From NCBI RefSeq assembly GCF_000310145.2, contig NZ_AMXA01000027.1, positions 1 through 52,852 on the forward strand: a stretch of 52,852 nucleotides of DNA, written 5' to 3'. Source of the stretch: Thauera sp. 28. GTDB lineage: Bacteria; Pseudomonadota; Gammaproteobacteria; Burkholderiales; Rhodocyclaceae. Made by a program: the position numbers and the translations under genes. Positions 1 to 52,852 of the stretch are shown in pieces. The first letter of the stretch is position 1. Every line of letters begins with the position of its first letter. The notes beneath the pieces are model-generated. The model was not told the origin of the DNA and made no database searches. It saw nothing but the letters and a program-made list of their open reading frames with translations.

Positions 1-1578
<1,578 letters not shown>

Positions 1579-1664
1579 GAACGGATACACGGCTTCGGGG
1601 CCGCGGGCAGTTGCAAAGGCGCTATTCTACGCGCCAGCCGAATCCTCTCAGGAACACCGTGCGC

Positions 1665-2387
1665 ATGACTCACCTCACCCTGCCCGCTCGCTGCACGCTC
1701 AAGCCCGAGCTCCGCTCCACCCTCCGCCGAGCCCTGTTCGCCGCTCTGCTCGGCACCACCACCCTGTCCGCCCTCGCCCAGACGCCGGCCGACGATGCCC
1801 GGCGCACCGCCGACCGCGCCCGCATCGGCGCCCTGGAGGCAGAAGGCAAGGCCCTGCGCGCAGAGGCCGAAGCCCGCTTCGCCACCGCCGAGGCGGCCTG
1901 CTACGAGCGTTTTCTGGTCAATCGCTGCATCGACCAGGCGCGCAAGGAGCGCCTCGAGACCATCCAGCGCGCCCGCGCCGTAGAAGCCGAGGCACGCCGC
2001 CTGACCCTGGCCGAACGCCAGCGCACGGCAGAAGCGCTGCTTGCCGAAGGCGCGCGGCCGACTGCCGTTGGCAGCATGCAATCGCCCGAAGCGCCGACAG
2101 CGCTGCCGCAACTGCCGGCGCTCCAGCCCACCCCACCCAGCCCGGATGCCCGCATCGCCCCATCGCCGGAGAGCGAACGCATTCGCGCCGAGCGCGAGAC
2201 GCGTAGCGAGGAGGCTGCGGCCGACGCGGTCCGCCGACGCGCTGCCGCCGATGCCGAACGCGATGCAGCGCGCCAGCGCACTGCCGAGGAGGCCTCCCGC
2301 CGCGCGCAGCAAGCCGAACGCGACCGCGACCGCTACGAGGAACGCCAGCGGCGTTACGAGGAAGAACAGGCGCAGAAGAAGAAGTAG
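1665..2387 (+). CDS. Exported Ala/Arg/Glu-rich coiled-coil protein, unknown function
   Basis: 240-residue hypothetical protein. The N-terminus has a basic stretch, then a hydrophobic segment (ALFAALLGTTTLSALAQ) that looks like a signal peptide with cleavage after ALA, so a periplasmic location is likely. Residues from about 45 to the C-terminus are long charged heptad-like stretches rich in Ala, Arg and Glu, with a Pro-rich break near residues 130-160. The tail ends in EEEQAQKKK. One Cys pair lies within CYERFLVNRC, which could form a disulfide. The ATG at 1665 is chosen over an upstream in-frame start because AGGAA lies about 10 bases before it. I do not recognise a named family. It meets the isomerase-like gene tail to tail. 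Confidence 0.75.
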   Translation: MTHLTLPARCTLKPELRSTLRRALFAALLGTTTLSALAQTPADDARRTADRARIGALEAEGKALRAEAEARFATAEAACYERFLVNRCIDQARKERLETIQRARAVEAEARRLTLAERQRTAEALLAEGARPTAVGSMQSPEAPTALPQLPALQPTPPSPDARIAPSPESERIRAERETRSEEAAADAVRRRAAADAERDAARQRTAEEASRRAQQAERDRDRYEERQRRYEEEQAQKKK

Positions 2388-2395
2388 CAAGTACC

Positions 2396-3001
2396 TCAGG
2401 CCGCTCCGGCGCACGCCCATGCCAGCGCGTCCTCGAGGCGGTCGTTGCCCCAGAACAGCTCCTCGCCGACGCGAAAGCTCGGCGCACCAAACAAGCCCAG
2501 TTCGGCCGCGCGCTCGGTCTGGCAACGCAGCGCCAGCTTGTTGGCATCGGCCTGGGCTCGCGCCATGACTTCATCGGCTGGCAGGCCGAGCGCGCGCAGG
2601 ATGTCCTCGATCACGGCCGCTTCGCCGATCTCGCGGTCCTCGGCGAAATTGGCCGTCATCACTGCGCGTGCGAAAGGCGCGACCCAGCCGGCCTCGACCC
2701 CGACCAGCGCGACCCGCGCCGCCAGCAGGCCATTGCGCGGGAAACGGCTGGGGCGATGGAAGGGCAAGCCCTCCTTCATCGCCAGCCGTTCGAGGTCGCG
2801 CCACATGTAGCGCCCCTTGGGGGGGTAGATATTGAAGGGCGAGTCGTTCCAGCCCAGGGCGAGAAACACCGGCCCGAGCAGGAAGGGCTTCCATGCCACC
2901 TCCACGCCAGCGGCCTCGGCCACACGCTCGATGCGCATCACAGACAAGTAGGAATAGGTGCTGGCAAACTCGAACCAGAACTCGACGGCGGGGCGGGGCA
3001 T
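2396..3001 (-). CDS. 2-hydroxychromene-2-carboxylate isomerase family protein (DsbA/GST-kappa fold)
   Basis: 201 residues with a thioredoxin-like fold of the NahD/GST-kappa type. The N-terminus FWFEFASTYSYL matches the glutathione-binding loop region, where a Ser replaces the Cys of DsbA. GLFGAPSFRVGEELFWGNDR is the usual cis-Pro and substrate segment. Family members isomerise 2-hydroxychromene-2-carboxylate in naphthalene breakdown using glutathione, but many homologues sit outside aromatic pathways, and no other aromatic genes are visible here. The ATG at 3001 is preferred over GTG at 3031 because GGAG stands about 8 bases upstream. The substrate is unknown. The nearby gshA and gshB would supply glutathione, which is suggestive only. 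Confidence 0.85.
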   Translation of the reverse strand: MPRPAVEFWFEFASTYSYLSVMRIERVAEAAGVEVAWKPFLLGPVFLALGWNDSPFNIYPPKGRYMWRDLERLAMKEGLPFHRPSRFPRNGLLAARVALVGVEAGWVAPFARAVMTANFAEDREIGEAAVIEDILRALGLPADEVMARAQADANKLALRCQTERAAELGLFGAPSFRVGEELFWGNDRLEDALAWACAGAA

Positions 3002-3040
3002 GGCGCTGACTCCGTTGATTGGCTCCGCCACTATAGAACA

Positions 3041-3925
3041 TCAACGTGGCCGGTTCGCCACCCAGATGCCCGCCCCCACGAGGAAAAGCGCACCGAACAC
3101 GGCAGGTGTCATCGCCTCGCCCAGCAGCAGCCCGCCCGCGAGCACGCCCATCACCGGCGTCAGGAAGGAAAAGGACGACAGCCGCGTTGCCGGATACTGG
3201 CGCACCAGCCAGAACCAGCCCAGGTAGGACATCCCGGCAACGATGAAGGTCTGGAAGAACAGGCTCGCCCACACCAGCGGCGTCGGCGCGAACACGCCGG
3301 GCTCGCCGAGCGCGACCGAAAGCAGCGGCAGCACCAGCGCCGACACCGCAAGCTGGTACAGCAGGGTCTTTTCAGCCGACACCCGCGCCAATGCGCTGGC
3401 CTTGACGGTCAACGTGGTCGCGGCCCAGAACACCGCCGCCAGCATGATCATCAGGTCACCGATCCAGGCGCGGTCGGTGGGCATGAACAGATGCTCGCCG
3501 AACAGCACCAGAATACCGCCGAACGCCAGCGCCATGCCCACCCACTGCGCCCGGCGCATGTGTTCCTGCGGCAGCAGCCAGACCGCGCCGAGGGCGACGA
3601 AGAAGGGTGCTGTGTAGAGGAAGATGACCCCGCGCGAGGCCGTTGTGTACTCCAGCCCGAGGAAAATCAACGCAAACTCGGCGGCGAACAGCAGTCCGGC
3701 GAGCACACCCGGCACCAGCGTGCCGTCCCGCTCCCCCAGTCGCACTCCGCGCAGGTGGGCCCACAACAGCACGATCACCGTCGCCCCGATCGAGCGCAGT
3801 CCGGCCTGCCATACCGGTGAGATGCCCGTGCTGGCGAGCTTGATCGCCACCTGCTGCACACCCCAGATCGTGCAGAACAACACCATCATGCCAATGGCGA
3901 GACGGTCGAGTTCGGTCTTTTGCAT
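3041..3925 (-). CDS. EamA/DMT-superfamily permease
   Basis: 294-residue integral membrane protein with about ten hydrophobic segments in two EamA repeats. The first starts IGMMVLFCTIWGVQQVAIK and the second IGDLMIMLAAVFWAATT. Proteins of this type export metabolites or amino acids across the inner membrane, and the substrate cannot be read from sequence. It is followed after about 40 bases by the isomerase-like gene on the same strand, so co-transcription is possible. It ends VANRPR without unusual extensions. A second, unrelated-looking DMT permease lies at 19154-20056. Confidence 0.9.
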   Translation of the reverse strand: MQKTELDRLAIGMMVLFCTIWGVQQVAIKLASTGISPVWQAGLRSIGATVIVLLWAHLRGVRLGERDGTLVPGVLAGLLFAAEFALIFLGLEYTTASRGVIFLYTAPFFVALGAVWLLPQEHMRRAQWVGMALAFGGILVLFGEHLFMPTDRAWIGDLMIMLAAVFWAATTLTVKASALARVSAEKTLLYQLAVSALVLPLLSVALGEPGVFAPTPLVWASLFFQTFIVAGMSYLGWFWLVRQYPATRLSSFSFLTPVMGVLAGGLLLGEAMTPAVFGALFLVGAGIWVANRPR

Positions 3926-4014
3926 GCGTAGTCGCCAGAATCAGAACCCGCGATTATCGACCGGGCGATCCCTAAAGGCGAGCGCGGCACCGAAGCTGCA
4001 TCGCCGCGCTCGGC

Positions 4015-4887
4015 TCAACCCGCGGCGGCCTGCGGCGCTGCGCATGCCAGGCGCTCGAACTGCGCCGCAAGCCCTTCGAGCTCACGCTGCAGCCGCTGGC
4101 GCTGAGCCGGCGTGGCCGTATTGAACACCTCGGCAAGCAAGACGAGGCTGCGATCCCGGTTGTGCGCCTGTCGCGCGCGATAACCTGGCGTGGGCTCGTC
4201 CTGCACGGGCGCCATGAAGGCGGCGACCCGTGGTGCGAACGCTGCCCCATCTGCCCGTACGCGGAGCGCGTCGAGCACGTCCGCCTGCCAGCGCGCACGC
4301 TCGTCCAGCCAGGCCTCGGTCGTCGGCTCGAGGGCATCGCTCCAGACGCCGATCAGCACGCGCTGCTCGGTGGTCAGGCGCCCGAACCAGCGCTGCAAGC
4401 GCTTCTCCATGCGTGCGATGCGAGCCTCGCGCTGGGCGGCGTCGTCACCGCCGAGGAACTCCTTGCGCGCCTCGCGCTGACGACGTTCGAAGGCCTGCTG
4501 CAACTCATCGACCTGCTCGTCGGACAGCGCTGGCAGCAGCACGCGGGCATCGTCCTCGAGCGCGGCAAGGATCTCCCGCCACCACCCCTCGCCACGCTCG
4601 AGATAGGGCAACAGGTCGCTGCTGCCAATACGGTCTGCAGCCAGCGTGTTTTGCGCCTCGCGCAGCGTGGCGGCGTACTCGGCGAGATGGGTGCGGCAAT
4701 GCCAGTCGAGACGCGCCGACAGTTGGCGGTCGAGCAGGTTGCGCTGGCCGGCATCAAGCATCACATAGTCGCGCAGGTACCAGGGCACCAGCCAGTCGAG
4801 CTGGGAATACGCCATGCGAACGCTGCAGCCGCCCAGCACGAAGGCGGCGAACAGTCCGGCAAGCAGGATGCGCGCAAGAGACAGCAT
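4015..4887 (-). CDS. DUF6279-like lipoprotein
   Basis: 290 residues. The N-terminus is a lipoprotein signal: a hydrophobic run, then the lipobox VLGGC with Cys at about position 21. The mature part begins SVRMAYSQLDWLVPWYLRDY, typical of a widespread proteobacterial lipoprotein family of unknown role (DUF6279). The rest is mainly helical, rich in Arg, Glu and Leu, and includes an ERGEGWW patch. Likely anchored to the outer-membrane inner leaflet, since the residue after Cys is Ser, not Asp. A 20-bp perfect inverted repeat lies upstream, between it and yhcB. Confidence 0.82.
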   Translation of the reverse strand: MLSLARILLAGLFAAFVLGGCSVRMAYSQLDWLVPWYLRDYVMLDAGQRNLLDRQLSARLDWHCRTHLAEYAATLREAQNTLAADRIGSSDLLPYLERGEGWWREILAALEDDARVLLPALSDEQVDELQQAFERRQREARKEFLGGDDAAQREARIARMEKRLQRWFGRLTTEQRVLIGVWSDALEPTTEAWLDERARWQADVLDALRVRADGAAFAPRVAAFMAPVQDEPTPGYRARQAHNRDRSLVLLAEVFNTATPAQRQRLQRELEGLAAQFERLACAAPQAAAG

Positions 4888-4949
4888 GTGCGCTCAGACG
4901 CAAGGGCGCCGCCAAAGTTCACGGCCGACAACCCGCGCTGGATGCCACG

Positions 4950-5000
4950 CGCCCACTCAGGGGGCAAGGCCAGCCCGCGCCCTTGCCCCCTGAGTGGGCG
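4950..5000. repeat. Perfect 20-bp inverted repeat with 11-base loop
   Basis: The arm at 4950-4969 is the exact reverse complement of the arm at 4981-5000. The centre is CAGGGGGCAAGG and its complement. It lies in the 127-base gap after the yhcB stop and before the lipoprotein gene, both on the minus strand. It would form a strong RNA hairpin and may act as a terminator or mRNA-stabilising structure. There is no clear T-run after it on either strand, so it is not a classic terminator. Confidence 0.8.
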
Positions 5001-5014
5001 TCCTCGATCCTCGG

Positions 5015-5773
5015 CTACTTCACGTCCTCGCGCCGCAGCTCGGCATGATGACCGACGACCTCCTCGGCGAGCGGATCGTCGACGAGTGCAGGCGCTTCGG
5101 CCTGCGCGTCCGGCTTTGCTTCCGCCGTCGTGTCCGTCTCCGCCGACTCGGCAGGCACATCGGCCGCCACCATCGGCACGCCGTCGTCAGCGCGCTCGCC
5201 CGCGGGCGACGCCGCCGCAGCGGGCTGCACGCTCGGGTCCGGAGTTGCAAGCTCGTCAGCACCGTCGGTGACCGGCACCGGCTCGGCAGCGGCATCTTCG
5301 GCAACGGCTGTAGCCGGGGCGGAGCCCTCGTCAGGCGCTGCGGATGCCGCCTCGCCTGTCTGCACACTGGCCGCTGCCACACCTGCAGCACCGGCCGCGG
5401 CGGCCAGACCGGTAGCAGCCAGCAGCTTGTCGCTGCCACCGTCACGGTCATTGCCCACCAGCAATGCGTCCACGCGCTGCTGGAACAGCTCGCGCGCCGA
5501 ACCCGAGGACAGCTTCTCGTAGCCCGAGGACAGGTGCTCGAACAATTCCTTGTAGGAGCCCGCCATCGACACGAACAGGGTCGCCGTCTTGTCGAAATGG
5601 GTGGCGACCTCCTGGCGGTAGGCCTCGATCTCGCCCTTCTGGCGCGCGACCTCGGACTCGAGCTCCTCGATACGCGCCTTGCCGGCGCCGAACTGGCGGC
5701 CGACAAAGAAGCCGACGACGCCCGTGATCACCACGGCAAAGATGGCGACCAGCCATGCGGTTTGTGCAGTCAT
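5015..5773 (-). CDS. zapG: YhcB/ZapG family inner-membrane coiled-coil protein
   Basis: 252 residues. One N-terminal membrane segment (about 7-25: LVAIFAVVITGVVGFFVGRQ) is followed by a coiled coil (KARIEELESEVARQKGEIEA) and the conserved HFDKTATLFVSMAGSYKELF and LSSGYEKL blocks of the DUF1043 family. Residues from about 120 to the end are a low-complexity Ala/Glu/Asp/Pro tail, longer than in E. coli YhcB (about 130 residues). Homologues link the cell-division and envelope-synthesis machinery at the inner membrane. A strong purine-rich ribosome binding site (GGGAGGGAAG) precedes the ATG. The extended acidic tail is lineage-specific and probably disordered. Confidence 0.88.
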   Translation of the reverse strand: MTAQTAWLVAIFAVVITGVVGFFVGRQFGAGKARIEELESEVARQKGEIEAYRQEVATHFDKTATLFVSMAGSYKELFEHLSSGYEKLSSGSARELFQQRVDALLVGNDRDGGSDKLLAATGLAAAAGAAGVAAASVQTGEAASAAPDEGSAPATAVAEDAAAEPVPVTDGADELATPDPSVQPAAAASPAGERADDGVPMVAADVPAESAETDTTAEAKPDAQAEAPALVDDPLAEEVVGHHAELRREDVK

Positions 5774-5798
5774 TTTTCTTCCCTCCCCTCTTCTTGGT

Positions 5799-6839
5799 TC
5801 AATCGATGAGCTTTGGCGCCACCGAACCGACGAACTGCAAGCGGGCGCGCAATGCCCGCGTTACCTCGACGCTGCCGTCCTCGGCGATGCGCAGCACGTG
5901 TTCGATACCAAAACGGCGCGTATGTTCTCGCCATTGGTCGCCAGCGAGATAGGCAGGCTTGCTCGGCCCGTCGGAGAGCGTGCCGGCATTGGGCTGCGCC
6001 GTGATCAGGATGGTGAGCGACTGCGTGCCACGCGCAGGCTGGCCAGTGCGCGGGTCGAGCAGATGAGCATAACGCTCGCCGTCGAGTTCGAAGAAGCGCT
6101 GGTAGTCGCCCGAGGTGCCCACCGCCTCGCCGTCGTAGAGCGGCAAGGTCGCGATCGGCGCCGGTTCGCGCGGATGCTGGATGCCGACGCGCCACGGCTG
6201 GTCCCCCTTGCGCCCGAGTGCCATCACGTTGCCGCCGATGTTGATGAGCGCATTGGCCACGCCCTTTTCGCGCAGGATGGCCGCCGCGCGGTCGAGCGCA
6301 TAGCCCTTGGCATAGCCGCCGAGGTCGATCTGCACCGCCGGATTGCGGCTCTCGACGCGATTGCCTTCGATCACCAGGTCGGCCATGCGCGGCCGCGCCG
6401 CAAGCAGGGCCTGCAGCTTGTCCGGATCGGGACGCGTGGGCACGAAGGTGTCGGTATGGAAGCCCCACAGCGCGACCAGCGCGCCAAGCGCGGGATCGAA
6501 CAACTCGTCACCCACGGCAGCGATGTGCTGCGCGTCCTTGAGCAGCGCGGCCAGTTCGGCCGACACCTCCGCCGCCTCGCCGCGCGCAATGGCTGCGTTG
6601 AGCGCCGTGAGCTCCGACGGCTCCCAGGCGTGGTAGGCACGATGCAGGCGGTCGAACTCGCGCAGCACCGCCGCCGCCGCCGCGTCGGCCTCGGCCTGGT
6701 CCTTGCCATACACCGCGACATCGACCCGCGTGCCGAACACGAAAGCCTCGTGGCGGAACACCTCCGACCGCGAACAAGCGGCCAGCGACAGCAGCACCAG
6801 CAGCGCGCATGCAAGAGGGAAATAGGAGACAGACCCCAA
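5799..6839 (-). CDS. apbE: FAD:protein FMN transferase, ApbE family lipoprotein
   Basis: About 346 residues. ApbE covalently attaches FMN from FAD to Thr residues of flavoproteins such as the Nqr and Rnf subunits, in the periplasm. Visible features are a lipoprotein signal ending LSLAAC, FGTRVDVAVYGK, DLGGYAKGYALDRA, ALINIGGNVMALG, and SLTILITAQPNAGTLSDGPSKPAYLAG near the C-terminus. The usual metal/flavin residues in GGYAKGYA and GGN are present. The start is unclear. No ATG precedes the signal peptide in frame. Candidates are TTG 6839 (with GAGG just upstream), TTG 6848 and GTG 6890, which would overlap gshB. A 26-bp palindrome covers exactly this region. Confidence 0.88.
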   Translation of the reverse strand: MGSVSYFPLACALLVLLSLAACSRSEVFRHEAFVFGTRVDVAVYGKDQAEADAAAAAVLREFDRLHRAYHAWEPSELTALNAAIARGEAAEVSAELAALLKDAQHIAAVGDELFDPALGALVALWGFHTDTFVPTRPDPDKLQALLAARPRMADLVIEGNRVESRNPAVQIDLGGYAKGYALDRAAAILREKGVANALINIGGNVMALGRKGDQPWRVGIQHPREPAPIATLPLYDGEAVGTSGDYQRFFELDGERYAHLLDPRTGQPARGTQSLTILITAQPNAGTLSDGPSKPAYLAGDQWREHTRRFGIEHVLRIAEDGSVEVTRALRARLQFVGSVAPKLID

Positions 6840-6873
6840 TTTCCTCAAAATTGGGGTCTGTCCCCTATTTCCC
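6817..6873. repeat. Imperfect palindromic repeat overlapping the apbE start
   Basis: Two 26-base arms (6817-6842 and 6848-6873) pair with one mismatch around a 5-base loop. The core is GGGGACAGACCCC or its near-copy, with flanking GGGAAATAGG and AAATTGGGG. Sequences of this look are common as dispersed palindromes in Beta- and Gammaproteobacteria and are often associated with REP-associated transposases; that link is from general knowledge. Here it fills the junction between the gshB stop (6878) and the apbE signal peptide, and the most plausible apbE starts lie within it. Only this copy is in the window. Confidence 0.8.
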
Positions 6874-6877
6874 GAGC

Positions 6878-7837
6878 TCAGGAAGCGCACGCCTGCTCCA
6901 GCTTGTCGATGACCAGTCCGGCAACGTCGAAGCCCTGCTGGGCGGCAATCTCGACCATGCAGGTCGGGCTGGTGACGTTGATCTCGGTGAGGTGGCCGCC
7001 GATGACATCCAGGCCGACGATGAGCAGGCCGCGCTGCCACAGGATCGGCGCCAGGTACTCGGCGATCTCACGCTCGCGCGCGGTGAGCGCCATCGCCACT
7101 CCGCGCCCGCCCGCTGCAAGATTGCCGCGCGTCTCCCCTGCCTGCGGAATGCGCGCCAGTGCAAAGGGCACGACCTCGCCGCCGATGATCAGCACGCGCT
7201 TGTCACCATCGGCGATCTGCGCCAGGTAGCGCTGCGCCATGATGGTGCGCGCACCGTTCCCGGTCAGCGTCTCAATGATGACGTTGCGGTTGGGGTCGTC
7301 CTTGCGCACGCGGAATATCTGGCTTCCCCCCATGCCATCGAGCGGTTTCAGGATGACATCGCCGAGCTCGTCGATGAAGGCGTTGATGTCCGCTGCGTCG
7401 CGCGCGACCAGCGAAGTCGCCATGAACTGGGTGAACTCGGTGATCGCCAGCTTCTCGGAATGGTCACGGATCGCGCGCGGGTTGTTGAAGACGCGCACAC
7501 CAGCCTGCATCGCATCCTCGAGCAACCAGGTGGCGGTGACGTACTCGAAGTCGAAGGGCGGGTCCTGGCGCATCATCACCGCATCGAAGGCGGCCAGCGG
7601 CAGTGCCCTGGCCGGCCCGGCGCGGTACCAGGCGGCATCGTCCTCGAAGACTTCGAGCGGCACGCAGCCGGTGCCGAGCACCACGCCGTCGCGCCAGGCC
7701 AGTCCGGCGCGCTGCACGGACCACACCTCGTGCCCACGGCTGGCCGCTGCGCGCATCATCGCAACGCTGGAATCCTTGTAGGCCTTGAGACCCTCGAGCG
7801 GGTCGAGGATGAAGAGGAGCTTGAGCTTGCGGGTCAT
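6878..7837 (-). CDS. gshB: Glutathione synthetase
   Basis: 319 residues, the normal length. It joins gamma-glutamylcysteine and glycine with ATP, the second step of glutathione synthesis, in the cytosol. Visible blocks are KLLFILDPLEGLKAYKDSS at the N-terminus, VMMRQDPPFDFEY, VFNNPRAIRDHSEKL, the ATP-grasp motif DVILKPLDGMGGSQIF, RYLAQIADGDKRVLIIGG and VGLDVIGGHLTEINVTSPT. The start is ATG 7837, and the longer upstream reading frame runs into repeat DNA. It follows gshA on the same strand after a 193-base gap holding a REP-like element. The apbE gene begins at or just inside its 3' end. Confidence 0.97.
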   Translation of the reverse strand: MTRKLKLLFILDPLEGLKAYKDSSVAMMRAAASRGHEVWSVQRAGLAWRDGVVLGTGCVPLEVFEDDAAWYRAGPARALPLAAFDAVMMRQDPPFDFEYVTATWLLEDAMQAGVRVFNNPRAIRDHSEKLAITEFTQFMATSLVARDAADINAFIDELGDVILKPLDGMGGSQIFRVRKDDPNRNVIIETLTGNGARTIMAQRYLAQIADGDKRVLIIGGEVVPFALARIPQAGETRGNLAAGGRGVAMALTAREREIAEYLAPILWQRGLLIVGLDVIGGHLTEINVTSPTCMVEIAAQQGFDVAGLVIDKLEQACAS

Positions 7838-7927
7838 GACTTGATCACAGGTTCCATTCACTGCCCGTCGACGGGCTGCAGATGCGGCAAGCGCCGCGAT
7901 CGATTGCGCGACGCGCCGCTCGCCCCC

Positions 7928-8019
7928 CTGCAGGAGCGGCACAAGCCGCGAGGTTCTGAAGGCGACGCGGCCAGCCGGAGCCAGGCCGAAAGGCTCACGG
8001 CTGGCGCCGCTCCTACAGG
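7928..8019. repeat. REP-like palindromic element, copy 1 (gshA-gshB gap)
   Basis: The left arm at about 7928-7953 (CAGGAGCGGCACAAGCCGCG core) and the right arm at about 7992-8019 (CGGCTGGCGCCGCTCCTACA core) face each other across some 38 bases. The same arm sequences occur at 31132-31278 and 37021-37157. Transcripts would fold into a long hairpin between gshA and gshB and could affect relative expression. Confidence 0.85.
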
Positions 8020-8030
8020 GCCGGGGAGCA

Positions 8031-9329
8031 TCACACGGCCAGCACTTCCTCCTCCACCGGCGCGGTCTCCTCGATCTCCACCGAGGCAGCCAGCAGCGCC
8101 AGGCGGGCGACCACGCCGTAGGCATAAAAACGATTCGGCGGAGCGTCAGGCCCCTGGGCAGCGTCGGGCAGGGTGCAGCAGGTCTCGAACGCCAACGGCT
8201 TGAAGTGCATCCCAGGGGCGTTGAGGTTCTCGTCGCGGCCGCGCTCCGTATGCACCCTGTAGAAGCCGCCCACCACGTAGTGGTCCATCATGTAGACCAC
8301 CGGTTCGGCGACCCCGTCCTCCACCGTCTCGAAGGTGTGCACGCCCTCCTGGATGATCACCTCGTGCACCTGCAGTCCCTCCTTGACCACCGCCATCTTG
8401 TTGCGCTGGCGGCGGTTGAGGCCAACGACTTCGGACGCATCCTTCACCGTCATCACGCCCATGCCGTAGGTGCCGGCATCGGCCTTGACGACCACGAAGG
8501 GCTGGTCGGTCACGCCATATTCCTTGTACTTGGCGCGGATGCGGGTGAGCAGCGAATCGACCTGGGCCGCCAGGCACTCCTCGCCGGTACGCTCCTGGAA
8601 GTTGATCTGCCCGCACACGCCGAACTCGGGGTTGATGCGCCAGGGGTCGATGCCGATCTCTTCCGCGAAGGCGCGCGCCACACGGTCATAGGCGGCTGCA
8701 TGCCTGGACTTGCGGCGCGAGTGCCAGCCTGCGTGCAGCGGCGGGATCAGCCACTGCTCGTCGAGCCCCTTGAGCACGTCGGGGACACCGGCAGACAGGT
8801 CATTGTTGAGCAGCACCGCGCACGGTTCGAAGTTGTCCAGGCCAACGCGGCCGCCACGGCGACGCAGCGGCTCCAGCGTCAGGGTGGCGCCATTGGTCAG
8901 CTCGAGCACGGTCGGCTCTGCAATCTCGGGCAGCAGACTGCCAATGCGCACATCGAGCCCGGTCAGGCGCAGGATGGACACCAGCTTGGCGACGTTCTGC
9001 AGGTAGAACTGGTTGCGGGTGTGGTTCTCGGGGATCAGCAGCAGCTTGCCTGCATCCGGGCAGATACGCTCGATCGCGGCCTGCGCCGCCTGCACGCACA
9101 AGGGCATGAAGGCATCGTTGAGGTTGTTGAAGCCACCCGGAAACAGGTTGAGGTCGACCGGCGCGAGCTTGAAGCCGGAGTTGCGCAGATCGGTGGAGCC
9201 GTAGAAGGGGGGCATGTGATCCTGCCACTGGGTACGGAACCACTTCTCGATGTCGCAGGCATTGTCGAGGAACTGGCGCTCGAGCTCGAGCAGAGGGCCG
9301 GTGAGTGCGGTGGTGAGGTGCGGGACCAT
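8031..9329 (-). CDS. gshA: Glutamate-cysteine ligase, proteobacterial GshA type
   Basis: 432 residues. Catalyses ATP-dependent ligation of glutamate and cysteine, the first and rate-limiting step of glutathione synthesis. It belongs to the beta/alphaproteobacterial type, distinct from the E. coli enzyme. Diagnostic stretches are FYGSTDLRNSGFKLAPVDLN, LFPGGFNNLND, IPENHTRNQFYLQNV, PFVVVKADAGTYGMGVMTV and EPVVYMMDHYVVGGFYRVH. ATG 9329 is preceded by GAGAG at suitable spacing. The C-terminus ends in an acidic tail (EETAPVEEEVLAV). It is upstream of gshB on the same strand, so the two likely share a transcript through the repeat-containing gap. Confidence 0.96.
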   Translation of the reverse strand: MVPHLTTALTGPLLELERQFLDNACDIEKWFRTQWQDHMPPFYGSTDLRNSGFKLAPVDLNLFPGGFNNLNDAFMPLCVQAAQAAIERICPDAGKLLLIPENHTRNQFYLQNVAKLVSILRLTGLDVRIGSLLPEIAEPTVLELTNGATLTLEPLRRRGGRVGLDNFEPCAVLLNNDLSAGVPDVLKGLDEQWLIPPLHAGWHSRRKSRHAAAYDRVARAFAEEIGIDPWRINPEFGVCGQINFQERTGEECLAAQVDSLLTRIRAKYKEYGVTDQPFVVVKADAGTYGMGVMTVKDASEVVGLNRRQRNKMAVVKEGLQVHEVIIQEGVHTFETVEDGVAEPVVYMMDHYVVGGFYRVHTERGRDENLNAPGMHFKPLAFETCCTLPDAAQGPDAPPNRFYAYGVVARLALLAASVEIEETAPVEEEVLAV

Positions 9330-9462
9330 GGTGTCTCTCGGGAGGGCCGGCTGCCGGGTGGCAGGGGCGAAAGCTTTGGCCGGAATGTTACACCAAGCCC
9401 CCCGCACACCGCCTGCGCGCAGCCCAGCCCGGCGCGCGAAAATCCTGCCGCATCGGCCTCGC

Positions 9463-9927
9463 TCAGGACGAAGGGCGTACCGGCAGGTTGCGCTCGTCCT
9501 TCACCACCTCCATCACCACGTAGGTATGCGTCTGCTTGACGCACGGCAGCCCCGAGATCTGGTCGCCCATCACCCGGCGGTATTCGTTGATGTCACGGGT
9601 GCGCACCTTGAGCAGGTAGTCGAAATCGCCCGCGATCATGTGGCAGGACTCGATCTCCGGAATGCGCCGGACCGCGTCGTTGAAGCGGCGCAGATCCAGC
9701 TCGGCGGTGCTGGTCAACAGGACCTGGACAACGACTATATGGCCAGCACCCACCGCATCGGGGTCGAGGTCGGCGTGGTAGCCGCGGATCACCCCCGCCT
9801 TCTCCAGCCTGCGCACGCGCTCGGCACAAGGCGTCTTCGTCAGCCCCACGCGGCGTGACAGCTCGACGATCGACAGGCGCGCATCGGCCTGCAGTTCGAC
9901 GAGGATCTTCTGATCGATACGATCCAT
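9463..9927 (-). CDS. Lrp/AsnC family regulator, probable regulator of putA
   Basis: 154 residues. The N-terminal winged helix-turn-helix reads MDRIDQKILVELQADARLSI and VELSRRVGLTKTPCAERVRR. The C-terminal RAM ligand-binding domain includes GAGHIVVVQVLLTS, CHMIAGDFDYLLKV and TYVVMEVVKDE. Lrp-type proteins form octamers that sense amino acids. It is divergent from putA across a 176-base gap with a strikingly AT-rich centre. In several proteobacteria an Lrp homologue (PutR type) activates putA in response to proline; the arrangement here strongly suggests that role, as inference. An upstream in-frame extension of the ORF is rejected because it would cover the shared promoter region. Confidence 0.92.
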   Translation of the reverse strand: MDRIDQKILVELQADARLSIVELSRRVGLTKTPCAERVRRLEKAGVIRGYHADLDPDAVGAGHIVVVQVLLTSTAELDLRRFNDAVRRIPEIESCHMIAGDFDYLLKVRTRDINEYRRVMGDQISGLPCVKQTHTYVVMEVVKDERNLPVRPSS

Positions 9928-9962
9928 TGCAGTGCAGCAGACTATTCGCCTGCATCGGCTGG

Positions 9963-9989
9963 TTGAAACGGGAATTATGACTTTATAAA
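9963..9989 (+). promoter_or_regulatory. Possible putA promoter in AT-rich divergent region
   Basis: TTGAAA (9963-9968) and TATAAA (9984-9989) are separated by 15 bases, slightly short for sigma-70. They sit in an AT-rich island (about 9970-10035) in otherwise GC-rich DNA between the Lrp gene and putA. Such an island suits Lrp binding and promoter melting. The leader to the putA GTG would be about 110 bases. Confidence 0.35.
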
Positions 9990-10103
9990 TGCAAATTTTG
10001 GAGCCATTAACTTTTGTTTTTGGCAAAAAATTCGCTCCAGCTCTACGGGCTCCCGAACGCCCCTCCCCACCCCATACGGACGCCTTCCCAGGAGTATCCG
10101 GCC

Positions 10104-13100
10104 GTGATCTCGCTGCCCTCGTCGCCCCCCCAGCTGGCTCCCGAATCGTGCGCTGCCGCGGCCCTGCCCGCGCCCCGGCGCAGTGCGCTGCGCGAACGGA
10201 TCGATGCCGCCTGGCGCCAGCCGGAACCGATCTGCGTGCCTGCCCTGATCGCCGCCGCACGTCTCCCCGACGCGCTGCGCGAGCCGGTGCATACGCTCGC
10301 CCACGACCTCGTCACCGGCCTGCGCGCCACGCGTACGCGCTCGTCCGGCGTCGACGCCCTGATGAAGGAGTTCTCGCTCTCCAGCCAGGAAGGCGTGGCA
10401 CTGATGTGCCTGGCCGAAGCCCTGCTGCGCGTGCCCGACAAGGCCACCGCCGACCGCCTGATCCGCGACAAGCTCGCCGACGGCGACTGGCGCGCGCACA
10501 TTGGCAACAGCCCCTCGCTGTTCGTCAATGCCGCGACCTGGGGCCTGCTGATCACAGGCCGGCTGGTATCGACCAGCAGCGAGCAAGGTCTGTCCGCAGC
10601 GCTCACCCGCCTGGTGGCGCGCGGCGGCGAGCCACTGATCCGCAAGGGCATGGACCTGGCGATGCGCATGCTGGGCGAACAGTTCGTCACCGGCCGCGAC
10701 ATCGACGAGGCCTTGAAGCGCGGCCGCGAACACGAGAAACAGGGCTACCGCTACTCCTTCGACATGCTGGGCGAGGCCGCCATGACGGCCGCCGACGCCG
10801 AGCGCTACTTCAAGGACTACGAGCGCGCCATCCATGCCATCGGCCAGGCCTCCAAGGGCCGTGGCGTGGTCGACGGCAACGGTATCTCGGTCAAGCTCTC
10901 CGCCCTGCATCCGCGCTACACCTGGTCGCAACGCGAACGCGTGCTGGGCGAGCTGCTGCCCCGGCTGAAGGCGCTGTGCCTGCTCGCCAAAGGCTACGAC
11001 ATCGGCCTCAACATCGACGCCGAGGAGGCCGACCGCCTGGACATCTCGCTCGACCTGCTCGAAGCGCTTGCTACCGACGACGCACTCGCCGGCTGGAGCG
11101 GGCTGGGCTTCGTCGTGCAGGCCTACCAGAAGCGCGCGCCCTTCGTGCTCGACTTCGTGATCGACCTCGCACGGCGCAGCGGCCAGCGCATGATGGTGCG
11201 CCTGGTCAAGGGCGCTTACTGGGACGCCGAGATCAAGCGCGCGCAGATCGACGGCCTGGCCGGCTACCCGGTCTATACGCGCAAGGTCTACACCGACGTC
11301 GCCTACCTCGCCTGCGCGCAGAAGCTGCTCGCCGCACGCGACGCGATCTACCCTCAGTTCGCCACCCACAATGCCCACTCGCTGGCGGCCATCTTCCACC
11401 TCGCCGCCGCCGACGGCCGTGCCTGGCAACCTGGCGACTACGAGTTCCAGTGCCTGCACGGCATGGGCGAACCGCTCTACGACCAGCTCGTCGGCCAGCC
11501 CGGCCGTCACCGCATGGTGCGCATCTACGCCCCGGTGGGCAGCCACGAGACTCTGCTCGCCTACCTCGTGCGTCGCCTGCTCGAGAACGGTGCCAACACC
11601 AGCTTCGTCAATCGCATCGTCGATGAGCGCGTGGCAGTCGAGGAGCTGATCGCCGACCCGGTCGAGCAGGCCGCAGCGCTCGCCGGTGCGCCGCATCCGC
11701 GCATCCCGCTGCCTTGTGATCTGTTCGGTGCGCTGCGCACCAACTCCGCGGGCATCGACCTCGCCAGCGAGCCGGTGCGCGCGCGCATCGCCGCCGCCAT
11801 CGAGGCCTCGCGCAGCATGCCCTTCGCAGCCAGCCCGATCGTTGCCGGCAGCGTTGCCGTGCCTGCCGAGGTGCAGCCGGTCACCAACCCGGCCAATCGC
11901 GGCGAAACAGTCGGCGGTGTCGCCGAGGCCACCGCCGCGGACATCGAGCGCGCCCTGGCCGCCGCCAGTGCCGCCGCGCCCGACTGGGCGGGCCAACCGG
12001 CGGCCATGCGCTGCACACGACTTCAGACTGCCGCTGAACTGTTCGAGCGCGATGCCGACACCCTGATCGCACTGGCAGTGCGCGAGGCTGGCAAGTCCTG
12101 GGCCAACGCCGTGGCCGAACTGCGCGAGGCGGTCGATTTCCTGCGCTACTACGCCCAGCAGGCACGCGGCTTCGACGCTGCCAGCCACATCCCGCTCGGG
12201 CCGGTGCTGTGCATCAGCCCGTGGAATTTCCCGCTTGCCATCTTCACCGGCCAGGTGTCGGCCGCGCTCGCCGCCGGCAACCCGGTGCTCGCCAAGCCCG
12301 CCGAACAGACACCGCTGATCGCCGCTTACGCGGTGCGCCTGCTGCACGAGGCCGGCGTACCGGCCGCGGCGCTGCAGCTGCTGCCCGGGCGCGGCGAGAC
12401 CGTCGGCGCCGCGCTGGTGGCGGACGCACGCGTGTGCGGCGTGATGTTCACCGGCTCCACCGAGGTGGCAGCGCTCATCAACCGCAAGCTCGCCGAACGC
12501 GGCGGCAACGTGCCGCTGATCGCCGAGACCGGCGGCCAGAACGCCCTGATCGTGGACTCCACCGCCCTGCCCGAGCAGGTGGTCGCCGACGTGCTCGCCT
12601 CCGCCTTCGACTCCGCCGGCCAGCGCTGCTCGGCACTGCGCGTGCTGTGCCTGCAGGACGACATCGCCGACGGCGTGCTGCACATGCTGCGCGGGGCACT
12701 CGACGAACTGCGCCTGGGCGACCCGGCCGACGTCCGGGTCGACATCGGCCCGGTGATCGATGCCGAGGCGCGCACAGGGTTGGAAGCCCATGTCGCGACG
12801 ATGCAGGGCCGCGGCGCACGCGTCACCCGCCTGCCGCTGCCCGCGGACTGCGCACGCGGCAACTTCGTCGCGCCGACGATCATCGAGATCGGCGCACTGT
12901 CCGAACTCGGCCGCGAGCAGTTCGGCCCCATCCTGCACGTACTGCGTTACCGTGCAGCCGCGCTGGATGGGCTGATCGACGCCATCAACGCCAGCGGCTA
13001 CGGCCTGACCATGGGCGTGCACACCCGCATCGACGAGACCGTCGAGCGCATCGCCTCAAGCGCCCACGTCGGCAACCTCTATGTGAACCGCAACATCATC

Positions 13101-13829
13101 GGCGCCGTCGTGGGCGTACAACCCTTTGGTGGCGAAGGCCTGTCGGGCACCGGACCGAAGGCGGGCGGGCCGCTCTACCTGCACCGCCTGCTGGCGCGCA
13201 CGCCGGGTCCGGCGCTGCTCGACGGCGCACTCGCGGTCAGCGAAGGCAAGGAGACGCGCGCTGCCGACACCGCGCTCGACGGCTTCCTCGCCTGGCTGGA
13301 CGGCGCTGGTCGTGGCCTCGTGGAGGGTGACGAATTCACCGTACTGCGCGACCGCGCAGACGCCTGCCGCGCCCGCCGCATCAGCGGCCTGCGTCTGGCG
13401 CTGCCCGGCCCCACCGGCGAGGACGACAGCCTGCGCTTTACCGCGCGCGGCCTGATCGCCGGCGTCGCGCACACCGCTGCCGCCGTACTGCACCAGGTCA
13501 TGGCCGCACTCGCCAGCGGCAACCGGCTGCTGCTCGCTGACACCCCGGCCGCCCGCAGCACCGTGGCTGCGCTACCGTCGGACCTTGGCCCCGCCGTGGC
13601 GGTGAACGCCAACTGGATCGAACAACCGATCGGCGCCCTGCTGTTCGATGGTGACGACCGCGGCGCCAATGAGCTGCAGCAGCGCCTGGCGGCACTTGAG
13701 GGCCCGATCCTGCAACTGCTGCGCCCCACGCCCGATTATGACCTCGGCCGCCTGGTGCATGAGCGCACACTGTCGATCAATACCGCCGCAGCTGGCGGCA
13801 ACGCCAGCCTGATGGCCATGGGTGCCTAG
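10104..13829 (+). CDS. putA: Bifunctional proline dehydrogenase / L-glutamate gamma-semialdehyde dehydrogenase
   Basis: 1241 residues. Oxidises proline to glutamate using FAD, passing electrons to quinone, then NAD+. The proline dehydrogenase barrel includes SVKLSALHPRY, GLNIDAEEADRL, FVLDFVIDLARRSGQRMMVR and LVKGAYWDAEIKRAQ (about residue 367). The aldehyde dehydrogenase part has SPWNFPLAIFTGQ, VMFTGSTEVA, general-base Glu808 (LIAETGGQN) and nucleophile Cys842 (SAGQRCSALR). A further C-terminal domain of some 200 residues follows, as in long type-B PutA. There is no N-terminal ribbon-helix-helix, so it should not repress itself; the divergent Lrp gene fits that. The start is GTG 10104, with GGAG about 9 bases before it. 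Confidence 0.96.
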   Translation: MISLPSSPPQLAPESCAAAALPAPRRSALRERIDAAWRQPEPICVPALIAAARLPDALREPVHTLAHDLVTGLRATRTRSSGVDALMKEFSLSSQEGVALMCLAEALLRVPDKATADRLIRDKLADGDWRAHIGNSPSLFVNAATWGLLITGRLVSTSSEQGLSAALTRLVARGGEPLIRKGMDLAMRMLGEQFVTGRDIDEALKRGREHEKQGYRYSFDMLGEAAMTAADAERYFKDYERAIHAIGQASKGRGVVDGNGISVKLSALHPRYTWSQRERVLGELLPRLKALCLLAKGYDIGLNIDAEEADRLDISLDLLEALATDDALAGWSGLGFVVQAYQKRAPFVLDFVIDLARRSGQRMMVRLVKGAYWDAEIKRAQIDGLAGYPVYTRKVYTDVAYLACAQKLLAARDAIYPQFATHNAHSLAAIFHLAAADGRAWQPGDYEFQCLHGMGEPLYDQLVGQPGRHRMVRIYAPVGSHETLLAYLVRRLLENGANTSFVNRIVDERVAVEELIADPVEQAAALAGAPHPRIPLPCDLFGALRTNSAGIDLASEPVRARIAAAIEASRSMPFAASPIVAGSVAVPAEVQPVTNPANRGETVGGVAEATAADIERALAAASAAAPDWAGQPAAMRCTRLQTAAELFERDADTLIALAVREAGKSWANAVAELREAVDFLRYYAQQARGFDAASHIPLGPVLCISPWNFPLAIFTGQVSAALAAGNPVLAKPAEQTPLIAAYAVRLLHEAGVPAAALQLLPGRGETVGAALVADARVCGVMFTGSTEVAALINRKLAERGGNVPLIAETGGQNALIVDSTALPEQVVADVLASAFDSAGQRCSALRVLCLQDDIADGVLHMLRGALDELRLGDPADVRVDIGPVIDAEARTGLEAHVATMQGRGARVTRLPLPADCARGNFVAPTIIEIGALSELGREQFGPILHVLRYRAAALDGLIDAINASGYGLTMGVHTRIDETVERIASSAHVGNLYVNRNIIGAVVGVQPFGGEGLSGTGPKAGGPLYLHRLLARTPGPALLDGALAVSEGKETRAADTALDGFLAWLDGAGRGLVEGDEFTVLRDRADACRARRISGLRLALPGPTGEDDSLRFTARGLIAGVAHTAAAVLHQVMAALASGNRLLLADTPAARSTVAALPSDLGPAVAVNANWIEQPIGALLFDGDDRGANELQQRLAALEGPILQLLRPTPDYDLGRLVHERTLSINTAAAGGNASLMAMGA

Positions 13830-14034
13830 CACCAGGCTCCAGAACACGGTACGGATGAGCCCCGATCCAGACCGGCATCACGCAGCTAGGGGCATCACGG
13901 ATGGCAAGACTGAAAAATTCGCTTACCTTTGCCGGGCGCACACGCCACCGTACGGTGGCAACCCGCATCAACGGCCTGCAACGCTGGGCCAAGCAGCAAT
14001 CGCAAACGACACACAGCCACGAAGGAGACGTTTC

Positions 14035-15129
14035 ATGAAAAAAACCCTGCTCGCCACCGCCGTCCTCGCCCTCGGCGGCTTCTCCAACGCGGCCCTGGCC
14101 GACCTGTCGGTCGCCATCGCCGGCCCGATGACCGGCCAGTACGCCTCGGCCGGCGACCAGATCCGCAAGGGCGCGGAGATGGCCATCGCCGACATCAACG
14201 CCCGCGGCGGCGTGCTCGGCGAGAAGCTGAAGCTGGAAGTCGGCGACGACGCCTGCGATCCCAAGCAAGCGGTGTCGGTGGCCAACACCATGGTCAACCG
14301 CAAGATCGTCTTCATGCACGGCCACTGGTGCTCGAGCTCGACCATCCCGGCCTCCGAGGTCTACAACGAGGCCGACATCCCGATGGCTACGGTGTCGACC
14401 AACCCGCAAGTGACCGAGCGCGGCCTGGACAACATCTTCCGCATCATGGGCCGTGACGACCAGCAGGGCATGGTGGCGGGCAGCTACATTGCCGACAAGT
14501 TCGCCGGCAAGAAGGTCGCCGTGGTCGACGACAAGAGCGCCTACGGCAAGGGCCTGGCCGACGAGATGGCCAAGGCGATGGAAGGCAAGGGCCTCAAGCC
14601 CACGCTGCGCGAGGCGATCACTGCCGGCGAGAAGGACTACTCGGGCCTGGTCACCAAGCTCAAGCAGGCCGGCGTCGAGGTGATGGCCTACGGCGGCTAC
14701 CACACCGAGGTTGCGCTCATCCTGCGCCAGGCCCAGGCCGCCGGCCTCGACCTGACCGTGATGGGTGGCGACACCATGACCAACTCCGAGCTCGTCACCG
14801 CTGCCGGCCCGGCTGCGGACAAGGTGCTGTTCACCTTCTCGCCCGACCCGCGCAAGAACGCCGACGCTGCCCCGGTGGTGGAGAAGTTCCGTGCCGCCAA
14901 GGTCGAGCCCGAAGGCTATGTGCTCTACGCCTACGCTGCCTTCCAGCTCTTCGAGCAGGCCGCAACGGCAGCCAAGAGCACCAAGTACGCCGACCTCGAG
15001 AAGGCGATGCGTGGCGGCAGCTTCAACACCGTGATCGGCGAGCTGTCCTTCGACGCCAAGGGCGACCAGAAGGCGCCGGGCTTCGTGGTCTATCGCTGGC
15101 AGGGCGGCCAGTACGACTACGCGCAGTAA
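14035..15129 (+). CDS. livK: Branched-chain amino acid ABC transporter, periplasmic binding protein
   Basis: 364 residues. A signal peptide (KKTLLATAVLALGGFSNAALA, cleaved about residue 22) leads into DLSVAIAGPMTGQYASAGDQ, the hallmark start of LivK/LivJ-type type-I binding proteins. FMHGHWCSSSTIPASEVYN is the ligand-loop region with the expected Ser/Thr residues. ATG 14035 has GAAGGAG upstream, and the longer open frame is non-coding. It is the first gene of a livKHMGF set and is separated from livH by 132 bases with two hairpins, the usual way to make more binding protein than permease. Likely binds Leu/Ile/Val, though other amino acids are possible. Confidence 0.95.
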   Translation: MKKTLLATAVLALGGFSNAALADLSVAIAGPMTGQYASAGDQIRKGAEMAIADINARGGVLGEKLKLEVGDDACDPKQAVSVANTMVNRKIVFMHGHWCSSSTIPASEVYNEADIPMATVSTNPQVTERGLDNIFRIMGRDDQQGMVAGSYIADKFAGKKVAVVDDKSAYGKGLADEMAKAMEGKGLKPTLREAITAGEKDYSGLVTKLKQAGVEVMAYGGYHTEVALILRQAQAAGLDLTVMGGDTMTNSELVTAAGPAADKVLFTFSPDPRKNADAAPVVEKFRAAKVEPEGYVLYAYAAFQLFEQAATAAKSTKYADLEKAMRGGSFNTVIGELSFDAKGDQKAPGFVVYRWQGGQYDYAQ

Positions 15130-15151
15130 TCGCGCCCTGCAGCGCAACACC

Positions 15152-15185
15152 CGGCCGGCGCGCGCCTGACACTGCGCGCCGGCCG
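15152..15185 (+). terminator. Strong hairpin between livK and livH (attenuator or mRNA stabiliser)
   Basis: A perfect 12-bp GC-only stem (15152-15163 with 15174-15185) with a 10-base loop starts about 20 bases after the livK stop. No U-run follows, only a short A-rich stretch, so partial termination or protection from 3' exonucleases is more likely than full termination. A second, bulged hairpin lies at 15204-15243. Confidence 0.6.
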
Positions 15186-15203
15186 CGCAAACAAGAATCC
15201 CCC

Positions 15204-15243
15204 GCGCACGGCGACGGTCCACCACCGTCGGCCGTCGTGCGCC
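15204..15243 (+). repeat. Second imperfect hairpin in the livK-livH gap
   Basis: GCGCACGGCGACGGT pairs with ACCGTCGGCCGTCGTGCGC through a bulged stem around a short loop. It ends about 18 bases before the livH GTG, just ahead of its AGGAGA ribosome binding site, so it could also influence livH translation. Confidence 0.5.
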
Positions 15244-15261
15244 GCCACCGCAGGAGACATC

Positions 15262-16175
<914 letters not shown>

Positions 16176-16176
<1 letters not shown>

Positions 16177-17512
16177 TGAGCGCCATCGTCTTCGCCCGTC
16201 ACGCGATGACCCCCACCGAGCGTCTGCGCGACGCCGGCTGGGTGGCCTTCGTCGGCCTCATCCTCGGCGTGCCGCTGATCGGCCTCACCACCGTCGACGT
16301 GGGCGGCCGGCTGGGGGTCGAGACCCGCTTCGGCCTGCTCCTCGCCGCCGTCGCCGCCGTGTTCGCCGGCCGCCTGCTGCTGCGCTGGTCGATCGACAAC
16401 ATGCGCAACCGCAAGCTCGCCCGCGACCGGGTCAGCACCGCCACCGCTGCCGACCGCGCCCACGGCGCACAGCGCGTGGTCAACGTGCTGGGCTGGATCG
16501 CGCTCGGCGCCTCGATCGCACTGCCGATCGTGTATTCCGACAACCGCTACGTGGTCGACATCGCCACCACGGTGCTGATCTACGTGATGCTGGGCTGGGG
16601 GCTGAACGTGGTGGTGGGCCTGGCCGGCCTGCTCGACCTCGGCTATGTCGCCTTCTACGCCGTCGGCGCCTACTCCTACGCGCTGCTGTCCACCCAGTAC
16701 GGCTGGGGTTTCTGGGAGGCACTGCCGGTGTCGGGTGCCCTGGCAGCGAGCTTCGGCATCCTGCTCGGCTACCCCATCCTGCGCCTGCGCGGCGACTACC
16801 TTGCCATCGTCACCCTCGGCTTCGGCGAGATCATCCGCGTCATCCTGGTGAACTGGACCGAGTTCTCCGGCGGCCCCAACGGCATCAGCTCGATCCCGCG
16901 GCCGAGCTTCTTCGGCCTCGAGTTCACCCGCAGCGCACCCGAGGGCGGGCACAGCTTCGCCAGCTTCTTCGGGCTGGAGTTCTCGGCCATGCACCGGCTG
17001 ATCTTCCTCTACTACCTGATCCTGGTGCTCGCCCTGCTCACCCACGCCTTCGTGTCGCGGCTGCGCAAGCTGCCCGTGGGGCGGGCCTGGGAGGCCCTGC
17101 GCGAAGACGAGATCGCGTGCAAGGCGATGGGCATGAACACCACCAACATCAAGCTCTCGGCCTTCGCCATCGGCGCCATGCTGGGCGGCTTCGCCGGGGT
17201 GTTCTTTGCCGCGCGCCAGGGCTTCATCTCGCCCGAGAGCTTCACCTTCACCGAATCGGCGATCATCCTCGCCATCGTCGTGCTCGGCGGCATGGGCTCG
17301 CAGATGGGCGTGGTGCTGGCCGCCACGCTGCTGGTGCTGATCCCCGAGTTCGGGCGCAATTTTGCCGAGTACCGCATGCTGCTGTTCGGCGCCGCAATGG
17401 TATTGATCATGGTCTGGAAGCCGGGCGGCCTGCTCTCGCACCGCGAACCGACGGTACGCCTGAAGCCCCTGCAGCGTTCGAAGCCGGCCGCCGCCGGCAC
17501 GGAGGTGGCGCA

Positions 17513-17516
<4 letters not shown>
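16176..17516 (+). CDS. livM: Branched-chain amino acid ABC transporter permease LivM
   Basis: 446-residue permease. An N-terminal part with extra membrane segments and a charged loop (MRNRKLARDRVSTATAADRA) precedes the conserved core YVMLGWGLNVVVGLAGLLDL and GDYLAIVTLGFGEIIRVIL. The loop REDEIACKAMGMNTTNIKLS contacts the ATPases. ATG 16176 shares one base with the livH stop; an in-frame GTG three bases earlier is possible. The last bases overlap livG (ATGA). Confidence 0.95.
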
Positions 17517-18342
<826 letters not shown>

Positions 18343-18346
<4 letters not shown>

Positions 18347-19059
18347 TGCTAACGATGGAGGGTGTACACGCCCATTACGGCCACATCCACGCACTGCGCG
18401 GCATCGACGTCGAGGTGCAGGTCGGCGAGATCGTCACCCTGATCGGCGCCAACGGCGCCGGCAAATCGACGCTGATGATGAGCCTGTTCGGCAACCCCAA
18501 GGCCAGCGCCGGGCGCATCGTGTTCGACGGCGAGGACATCACCCGCGTCCATACCCACGAGATCGCCCGCCGCGGCATCGCCCTCGTCCCCGAGGGCCGG
18601 CGCATCTTCCCGCGCATGACGGTGATCGAGAACCTGCAGATGGGCACGGCCCACGCCGACCCCGCCAACTACGACGCCGACATCGCGCGCGTGTTCGCAA
18701 TGTTCCCCATCCTCGACGAGCGCAAGTCGCAGCGCGCCGGCACGCTGTCGGGCGGCGAGCAGCAGATGCTCGCCATCGGCCGCGCACTGATGAGCCGGCC
18801 CAAGCTGCTGCTGCTCGACGAGCCCTCGCTCGGGCTGGCGCCGATCTACATCCGCAAGGTGTTCCAGATCATCCGCGAGCTCAACCGCGACCACGGCATG
18901 ACCATCCTGCTCGTCGAACAGAATGCCAACCAGGCCCTGCGTGTAGCCGATCGTGGCTACGTGCTGCAGCACGGCGAGATCACGCTCGCCGGTACGGGGG
19001 CGGAACTGCTGGCGAGTCCGGAGGTGCGCGCGGCGTATCTGGAGGGCGGGCACGCCTGA
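18343..19059 (+). CDS. livF: Branched-chain amino acid ABC transporter ATPase LivF
   Basis: 238 residues. Walker A is GANGAGKSTLMMSL, with GIALVPEGRRIFPRMTVIEN (typical of LivF), the canonical signature LSGGEQQMLAIGRAL, Walker B LLLLDEPSLGLAPIY and the switch His replaced by Gln in LVEQNANQAL, as is standard for LivF. It pairs with LivG to drive LivHM. The start is ATG 18343, overlapping the livG stop as ATGA; the next codon is also ATG. It ends the liv operon. Confidence 0.96.
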
Positions 19060-19153
19060 TCGGCGATCATCGACACCGGCCCAAAGCTCGACCAGCACAA
19101 GGCCGGGCACTCTGTCCCTCAAGCGCAACACCCCCAACGACGCCCCAAGCTCG

Positions 19154-20056
19154 ATGTCCCAAACCACCCAACCCGCCCGCTGGCTCCCCTTCGTCGTCCT
19201 CGGCATTGGCCTCACCGCGATCTCCTTCGGCGCCATCTTCGCCCGCCTGGCGCAGGCCGAAGGGGTGAGCTCGCTCACCGTGGCGACCTGGCGGCTCGGG
19301 CTCGCCGCATTGATCATCACGCCGGTCGCGCTGATGCAGTCGCGCCGCGAACTGGCGCGGCTCACCCGCCGGCAGATCGGCATGGCGCTGGCGGCGGGCT
19401 TTTTCCTCGCCCTGCATTTCGCCACCTGGATCAGCTCGCTGGAATACACCTCGGTCGCATCCAGCACCGCCCTCGTCACCACCAACCCGCTGTGGATCGG
19501 CCTGGCCTCCTTCCTGATCTTCCGCGAGACGCCCACGCGCATGATGATCGGCGGCATCGCGCTGTCCTTTGCCGGCAGCCTGTTCATCTTCTGGAGCGAC
19601 AGCCAGAACGCGGGCGCCGGCAGCGACCCCATGTTCGGCAACCTGCTGGCGCTGGTCGGCAGCTGGTGCTTCTCCGCCTACCTGCTGATCGGCCGCCGGC
19701 TGCGCGCCGGGCTCGGGCTGCCGGCCTACATCTGGCTCGCCTACGGCGCCGCAGCGCTGTTCCTGTTCGCGGCCAGCGGCGCAGGCGGGGTCGAGCTGTT
19801 CGCGCTCTCGGGTACCGCCTGGCTGGTGCTGCTGGCGATGGCGCTCGGCCCGCAACTGCTCGGCCACACCGCCTACAACTGGTCGCTGCGCTACGTGTCC
19901 GCCACTTTCGTTGCCGTGGTCACGCTCGGCGAACCGGTCGGCAGCGCGCTGATGGCCTTCATCATCTTCGGCGAGGGCTTCGCGCCACTGCAATTCGTCG
20001 GCTTCAGCCTGCTGCTGGTGGGGATCTATCTGGCGGCCAAGGGCGAAAAGGGCTGA
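19154..20056 (+). CDS. EamA/DMT-superfamily permease
   Basis: 300-residue inner-membrane protein with about ten hydrophobic segments in two EamA repeats (FGAIFARLAQAEGVSSLTVA and NLLALVGSWCFSAYLLIGRR). Substrate unknown. It begins 94 bases after livF on the same strand, so it may be read through from the liv operon and could export amino acids or related compounds; that is inference. ATG 19154 begins a sensible cytosolic tail (SQTTQPARWL). The earlier in-frame start overlaps livF and is rejected. It converges on the GGDEF-EAL gene with a 31-base gap. Confidence 0.9.
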   Translation: MSQTTQPARWLPFVVLGIGLTAISFGAIFARLAQAEGVSSLTVATWRLGLAALIITPVALMQSRRELARLTRRQIGMALAAGFFLALHFATWISSLEYTSVASSTALVTTNPLWIGLASFLIFRETPTRMMIGGIALSFAGSLFIFWSDSQNAGAGSDPMFGNLLALVGSWCFSAYLLIGRRLRAGLGLPAYIWLAYGAAALFLFAASGAGGVELFALSGTAWLVLLAMALGPQLLGHTAYNWSLRYVSATFVAVVTLGEPVGSALMAFIIFGEGFAPLQFVGFSLLLVGIYLAAKGEKG

Positions 20057-20087
20057 GTCTCGCGCCGCACGGGCGCAGGCAGCAGGG

Positions 20088-22742
20088 CTAGAGGATCAGG
20101 TCCGCTGCCTTGGCCGGGATGCCGAAGTGGTACCCCTGCGCGACCTCCGCCCCGGCAGTGCGCAACCACGCTGCCTGAGCCTCGGTCTCGACGCCCTCGG
20201 CAACCAGCTCGAGGCCAAGCTCCTTGGCAAGTGCAATCACCGCCTTGAGAACCGACGCGGCCTTGAGGTTCTCGCCCAACCTGGAGACGAAGGAGCGATC
20301 GACCTTGATCGCATCGAAGGGCAGCATCGCGATATAGCTGAAGCTGGAATAGCCGGTGCCGAAATCGTCCAGCGTCAGCTTGAACCCTGCAGCCTTGACC
20401 TGCTGCAGCAGCCCGCGCGCGGCGTCGATGTCGCCGACGAAAACGCTCTCGGTGATCTCGATCTCGATCAGCCGCCTGTCGACGCCGGCCCGATCACACG
20501 CATGGGCAAGGCGCTCCACCAGGCCCGGATACCTGAGCTGAACGGGCGACACGTTGATGGCGACCGGCGGCACCGTGCAGCCCCCACGCTGCCAGTGCGC
20601 AACCTGGTCGAGCACCATGTCGATGATCCAATCGCCCAGCGCCACGATCTGGTGCGACTCTTCGGCGATCTCGATGAACAGCGCTGGTGGCACCAACGTC
20701 CCCGCCGAGGGCGACCAGCGCACCAGCGCCTCGAAGCCGATCAAGGCGCCCGACTCCAGTGCGATCTTGGGCTGGTAGACCATGAACAGGCCCTGCTTCA
20801 CTGCCAGCGCGCTGCGCAGGCTGCTCTCGATCTCGGCCTTGCGGCGCGTGATGCGATTGAGTTCGGCGGTGAAGAACTGGTAACGGTTGCGTCCGCTGTC
20901 CTTGGCCTGGTACATGGCCATGTCGGCATTCTTGACCAGTTCGGACTCGTCACGGGCATCGTCCGGAAAGATCGAGATCCCCATCGACAGCGTCGGTGAA
21001 AAGTCCCGCCCCTCGTGCTCGAAGCTCAGGCTCACCGTATCCAGGATGCGGCGTGCAACGCACGACAGGCTGTCGACATCGACCACGTCATCGACGATGA
21101 CGAGAAACTCATCGCCACCCTGCCGGCACAGCGTGTCGCCATCCCTGATCGACGCGTGGATGCGTTGCGCGACCTCCTTGAGCATGCGGTCGCCCGCTTC
21201 ATGGCCGAAGGAGTCGTTGATGACCTTGAAGCGATCGACGTCCAGGTAGAGCACTGCTACCCGCGATCCGTTGCGCTCAGCGCGTGCCACCGCCTGGCGC
21301 AGGCGGTCGGCAAACAAGCTGCGGTTGGCGAGGCCGGTGAGGCTGTCGTGGTAGGCGAGGAACTCGATCTGGCTCTGCTGGGCACGCTCCACCGAAACGT
21401 CCAAGGCCAGGCCTACGTAATGGGAGGTCTCGCCATGACCATTCGCGAGCCGCTTGATCATCAGGCTCTTCGGGTAGCGCTCCCCGCTCTTGCGCCGGTC
21501 CCAGATCTCGCCCTGCCAGAAGCCGGTGCGGTCGATGCTCTGCCACATCGCCTCGTAGAAGTCGGGACCATGCATCCCCGAAGACAGGATCCGCGGCGAC
21601 TGCCCCATCACCTCGTGGGCAAGATAGCCGCTCATCTGCTCGAATGCTTCGTTCACGAACACGATCGCTCGCTGTGCGTCGGTGATCATGATCGACACCG
21701 GGGCGAGCTGCATCACGCGCTTGGCAAGATGCAACTCCTGGTTCGCGCACCAGTGCTCATGCGCCGCAAGCACACGCGCCACCTGCTCACCCACACCCGC
21801 CGCAAACGCCTCCTCATCAACCGTCCACACCCGCGGCAAGTGAAGTTGCTCATGGCATACCACGCCCAGCAGGCGGTCACCCTGGCGGATCGGCGTATCG
21901 AGCAGGGATACGATGTCGTGAGCGGCAAGATGCGCCCGCGACAGCTCCCGCGTCGCCGGGTGCACGGCAGCATCGTTCACGCTCAACACGCGACTGCCTC
22001 TCAAGGCCGCGAAGTAAGCCGGGAAATCGACGTCGGCGAGCACAGGGCAAGCACACTCGCAAGCTTTCTCGCCGTCCGTGCCGCCGTGCGCTACGCAACG
22101 CAGCTGGCCCGCCGCATCCAGCAGCCAGATCGAAGCCTTCGCGTCGAGCACCCGCGCCGACTGGCCGGCAATCTCTTCCAGCGCCTGCTGCAGGCGGCCA
22201 CTGCCCGGGAGGACGCTGCGTGCCAGTTGCAGCAGGACGCGATCGAAATCCTGGCGCCTGGCACGCCGCGCATCGTCGAACGAACGATGCCTGCCGACCA
22301 GGTTGAAGATGCGCGCGAGAAGCTCTTCCCGGACCAGCGGCGCGGCGACGTAGTCATCCACCCCGCAGCGGAACAAGGCGGCGCGATCGGCCAGATCATC
22401 CCCGCCGACGACGGCAAGGATGGCTGGTGCATTGCCGCCGCCGGCCGCGTGGAAACCTTCGATCAGCGCGCGTCCGCCCTCGAGTCCTGATCCATCCAGG
22501 CACAGCAGCACCAGATCGCAGCGCTCGAGGCTGAATGCGCCGTGGCGCGCGGACACCGCACCCTGTCTGGCACGCCCCACCGCCGTCGCCGGCAGCAGGC
22601 CAGCCAAGGCTTCATCGTCATGATCAACGACGTACAGCTCACCGCAGAATTCATCCAGCATATCCACGAGCTGCGCCCGCACGCCCCCCTGCGGCGCCAC
22701 CAGCAGCAGCTTCATCACCGACCCACCGAGCCCCGTCTGCAT
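20088..22742 (-). CDS. Receiver-like/GAF/PAS/GGDEF/EAL c-di-GMP signalling protein
   Basis: 884 residues. The N-terminal 150 residues look like a response-regulator receiver (LLLVAPQGGVRAQLVDML, then VLLCLDGSGLEGG with Asp83), but the acidic pocket is largely absent, so it may be a pseudo-receiver. A GAF domain spans about 160-330, with a CECAC triplet at 228-232. A PAS domain spans about 340-450. GGDEF is intact (542-546) with an inhibitory-site RDGD five residues before it. EAL is intact: EAL 671-673, NVSPVQL, DDFGTG 792-797 and QGYHFGIP. Both synthesis and hydrolysis of c-di-GMP are plausible. It starts 10 bases after the chemoreceptor stop. An alternative start lies at 22715. Confidence 0.92.
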   Translation of the reverse strand: MQTGLGGSVMKLLLVAPQGGVRAQLVDMLDEFCGELYVVDHDDEALAGLLPATAVGRARQGAVSARHGAFSLERCDLVLLCLDGSGLEGGRALIEGFHAAGGGNAPAILAVVGGDDLADRAALFRCGVDDYVAAPLVREELLARIFNLVGRHRSFDDARRARRQDFDRVLLQLARSVLPGSGRLQQALEEIAGQSARVLDAKASIWLLDAAGQLRCVAHGGTDGEKACECACPVLADVDFPAYFAALRGSRVLSVNDAAVHPATRELSRAHLAAHDIVSLLDTPIRQGDRLLGVVCHEQLHLPRVWTVDEEAFAAGVGEQVARVLAAHEHWCANQELHLAKRVMQLAPVSIMITDAQRAIVFVNEAFEQMSGYLAHEVMGQSPRILSSGMHGPDFYEAMWQSIDRTGFWQGEIWDRRKSGERYPKSLMIKRLANGHGETSHYVGLALDVSVERAQQSQIEFLAYHDSLTGLANRSLFADRLRQAVARAERNGSRVAVLYLDVDRFKVINDSFGHEAGDRMLKEVAQRIHASIRDGDTLCRQGGDEFLVIVDDVVDVDSLSCVARRILDTVSLSFEHEGRDFSPTLSMGISIFPDDARDESELVKNADMAMYQAKDSGRNRYQFFTAELNRITRRKAEIESSLRSALAVKQGLFMVYQPKIALESGALIGFEALVRWSPSAGTLVPPALFIEIAEESHQIVALGDWIIDMVLDQVAHWQRGGCTVPPVAINVSPVQLRYPGLVERLAHACDRAGVDRRLIEIEITESVFVGDIDAARGLLQQVKAAGFKLTLDDFGTGYSSFSYIAMLPFDAIKVDRSFVSRLGENLKAASVLKAVIALAKELGLELVAEGVETEAQAAWLRTAGAEVAQGYHFGIPAKAADLIL

Positions 22743-22752
22743 GCGCTCGTAC

Positions 22753-24393
22753 TCAGGGCAGGCTGAAACGGCGCACCGACCGCATCAGCTCAACGGCCAT
22801 GTCCTGCATCTCTCGGGCCGCGTCGGCATTGCCACTCATGGTGAGGCTCACCTCCTCGGCCATGCCCGCGATACGCTCGACATTGGCCGCGATCTCGTTG
22901 GCGGCCGTCCCCTGCTCCCGCGTCGCAAGCGCCACGTCGCGCGCCTTGGCGAGGGAGTCCTCGGCCTGCCCGCGGATGGTCTGCAGGATGCCGGCAACTT
23001 CCCGTACCTTGACGAGGCTCGCCTGCACCTGCGGCACCGTCTCGTGCATCGTGACGACCACGGTCTCGGTTTCCTGCTGCACCGCTTCGACCGTCCGGCT
23101 GATGCGGGTGGTCGCCTCGGCGGTCCGCTCCGCAAGCTTTCGCACCTCATCGGCCACCACTGCAAAGCCCCGCCCCTGCTCACCTGCGCGGGCGGCCTCG
23201 ATCGCCGCGTTGAGCGCGAGCAGGTTGGTCTGCTCGGCAATCTCCTTGATCACGACGGCGACACTGCCGATCTCGCCGGAGCGTACCTTGAGGCCCTCGA
23301 CCTTCTGGGCCGACGAGGCAATCAGGCGCTCGACCTTTTCCACCTCGGCCGACGCATGCATCACCGCCGCAGTCCCTTCACCCGCACGCTCGGCCGTTCC
23401 AACCGCGTGCCGCTCGGTCGTCGCCGCAATCCCGGACACGGCGCCAATGCTCGCCGTCACCTGCTGCAGTGCGGCCGCAGTCGTGCTCGTGGCCTGCGCC
23501 TGATCCCCGCTCGCCGCTGCGACCTGGCCAGCCGCGCTGGCAATCTGTTGTGCACGGCCATCGAGCGCATGGGCCATGCGCGTCATGTCCCTGAGCATGC
23601 CCACGAGCTTGTCGCGCATCTCATCGACGGCATGCAGCATGCTGCCGGCCCGCATGCCGGGCCGAGCAACCGCCGCGCTCAGGTCGCCACGCGCGATCTG
23701 CTGCACGACCGACACCGCCGCCGCGGGCTCACCGCCCAGCTGGCCAAAGATGCTGCGGCTGATGAGACCGAAAATCGCAACGATGGCAAGCACGATGGGC
23801 AATCCAATCAGCCCGATCTTCACCGCCTGGTCCTGGAACGCCTGTGCGACGTCGTCCTGGTACACCCCTGCGCCGATGACCCATTGCCACGGCGCAAACA
23901 GACGCGCATAGGACACCTTGCCAACCGGGGCGGTAGCGCCCGGCTTGTTCCACACGTAGTCGACGAAGCCGCCTTGCGCACTGCCCGAGGCCACATCCAC
24001 CATCTCCACCACGAAGGCGCGGCCTCCCGGGTCACGCAGTTCGCGCCCTGATGTCCCCTCGATGTCGGGCCTGGCCGGGTTGAGCTTGAACTCGTACCGG
24101 GTATCGACCACGAAAACGTAGTTGTCGCCGTCGAAACGCAAGGCACGCAGCGAGGCCAGCGCCTGGCGCTTGGCATCATCCTCGCCGAGGGCGCCTGCCG
24201 CCTGGAGCGAGTGGAAATAGCTCAGGGTTGCCATCGCACTGTCAGTCACCGCACGTACGCGTTCGCGGCGGTCCTCTTCCATGCTGGCGCGGAGGTCGAA
24301 GAGGGCGACCAGGCCGATGGAAACAAAACCCGCCATCACGGCCAGCAAGGCCAGAACGAGGCGTGTTCTCAGGGTCATCGTGGCAAAGCTCAT
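22753..24393 (-). CDS. Methyl-accepting chemotaxis protein with single Cache sensor domain
   Basis: 546 residues. The first membrane segment ([20 protein letters not shown]) is followed by a periplasmic single Cache domain with the typical [20 protein letters not shown] and [14 protein letters not shown], then a second membrane segment ([19 protein letters not shown]), HAMP and the signalling coiled coil. The hairpin tip [20 protein letters not shown] is near residue 385. No C-terminal CheR-binding pentapeptide is seen. ATG 24393 has AAGGGACC upstream. Likely directs taxis to small carboxylates or similar ligands, as is common for this domain. Co-transcribed with the c-di-GMP gene. Confidence 0.93.
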
Positions 24394-24461
24394 GGGCTGG
24401 GTCCCTTGCGGCGGCTGCAGCGTGCATTCGAAATGGCACGACGCGCGTAGCAACCGATGTT

Positions 24462-24480
24462 ACGGAATTGCGCATTCCGT
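24462..24480. promoter_or_regulatory. Palindrome upstream of the chemoreceptor gene, possible operator
   Basis: ACGGAAT and ATTCCGT arms (24462-24468, 24474-24480) form a perfect 7-bp inverted repeat with a 5-base centre. It lies in the 137-base gap between the NarL-type regulator stop and the chemoreceptor start, where a promoter or binding site for that regulator would be expected. No T-run follows, so a terminator is less likely. Confidence 0.4.
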
Positions 24481-24530
24481 TCCATTCACAGCAACGATGA
24501 CCCCGCTACCAAGAAATGCGTACATCGCCC

Positions 24531-25172
24531 TCAGGGCGCAACCAGGCCCTCACGGATCGCATAGCGCGTGAGGTCGGCCGACGTGCGCAGGCCGAGCTTG
24601 TCCTTCAGGTGGCGCCGATGGACCTCCACCGTCGACACGGTGATCCCCATCTCGGCTGCCATCTCCGCCGCACGCTTGCCATTGGCCAGCAGCACCAGCA
24701 CCTCGCGCTCGCGCTGGCTCAACAGGCTGACCGGCGGGCAACTGTCCGCACGCGGCAGAAAGCGGTTCAGCATGCGCGCGGTTGCCTCCGCGCACAGGAA
24801 GTGCTTGCCTTCGGCGACCGCGCGCACGCCGTTGATGAGCTCCTGGGTGCTGGCCGTCTTGACCACATAGCCAGAGGCGCCGGCCTTGAGCATCTCCTCG
24901 ACGAAGGTTCGATCGGCATAGCCCGAGAGTGCCAGCACGCGCGCGCCTGCATGCTCGCGTCGCAAGCGCCGCATGACTTCGATGCCATTCTCATCGGGCA
25001 GGCCGACATCGAGGATGAGTACATCCGGACGCACGCGCCCGATCTCGGCGAAGATCTCGGCCGCACTGCCGACGCAGGACACCACCACGATGTCGGGCTC
25101 GTCCGACAGGATGCCGGCGAGGGCCTCGATGAAGATCCGATGGTCGTCGCCGAGCATGACCCTGATGCTCAT
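24531..25172 (-). CDS. NarL/FixJ-type response regulator
   Basis: 213 residues. The receiver domain (1-120) has the acidic pair Asp9/Asp10, phospho-acceptor Asp55 (VLILDVGLP), Ser83 and Lys105 (YVVKTAS). The LuxR-type helix-turn-helix (about 148-205) reads LSQREREVLVLLANGKRAAE and STVEVHRRHLKDKLGL. It overlaps the upstream kinase gene by four bases (ATGA), so the two form a two-component pair. Target genes are unknown; the chemoreceptor and c-di-GMP genes just downstream, with a palindrome between, are candidates. Confidence 0.95.
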   Translation of the reverse strand: MSIRVMLGDDHRIFIEALAGILSDEPDIVVVSCVGSAAEIFAEIGRVRPDVLILDVGLPDENGIEVMRRLRREHAGARVLALSGYADRTFVEEMLKAGASGYVVKTASTQELINGVRAVAEGKHFLCAEATARMLNRFLPRADSCPPVSLLSQREREVLVLLANGKRAAEMAAEMGITVSTVEVHRRHLKDKLGLRTSADLTRYAIREGLVAP

Positions 25173-26740
25173 CGTCGCCTCCCCGAGCCACGACTGCTGC
25201 CGAGCGGCACCTGCAGCCGCACTGAGGTCCCTCGCCCGGGTGCCGAGTCGATGACGACCGTCCCATGGAGATAACCGATGCGCTCCTGCAGGCTGGCCAG
25301 CCCGAAGCGCTCGCGCTGGTCGAGCGCGGCGGCAAGGTCCTCGATCCCCCGCCCTTCGTCACGCACCGTGATGCGCAAGAAATGCGCCGCATGCTCGACC
25401 CTGACCTGCGCCCAGAAAGTACCCGCATGCTTGAGCACGTTGAGCAGCAGCTCGCGCACCGCGCGGAACAGGATCAGGCTCTGCGCCTCGCCCAGGGCGA
25501 TCGCCTTGCCCCCATCCGTATCCGTGCCCACAGGCTCGACGTCCACTTCGACATCGAGCCCGAACTCGCGCCCCATCTCGTCGGCCAGCCAGTGCAGTGC
25601 CGACACCAGGCCCAGCGTCCGCAGCACCGGCGGACTGAGCTGTGCCGTCATCGAGCGCACCCGCCGGCTCGCGTCACGGATCAGCCCTCCTACCTGCACC
25701 AGGGCAGCAACGAGCGCGTCATCGCCGACCGAGCGCTGCACCTGGTCCAGCCGCATCTGGGCGATATGCAGCAACTGGCCGAGATCATCGTGCAGGTCGC
25801 GCGCGATCGCCTTGCGCTCGCTCTCCTCGGCCAGGGTGATCTGCACCGCAAGCTCCTGCAACTGCCGGGTACGCTCGACCACCCTGCGTTCGAGATTGGC
25901 ATTGGCCTCCTGCAGCGCCAGCTCGGCCACTTTCTGCGCCGTGATGTCACGTCCGACGCACTGGATCTCGCACAAGCCCCCCAGTTCGTCGAAGAAACCG
26001 CGGTTTATGAACTGCACCCAGCGCAACTCGCCGTTGCCGCAGACGACGCGGTTCTCCTCGATCACCACATCATTGCTCGGCGACAAGGTGCGCAAGGAGG
26101 CTTCGACCCGCGCAACGTCGTCGGGATGTGCCACCGGCTGCCAGCGCTGGCCGAGCAGCTCCTCGCGCGCACGCCCCGACAGCGCGCAGTACGCATCGTT
26201 GACGAACAGGAAGCGGCCGTCTGCCCCCAGGCGCGAGATCGCCTCGGTCTGCCCACCCAGGATGCTCCTCAGACGCCGCTCGCTCTCGCGCAGCGCCTGC
26301 TCGGTCTCCTTGAGGGCCGAGACCTCGCACAGGATCACGACGATGCCCGCGACGACACCCTTGCGCAGGTCCGGAACATAGTTGACCACCCAGTAGCGCC
26401 GACCGCCGCCGGGCGACTCGATGACCTGCTCGTCGGACTGCGCCTCACCCCGATAGGCGCGTTCGACCAAGGGCAGGATCCTCGCGTACAGCGCCGCGGG
26501 GGCGAGATCCACGATCCGACGGCCGCGCAGGTCGGCCGCTCCGAGCCCAAGCCAAGTCAGGTAGGCGCGGTTCGCATACACATTGCGCTGCTCCGCATCC
26601 CAATAGCTGATCATGGCCGGCAGGCACTCGAAGAGCGTCGCCAGGCTCACATCGAGGCTCGGGTCGCCGCCCCCACCTTCACGCCCCTCCCGGAGCGCAG
26701 GCTTGCGGCCTTCATCCGCATCGACAGCCAGCATCATCAT
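25169..26740 (-). CDS. Cytosolic PAS-PAS sensor histidine kinase (HisKA_3 type)
   Basis: 523 residues, no membrane segment. PAS 1 covers about 30-145 and PAS 2 about 150-270, each with the usual fold pattern (VYANRAYLTWLGL; FLFVNDAYCALSGR). A coiled coil leads to the phospho-acceptor His317 in ARDLHDDLGQLLHIA, then a HATPase with N-box Asn434 (ELLLNVLKHA), DEGRGI and GLASLQERIG. The NarX/DegS-like architecture pairs with the overlapping NarL-type regulator. The signal is probably intracellular (redox, energy or a small ligand). Three consecutive ATG codons (26740, 26737, 26734) make the exact start ambiguous. Confidence 0.94.
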   Translation of the reverse strand: MMMLAVDADEGRKPALREGREGGGGDPSLDVSLATLFECLPAMISYWDAEQRNVYANRAYLTWLGLGAADLRGRRIVDLAPAALYARILPLVERAYRGEAQSDEQVIESPGGGRRYWVVNYVPDLRKGVVAGIVVILCEVSALKETEQALRESERRLRSILGGQTEAISRLGADGRFLFVNDAYCALSGRAREELLGQRWQPVAHPDDVARVEASLRTLSPSNDVVIEENRVVCGNGELRWVQFINRGFFDELGGLCEIQCVGRDITAQKVAELALQEANANLERRVVERTRQLQELAVQITLAEESERKAIARDLHDDLGQLLHIAQMRLDQVQRSVGDDALVAALVQVGGLIRDASRRVRSMTAQLSPPVLRTLGLVSALHWLADEMGREFGLDVEVDVEPVGTDTDGGKAIALGEAQSLILFRAVRELLLNVLKHAGTFWAQVRVEHAAHFLRITVRDEGRGIEDLAAALDQRERFGLASLQERIGYLHGTVVIDSAPGRGTSVRLQVPLGSSRGSGRRR

Positions 26741-27026
26741 GTATCTTTCATTCTCGGATGTCGGGCAAGCCGCCTGCCCACCGCTACTTAGGCTACGCGG
26801 GCAGACGACAACCCCGGAAGTATACCCATTTCCATGTCAGCACCAGGGTTTCCGGGCGCGGCGCACCCGAACGCCGGCGGAAGACGAGATGACCTGGCTC
26901 CCCTTGGGCGTCGACACACTTGCGCTCATGGCTGCGTGTTAATCTCTTTTGTGCATTGCAACATCCCTTCCGGATGGCGCACCTTGGCGGACTGCACCCA
27001 TCCCGCCGGACGAGGAGGACCAAGCC

Positions 27027-28079
27027 ATGTTCCAGCTGCCGTGGTCGGGAAAGCGCCACGACGCACGTACCCCAACGCTCAACCTCGCGCTGCAGGGCGG
27101 TGGCGCCCATGGCGCCTACACCTGGGGCGTGCTCGACCGCCTGCTCGAGCACGGCATCGGCATCGAGGGCGTGAGTGGTACCAGCGCGGGCGCGATGAAC
27201 GCGGTCGCCCTCGCCCAGGGCTGGACCGAAGGCGGTGCACAAGGCGCGCGCGCCAGCCTGGCGGCTTTCTGGTCAGCGGTCGGCGACAGCGTGCCCTTCC
27301 ACCTCGAACTTCTGCACAGCCTCAATCCGGCGAGCGACGGCAGCCTGCCCGCGCCGATGAGCCTGATGCTCGGCTTCACGCGCATGTTCTCGCCCTACCA
27401 GCTCAACCCCTTCGAGCTCAATCCCCTGCGCGACGTGGTGCGCGCCCAGTTCGACTTCGAACGCCTGCGCCGCGACTGCCCGCTCAAGCTGTTCATCGCC
27501 GCCACCGCAGTGCGCACCGGCAAGGTCAGGCTGTTCCACACCGGCGAGCTCAGCGAGGCCGCGCTGCTTGCCTCCGCCTGCCTGCCGACCCTGCACCACG
27601 CGGTGGAAATCGACGGCGAGCATTACTGGGACGGTGGCTTCACCGCCAACCCTGCGATCTATCCGCTGCTCTATGAATGCCACTCGTCCGACATCCTGCT
27701 CGTGCTGCTCAACCCGCTGCGTCGCGAAGCAGCGCCGCGCAGCGCCGACGACATCGCCGCGCGCAGCATGGAGCTGGGCTTCTCCACCACCTTTCTGCGC
27801 GAGATGCGCATGGTCGCCCATGCCCGCCGCTTCATCGCCGACAGCGGACCCGCGTGGCGGCGCGGCCGCTTCGAGCGCAAGCTCATGGACGAGCGCTTCC
27901 ACCTCATCGATGCGGTCGAGCTGGGTGACGCCGGCACGGCCAGCAAGCTCAACGCGGCCAGTGGCTTCCTCATGCAACTGCGCGACCTTGGCCGCGCCCG
28001 CGCCGAGGCCTGGCTGCAGGCACACGGCGCAGACATCGGCCGGCGCGAAACCGCTGCGGTCGACGCGCTGTTCCTGTGA
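27027..28079 (+). CDS. Patatin-like phospholipase family protein
   Basis: 350 residues. Lipid acyl hydrolase fold with a Ser-Asp dyad: oxyanion loop LQGGGAHGAYTWGVL, nucleophile Ser53 in GTSAG, and Asp202 in YWDGGFTANP. No signal peptide or membrane segment, so cytosolic or peripheral. Soluble patatins of this size occur near polyhydroxyalkanoate or lipid genes, but none is adjacent here. ATG 27027 is preceded by GAGGAGG, a strong site. The 286-base divergent gap to the kinase gene shows no other gene. It converges on the methyltransferase gene with a 12-base gap. Confidence 0.93.
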   Translation: MFQLPWSGKRHDARTPTLNLALQGGGAHGAYTWGVLDRLLEHGIGIEGVSGTSAGAMNAVALAQGWTEGGAQGARASLAAFWSAVGDSVPFHLELLHSLNPASDGSLPAPMSLMLGFTRMFSPYQLNPFELNPLRDVVRAQFDFERLRRDCPLKLFIAATAVRTGKVRLFHTGELSEAALLASACLPTLHHAVEIDGEHYWDGGFTANPAIYPLLYECHSSDILLVLLNPLRREAAPRSADDIAARSMELGFSTTFLREMRMVAHARRFIADSGPAWRRGRFERKLMDERFHLIDAVELGDAGTASKLNAASGFLMQLRDLGRARAEAWLQAHGADIGRRETAAVDALFL

Positions 28080-28091
28080 TGCCGCGCGCAC

Positions 28092-29336
28092 TCAGCCCAC
28101 TGGCAGAAAGGCCGCAAAGCTGGCCGGCAGCGGCGCGTTCTCCAGGCTGCGCTGGGTGAACAGGAAGCGGCCATCGCAGACGAAGCCGAGATCGGCCCAG
28201 TCGACCGCATTGAGCGTGTCGCGGAAGGCCTCGATGTCCACATCCGGCCGGCGCGGGAAGATCGCCATCACCGCGCCGTCGTAGTCGGTGCAGGGGTGTG
28301 TGAAGAAGGGTTTCGCCACCCGCGTCTTGCCATTCACATACACGCGCGGCTGCGCGCTGCGGTGGTGCATGCGTCCCCACATCCACCAGTTCGACTCGTC
28401 GAAGCGGGTGACCTTGCGCTGCAGCAGGCGTGCCTTGTGCGGCAGGAGCACGGTCGGCGGCGCTTCGCCCGGCTCACTCCAGATCATGCGCCGGGTGAGG
28501 CCCGTGCTCACCGTGGATGAGCACACGAAATCGCGGTTGCCATGCGCCGGGTCGGCATACAGCTCGTCCGCGCCCGATACCGCACCGACCTTGACGAAGG
28601 CGATGTCCGCCAGGCGCAGCGGGTAGTCGCCACGCGCGAACATCAGGTGGCCGGCGCATTCGATGAAGTGGCGCGTTTCCCAGGCCGGTGCGGCAAGCGC
28701 CGCGTCGACGTCGTCGCCGACGCCGATCTCGCAATAACGCGTTTGCCGGTTGGTGCAGCCCTTCTCGAAACGCCAGATCAGGCAGTTCGGCACCGCGTCG
28801 GCGAACACGCGCGCGTCACCCAGCTCGATCGCGTCGGTGATGCTGCCGGCCTCGAACAGCAGGCGGTTGAGCTTGACCGCCGAAGTCGCCTTGAGGAAGT
28901 CCCGCGGCGTGATGAAGATCAGCTCGCCGCCCGGCTCGAGGTGGCGCAGACACTTGTCGATGAAGAACAGATAGAGGTTGGCGCGCCGATCCAGGCACTG
29001 GCCATGGCGGCCGCGTGCGATCAGCGCCTGGGTGGCGGCCGGAATGTCCTGGCAACGCACGTAAGGCGGGTTGCCGATAATGGTATCGAAGCGCTCGCGC
29101 TCGGGATAGGCAAAGAAGTCGATCGCCTGAGCGCCCGGCGGACAGTGGTCGGGGTCGATCTCCAGGCCGACTGCATCCGGCAGATGACGCAGGAAGGCGC
29201 CATCGCCGCAGGAGGGCTCCAGCACCCGGCCGCGCCGACGGCGCAACGCCAGCATGGCGCGCACCACGGCGTCGGGGGTGAACACCTGACCAAGCGCAGC
29301 CACGTCGCGCAGGCCGAGCACAAGCTGGTCATTCAT
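28092..29336 (-). CDS. Orphan N6-adenine-type DNA methyltransferase
   Basis: 414 residues. The SAM-binding motif I is RVLEPSCGDGAFLRHL (about 38-52) and the catalytic motif IV is GNPPY (Asn89-Tyr92), the signature of amino-methyltransferases in the M.TaqI/Eco57I group. The C-terminal half (about 210-414) has no motif I know and may recognise the target. No restriction endonuclease or specificity gene is nearby. The ATG at 29336 lies inside the end of bioC, an 8-base overlap, with a purine-rich site (GAGCGCCCCGAG) before it. It could instead act on RNA or protein, since NPPY alone does not fix the substrate. Confidence 0.85.
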   Translation of the reverse strand: MNDQLVLGLRDVAALGQVFTPDAVVRAMLALRRRRGRVLEPSCGDGAFLRHLPDAVGLEIDPDHCPPGAQAIDFFAYPERERFDTIIGNPPYVRCQDIPAATQALIARGRHGQCLDRRANLYLFFIDKCLRHLEPGGELIFITPRDFLKATSAVKLNRLLFEAGSITDAIELGDARVFADAVPNCLIWRFEKGCTNRQTRYCEIGVGDDVDAALAAPAWETRHFIECAGHLMFARGDYPLRLADIAFVKVGAVSGADELYADPAHGNRDFVCSSTVSTGLTRRMIWSEPGEAPPTVLLPHKARLLQRKVTRFDESNWWMWGRMHHRSAQPRVYVNGKTRVAKPFFTHPCTDYDGAVMAIFPRRPDVDIEAFRDTLNAVDWADLGFVCDGRFLFTQRSLENAPLPASFAAFLPVG

Positions 29337-30201
29337 CTCGGGGCGCTCCAGGCTCGGCGGACACAAGGCCCGGCTTGCGTACGGCAAGCAGTATGGTGTC
29401 GTAGGTGGCCGGCAGCAGGCCGTCGGCGAGTCGATGACGCTCGTAGCGTGCGCTCACCGCCAACCAGGCCTGGCGCCCCAGCGGCGTGCGGCGGCGGCCG
29501 CCGTCGATGGTCGCCGCACCGATGGCCTTGATGTCGCGCAGCAGGCCGCGCAGGTCGGCGGCACGCGCATGCAGGGCGCAACGCTCGCGCCGTTCGACCT
29601 CGAGCCCCGCCGCGCGGGCCGCCTCCACCCATTGCGCATCGGTATGGAAATCGATGGTATGGCGCGCATCGTCGACGCTGGCGAAGGCGTCGCGCAACTC
29701 CCACAGCGTGTCGGGGCCCAGGGTTGCAACCAGGCCGATACCACCGGGTGCCAGCACCCGGCCCAGTTCCTCGAACACGCGCCCTGGGCGGCACCATTGC
29801 ACCGCCAGGCTGGACCAAAGGAGGTCGATGCTGGCGGCGGCAAGCGGCAGGTGCTCGAGGTCCGCGCACACCGGCTCGAAGCCGCCGTCGCGTCCTGCGC
29901 GCATGCGCGCCCGCCCCAGCATGGCCGGGGCCAGGTCGAGCCCGACGATGCGCCCGCCCGGGCGCAGCCGCCGCAGGCTCTCCACGCCGAAGCCGGTACC
30001 GCAGCCGGCATCGAGCACCCAGCCGTCCGCGTCGCCCCCGCCCGGCACGAGCCCCTCGCCAAAGGCGGCAAGCCGGGCGCAGATCTCGCGCTGGATCATC
30101 GCGGCCTGGTCATAGCTGTGCGCGGCGCGCTCGAAGGCTGCGCGGATGTCGCGCCGCCGATGCGCATGGGCGTGATCGACGCCCTTCGTCGTCGCCGTCA
30201 T
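29329..30201 (-). CDS. bioC: Malonyl-ACP O-methyltransferase BioC
   Basis: 290 residues. Methylates the free carboxyl of malonyl-ACP so fatty-acid synthesis can build the pimeloyl chain for biotin. Visible: AAFERAAHSYDQAAMIQREI (the BioC N-terminal signature), SAM motif VLDAGCGTGFGVESL, GLDLAPAMLGRAR, DLLWSSLAVQWC and LRGLLRDIKAIGA. It overlaps bioH by four bases (ATGA) upstream and the adenine methyltransferase gene downstream by eight. The other biotin genes (bioA, bioB, bioD, bioF) are not in the window. Confidence 0.95.
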   Translation of the reverse strand: MTATTKGVDHAHAHRRRDIRAAFERAAHSYDQAAMIQREICARLAAFGEGLVPGGGDADGWVLDAGCGTGFGVESLRRLRPGGRIVGLDLAPAMLGRARMRAGRDGGFEPVCADLEHLPLAAASIDLLWSSLAVQWCRPGRVFEELGRVLAPGGIGLVATLGPDTLWELRDAFASVDDARHTIDFHTDAQWVEAARAAGLEVERRERCALHARAADLRGLLRDIKAIGAATIDGGRRRTPLGRQAWLAVSARYERHRLADGLLPATYDTILLAVRKPGLVSAEPGAPRDE

Positions 30202-31076
30202 GCGTCCCCCCTTGCGCCGACGAAGGCCAGGATGTGGCCTGCGCAGTCCGCCGCACGCGACACCGGCAGCGCATGGCCGCTGCCCTCCAGCACCTGCAGG
30301 CGCGCCTGCGGCAGGGCTTGTGCCAACCTGTAGGCCGCAGCCACGGGCATCAGCGCGTCCTGGTCGCCGTGCAGCAGCAGCACCGGCTGACGGATCCCGC
30401 CCAGCAGCGGACGCAGGTCGGCCGCGGCTAGGATCGCCAGGCCGTCTTCGAATGGGTTCGGCGCGGCGGACCTGCCGACGCCAGGGCGTAGCCCGTCGTC
30501 GGCCGCCTGGCCAGCGCAGAGGCCCTCCTGCGCGCCCGGACTGAGGCACTGCGCCAGCGCCTGCTGTACCACCCGGCGTCGTGGCTCGCCGATGCATTGC
30601 AAGGCCAGGAAGCGCGCCAGTGTTGCCGCAGGGGCCGAGGCGTAGTCGCGCTGAAAGGCGTCTACCACTTCGGCCTGCAGCCCGGGCCAACCCGTGTCGT
30701 CTGCCACGAAGCGCGCCGTGCCGGCAAGCAGGACGAGGCGCGACACCTTGTGCGGATGGCGGCAGGCGATGTCGAGCGCGAGCATCGCCCCGAGCGACCA
30801 GCCCACCAGCACCGAAGCGTCGGCAAGGCCTGCGGCGAGGGCATCCGCCCAATCCTCCAGCCTGGCGGCTCGGATCGGAGGCGCCCCTTCATGTCCCGGC
30901 AGTGCCAGGGTGCGCACCACCTGCCCATGCAGACTGGCTTCGAGCGCAGCGTACACCCGTGGCGACATCGCCCAGCCATGCACCAGGGCGATTTCCGCAG
31001 CAACACCCGCGCATGCGGACGCAGCGGCGCGGGCCGGCGCGGACACGACAGGGGTCTCGATGGGGGCTGCAGTCAT
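30198..31076 (-). CDS. bioH: Pimeloyl-ACP methyl ester esterase BioH
   Basis: 292 residues, alpha/beta hydrolase. Cleaves the methyl ester of pimeloyl-ACP, ending chain growth in biotin synthesis. The nucleophile is Ser94 in VGWSLGAM, with the acid in LLHGDQDALMP and the His in GSGHALPVS. IALVHGWAMSPRVY supplies the oxyanion loop. There is an N-terminal extension of about 28 residues rich in Ala and Pro, and a Gly-rich insert (GLRPGVGRSAAPNPFEDGLA) in the cap region. ATG 31076 is chosen over an upstream TTG. It heads the bioH-bioC-methyltransferase operon; its upstream region is filled with REP-like repeats. Confidence 0.93.
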   Translation of the reverse strand: MTAAPIETPVVSAPARAAASACAGVAAEIALVHGWAMSPRVYAALEASLHGQVVRTLALPGHEGAPPIRAARLEDWADALAAGLADASVLVGWSLGAMLALDIACRHPHKVSRLVLLAGTARFVADDTGWPGLQAEVVDAFQRDYASAPAATLARFLALQCIGEPRRRVVQQALAQCLSPGAQEGLCAGQAADDGLRPGVGRSAAPNPFEDGLAILAAADLRPLLGGIRQPVLLLHGDQDALMPVAAAYRLAQALPQARLQVLEGSGHALPVSRAADCAGHILAFVGARGDA

Positions 31077-31131
31077 GGTTTGGGCGCAAACGCTGCGCAC
31101 GGACGACAAACGAACGGGCGTGCATTGTAAA

Positions 31132-31278
31132 GGCTCGCGCCGCTACCACGGCGGGAACAAACGCGGCGCGCTCCCCTGTAGGAGCGGCGCCAGCCGCGAG
31201 CCTTTTGTCGCCCCCCCGCACCACATCGCCTTCAACCCCTCGCGGCTCGCGCCGCTCCCACGGCGGGAACAAACGCGG
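31132..31278. repeat. REP-like composite element, copy 2 (bioH / acyl-ligase divergent gap)
   Basis: A half element (31132-31166) and a full palindrome (31175-31263). The 35-base unit at 31132-31166 recurs at 31244-31278 with one mismatch (core GGCTCGCGCCGCT, then ACGGCGGGAACAAACGCGG). The full element has a left arm with GTAGGAGCGGCGCCAGCCGC and a right arm with CGCGGCTCGCGCCGCTCCCA. It occupies half of the 292-base region that must also hold promoters for bioH and the acyl-ligase gene. Confidence 0.88.
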
Positions 31279-31368
31279 CCCGCCCTCCCGTTGGAGCTTC
31301 ATGGCTTGCCGTGTCGGTGTCCCGGCGTTACCTTGGCCGTCTGCCTGGCAAGCACGAGGAGTCCCGCG

Positions 31369-34251
31369 ATGCCCACGCCTCACCTGGCCGACCCGCACGA
31401 TGCCGCGCAGCTGCTGGCCTTGGTCGACGCACTGGTCCGCGAGCTGCATCCCGGCGCAATGCGCAGGGCGACGCTCGACTGCGCGCTCGACCGCGACCTC
31501 GGGCTCGACAGTCTCAGCCGGGTCGAGCTGCTGGCCCGCATCGAGCGCCACTACGGCGTACGCCTGCCAACCACGGTGCTCGACAGCGCCGAAACGCCGC
31601 GCGACCTGCTTGCCGCCCTCGCCGATGCGCCCGCAGGCTCGCCGCTGTCCCAGGCCACACGGCGCGCAACCGGTGACGCGCCAGCCTCCACCTCAACCGT
31701 CACGGATCCAGTCAGCGAACCTTCGGCCGGCATGCCCTCAGGCGCGGCCACCTTGCTCGAGGTGCTCGACTGGCATCTCGCCCGCCACCCGGAGCGCTGC
31801 CACGTACGCTTCCTGGCCGGCGACGACGAGGTCGAGACCCTGAGCCATGCCGAACTCGCCAACGGCGCGCGCAAGGTCGCCGCCGCGCTGCGCGGCCTGG
31901 GCGTGCAACCGGGCGACTGTGTCGCGCTGATGCTGCCAACGGGGCTGGACTTCTTCCGCAGCTTCTTCGGCATCCTGTTCGCCGGCGCGGTGCCGGTGCC
32001 GATGTACCCGCCCGCACGACCGGCGCAGATCGAAGAGCACCTGCGCCGCCAGGCCGGCATCCTGCGCAACTGCGCGGCCCCTGTGCTGATCACCTTCGAC
32101 CGTGTGCGCCCCCTGGCCAGCGCCCTCGCCGGGCTGGCGCCCGAGCTCGTGCATGTCACCACGCCCGCAGCGCTGGCGGCGTCCCCTGCCGCCAGCGCGC
32201 CCGCCGTGGCCTCGGCGCCGCGCCATCCGGCGCGCGCACGCGAACTCGCGCTCATCCAGTACACCTCGGGTTCCACCGGCGACCCCAAGGGCGTGGCGCT
32301 CAGCCACGCCAACCTGCTCGCCAACATCCGCGCCTGGGGGCTGGCCGCCAAGGTCGAGGCGCGCGACGTGTGCGTGAGCTGGCTGCCGCTGTACCACGAC
32401 ATGGGCCTGATCGGCACGTGGCTCGGCAGTCTCTACCATGGCTGCACGCTGGTGCTGATGTCGCCACTCGACTTCCTCGCCCGCCCCGAGCGCTGGCTGT
32501 GGGCGATCCACCACTACCGCGGGACGGTCACCGCCGCACCCAACTTCGCCTATGAACTGTGCGTCAAGCGCCTCGCCGGTACCGACCTGGCGGGCCTCGA
32601 CCTGTCGAGCTGGCGGCTGGCGGCCAACGGCGCCGAGCCGGTCAACCCCGACACGCTCGAACGCTTCGCCCACGCCTTTGCCCCCTATGGTCTGAACGCC
32701 GGCAGCCTGACACCGGTGTATGGCCTGGCCGAGTGCTCGGTCGGCCTGTGCGTACCGCCCCCCGGCCGCGGCGTACGTATCGACCGCGTCGAGCGCACGC
32801 CGCTGACCCGCGAGGGGCATGCACTTGCAGCTGACGGCGCGGCAGGAACGGGCGCACACGATGACGGTGGCGAGGTACTGCGCCTGGTGTCCTGCGGCCC
32901 TCCGCTGCCCGGCCACGAACTGCGCATCGTGGACGCAGAGGGCCGCCCGCTGCCCGAACGCCATGTCGGCGAACTGGAGTTCCGCGGCCCCTCAGCCACC
33001 GCCGGCTATTACCGCAACGCGGCGGCGAGCGCCGCCCTGTTCCACGACGGCTGGCTGGTGACTGGCGACCATGCCTACCTCGCCGACGGCGAGCTCTACA
33101 TCACTGGCCGGGCGAAGGAGCTCATCATCCGCGCCGGCCGCAACCTCTACCCCTACGACCTCGAGCAGGCAATCGGCGACCTGCCGGGCGTACGCAAGGG
33201 CTGCGTGGCCGTGTTCGGCGTATCGGACCCGACCAGCGGCGAGGAGCGCCTGGTGGTGGTCGCCGAAACCCGGCTCGAGGACCAAGCCGAACGCCAGGCG
33301 CTCGAGGCCGGCATCGTCGCCGCGGCGATGACCCAACTCGACCTCGCCCCCGACGCCATCGTGCTCGCCCCCCCGCATGCGGTCCTCAAGACCTCCAGTG
33401 GCAAGATCCGCCGCGCCGCGGTGCGCGAGGCCTGGCTGGCCGGGCGCCTGGGTGAGCCGGTGCGTGCGGCGTGGCTGCAGGTGCTACGCCTGCACACCGC
33501 CAGCCTGGCCGGCCGCATCGGCAAGCGGGCACGCGCGCTGCCGGGCGTTCTCTACGCCGTCTGGGCCTGGGCCTGGGTCGCGCCGCTGGCCACCCTCGCC
33601 GCCATCGGCATCATCGGCCTGCCCGGCCTCGGTCAGCGCTGGGCGCTCGCCCACCGCCTCGCCCGCCTCTACCGCTGGCTATGCGCCTGCCCGCTGCGGA
33701 TCGAAGGCCTGGACAAGCTGCCCGCGGGCAACTGCATCCTGGTCGCCAACCACGCCAGCTACATCGACGGCTTCGTACTCGCCGCCACGCTGCCACATCC
33801 GGTGCGCTTCATCGCCAAGACCGAGTTGCGCGCCCAGCCGCTGCTGCGCACCCTGCTCGAGCGCATGGGCACCGTATTCGTCGACCGCTTCGACACCCGG
33901 CAGAGCCTGGAAGATGCACGCACGCTCGCCACACATGCCGAAGCCGGCGTGCCGCTGCTGTTCTTTGCCGAAGGCACCTTCGGGCCCGAGGAGGGGTTGC
34001 GCGCCTTCCGCCTCGGCGCCTTCCAGGTCGCTGCACGCCAGGGCCTGCCAGTGGTGCCGGTCGCACTCGCGGGCACGCGCGCCGTACTGCGCAGCGGCGG
34101 TTGGCAGCCGCAGCGCGGGCGGCTGGGCGTGAGCATCTGCGCGCCACTGCAACCGGCAGGCGAGGACTGGCACGACCTGCTCGCGCTGCGCGATGCGGTA
34201 CGCGCGCGCATTCTTGCGCACTGCGGCGAGCACGACGCACTGCAGGACTGA
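31369..34251 (+). CDS. Fused acyl carrier protein / acyl-AMP ligase / PlsC-type acyltransferase
   Basis: 960 residues. (1) An acyl carrier domain, about 10-90, with phosphopantetheine site Ser48 in DRDLGLDSLSRVELL. (2) An adenylate-forming ligase, about 125-690: P-loop YTSGSTGDPKGV near 298, SWLPLYHDMGLIG, APNFAYELCVKRL (as in fatty acyl-AMP ligases), GRAKELIIRAGRNLYP and catalytic Lys679 in TSSGKIRR. (3) A hydrophobic membrane hairpin, about 720-760. (4) An acyltransferase with His795-Asp800 (NHASYIDG) and FFAEGT at 865-870. It could activate a free fatty acid, load it on its own carrier and pass it to a glycerolipid. The domain order is the reverse of E. coli Aas. ATG 31369 has GAGGAG upstream. 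Confidence 0.93.
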   Translation: MPTPHLADPHDAAQLLALVDALVRELHPGAMRRATLDCALDRDLGLDSLSRVELLARIERHYGVRLPTTVLDSAETPRDLLAALADAPAGSPLSQATRRATGDAPASTSTVTDPVSEPSAGMPSGAATLLEVLDWHLARHPERCHVRFLAGDDEVETLSHAELANGARKVAAALRGLGVQPGDCVALMLPTGLDFFRSFFGILFAGAVPVPMYPPARPAQIEEHLRRQAGILRNCAAPVLITFDRVRPLASALAGLAPELVHVTTPAALAASPAASAPAVASAPRHPARARELALIQYTSGSTGDPKGVALSHANLLANIRAWGLAAKVEARDVCVSWLPLYHDMGLIGTWLGSLYHGCTLVLMSPLDFLARPERWLWAIHHYRGTVTAAPNFAYELCVKRLAGTDLAGLDLSSWRLAANGAEPVNPDTLERFAHAFAPYGLNAGSLTPVYGLAECSVGLCVPPPGRGVRIDRVERTPLTREGHALAADGAAGTGAHDDGGEVLRLVSCGPPLPGHELRIVDAEGRPLPERHVGELEFRGPSATAGYYRNAAASAALFHDGWLVTGDHAYLADGELYITGRAKELIIRAGRNLYPYDLEQAIGDLPGVRKGCVAVFGVSDPTSGEERLVVVAETRLEDQAERQALEAGIVAAAMTQLDLAPDAIVLAPPHAVLKTSSGKIRRAAVREAWLAGRLGEPVRAAWLQVLRLHTASLAGRIGKRARALPGVLYAVWAWAWVAPLATLAAIGIIGLPGLGQRWALAHRLARLYRWLCACPLRIEGLDKLPAGNCILVANHASYIDGFVLAATLPHPVRFIAKTELRAQPLLRTLLERMGTVFVDRFDTRQSLEDARTLATHAEAGVPLLFFAEGTFGPEEGLRAFRLGAFQVAARQGLPVVPVALAGTRAVLRSGGWQPQRGRLGVSICAPLQPAGEDWHDLLALRDAVRARILAHCGEHDALQD

Positions 34252-34268
34252 ACCGCTACACCCGACCG

Positions 34269-36266
34269 TCAGGCCAGCGGGCGCACGCGCCCCTGGGCCT
34301 CCTCGGCGCTGCCGTATATGTGCGGTACGACCTCGTGCTTCTCCAGTGCCTGACCAAGCTTCATGCGCATGAAGCTGTTCGCCGTGTAGCGCGTCACCGC
34401 GCGGTAGTGGCGCTTGACCAGGCGCTTGACCATCTCGATGTAGTCGTCGACCAGCTCGGGCACGATCGAAAAGCGGTCGTAGTTGACGATCGCATCGACG
34501 CGATGGCCCACGCTGGCGAGCGCAGCATCAACCGCCTGCTCGATGCGTGCGATATCGGCCTCCGTGCGCACCGCGAGGCCCTCGAAGTTGACGAAGAACA
34601 GCCCCTCCTGGGCATCGTAGGACAGGCGCTGCTCGAGCGGGAGCTCGAGCAGGTCGCGGCGCAGCCCCATCGGCTCGTCACGGAAGATGCGCGCATCCAT
34701 CAGCCGCGGCGCCTGATGCATCACCGGAACGAAGTCCATCTGGGCGAGGATGTCGGTCTCGAGATCGACACCGGGTGCGATCTCGATCAACTCAAGCCCC
34801 TCCGCGCACAGGCGGAACACACAGCGCTCGGTGACGTAGAGCACCTCCTGCTGCCAACGCACCGCCTGCACCCCACTGAAGGTGCGATGCTCGACTGCAT
34901 CGACGAACTTGCGCGCGGCGCCCTCCTGCTGGATGCGCAAGCGCCCCTTGTCGACCACCGCCTTCAGCTCGCCGGCGGTGAAGGTACCGACGAAGACCAC
35001 CTTCTTGGCGTTCTGCGAGATGTTGATGAAGCCGCCCGCCCCGGCCAGGCGCGGCCCGAAGCGCGAAACGTTGAGGTTGCCCTCGCGATCGGCCTGGGCC
35101 AGGCCGAGAAAGGCGATGTCCAGGCCGCCACCGTCGTAGAAATCGAACTGGCTGGGCTGGTCGATGATGGCCTGGGTGTTCACGGCAGCGCCGAAAGACA
35201 GCCCGCCGGCCGGAATGCCGCCGATCACACCGGGCTCTGCAGTGAGGGTGAGGAGGTCGATGATCTTCTCCTCTGCGGCCACGTTAGCCACCCCCTCGGG
35301 CATGCCGATGCCCAGGTTCACCACGGCGTCAGGCCGCATCTCCATCGCCGCGCGGCGAGCAATGACCTTGCGCTCGCTCATGCCCATCGCCGCAATCGCC
35401 GACATCGGCACACGGATCTCGCCGGAGAAGGCGGGGTTGTACTGCTCGCTGTAGGTCTGCATGTGGTGCTCGGGCCGCTCGGCGAGCACCACGCAGTCCA
35501 CCAGCACCCCAGGCACCTGCACATGGCGCGGGTTGAGCGACCCGCGCTCGGCGATGCGCTCGACCTGGGCGATGACGATGCCGCCCGAATTGCGCGCCGC
35601 CATCGCGATGGCGCGCGCTTCCAGGGTCAGCGCCTCCTTCTCCATCGTCAGGTTGCCGTCGGGGTCGGCGGTGGTGCCGCGGATGATGCCGACGTGGATC
35701 GGAAAGGCCTTGTAGAACAGGTATTCCTCGCCGTCGATCTCCATCAGCCGCACGAGCTCAGCCGTGGTGCGCGCATTGAGCCTGCCGCCACCGAAGCGCG
35801 GATCGACGAAGGTCCCCAGGCCGACACGGGTGAGCGTGCCCGGCTTGCCCGCAGCGATGTCCCGGAACAGATGCGAGATCACCCCCTGCGGCAGGTTCCA
35901 GGCCTCGATGCGGTTGCCCACTGCAAGCGCCTGCAGCTTGGGCACCAGCCCCCAATGGCCGCCGATCACGCGCGCCACCAGGCCGTCATGACCGAGGTGG
36001 TTGAGTCCGCGCTCCTTGCCATCACCCTGGCCGGCAGCGTAGACCAGGGTCAGGTCACGCGGCGCGACAGCGTCCCCCGCAGCGCTGTCGAGGAAGCGGC
36101 GCTCGAGCGCAACCGCGATGCTCTCAGGGAAGCCAATGCCGACGAAGCCCCCGGTGGCCACGGTGTCGCCGCTGCGGATCAGGCGTACCGCATCGCGCGC
36201 CGACACCACCTTGCCGGTATCGGACGCACGCAAAGAGGCGGCCATGGGGTGGCGGGCGCTGGTCAT
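34269..36266 (-). CDS. Acyl-CoA:acetate/3-ketoacid CoA transferase (family I, fused alpha-beta)
   Basis: 665 residues. Moves CoA between acyl groups through a covalent glutamyl-CoA intermediate. Alpha half: [54 protein letters not shown]. Beta half: [19 protein letters not shown] and catalytic Glu344 in [14 protein letters not shown]. The length and arrangement resemble the E. coli YdiF and propionate CoA-transferase families, with an extra C-terminal region of about 130 residues (from [20 protein letters not shown] on) that I do not associate with a known domain. ATG 36266 follows AGGAGAAGG. It is convergent with the acyl-ligase gene (17 bases apart). The exact acyl substrate is unknown. Confidence 0.9.
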
Positions 36267-36402
36267 CTTTCCTTCTCCTCGGCAAGCACGATGGCGTGGG
36301 CATGAAACGGACATCGAGCATGCCGTGTCGCGGCCGCAACCGCAACGCGGCGGCGCAGCATCGTCGCCCCAGGCCAGGCCGGGACCCGCCTCTGCGCGCA
36401 GC

Positions 36403-38670
36403 TCAGCGCCACATGTCGCGCATCTTCGCCGCGAGGTCGACCGCCGCCTGGCGCGAGGCGGGCGAGCCCTGCAACTGCGGCTGAGGGGGCGGCCAGCTCA
36501 GCTGCTCGAAGTGCCCGAGCAGGCGGTTGGGAATGAAACGGCTGCGCCCGGCATACACATGGCGATCGCCCATGCCGGCCTGCTGGGTGACGTAGAAACG
36601 CTGCGGCACGATCAGGTCCAGGCTGTCCCGGGCACGCGTCATCGCCACGTAGAGCAGGCGGCGCTCCTCCTCGACCTCGGCGCTGTTGCGGGTGGCAACA
36701 TCGGACGGGATACAGCCGTCGACCACGTTGAGCACGCTCACCGCGTTCCACTCCTGGCCCTTGGCCGAATGCATGGTCGACAGGATCAGGTAGTCCTCGT
36801 CGAGCAGCGGCATGCCGGCTTCGCCGCTGGTGGCGCTGGGCGGGTCGAGCGTGAGCTCGGTGAGGAAACGCTGTCGGCTCGGGCTGGTGGCAGCGATGCG
36901 GGCGAGCTGCTGGATGTCGAGCACGCGCACCGCGAAGTCGTCGTACAGGCGTGGCATCTGCGCCTCGTACCAGCGGCAGGCGAGCTCGAAATCCGCCGGC
37001 CACTGCGGACCGGCGGCAAGGCTCACGGCTTGCGCCGCGCCTACACCCCCCCCCTCGGGTCGCCCCCGTAGGAGCGGCGCAAGCCGCGAGGGGTCGAAGG
37101 CGGTGTGGTCTGGCGGCGTTGCCGAAAGGCTCGCGGCTCGCGCCGCTCCCACAGCGGCGGCGGCAGATTCGGAGGGCGGCATTCTGCCTGCGAGGCAATC
37201 GATCAGCGCGGCAAATTCCAGCCAGCCGGCGCGCGCGGCCTCCGGCACGGGCTGCTCGGCAAGCAGCGCGCAGCCCTCGGGAGCGGCACACACATTGTCG
37301 AGCACGCGGCCCGCGGTCTTGGGCCCGACGCCGGCAAGCAGCTGGATGGCGCGAAAACCCGAAACGCGGTCGCGCGGATTCTCGGCCCAGCGCAGCACGG
37401 CAAGCACGTCCTTGATGTGGGCGGCCTCGAGGAACTTGAGCCCACCGAACTTCACGAAGGGCACGTTGCGCCGGGTGAGCTCCATCTCCAGCCGCGCGCT
37501 GTGCGCCGAAGCGCGGAACAGCACCGCCTGCTGCTTGAGCTTGAGCCCCTCCTCGCGCCGCGCCAGCACGCCATCGACGACGAAGGTCGCCTGGTCGGCC
37601 TCGTCCTTGACTGCCACGATGCGTGGGCGCTGGGCGGACTGGCGCTCCGACCACAGGTTCTTGGTGAAGCGCTCGGCGGCGAGCGCGATCACCGCGTTGG
37701 CCGCCTCCAGGATTGGCCTGGTGGAACGGTAGTTCTGCTCCAGCGTCACCACGTGCGCTGGCGGATCGAAGGCGGCCGGAAAGTCGAGGATGTTGCGCAC
37801 CGTCGCGCCACGGAAGGCGTAGATGGACTGCGCGTCGTCGCCGACCACGGTCAGGCCACGCCCATCGGGCTTCATCGCCATCAGAATCGCCGCCTGCAGG
37901 TGGTTGGTGTCCTGATACTCGTCGACCAGCACATGGTCGAACAGGCCGCCGATCTCGGCCCCGAGCGCCGGCTCGGCCACCATCTGCGCCCAGTACAGCA
38001 GCAGATCGTCGTAATCGAGCACCTGTTGCGCCTGCTTGGCCTCGACGTAGGCCCGGAACAGGCGTTTGAGCTCGTCCTCCCACTCCGCACACCATGGGAA
38101 GCTCGCCTGCAGCACCTCGGCCAGCGGCGCGCGGGTATTGACCACCGCCGAATAGATCGCCAGGCAGGTGCCCTTCTGCGGAAAGCGCTGCCGGGTGGTC
38201 GACAGCCCCGCCTCGTGGCGCACCAGGTTCATCAGGTCCGCCGAGTCCTCGCGGTCGTGGATCGTGAAGCCTGGGTCGAGCCCGATGCGGCCGGCGTAGT
38301 CGCGCAGCAGGCGTGCGCCAATGGCGTGGAAGGTACCGGACCAGCGCAGCTCGGCCTGCGCCAGGCCGGGCCGGCCGGCAGAGGCCTGGGCCAGGATGCG
38401 CCGCACCCGCCGCCCCATCTCGTCCGCGGCGCGGCGCGAAAAGGTGAGCAACAGGATGCGTGCGGGATCGGCACCGTTCTCGATCAGGTGCGCCACACGG
38501 TGGGCCAGGGTATTGGTCTTGCCCGAACCGGCGCCAGCAATCACCAGCAGCGGAGCGGCCGGCCCGCTGGCACCGGCATGGCAGACCGCCTCGCGCTGCG
38601 CCGGGTTGAGCGCGTCCAGCGGCGAAGACGTGGCGGAAACGGGTGATTCGGGAGACGGGGGGGCGTACAT
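36403..38670 (-). CDS. UvrD/Rep-like superfamily 1A DNA helicase with repeat-derived insert
   Basis: 755 residues. 3'-5' DNA helicase of the UvrD/PcrA/Rep group. Motifs in order: Q-motif LNPAQREAV, Walker [78 protein letters not shown] and [11 protein letters not shown]. All are intact. Residues about 505-550 are encoded by a REP-like repeat (37021-37157) that keeps the frame open and adds a Ser/Ala/Pro/Arg-rich segment in the 2B region. ATG 38670 is used; ATG 38700 is also possible. A TACAAT box lies just upstream of the chosen start, which would make the mRNA nearly leaderless. Confidence 0.92.
37021..37157. repeat. REP-like composite element, copy 3, inside the helicase gene
   Basis: A degenerate half element (37021-37046, CTCACGGCTTGCGCCGC core) is followed by a full palindrome: left arm 37066-37092 (GTAGGAGCGGCGCAAGCCGC) and right arm 37128-37157 (CTCGCGGCTCGCGCCGCTCC). 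The half-plus-full layout is the same as at 31132-31278. The helicase frame reads through it with no stop. Confidence 0.9.
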
Positions 38671-38727
38671 GGCTGTAATTGTATTCAGTCCATCCCGCAT
38701 GCGATAGCCGCTGTGCAGCCTCCCGCT

Positions 38728-40461
38728 TCAGGCCGGTAGCGCCAGCACCACCCTGTCCCGCCCCCCCTGCTTGGCGGCGTACATGGCCTGATCCGCTTCG
38801 CGGACAAGGGCTTCGAGATCGGGCTGAGTCGTGCGCTCGGCCACGCCGATGCTCGCGCTCAAGCTCAGCGCGCCGCCATCGAGCGTCAGATCCAGGCCGC
38901 GGATGTCGTGCAGCAGGCGCTCGGCCAGTACCCCCGCCTGGGCCGCCGTGGTCTCGGGCAGAAGCACCACGAACTCCTCCCCGCCCCAACGCGCGGCGAC
39001 GTCGGCCGCCCGGCAGTTGCGTTCGATCACGCCGGCCACGGCCTTGAGCGCAGCATCACCCGCCGCATGACCGCGCACGTCATTGATCAACTTGAAGTGA
39101 TCGAGGTCGAGCACCACCGCCGACAGTGGTCGTTGGCGGCGGACTGCCGTACTCCATGCGCTCTCGCCCAGCACTGCGAAGGCGCGGCGGTTGCGCAGTC
39201 CGGTGAGCGGATCGAGGCTCGAAAGCTGCTCTGCCTGCAGGCGCTCGCGGCGGATGCGACGCACCCGGTAGGCGAGTGCAAGCGACAGGATCGCACCATC
39301 GATGGCGATGCCCACCTCCGCGGCATGGAAGGTCCAGTTCGAGTACGGCAGCCCGTTCCACACCGCAAGCGAGGTGGTCGCCGCCCCTGCCATCGCCGCC
39401 AGCGAGCCCGCCAGGAAGTAGCCTGCGGCAATGCGATCGCCATCGAGGCGCGAGAAACCCAGCCACACCATGGCCACCGAGAACAGCAGCACGAAGACGA
39501 AGGCAACGACGGCCGCTGCCGCCTGCTGGTCGAGCACCACACAGGCGCCGATCGCCACCATGCCCGCCACGCCGAAGCCATGGGCCAGCCGATGCGCACG
39601 GGGCGCGGCCACGGCCAGGCCCAGGGAGCTGGACGCGAAACGCAGGCCGAGATAGCCCAGCACCACCATCAGCACCAGGATGATGTAGCGCTGCACGCCG
39701 TACATCCCCGGCCACAGCCAGTTGTAGCCGTGCCCTGCGTAACCCATGCTCAGTAGCACGAAACAGCCGAGGTAGAGCACGTAGTCACGATGCGCGCGGT
39801 CGCGCAGGCCGGCGTACAGCATGGCGTTGTAGGCGATCAGGGCGAGCAGGAAGCCGTACAGCAGCCCATAGGTGAAGTCGTGCACCCGCATCGCAAACTG
39901 GTAGCACTCGTCGTCGAACACCCGCAGCGGCAACACGAGCGGGTCGGGCGTCTCGGCACGGACCAGCAATTCGGTGACGCCCGGTTCGAAGACGTGCTCG
40001 AAGACAAAACCCAGGTTGCCTTTGGCCGCGCGCAATCCCGGCCCACCGTCACCGGCCTGCATGCGGCCGACCACCTGGCCGTCGCGGACCACGAACAAGT
40101 CGATGCGGTCGATCCACGAAGTACCTACAAGCACGCGGCGCGCTTGCGCCTCGCTATAACGGCTATCCACCCGCAGGTGCAGCCAGACCGCGGGCGAGCC
40201 GATGCCGAACTTGGGCACGTCCGCGCCCACCGGGCTGAAACGCCCGGCGCGCTGGAGGGCGAGCGCACGCTCGGCTTCCAGCGCGCCACCGATCTCGATC
40301 ATCATTGAGCTGGCGCGCCCGAGGTAAGCCGAGCCTGGCTCGTCAAGGACGATGCCAGCCGCCGTAGCCTCCACCTCCGCGCGTACCGGCGCGGCACCGC
40401 ACAGCAACAACAGCGCCGCCAGCACGATCAGCGCCAGCTCGCGGACACGGAGCGCCATCAT
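38728..40461 (-). CDS. Membrane diguanylate cyclase with 7TM sensor (7TMR-DISM)
   Basis: 577 residues. A signal peptide (VLAALLLLCGAAPVRA) precedes a periplasmic 7TMR-DISM extracellular domain of the type 2 class (about 35-185; SPAVWLHLRVDSRYSEAQAR, SWIDRIDLFVV). Seven membrane helices follow (about 190-405), then GGDEF with GGEEF at 493-497 and an inhibitory-site RAAD five residues before it. All catalytic features look intact, so it should make c-di-GMP in response to an external ligand, often a carbohydrate for this sensor class. ATG 40461 has GGAG 8 bases upstream. It is divergent from the caspase-like gene. Confidence 0.94.
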   Translation of the reverse strand: MMALRVRELALIVLAALLLLCGAAPVRAEVEATAAGIVLDEPGSAYLGRASSMMIEIGGALEAERALALQRAGRFSPVGADVPKFGIGSPAVWLHLRVDSRYSEAQARRVLVGTSWIDRIDLFVVRDGQVVGRMQAGDGGPGLRAAKGNLGFVFEHVFEPGVTELLVRAETPDPLVLPLRVFDDECYQFAMRVHDFTYGLLYGFLLALIAYNAMLYAGLRDRAHRDYVLYLGCFVLLSMGYAGHGYNWLWPGMYGVQRYIILVLMVVLGYLGLRFASSSLGLAVAAPRAHRLAHGFGVAGMVAIGACVVLDQQAAAAVVAFVFVLLFSVAMVWLGFSRLDGDRIAAGYFLAGSLAAMAGAATTSLAVWNGLPYSNWTFHAAEVGIAIDGAILSLALAYRVRRIRRERLQAEQLSSLDPLTGLRNRRAFAVLGESAWSTAVRRQRPLSAVVLDLDHFKLINDVRGHAAGDAALKAVAGVIERNCRAADVAARWGGEEFVVLLPETTAAQAGVLAERLLHDIRGLDLTLDGGALSLSASIGVAERTTQPDLEALVREADQAMYAAKQGGRDRVVLALPA

Positions 40462-40657
40462 GCGCCATGCTCCGACCGCAGGCCGTGTGCGAACGCAGCC
40501 GGCGCATGGGCGCTGCGCTGCAACAGGATCGACGGACGTCGGCAAGGCATGAGTGTGGGCTCGCATGGCGTACGGGGGCGCCGATACGCTCATTCTAGGA
40601 CGGGCGCACACGAATCCGCACCTCTGTCGCAGCGCATCACGCCTGTACCCAAAGCAA

Positions 40658-40687
40658 CTGGCACAAGCGGCACCCGCACTCTATGCT
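40658..40687 (+). promoter_or_regulatory. Possible sigma-70 promoter for the caspase-like gene
   Basis: CTGGCA (40658-40663) and TATGCT (40682-40687), 18 bases apart, each match the consensus at 4 of 6 positions. The leader to ATG 40759 would be about 65 bases and includes the GGAGG site at 40746-40750. The rest of the 297-base divergent gap (40462-40758) shows no gene or repeat. Confidence 0.3.
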
Positions 40688-40758
40688 GGAACCGGGGAAC
40701 AAAGCGGCCTGACCGCGCTCCTGCGGCAGCGCGCCCCGCCTTTCCGGAGGATAGGCTC

Positions 40759-41553
40759 ATGGCACGGCGCGCACTCTGCATCGGCATCAACGACTATCCC
40801 GGCACCGACAGCGACCTCTCCGGCTGCGTCAACGACGCCCATGACTGGGGTGCCATGCTGCAGGCGCGCGGCTTCACCGTGAGCACCCTGCTCGACGCTC
40901 AGGCCACACGCGCTGCGATGCACGGTGCCATCGAGACCCTCGTCGCCGCTGCCCGCAGTGGAGACACCGTGGTCCTGACCTATTCCGGCCACGGCACCTG
41001 GGTGGAGGACGAAGACGGCGACGAACCCGATGGCCGCGACGAAGGCCTCTGCCCCTACGACATCGGCACCGCCGGCCCGCTGCTCGACGACGACCTGCGC
41101 GCGCTCTTCGACCGCCGCGCTGCCGGCGTACGCCTCGTCCTGATCGCCGACAGCTGCCATTCTGGCTCGGTGCACCGTGGCGACGACAGCGCGCTCGACG
41201 CCGGCGGCCCGCGCCCGCGCTTCATGCCTCCCGAAGTATGGATGAAGGCTGCCGACCTGCCGCAAGCACCACGCGCTTCAGCGCTCACCCTCGTCGGCGG
41301 CATGCGCCGCGCCGGCGGCGACCTGCTGCTGGCCGGTTGCCGCGACGAGGAGTTCAGTTGGGACACCAGCTTCGGCGGCCGCCCCAACGGCGCCTTCACC
41401 TTCTACGCGCTCAAGACCCTGCGCGAACAGAAACCGGGCAACTATGAGCAGTGGCATGCCGCCATCCGCAAGTACCTGCCGTCGACGCGACTGCCGCAGG
41501 AACCTCAGATCGCCGGCACGCGCACGGTTCGGAAGATGCCGATCTTCACCTGA
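40759..41553 (+). CDS. Caspase-like (peptidase C14, metacaspase type) protein
   Basis: 264 residues, essentially only the caspase p20-like fold. It begins ARRALCIGINDYPGTDSDLSGCVNDAH. The catalytic His78 is in TYSGHGTW and the catalytic Cys133 in IADSCHSGSV. The acidic DEDGDEPDGRDEGLCPYD stretch (about 84-101) is the usual pocket region of metacaspases that cut after Arg/Lys. No signal peptide, membrane segment or extra effector domain. ATG 40759 has GGAGG at ideal spacing. Its 3' end overlaps the hydrolase gene on the other strand by eight bases. Solitary metacaspases have unknown roles in bacteria. No recognised toxin or sensor partner is adjacent. Confidence 0.93.
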   Translation: MARRALCIGINDYPGTDSDLSGCVNDAHDWGAMLQARGFTVSTLLDAQATRAAMHGAIETLVAAARSGDTVVLTYSGHGTWVEDEDGDEPDGRDEGLCPYDIGTAGPLLDDDLRALFDRRAAGVRLVLIADSCHSGSVHRGDDSALDAGGPRPRFMPPEVWMKAADLPQAPRASALTLVGGMRRAGGDLLLAGCRDEEFSWDTSFGGRPNGAFTFYALKTLREQKPGNYEQWHAAIRKYLPSTRLPQEPQIAGTRTVRKMPIFT

Positions 41554-42217
41554 ACGACGCGCCGGGTGCCGCGGCGGGGCGCTCGAAGAACCCGTGATCG
41601 AGAAAGTGGAGCGTCTGGCGCAGGCATGCGGACGACCACAGCATCTGCATGTGGGTGACGGGCAGAACGATGTGATCGCGCGCCCCCGGCCAGCGCGTCT
41701 CGGCCACTGTCACCATGCCGTCGTTGGGCTGCGCCATGCTCGGCACCAGGCGACCAAGCCCGATCGGGCGGTCGCCGGCGATGACGCCGACCTCGCGATG
41801 AGGCTCGATGCAAGGCAGCGGCTGCTCCAGCCAGGCAGGCAGTGCTCGCCCGAGCGCGTGACGAAGCAGCGGTACCCGGAGGATCACCCGCGCCGACGCG
41901 GAACCGCAGAGCGGCGAGCCCAGCACCACCACCCTCCCAAGTGCAGCGGGACGGTGGCGGGCGAGCATGTGCAGCACGACGCAGCCGCCCAGGCTATGCC
42001 CCACCACATGCAGCGGGCGCTCGCCCGCGCTCGCGATCGCAGCCGCAAGGCCGTCGGCGACCTCATCCAGCGCGGCGCGCACAGAGGGGTAGGAGTAGCT
42101 GCGACTCGACCACCCCAGGGATGCCACTCGCCGCCGCTGCAACCCGAACACCCAGCCATGCATCCACAAGCCATGGACGAAGAGGATTCCGGGAAGGCCG
42201 GGCCGCGCGAGGCTCAC
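41546..42217 (-). CDS. Lipase/esterase-like alpha/beta hydrolase
   Basis: 223 residues. The oxyanion segment ILFVHGLWMHGW is followed by the nucleophile in VVGHSLGGCVVLHM; the C-terminal PVTHMQMLWSSACLRQTLHF probably holds the catalytic His. Similar to compact triacylglycerol lipase/esterase proteins without a signal peptide. The start is inferred as GTG 42217, whose last bases overlap the dctM stop (GTGA). The reading frame continues upstream but only as antisense of dctM. The overlap implies translation coupled to the TRAP transporter. Substrate unknown. Confidence 0.82.
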   Translation of the reverse strand: MSLARPGLPGILFVHGLWMHGWVFGLQRRRVASLGWSSRSYSYPSVRAALDEVADGLAAAIASAGERPLHVVGHSLGGCVVLHMLARHRPAALGRVVVLGSPLCGSASARVILRVPLLRHALGRALPAWLEQPLPCIEPHREVGVIAGDRPIGLGRLVPSMAQPNDGMVTVAETRWPGARDHIVLPVTHMQMLWSSACLRQTLHFLDHGFFERPAAAPGASFR

Positions 42218-43479
42218 CGCGCGCCAGAGTAGCCGAGCAATACCGGCAGGTAGACGACCAGCGCAAACACCACCAGCAGCGCGCCCAGGTAGGGCAGCAC
42301 CGCGCGGCTGATACGCTCGAGCGGCTGCTCGGTCACCGACGAGGCCACGTACAGGTTGATCGCTACCGGCGGGGTCACCATGCCGATCGCCAGGCCGACG
42401 ACGATGATCAGGCCGAAATGCACCAGATCGATGCCCAGCAGGGTCACCAGCGGCAGGAACACCGGAGTGAGGATGATCAGCGCCGCGGCGGTCTCGATGA
42501 ACACCCCGGTGAGCAGGATGAGCAGCATGATCAACAGCAGCACGACATAAACGTTGTCGGAGATCGACAGCACCCACTGCGCGATCGTCCCCGGGATCTG
42601 CCAGTTGGCCATCGCCCAGCTCAGGATGGCGGAGGTGGAGATCACGAACATGATGACCCCGGTCGTGATCACCGAGCGCAGCATGATGCGATAGACGTCG
42701 CGAAAACCGAGGTCTCGATACACGAACAGTGACACCAGCAGCGCGTAGTTGACCGCCACCACCGCAGCCTCGCTCGGCGTGAATGCCCCCGAGAAGATCC
42801 CGCCGAGGATGATCACCGGCGTCAGCAGGCCCCAGATCGCCCCCTTGAAGGTGCGCCAGATGGTCGCCGCCGAGAACGGCGCACCCTTGGGGTAGTTGCG
42901 CCGGTAAGCCTGGTGAACCGCAATCGCCATCAGGCCCACGCCCATCGCCACGCCGGGCAGGAAGCCGCTGATGAACAGCGCCGATACCGACTGCGCGGCG
43001 ATGACCGCGTAGATGATCATCGGCACCGAAGGCGGGATGACCACGCCGATGGTGCCGCTGGCGGCGATCAGAGCCGCCGCGGACGAGGCGTCGTAGCCCT
43101 TGCGCCTGAGCTCCGGCACCATGCTCGAGGCCACCGCCGCCGTGGTCGCCGCACCCGAGCCGGAAATGGCGGCGAAGAACATGCCCGCGAGCACCGACAC
43201 CACCGACAGCCCGCCCTTGAGGAAGCCGAGCACGGCGTCGGCGAGCGCCACCAGCTTCTCGCTCACCTTGCCCTGCGCCATCAGGTCACCGGCCAGGATG
43301 AAGAAGGGAACGGCGATCAGCGCGAAGGAATCGATGCCGGCGAACATGCGCTGCGCCGCCAGCATCAGGGGAACATCGTCGACGAACAGCGCCACGGCCG
43401 TGCTGGCGCCGATCGTCACCGCCACCGGGACACCGGCGAGCAGGAACAGGAAGAACAGGCCGAACAGCACCAGCGTCAT
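42214..43479 (-). CDS. dctM: TRAP transporter large permease
   Basis: 421 residues, about twelve membrane segments. Family features: LVLFGLFFLFLLAGVPVAVT start, GSGAATTAAVASSMVPELRR, ASGTIGVVIPPSVPMIIYA and GLAIGMVTPPVAINLYVAS. It is the ion-coupled channel subunit of a TRAP importer. It overlaps dctQ by four bases (ATGA) and the hydrolase gene by four (GTGA). Confidence 0.96.
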   Translation of the reverse strand: MTLVLFGLFFLFLLAGVPVAVTIGASTAVALFVDDVPLMLAAQRMFAGIDSFALIAVPFFILAGDLMAQGKVSEKLVALADAVLGFLKGGLSVVSVLAGMFFAAISGSGAATTAAVASSMVPELRRKGYDASSAAALIAASGTIGVVIPPSVPMIIYAVIAAQSVSALFISGFLPGVAMGVGLMAIAVHQAYRRNYPKGAPFSAATIWRTFKGAIWGLLTPVIILGGIFSGAFTPSEAAVVAVNYALLVSLFVYRDLGFRDVYRIMLRSVITTGVIMFVISTSAILSWAMANWQIPGTIAQWVLSISDNVYVVLLLIMLLILLTGVFIETAAALIILTPVFLPLVTLLGIDLVHFGLIIVVGLAIGMVTPPVAINLYVASSVTEQPLERISRAVLPYLGALLVVFALVVYLPVLLGYSGAR

Positions 43480-44003
43480 GGCGCCTCACCTGCGCGCGTG
43501 CCCGCCTCGATGGCCTCGGCCTCGCGACGGGCCGACGCGGAAAAGAGCTCGGCCAGGTCGAGCAGCGAGTAGTACAGCATCAGCAGCGCGCACACTGGGA
43601 TGATCGAGAACACATAGCGGATCGGGATGCGCAGCGAGGCTGACACCTGGAAGCTCTGCATCTGCATGAAGCGCAGCCCGTAGAAGATGATCAGCGCGAA
43701 GAAGCCGATCGCCACCACGATGGCCAGCGCCTTCACTGCCAGGCGTAGCGGCCCCGGTAGCGCATTGACCACGAAGTCGACGGCGATGTGGCGCCCGCGC
43801 TGCCAGGCCATCGCCGCGCCGAGAAAACTGGTCCACACGAGCAGGTAGCGCGCCAACTCCTCGGACCAGCTCACCGCATTGAAGAACACGCGCGAGACGA
43901 TCTGCAGCGTGATCACCGCGATCATCCCGGCGAGCGCCACGAAGGCGGCTCGCTGGACGATCGCGTCGATCAGCTTTTCGGTGCGTTTGAGATGGCCGAA
44001 CAC
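43476..44003 (-). CDS. dctQ: TRAP transporter small permease
   Basis: 175 residues with four hydrophobic segments. VFFNAVSWSEELARYLLVWT and FLGAAMAWQRGRHIAVDFVV are typical of DctQ. The subunit joins the large permease in the inner membrane. It begins three bases after the dctP stop and ends overlapping dctM. The C-terminal tail is charged and rich in Ala/Glu. Confidence 0.94.
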   Translation of the reverse strand: MFGHLKRTEKLIDAIVQRAAFVALAGMIAVITLQIVSRVFFNAVSWSEELARYLLVWTSFLGAAMAWQRGRHIAVDFVVNALPGPLRLAVKALAIVVAIGFFALIIFYGLRFMQMQSFQVSASLRIPIRYVFSIIPVCALLMLYYSLLDLAELFSASARREAEAIEAGTRAGEAP

Positions 44004-44006
44004 GGC

Positions 44007-45020
44007 TTACTGCAGGGCAGCCCGGATACGCGGCAGGTAGTCGCCGAAGCGTGACTCGTACTTCGCGTACACCGACTCGATCGCCTTCTGGAAGGCAGCG
44101 ACGTCGGGCGACTCATCGATCTGCATGCCCGCGGCGCGCAGCTCGGCCAGTTGCGCAGCCTGCATCTCGGCGTTCATGCGGCGGCCATGCTCGGCCGCTT
44201 CCTGGGCGGCACTCTTGACCAGCGCCTGGGCCGGCTCGGGCAGGCGCTTGAAGCGGTCGAGGCCCATCACGAAGATGGCCGGCGCGTAGGTATGGCGCGT
44301 CAGCGACATGTGCTTCTGCGTCTCGGAGAGCTTGAACGAGTGGATGACATTGACCGGGTTCTCCTGGCCGTCGATCGTGCCCTGCTGCATCGCCGTCAGC
44401 GCCTCGGTCCAAGCCATCGGCACGGCGTTGGCACCCAGCGCACGGAAGGTGTCGATGTACACCGGGTTCTCCATCACGCGGATCTTCATGCCCTGCACGT
44501 CGGCCGGGCCATGCACCGCACGGCGGCTGTTGGTGAGGTTGCGGAAGCCACGCTCGGCATATGCCAGGCCCTTGAGGTTGACGCGCTCGAGCCGGCCAAG
44601 CAGCTCCTGGCCGATCTCGCCATCGAGCACCTTGTAGGCGGCCTCGGGCGTCGGGAACAGGAAGGGCAGTTCGAACACCGCCATCTGTTCGACGAAGTTG
44701 GCGACCGGGCCGTTGGTGATCACGCCCATGTCGACCGTGCCCATCTGCATGCCTTCGAGCAGGGTGCGCTCATCGCCCAGCACGGCATTCGGGAACAGCT
44801 CGACGCTGAGCTTGCCGCCGCTGCGTTCCTCGACGATCTCCTTGAAGCGCACGGCCGACAGATGGAAGCTGTCACGCTCGTTCACCACGTGCGCGAGCTT
44901 GATGGTGGCCGGCTTCATGCCGGCAAAGGCCTCGGGCGATGCCGCGGCCTGGGGGGCGCCGAACAGGACGCCAGCCGACAACCCGAATGCCGCAAGGCTT
45001 CCGAAAATCTTGTTCTTCAT
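44007..45020 (-). CDS. dctP: TRAP transporter substrate-binding protein, DctP family
   Basis: 337 residues. The signal peptide is cleaved about residue 27 (AAFGLSAGVLFGAPQAAA). The mature protein has IKLAHVVNERDSFHLSAVRF, MGVITNGPVANFV and the selectivity helix MKIRVMENPVYIDTFRALGA with the Arg that binds a substrate carboxylate. AMQQGTIDGQENPVNVI is also typical. The ligand is therefore an organic acid, but which one cannot be told. First gene of dctPQM plus hydrolase; a strong AGAAGGAGAA site precedes ATG 45020. Confidence 0.95.
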   Translation of the reverse strand: MKNKIFGSLAAFGLSAGVLFGAPQAAASPEAFAGMKPATIKLAHVVNERDSFHLSAVRFKEIVEERSGGKLSVELFPNAVLGDERTLLEGMQMGTVDMGVITNGPVANFVEQMAVFELPFLFPTPEAAYKVLDGEIGQELLGRLERVNLKGLAYAERGFRNLTNSRRAVHGPADVQGMKIRVMENPVYIDTFRALGANAVPMAWTEALTAMQQGTIDGQENPVNVIHSFKLSETQKHMSLTRHTYAPAIFVMGLDRFKRLPEPAQALVKSAAQEAAEHGRRMNAEMQAAQLAELRAAGMQIDESPDVAAFQKAIESVYAKYESRFGDYLPRIRAALQ

Positions 45021-45134
45021 GCAATTGTTCTCCTTCTAGTGTTTCGGGGTTGCTTCCCGCTCAGCGCGTGGCGGCCGACCAAAATACCACGAAGCCTCCG
45101 GAGCGCAGCAGCCGTGCGCCGCGCCAGACGCACA

Positions 45135-46034
45135 TCAGCCGCCCTTCACCTGGCGCGCCGTCAGCCCGGGATTATCGCCGCTGTAGGCCGCCTTGATCGC
45201 ATCCCAGGCCTCCTCTGCGGTCTCGGCGTAGTGGAACAGGCCGACGTCCTCGGGGCTGATCACACCGTGCTCGATCAGGACGTCGAAATCGAGCAGGCGC
45301 TGCCAGAAGTCGCGGCCGATGAGGATGATCGGGCGGCGGCGGATCTTGCGCGTCTGCGTCAGCGTCAGCACCTCGAAGAGCTCGTCCAGCGTGCCGAAAC
45401 CGCCGGGAAAGCTCACCAGCGCCACCGCGCGCATCAGGAAGTGCATCTTGCGGATGGCGAAGTAGTGGAACTGGAAGCACAGCTCGGGCGAGATGTAGGG
45501 GTTGGGCGCTTCCTCGAAGGGCAGGAAGATGCTCATCCCCATGCTGCGCCCGCCGGCCTCGAAGGCGCCGCGATTGCCCGCCTCCATGATCCCCGGCCCG
45601 CCGCCGGTAGCGACGATCACCGGCTCGCCGAGCGCGTCAGGCTCACGCGTGACCAGCTCCCCGAAACGGCGCGCCTCCTCGTACCAGCGCGCATTCTTCA
45701 CCATCTGCCGAGCGCGCCCGATCGCAGCCTCGTCGCCGCCCGCCAGGGCTTCCTCCAGCAGCTTCGCCGCCACGTCCGGCGCCTTGAAGCGCGCGCTGCC
45801 GAACACCACGACGCTCGACTCCACGCCCTGCTCCTGCTGGATCAGCTCGGCCTTGAGCAGTTCGAGCTGAAGGCGCACCGGGCGCAGCTCGTCGCGCAGC
45901 AGGAACTCGGTGTCGGTGAAGGCCATGCGGAAGGCGCTGCCGGGGCCGTCGTAGCGGCCATGCGGCTGGACGGCACGCGCCTCGTCCTCGGCGGACGGAA
46001 AGTTGCGGGCACGGATGGGCGACTTGTCGGTCAT
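45135..46034 (-). CDS. LOG-family nucleotide-processing protein (TIGR00730-related)
   Basis: 299 residues. The Rossmann-like core has VVVFGSARFKAP, VATGGGPGIMEAGNRGAFEA and the motif SFPGGFGTLDELFEVLTLTQ (PGGxGTxxE), the active-site signature of LOG proteins. Small members release cytokinins from nucleotide precursors or act as nucleotide 5'-monophosphate hydrolases. This is the longer form with an N-terminal 70-residue helical region, whose activity is less clear. Older annotations call such genes lysine decarboxylases, which is not supported. ATG 46034 has AGGA 8 bases before it. Divergent from the OsmC-YcaO gene. Confidence 0.9.
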   Translation of the reverse strand: MTDKSPIRARNFPSAEDEARAVQPHGRYDGPGSAFRMAFTDTEFLLRDELRPVRLQLELLKAELIQQEQGVESSVVVFGSARFKAPDVAAKLLEEALAGGDEAAIGRARQMVKNARWYEEARRFGELVTREPDALGEPVIVATGGGPGIMEAGNRGAFEAGGRSMGMSIFLPFEEAPNPYISPELCFQFHYFAIRKMHFLMRAVALVSFPGGFGTLDELFEVLTLTQTRKIRRRPIILIGRDFWQRLLDFDVLIEHGVISPEDVGLFHYAETAEEAWDAIKAAYSGDNPGLTARQVKGG

Positions 46035-46255
46035 GTGGCGATCCTGGTGTGGAGGGACCGCCATCTTCGCACCGGGCAAGGGGCGCGCGCCATCGAGCTG
46101 GGCAATTCACCCGAGCGCAGCGCCGCAACCCGGGCGGCGGCAGAGCCCATCGAGCAGGCCACCTCGGTCCCGACGCGCTCCCGCAGTCCCTATCCCGGGG
46201 AAACCCGCGATAATGACGGCCATTTCGTTTTTGCGCGCCGCTGCAGGGCTCCCCC

Positions 46256-48454
46256 ATGGAAATCAAGGTCAACTTTCTCGACAAGCTCCGCCTGGAGGCC
46301 AGGTTCGACGACTTCACGGTCATCGCCGACCAGCCGATCCGCTACAAGGGCGACGGCTCGGCGCCCGGCCCCTTCGACTACTTCCTGGCGTCGTCAGCCT
46401 TGTGTGCGGCCTACTTCGTGAAGCTGTACTGCGAGACGCGCAACATCCCCACCGACAACATCCGCCTGTCGCAGAACAACATCGTCGATCCGGAAAACCG
46501 CTACAAGCAGATCTTCAAGATCCTCGTCGAACTGCCCGAGGACATCTCCGCCGCCGACCGCCAGGGCATCCTGCGCTCGATCGAGCGCTGCACCGTCAAG
46601 CGGGTGGTACAGACCGGGCCGGAGTTCGTGATCGAGGAGGTGGCGAACCTGGACGCCGATGCCCAGGCCCTGCTGACGCTGAAGCCGGATGCGGACGCCC
46701 ACACCTACATCCTCGGCAAGGACCTGCCGCTCGAGCAGACCATCGCCAACATGTCGAAGGTGCTGGCGGACCTGGGCATCAGGATCGAGATCGCGTCGTG
46801 GCGCAATCTGGTGCCCAACGTGTGGTCGCTGCACATCCGCGACGCGCACTCGCCAATGTGCTTCACCAATGGCAAGGGCGCGACCAAGGAAAGCGCGCTC
46901 GCCTCGGCGCTGGGCGAATACATCGAGCGGCTCAACTTCAACCACTTCTACAACGATCAGTTCTGGGGCGAAGACATCGCCAATGCGGCCTTCGTGCATT
47001 ACCCGAACGAGCGCTGGTTCAAGCCCGGCCGCAGGGACGCGCTGCCGGCCGGCCTGCTCGACGACTATTGCCGGGCGATCTACGACCCCGAAGGCGAACT
47101 GCGCGCCTCGCACCTTTACGACACCAACTCGGGCAACATCGAGCGCGGCATCTGCGCCCTGCCCTATGTCCGCCAGTCCGACGGCGAAGTGGTGTATTTC
47201 CCCACCAATCTCACCGACAACCTCTTCCTCAGCAATGGCATGAGCGCCGGCAACACGCTTGCCGAGGCGCAGGTGCAGTGCCTGTCGGAGATCTTCGAGC
47301 GCGCAGTGAAGCGCGAGATCATCGAGCGCGAGATCGCGCTGCCCGACGTGCCGGCGGAAGTATTGGCCAAGTACCCTGGGATCATGGCCGGCATCGAGGA
47401 GCTGGAGCGGCAGGGCTTTCCCGTGCTGGTGAAGGATGCATCGCTGGGCGGGGTCTATCCGGTGATGTGCGTGACCCTGATGAACCCGCGCACGAGTGGC
47501 GTGTTCGCCTCGTTCGGCGCCCACCCGAGCCTGGAGGTAGCGCTCGAGCGCTGTCTGACCGAACTGCTGCAGGGGCGCAGCTTCGAAGGCCTCAACGACC
47601 TGCCCCCGCCCACCTTCGAAACCGCTGCAGTCACCGAGCCGCACAACTTCGTCGAGCACTTCATCGACTCCAGTGGCGTGGTGTCGTGGCGCTTCTTCAG
47701 CGCCAGGGCCGAGCACGACTTCGTCGAGTGGGACTTCTCAGGCCATGGGGAGAATTCCAACGCCGACGAGGCCGCGACCCTGTTCGGTATCCTCGCGGAC
47801 CTGGGCAAGGAGGCGTACATGGCGGTGCACGACCAGCTCGGCGCCATCGCCTGCCGCATCCTCGTGCCGGGCTATTCCGAGGTCTATCCGGTGGAAGACC
47901 TGATCTGGGACAACACCAACAAGGCGCTGCGCTTCCGCGCCGACATCCTGAACCTGCACCGCCTCGACGACGACGCGCTCGAAGCCTTGCTCGAACGCCT
48001 GGAAGAGAGCGAACTCGACGACTATACCGACATCATCACGCTGATCGGCATCGAGTTCGACGAGAACACGGTGTGGGGGCAGCTGACGATTGTGGAGCTG
48101 AAACTGCTGATCCACCTCGCCCTGCAGCAGTTCGACGAGGCGAAGGAGTGCGTCGAGGCCTTGCTGCAGTACAACGAGAACACGGTCGATCGCGTGCTGT
48201 TCTACCGCGCCCTCGACGTGGTGCTGGAGGTGGTGCTGGACGACGAACTGGAACTGGACGACTACGTGGCCAATTTCCGCCGCATGTTCGGCAACGCACG
48301 CATGGATGCGGTGCTGGGCTCGGTGGATGGTAGCGTGCGCTTCCACGGCCTGACGCCGACGAGCATGAAGCTCGAAGGGCTCGACCGCCACCAGCGCCTG
48401 ATCGACAGCTACCGCAAGCTGCACGCGGCGCGCGCCGCGGTGGCGGCAGCATGA
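46256..48454 (+). CDS. OsmC domain / YcaO domain fusion protein
   Basis: 732 residues. The N-terminal OsmC-like domain (about 1-140) has GPFDYFLASSALCAAYFVKL, with one of the two OsmC peroxidatic-type Cys (about 50) visible. It is joined to a YcaO domain (about 180-560) with the ATP-binding blocks NGKGATKESALASALGEYIE (from 205) and AEAQVQCLSEIFERAVK. A helical, acidic C-terminal region (about 585-715, with LELDDYVANFRRMFGN) resembles the TPR-like tail of E. coli YcaO, where mutants affect ribosomal protein S12 methylthiolation. YcaO domains use ATP to activate amide carbonyls. The stop overlaps the modA start by four bases. Substrate unknown. Confidence 0.92.
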   Translation: MEIKVNFLDKLRLEARFDDFTVIADQPIRYKGDGSAPGPFDYFLASSALCAAYFVKLYCETRNIPTDNIRLSQNNIVDPENRYKQIFKILVELPEDISAADRQGILRSIERCTVKRVVQTGPEFVIEEVANLDADAQALLTLKPDADAHTYILGKDLPLEQTIANMSKVLADLGIRIEIASWRNLVPNVWSLHIRDAHSPMCFTNGKGATKESALASALGEYIERLNFNHFYNDQFWGEDIANAAFVHYPNERWFKPGRRDALPAGLLDDYCRAIYDPEGELRASHLYDTNSGNIERGICALPYVRQSDGEVVYFPTNLTDNLFLSNGMSAGNTLAEAQVQCLSEIFERAVKREIIEREIALPDVPAEVLAKYPGIMAGIEELERQGFPVLVKDASLGGVYPVMCVTLMNPRTSGVFASFGAHPSLEVALERCLTELLQGRSFEGLNDLPPPTFETAAVTEPHNFVEHFIDSSGVVSWRFFSARAEHDFVEWDFSGHGENSNADEAATLFGILADLGKEAYMAVHDQLGAIACRILVPGYSEVYPVEDLIWDNTNKALRFRADILNLHRLDDDALEALLERLEESELDDYTDIITLIGIEFDENTVWGQLTIVELKLLIHLALQQFDEAKECVEALLQYNENTVDRVLFYRALDVVLEVVLDDELELDDYVANFRRMFGNARMDAVLGSVDGSVRFHGLTPTSMKLEGLDRHQRLIDSYRKLHAARAAVAAA

Positions 48455-49212
48455 AGTGGCTCCGGAGTCTGTTGGTCGTGCTCGTCATGCTGGCGAGCAC
48501 GGGCGTGGCACAGGCGGAAAAGTTCACCATTGCCGCGGCATCCGACCTGCGCTTTGCGCTCGACGACATCATCGCACTCTATCGCCAGGCCCATCCTGCG
48601 CATCAGGTCGAAGTGATCTACGGCTCGTCGGGCAAGATGAGCACGCAGATCATCAACGGCGCGCCCTTCGACATCTTCTTCTCCGCCGACATCGCCTTCC
48701 CCCAGCGCCTGCACGCGCAGGGTTTCACCGCGACCGAACCAGCGGTCTATGCGCTCGGTCGCATCGTGCTGTGGAGCAACACCGTGGACGCCTCGGCGCT
48801 GACCCTGGCCGACCTGCCCACCCACCCCCGCATCCGCCGCATCGCCATCGCCCAGCCCGCCCATGCACCCTACGGGCAGCGTGCCCAGGAAGCGCTGCAG
48901 GCAGCCGGCGTGTGGGAGGCGGTGCAGGGCAAGCTGGTGTTCGGCGAGAACATCGCGCACACCGCGCAGATGGTGGAGTCGGGCGCCGCCGAGGTGGGCA
49001 TCATCGCCTTATCTTTGGCAAGATTTCCCGCGTTGGCCGAGCACCGCCACCACCTGATCGACGATGCCTTGCATGCACCGCTCACCCAGGGCTATGTGGT
49101 CACCACCCGCGGCGCGCGCAAGCCGGCGGTGACGGACTTCGCCGACTTCATGGAGACCGACGCTGCACACGCCATCATGGAACGCTACGGCTTCGTGATG
49201 CCCGGACGCTGA
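48451..49212 (+). CDS. modA: Molybdate ABC transporter, periplasmic binding protein
   Basis: 253 residues. Signal peptide (LLVVLVMLASTGVAQA), then AEKFTIAAASDLRFALDDII, where the AASDL stretch binds oxyanion. VIYGSSGKMSTQIINGAPFD and DIFFSADIAFPQRL are the other binding-site blocks of ModA. Near the C-terminus, SGAAEVGIIALSLARFPA. It starts within the stop of the OsmC-YcaO gene and is followed by modB after 18 bases. Delivers molybdate (or tungstate) for molybdopterin enzymes. Confidence 0.95.
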   Translation: MKWLRSLLVVLVMLASTGVAQAEKFTIAAASDLRFALDDIIALYRQAHPAHQVEVIYGSSGKMSTQIINGAPFDIFFSADIAFPQRLHAQGFTATEPAVYALGRIVLWSNTVDASALTLADLPTHPRIRRIAIAQPAHAPYGQRAQEALQAAGVWEAVQGKLVFGENIAHTAQMVESGAAEVGIIALSLARFPALAEHRHHLIDDALHAPLTQGYVVTTRGARKPAVTDFADFMETDAAHAIMERYGFVMPGR

Positions 49213-49230
49213 ACCTTTCCCTCCCGCCCC

Positions 49231-49920
49231 ATGCTCGGACTCGGCCCCCAGGACTGGCAGGCAATCGAAGTCACCTTCAAGCTCTGCCTGTACACCACCC
49301 TCATCCTGCTCGTCATCGCCACGCCGCTCGCCTGGTGGCTGGCGGCCGGGCGCTCCAACCTGCGCACCGCAGTACAGGCGGTGGTTGCGCTGCCGCTGGT
49401 GCTGCCGCCCACCGTGCTCGGCTTCTACCTGCTGGTCGCGCTCGGCCCGCGCGGTTTCGTGGGCAGCACGCTGGAAGACCTCGGCCTGACGCACCTGGCT
49501 TTCTCCTTCGAGGGCATCCTGCTGGCCTCGGTGCTGTACTCGATGCCCTTCGCCGTGCAACCCCTGCACGAGGCCTTCAGCCAGCTGGGCCGTCGCCCCG
49601 TGGAGGTGGCCAGCGCGCTGGGCGCGAACGCGGTGGACCGCTTCCTGACCGTGGTGTTGCCACTGACCCGCGGCGGTTTCGTGGTCGCCTTCACACTCAC
49701 CTTCGCCCACACGCTGGGCGAATTCGGCGTGATCCTGATGCTGGGCGGCAGCATCCCGGGCGAGACCAAGGTATTGTCGGTGCTGATCTACGACCACGCC
49801 GAAGCGCTCAACTACGACGCCGCGCATCGGCTGTCACTCGGCTTGCTGGTGTTCTCCTTCCTGACCCTGTTCGTGGTGTATGCCATCAACCGCAGGTTCC
49901 GCGTCGCCAGGGTGGGCTGA
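49231..49920 (+). CDS. modB: Molybdate ABC transporter permease
   Basis: 229 residues with five to six membrane segments. LPLVLPPTVLGFYLLVALGP and FSQLGRRPVEVASALGANAV are typical, the latter being the loop that docks into ModC. Its last base is one base before the modC start, giving tight coupling. Confidence 0.96.
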   Translation: MLGLGPQDWQAIEVTFKLCLYTTLILLVIATPLAWWLAAGRSNLRTAVQAVVALPLVLPPTVLGFYLLVALGPRGFVGSTLEDLGLTHLAFSFEGILLASVLYSMPFAVQPLHEAFSQLGRRPVEVASALGANAVDRFLTVVLPLTRGGFVVAFTLTFAHTLGEFGVILMLGGSIPGETKVLSVLIYDHAEALNYDAAHRLSLGLLVFSFLTLFVVYAINRRFRVARVG

Positions 49921-49921
49921 G

Positions 49922-51136
49922 ATGAGCACCACCTCACCTGCTCCCGCCGCTGCCCCCGCCAACGCCCCTGCAGAAGCCCCCTGCACGCAGCCGGCGTCGG
50001 CCATGCTGTCCGTGCGCGCCCTGCTGCAGCGCACCGGACTCACCCTCGATGTCGACGCCGCACTGCCGCTTGCCGGCGTCACCGCACTGTTCGGGCGCTC
50101 CGGCTGTGGCAAGACCAGCTTGCTGCGCGTGATCGCCGGACTCGACCGCGCCGCAGGCGCCGAAGTGCGCTTTGGCGACGCGCTCTGGCAGTACGGGCGC
50201 CACTTCGTGCCGCTGCACCGCCGCCGCATCGGGCTGGTGTTCCAGGAGCACAGCCTGCTCCCCCACCTGGGCGTGCGCGACAACCTGCTCTACGGCTATC
50301 GGCGCACCCCGCCCGCCGAACGCCGCCTGCACCTGCAGGAGGTGGTGGACATGCTGGAGATCGGCGAGCTGCTCGATCGCAGCATCGACAGGCTCTCGGG
50401 CGGCCAGCGCCAGCGCGTGTCGCTGGGACGCGCGCTGCTCACCAGCCCGCGCCTGATGCTGCTCGACGAACCGCTGTCAGCCCTGGATACGGCGACCAAG
50501 CGCGAGATCATGCCCTTCCTGTCGCGGCTGGCGGCCGAGGCCGGCATGCCGATCGTGATGGTCAGCCATGCCCCCGACGAGGTCGAGCGCCTCGCCGACC
50601 GCGTAGTGTTCATGCACGCCGGCCGCATCGAGCGCATCGAAACCCTGCGCCAGGCCCTCGCACGCGCCGACTCGCCGCTGTTCGCCGACGCGGGCGCGGT
50701 ATCGGTGCTCGAAGGTCTGCCCGGCGCAGCCGGCGCCCACGGCCTGCGCGCCTTCGGCCCCGAGGACGCGCGCCTGTGGTTGTCGGCGAGCGCTGCGGTA
50801 GCCGGCGAGGGACAGGCGGACGAAGCCTTCTCGGACCAGCCGCCGGCGGCCGGTACGGCCGCGCCGTCGCCGCGCAGATTGCAGCGCCTGCGCATCCTGG
50901 CACGCGACGTCAGCCTGGCCCTCGACGACCCCACCCGCATCAGCATCCAGAACCACCTGCGCGTCACCATCGAGCGCATCGACACCCATGCACCGGGTCG
51001 GGCACTGGTCTCCTGCCGCATGGCCGATGGCCAGCTGCTGCTTGCCGAAGTCACACCGTGGTCGGTCGCGCAGCTCGGCCTCGCGCCGGGGCAGCAGGTC
51101 TATGCGCTGATCAAGTCGGTGGCGCTGCTGGGCTGA
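49922..51136 (+). CDS. modC: Molybdate ABC transporter ATPase with C-terminal MOP/TOBE domain
   Basis: 404 residues. A low-complexity Ala/Pro N-terminal extension of about 28 residues is followed by Walker A FGRSGCGKTSLLRV, Q-loop VFQEHSLLPHLGV, signature LSGGQRQRVSLGRAL, Walker B LMLLDEPLSALD and switch MVSHAPDEV. The C-terminus (about 330-404) is a molybdate-binding MOP domain (DPTRISIQNHLRVTIERIDT, VTPWSVAQLGLAPGQQVYAL). It is longer than E. coli ModC (about 350), from the N-terminal extension and an Ala/Gly linker at about 280-325. Convergent with recD, 7 bases apart. Confidence 0.95.
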   Translation: MSTTSPAPAAAPANAPAEAPCTQPASAMLSVRALLQRTGLTLDVDAALPLAGVTALFGRSGCGKTSLLRVIAGLDRAAGAEVRFGDALWQYGRHFVPLHRRRIGLVFQEHSLLPHLGVRDNLLYGYRRTPPAERRLHLQEVVDMLEIGELLDRSIDRLSGGQRQRVSLGRALLTSPRLMLLDEPLSALDTATKREIMPFLSRLAAEAGMPIVMVSHAPDEVERLADRVVFMHAGRIERIETLRQALARADSPLFADAGAVSVLEGLPGAAGAHGLRAFGPEDARLWLSASAAVAGEGQADEAFSDQPPAAGTAAPSPRRLQRLRILARDVSLALDDPTRISIQNHLRVTIERIDTHAPGRALVSCRMADGQLLLAEVTPWSVAQLGLAPGQQVYALIKSVALLG

Positions 51137-51143
51137 ATCGCCT

Positions 51144-52852
51144 TCAGCGCCCCTCCAGCCGCGCGCGCAGTCCCGAGCTGCGCTGCGTCGGCCGCGCACA
51201 GGCGTCGATGAACACCGCGCCCGGCCCGGCCAGCGTGACCCGGCGCGCGGCGCGGGTGACGCCGGTGTACAGCAGCTCGCGACTGAGCACGCGGACCGAC
51301 TGCGCGGGCAGCACCATCAGCACCTCGTCGAACTCCGAGCCCTGGCTCTTGTGCACCGTAAGCGCGAAGGCGAGCGCGTGCTCGGGCAGGCGCAAGGGCG
51401 CGACGCGGCGGTAGCTGCCATCGGCCTGGGGGAAATGCACTGCGAGCTCGCCGCTGTCGTCCGCCAGACACAGGCCGACATCGCCGTTGTAGAGCCCGAG
51501 CAGGTAGTCGTTGCGCAGCACGATCACCGGGCGGCCGGCATACCAGGGCGAGGCGGCACCGGCCTCGGGCGGCAGGCCGAGCGCTGCGCGCAGGCGGCGT
51601 TCGAGGTGCGCATTGAGCGCTGCCAGGCCGCGCCCGCCCGCATGCACGGCGACCAGCACGCGGAAGCGGTCGAAGGCGGCAAACACGGCTTCGGGTGCGC
51701 CGCCCTTCACGCCCAACGCCCCGACAGCGGCAAAAAAGGCGGCATAGCCGGCCTCGATCGCGGCCACGGTCTGCGCGGCCGGGGGCTCATCTTCATCCTC
51801 GATCCAGCGCGCATCGGCGTCGGCGGCGGCACGCAGCCATTCGAGCGCCCCCTCGCCGCGGCCGGCACGAATGTCGGCAGCGAGGCGGCCGATGCCCGAG
51901 TCGGCGCGAAAGCGATGGCTCTCGGTGAGCCACACCACACAATCCTGCAGCGGGGCAGCCGGCGCCGGAGCCTCTTCGGCCAGCGCCAAACCAAGCGCTG
52001 CGCAACGCGCGCGCAGGCCGGCCCCGAACACCTGCTGTGCCGACAGGTCGGCAAACACCGCGCCCGCCTCCACCGCGGCGAGCTGGTCCTTGTCGCCGAG
52101 CAGCACCAGGCGCGCCCCCGCGGGCAGGGCGTCTACCAGGCGGGCGGCAAGGGCGAGGTCGAGCATCGAGGCCTCGTCCACCACCAGCACGTCGAGTGCG
52201 AGCGGGTTGCCAGCGTGGTGGCGGAAGCGGCCAGGCTCGGGGGTGACACCGAGCAGGCGGTGAACCGTGTAGGCCTCGCCCGGCAGCAAGGCGCGCAGGT
52301 GGGGCGGCAGCGCATCCGCGCGCCGGCGCAAGGCCTCGAGCATGCGCGCCGCGGCCTTGCCGGTGGGCGCAGCGAGCGCGATGCGCAGCGCCGGGTCGGT
52401 GTCGAGCAGGCAGGCCAGCAGGGCGGCGACGGTGGTGGTCTTGCCGGTGCCGGGGCCGCCGCTCACGACGGTGAGCCGGCTGCCAAGGGCAAGCGCCACG
52501 GCCAGCTTCTGCTGGTCGGGGCGGCCGTCGGCGCGCGGCGGGAAGAGGCTGTCGAGCAGCGTACGGTCCACCACCGCCGCCGATGGCGCAGCGGCACGGG
52601 CGCGCAGTGCGGCAGCGAGCGCGCGCTCCTGGTCGAAGTGGCGGCGCAGGTAGAGGCGGCCGTCGGCGTCGAGCACCAGCGGGTGCGCCGACGCCCCCGT
52701 GCGCGCTACCTGCGCCTCTGCCACCACGCCGCTGTCGAGCAATGCCGCACGCAGGCTGGGCAGGTCGTCCGCCGCGGCCGGCGGGGCCGGTGAGGCGCCA
52801 AGCGCCGCCAGCGGCACGCAGACGTGGCCGGCGGCCGTGGCGCGCGCCAACG
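51144..52852 (-). CDS. recD: RecBCD enzyme subunit RecD, 5' end cut by window edge
   Basis: At least 568 codons visible, open to the window edge. Superfamily 1B 5'-3' helicase, the fast motor of the RecBCD break-repair nuclease. Walker A is VVSGGPGTGKTTTVAALL, Walker B LVVDEASMLDLALAARLVDA, then LLGDKDQLAAVEAGAVFADL, WLTESHRFRADSGI, and the C-terminal FALTVHKSQGSEFDEVLMVL. A TTG near 52850 opens the visible frame but the true start is probably outside, as the family is commonly above 600 residues. recB and recC would be expected just upstream, beyond the window. Confidence 0.95.
   Translation of the reverse strand, partial: LARATAAGHVCVPLAALGASPAPPAAADDLPSLRAALLDSGVVAEAQVARTGASAHPLVLDADGRLYLRRHFDQERALAAALRARAAAPSAAVVDRTLLDSLFPPRADGRPDQQKLAVALALGSRLTVVSGGPGTGKTTTVAALLACLLDTDPALRIALAAPTGKAAARMLEALRRRADALPPHLRALLPGEAYTVHRLLGVTPEPGRFRHHAGNPLALDVLVVDEASMLDLALAARLVDALPAGARLVLLGDKDQLAAVEAGAVFADLSAQQVFGAGLRARCAALGLALAEEAPAPAAPLQDCVVWLTESHRFRADSGIGRLAADIRAGRGEGALEWLRAAADADARWIEDEDEPPAAQTVAAIEAGYAAFFAAVGALGVKGGAPEAVFAAFDRFRVLVAVHAGGRGLAALNAHLERRLRAALGLPPEAGAASPWYAGRPVIVLRNDYLLGLYNGDVGLCLADDSGELAVHFPQADGSYRRVAPLRLPEHALAFALTVHKSQGSEFDEVLMVLPAQSVRVLSRELLYTGVTRAARRVTLAGPGAVFIDACARPTQRSSGLRARLEGR

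Follow-up and report, generated by a model that had tools for sequence, protein, structure and literature searches.

A REP repeat, which normally lies between genes, sits in frame inside a UvrD-like helicase gene of Thauera sp. 28, and this observation, made in an earlier note on the 52,852-nucleotide stretch of contig NZ_AMXA01000027.1 that we call the window, is confirmed by our analysis. We regard it as highly probable that a REPIN-type element of the genome's own family inserted into the 2B loop of this accessory helicase, kept the reading frame and was tolerated. The features on which this reading is based are listed in Table 1.

Table 1. Features of the helicase gene, its REP-derived insert and related repeats (positions in the window)
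Feature	Position	Strand	Remarks
UvrD/PcrA-like SF1A helicase gene, accessory paralogue	36403..38700	-	765 aa; Pfam UvrD-helicase and UvrD_C
REP/REPIN-derived in-frame insert	37018..37164	-	147 bp, residues 513-561; absent from compact orthologues
REP half 1	37130..37152	-	GTGGGAGCGGCGCGAGCCGCGAG, reads VGAARAAS
REP half 2	37068..37090	+	opposite orientation, pairs with half 1; gene strand reads SRLAPLLR
REP half 3	37022..37044	-	slightly diverged, 2 mismatches, reads VGAAQAVS
Run of nine G	37046..37054	-	between halves 2 and 3, inside the insert, in the coding frame
Intergenic REP cluster, same family as the insert	31132..31297		pattern and similarity
Further REP pair of the insert's family	7930..8016		pattern matches

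The gene contains, as had been proposed, a half element plus a full palindrome: three REP halves were found, and the helicase ORF stays open across all of them. Halves 1 and 2 are part of an inverted pair (37061-37090 and 37130-37159) whose 30-nt arms are 87% complementary and are separated by 39 nt. Two of the halves fit the pattern GTRGGAGCGGCGCNAGCCGCGA perfectly. The heads of the three read GTAG, GTAG and GTGG and so conform to GTAG-type REPs, in which an imperfect palindrome of 20-40 bp has GT(A/G)G at its 5' foot. The limits of the insert follow from its best genome matches, which cover positions 4-150 of the query (40 of 177 candidates were scored), and the stretch including its spacers is about 74-79% identical over most of its length to many other places in the genome. 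The earlier note had placed about 46 residues at positions 505-550 of the protein; the location inside the gene holds, whereas the limits now lie at the residues given in Table 1 and the REP-derived part amounts to about 49 residues rich in Ala, Gly, Pro and Arg. With respect to the protein segment from VP to CR, this means 92 residues here as compared to 34 in the shortest compact homologues of the genus, an excess of about 58, and about nine of the added residues lie beyond the REP-derived part.

As is typical of GTAG-type REP/REPIN elements, the insert is an inverted doublet that is able to fold as a hairpin. The strong hairpin expected in the minus-strand mRNA is borne out by prediction, in that 151 nt of gene-strand RNA of the insert, folded alone, form a 25-bp stem at -91.1 kcal/mol, compared to -78.9 +/- 4.1 kcal/mol for shuffled sequences (z -2.96; 0 of 200 shuffles as low). 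Folded as DNA, the insert reaches a z of -2.51, and 4 of 200 shuffles fold equally well. An extragenic location, which is usual for such elements without being defining, does not apply to this copy, which sits inside a gene. The run of nine G within the insert is the only one of this length in the window, where 0.77 would be expected by chance, such that its length is near chance. Loss of one base from it would lead to an immediate stop in the helicase frame, and it is possible that this is a site of slippage or phase variation.

The repeat belongs to a family that is present in the genome in high copy number. Within the window, 7 sites fit the REP pattern at up to three mismatches, where shuffles lead one to expect 0.08, and in the genome the looser pattern GTAGGAGCGNCNNNNGNCGCGA finds 143+139 sites at up to one mismatch, as opposed to 3+0 for a reversed-pattern control. 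The intergenic copy at 31132-31278, which the earlier note had called nearly the same as the insert, is indeed of the same family, but the two agree by 83% over 94 bp, and "nearly the same" therefore overstates their likeness. Also in the window, a long ORF at 30694-34251 appears by eye to be a fusion of acyl-carrier-like, AMP-ligase-like and PlsC-like acyltransferase parts. Of 369 repeat sites in the genome, 100 were covered in detail. Among the 74 REP clusters surveyed, 25 are no more than 180 bases away from where the sequence stretch stops, in many cases at a real contig end (e.g., L226, L246, L275, L281). The draft seems to be broken at REP arrays, so that the REP counts are probably underestimates.

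Two proteins of the genome carry a Y1 transposase domain. One of them, a RAYT of 151 aa (145 bits in the NCBIfam model NF047646, cut-off 80), lies on contig 55 between the REP sites C55:8263-8391 and 8987-9005, and hence is flanked by REPs as expected of a RAYT. The other (L283:1983-2849 on contig 39, 289 aa) scores 78.5 bits, just below this cut-off, and ends in a C-terminal stretch resembling a helix-turn-helix; no REP cluster was found near it in the stretch L283. The insert thus shares with the REPIN/RAYT system as described in PMC3116915 and PMC2817692 the inverted REP doublets, the GT(A/G)G head, a REP-flanked RAYT and a high copy number. It differs in that REPINs are described there as mostly extragenic, while the helicase copy lies inside a gene and apparently is translated. 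Judging from the sequence, the RAYT transposase of this genome would most likely be the mobilizer of the element.

The host protein meets the description of a UvrD-like SF1A helicase, since both the UvrD-helicase and the UvrD_C domain remain on the two sides of the insert, as the earlier note had stated for the helicase motifs, and since its modelled structure is UvrD-like. An identity as the housekeeping UvrD, PcrA or Rep is out, because all three scores fall below the curated equivalog cut-offs (PcrA 367 versus 911, UvrD 320 versus 1144, Rep 292 versus 951 bits). The nearest named record is from an Azoarcus MAG, at 77%. An AlphaFold2 model built from 47 sequences has a mean pLDDT of 84 and resembles UvrD-DNA structures (2is1_A, TM 0.84 by target length). 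In this model, residues 512-524 come out as a helix and residues 524-562 fall below a pLDDT of 50. The alignment to E. coli UvrD ends at residue 505, which faces residue 470 of UvrD, and we take the limits of the 2B domain in the latter to be approximately 378-550. The GIG motif of 2B is found at 414-422 of E. coli UvrD (PMC5973834). Taken together, these positions place the insert most likely in the 2B domain. Most of the segment falls into a low-confidence loop placed in 2B, in agreement with the tolerant 2B loop that had been suggested, and the model indicates that it probably is a mostly disordered surface loop.

The gene was found in 21 of the 29 genus genomes searched, this one included, the others showing at least 79% identity. 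In G001, the match is truncated at the start of the gene, in G018 just a C-terminal part is present, at the end of a contig, and for G017, in which one TGA was flagged in the matched stretch, an open ORF of 710 aa was used. In seven of the 29 (G002, G003, G004, G008, G012, G023 and G028), only distant paralogues were found, G012 being 68% complete. One of these seven, G008, is the genome of the panel that is richest in REP sites (493+550). The 21 orthologues fall into three classes, namely 13 with a compact loop (34-39 residues from VP to CR), three with a longer loop that does not carry REPs (G011 82, G022 80 and G025 63 residues) and five with REPs, which besides this genome are G013 (115), G016 (90), G021 (92) and G001 (67). 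Outside the genus, the segment was compact (33-39 residues) in 25 of 25 family loci inspected, which come from 53 genomes outside the genus among 58 of 199 with a match, and in 15 of 15 named records, the first 15 of 80 loci. The expectation that homologues would in many cases lack the segment is borne out by these empty sites.

In each of the five REP-bearing genomes, 0 of 300 codon shuffles reached the REP score of the loop. By eye, the loop of G013 has four REP halves and that of G001 one, and in G021 and G016 there are either intact and decayed halves or decayed ones only. Among the genomes with the gene, REP-bearing loops occur in five of six that are rich in REPs and in none of 15 that are poor in them (Fisher p 0.0003, relatedness ignored); the sixth REP-rich one, G024, has a compact loop. 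That the long loops of G011, G022 and G025 derive from decayed REPs is not supported, since 238, 81 and 184 of 300 shuffles, respectively, score as high. The loop of G011 is not repetitive, as it matches itself and has one weak match in G011.

Purifying selection acts on both flanks of the insert, and the constraint on the two sides is similar. Compared with nine relatives, the gene yields dN/dS values of 0.105-0.199 ahead of the insert and 0.093-0.184 beyond it, though such pairwise values also count divergence older than the insertion. Four pairs of compact genes give similar values, 0.129-0.220 before and 0.085-0.153 after the loop position. The loop itself changes fast: in the clade of REP-bearing relatives, its identity is 47-64% as compared to 93-98% for the rest of the gene, and its dN/dS is 0.62-1.09, a ratio by which neutrality is poorly measured, since the loop dS (0.27-0.73) exceeds that elsewhere in the gene (0.08-0.35) and the loop alignment thus is probably in part non-homologous. 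Because the flanks are under purifying selection, the insert appears to be tolerated and roughly neutral.

REPs in gene interiors were surveyed in this genome over 61 stretches, namely the window and 60 others. These contain 74 REP clusters, of which 49 lay at a sufficient distance from a stretch end, and the helicase cluster was the only one with good coding signal on both sides in one open frame. G013 has 40 different clusters, 37 of them testable, with the helicase again the only interior case. For the coding test, a repeat had to be flanked by 50 codons or more on both sides (40 in G013), and the codon model was derived from the very stretches under study, so that insertions near gene ends are missed. 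The helicase cluster was included by choice in both surveys, such that the independent result of this partial survey is 0 of 48 further testable clusters here and 0 of 36 in G013; the search for other genes with an in-frame repeat, which the earlier note had recommended, thus came out empty for gene interiors. Besides the helicase ORF, 25 other ORFs span REPs (26 in total); seven of them were checked in Pfam and are not counted, since three were without a family and four had a family only downstream of the repeat. Locus L235 was flagged by the flank test and was rejected because its cluster contains five stops. At this locus (L235:2070-2536, contig 4), an ORF that by eye resembles an enoyl-CoA hydratase ends in a nine-site REP cluster, which supplies its last residues and the stop, so that the REPs here code for a C-terminus. 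An ORF resembling an acyl-CoA dehydrogenase, likewise named by eye, starts beyond the cluster. The surveys suggest that genes of these genomes very rarely have REPs in their interior and that such REPs concentrate in one tolerant loop.

Whether the five REP-bearing loops go back to one insertion or to several can be addressed by comparing their repeats. Own-family origin was tested for this genome and for G013. With 40 candidates scored per REP-rich genome, the G013 loop has 214 matches in G013, 265 in G008, 175 in G016, 108 in G021, 71 in G024, 53 in G001, 33 in G018 and 9 in this genome, and the discrepancy between 214 and 9 indicates that the loops of G013 and of this genome are from different families. 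In G001, most of the sites listed differ in type from the half in its loop. Furthermore, the order of the REP halves is opposite between this genome and G013. From TCCGCAGTGG onwards, the 3' flank of the insert is identical, as far as the compared excerpt goes, to that of G005, whose loop is compact, and thus resembles a compact allele, unlike the GLPWP or GLRWP of the clade of G001, G013, G016 and G021. In a helicase tree built without the loop (32 rows, consisting of 21 from the genus and 11 of the 25 family loci), the REP label takes two changes. A tree of the rpoB region (4671 columns) rejects a single clade of REP-bearing genomes (p 0.0005); in it, G021 is partial and is placed next to G024, a position that differs from the one it has in the helicase tree, and no match to rpoB was obtained for G011, G022, G025 and G026. 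From this, we infer that the loop was probably hit by REPs at least twice. The competing scenario is a single ancestral insertion in a common ancestor with G001, G013, G016 and G021, followed by replacement of the repeats through gene conversion or repeated insertion and by loss elsewhere. It has some substance, given that a single clade of the five alleles is compatible with the helicase-core tree (p-AU 0.147), and that this genome, G013, G021 and G016 share the frame (VGAAxAA) in which the direct-orientation halves are translated. However, the differing families, the inverted order of the halves, the compact-like 3' flank and the rpoB tree speak against it, as does the rejection of the eight long loops as one clade in the helicase tree (p 0.019, for a group named after the data were seen), and we consider it the less likely, though a serious, alternative.

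How the insert became part of the protein can be pictured as follows. A REPIN-type element consisting of GTAG-family REP halves of this genome would have inserted into the part of the gene that encodes the surface loop of 2B, and it would have become about 49 residues of probably disordered protein, because its length kept the frame and its frames read without a stop; the protein is probably made with the insert. In relatives, REPs are found in the same loop since, as we propose, it is among the few gene-interior places where such insertions survive. A different interpretation would be that the insert is adaptive, the longer 2B loop altering the autoinhibition of the helicase, which comes close to the mutator idea of 2013 (PMC3733652). 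2B is described as a regulatory, autoinhibitory domain in UvrD-family helicases (PMC13238157), the same gene was hit recurrently while hardly any other gene, if any, has REPs in its interior, and according to PMC3733652, chance does not account for the hits in repair genes. On the other hand, recurrence is explained equally well by tolerance, three relatives have long loops without REPs, and in the REP clade the repeats are decaying and the loop ratios are high, bearing in mind the partly non-homologous alignment; an adaptive role thus seems unlikely to us.

It is very improbable that the gene is a pseudogene or that the insert is an assembly artefact. The assembly is a draft of 117 contigs, many of the REP clusters near stretch ends lie at contig ends, and the nine-G run is located within the insert, but the frame is open, the constraint is similar on both sides, and REPs are found in the same loop of four other genomes, one of which is assembled in only 10 contigs. 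A palindrome that arose by chance from a native Ala-rich linker could be envisaged in coding DNA that is rich in G+C, the more so as three relatives have long linkers without REPs. This can practically be dismissed, since two halves fit the family pattern without mismatch, the spacers match as well, and no codon shuffle attains the REP score. Hence, we favor the insertion of an own-family element that was tolerated in the loop.

In-frame REPs are of a kind that is already known. PMC3733652 reported in 2013 that GTAG-tagged REPs occur as dimers or clusters inside ORFs, many of them in replication and repair genes, and names a UvrD/REP helicase among the genes concerned; for GTAG REPs, units located inside genes are also given in Table 1 of that paper. 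For Thauera, it describes REP clusters coding for 43-82 aa, it proposes loops or linkers as REP-tolerant sites, and it mentions recB of two Xanthomonas species as being hit at about the same site. Our case is of the same kind. The statement that a repeat in a repair or replication helicase is unusual therefore has to be tempered: the REP is in frame, but the gene is an accessory paralogue, and the phenomenon has been known for years. What is added here, relative to the passages of PMC3733652 drawn upon, is the comparison allele by allele, together with the estimates of constraint, the RAYT, the finding of empty sites and that of two REP families in a single loop. The known kind is extended by the series of alleles that this loop provides. 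The Rickettsia palindromic elements (RPEs) are alike in being palindromic repeats in frame in protein genes (PMC10969869, PMC3733652). They differ in being of the CGTC type, RPE-4 and RPE-6 being counted among the CGTC REPs in PMC3733652, or in being longer (RPE-1, about 150 bp), while the REPs here are GTAG. Furthermore, nearly half of the RPE copies of R. conorii are reported to lie in genes (PMC10969869, PMC3733652), whereas gene interiors here are almost free of REPs.

A more far-reaching idea, to which we give little credence, is that the 2B loop is a recurrent landing site for at least two REP families in parallel, and that the segments are kept for tuning autoinhibition. If this were true, REP mobility would repeatedly rewire a DNA-processing enzyme. 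The genus Thauera provides a natural series in one gene, comprising the compact loop, fresh REPs, decayed REPs and a long loop without REPs, and this allele series allows one to test whether mobile repeats that turned into protein are neutral filler or have changed the helicase.
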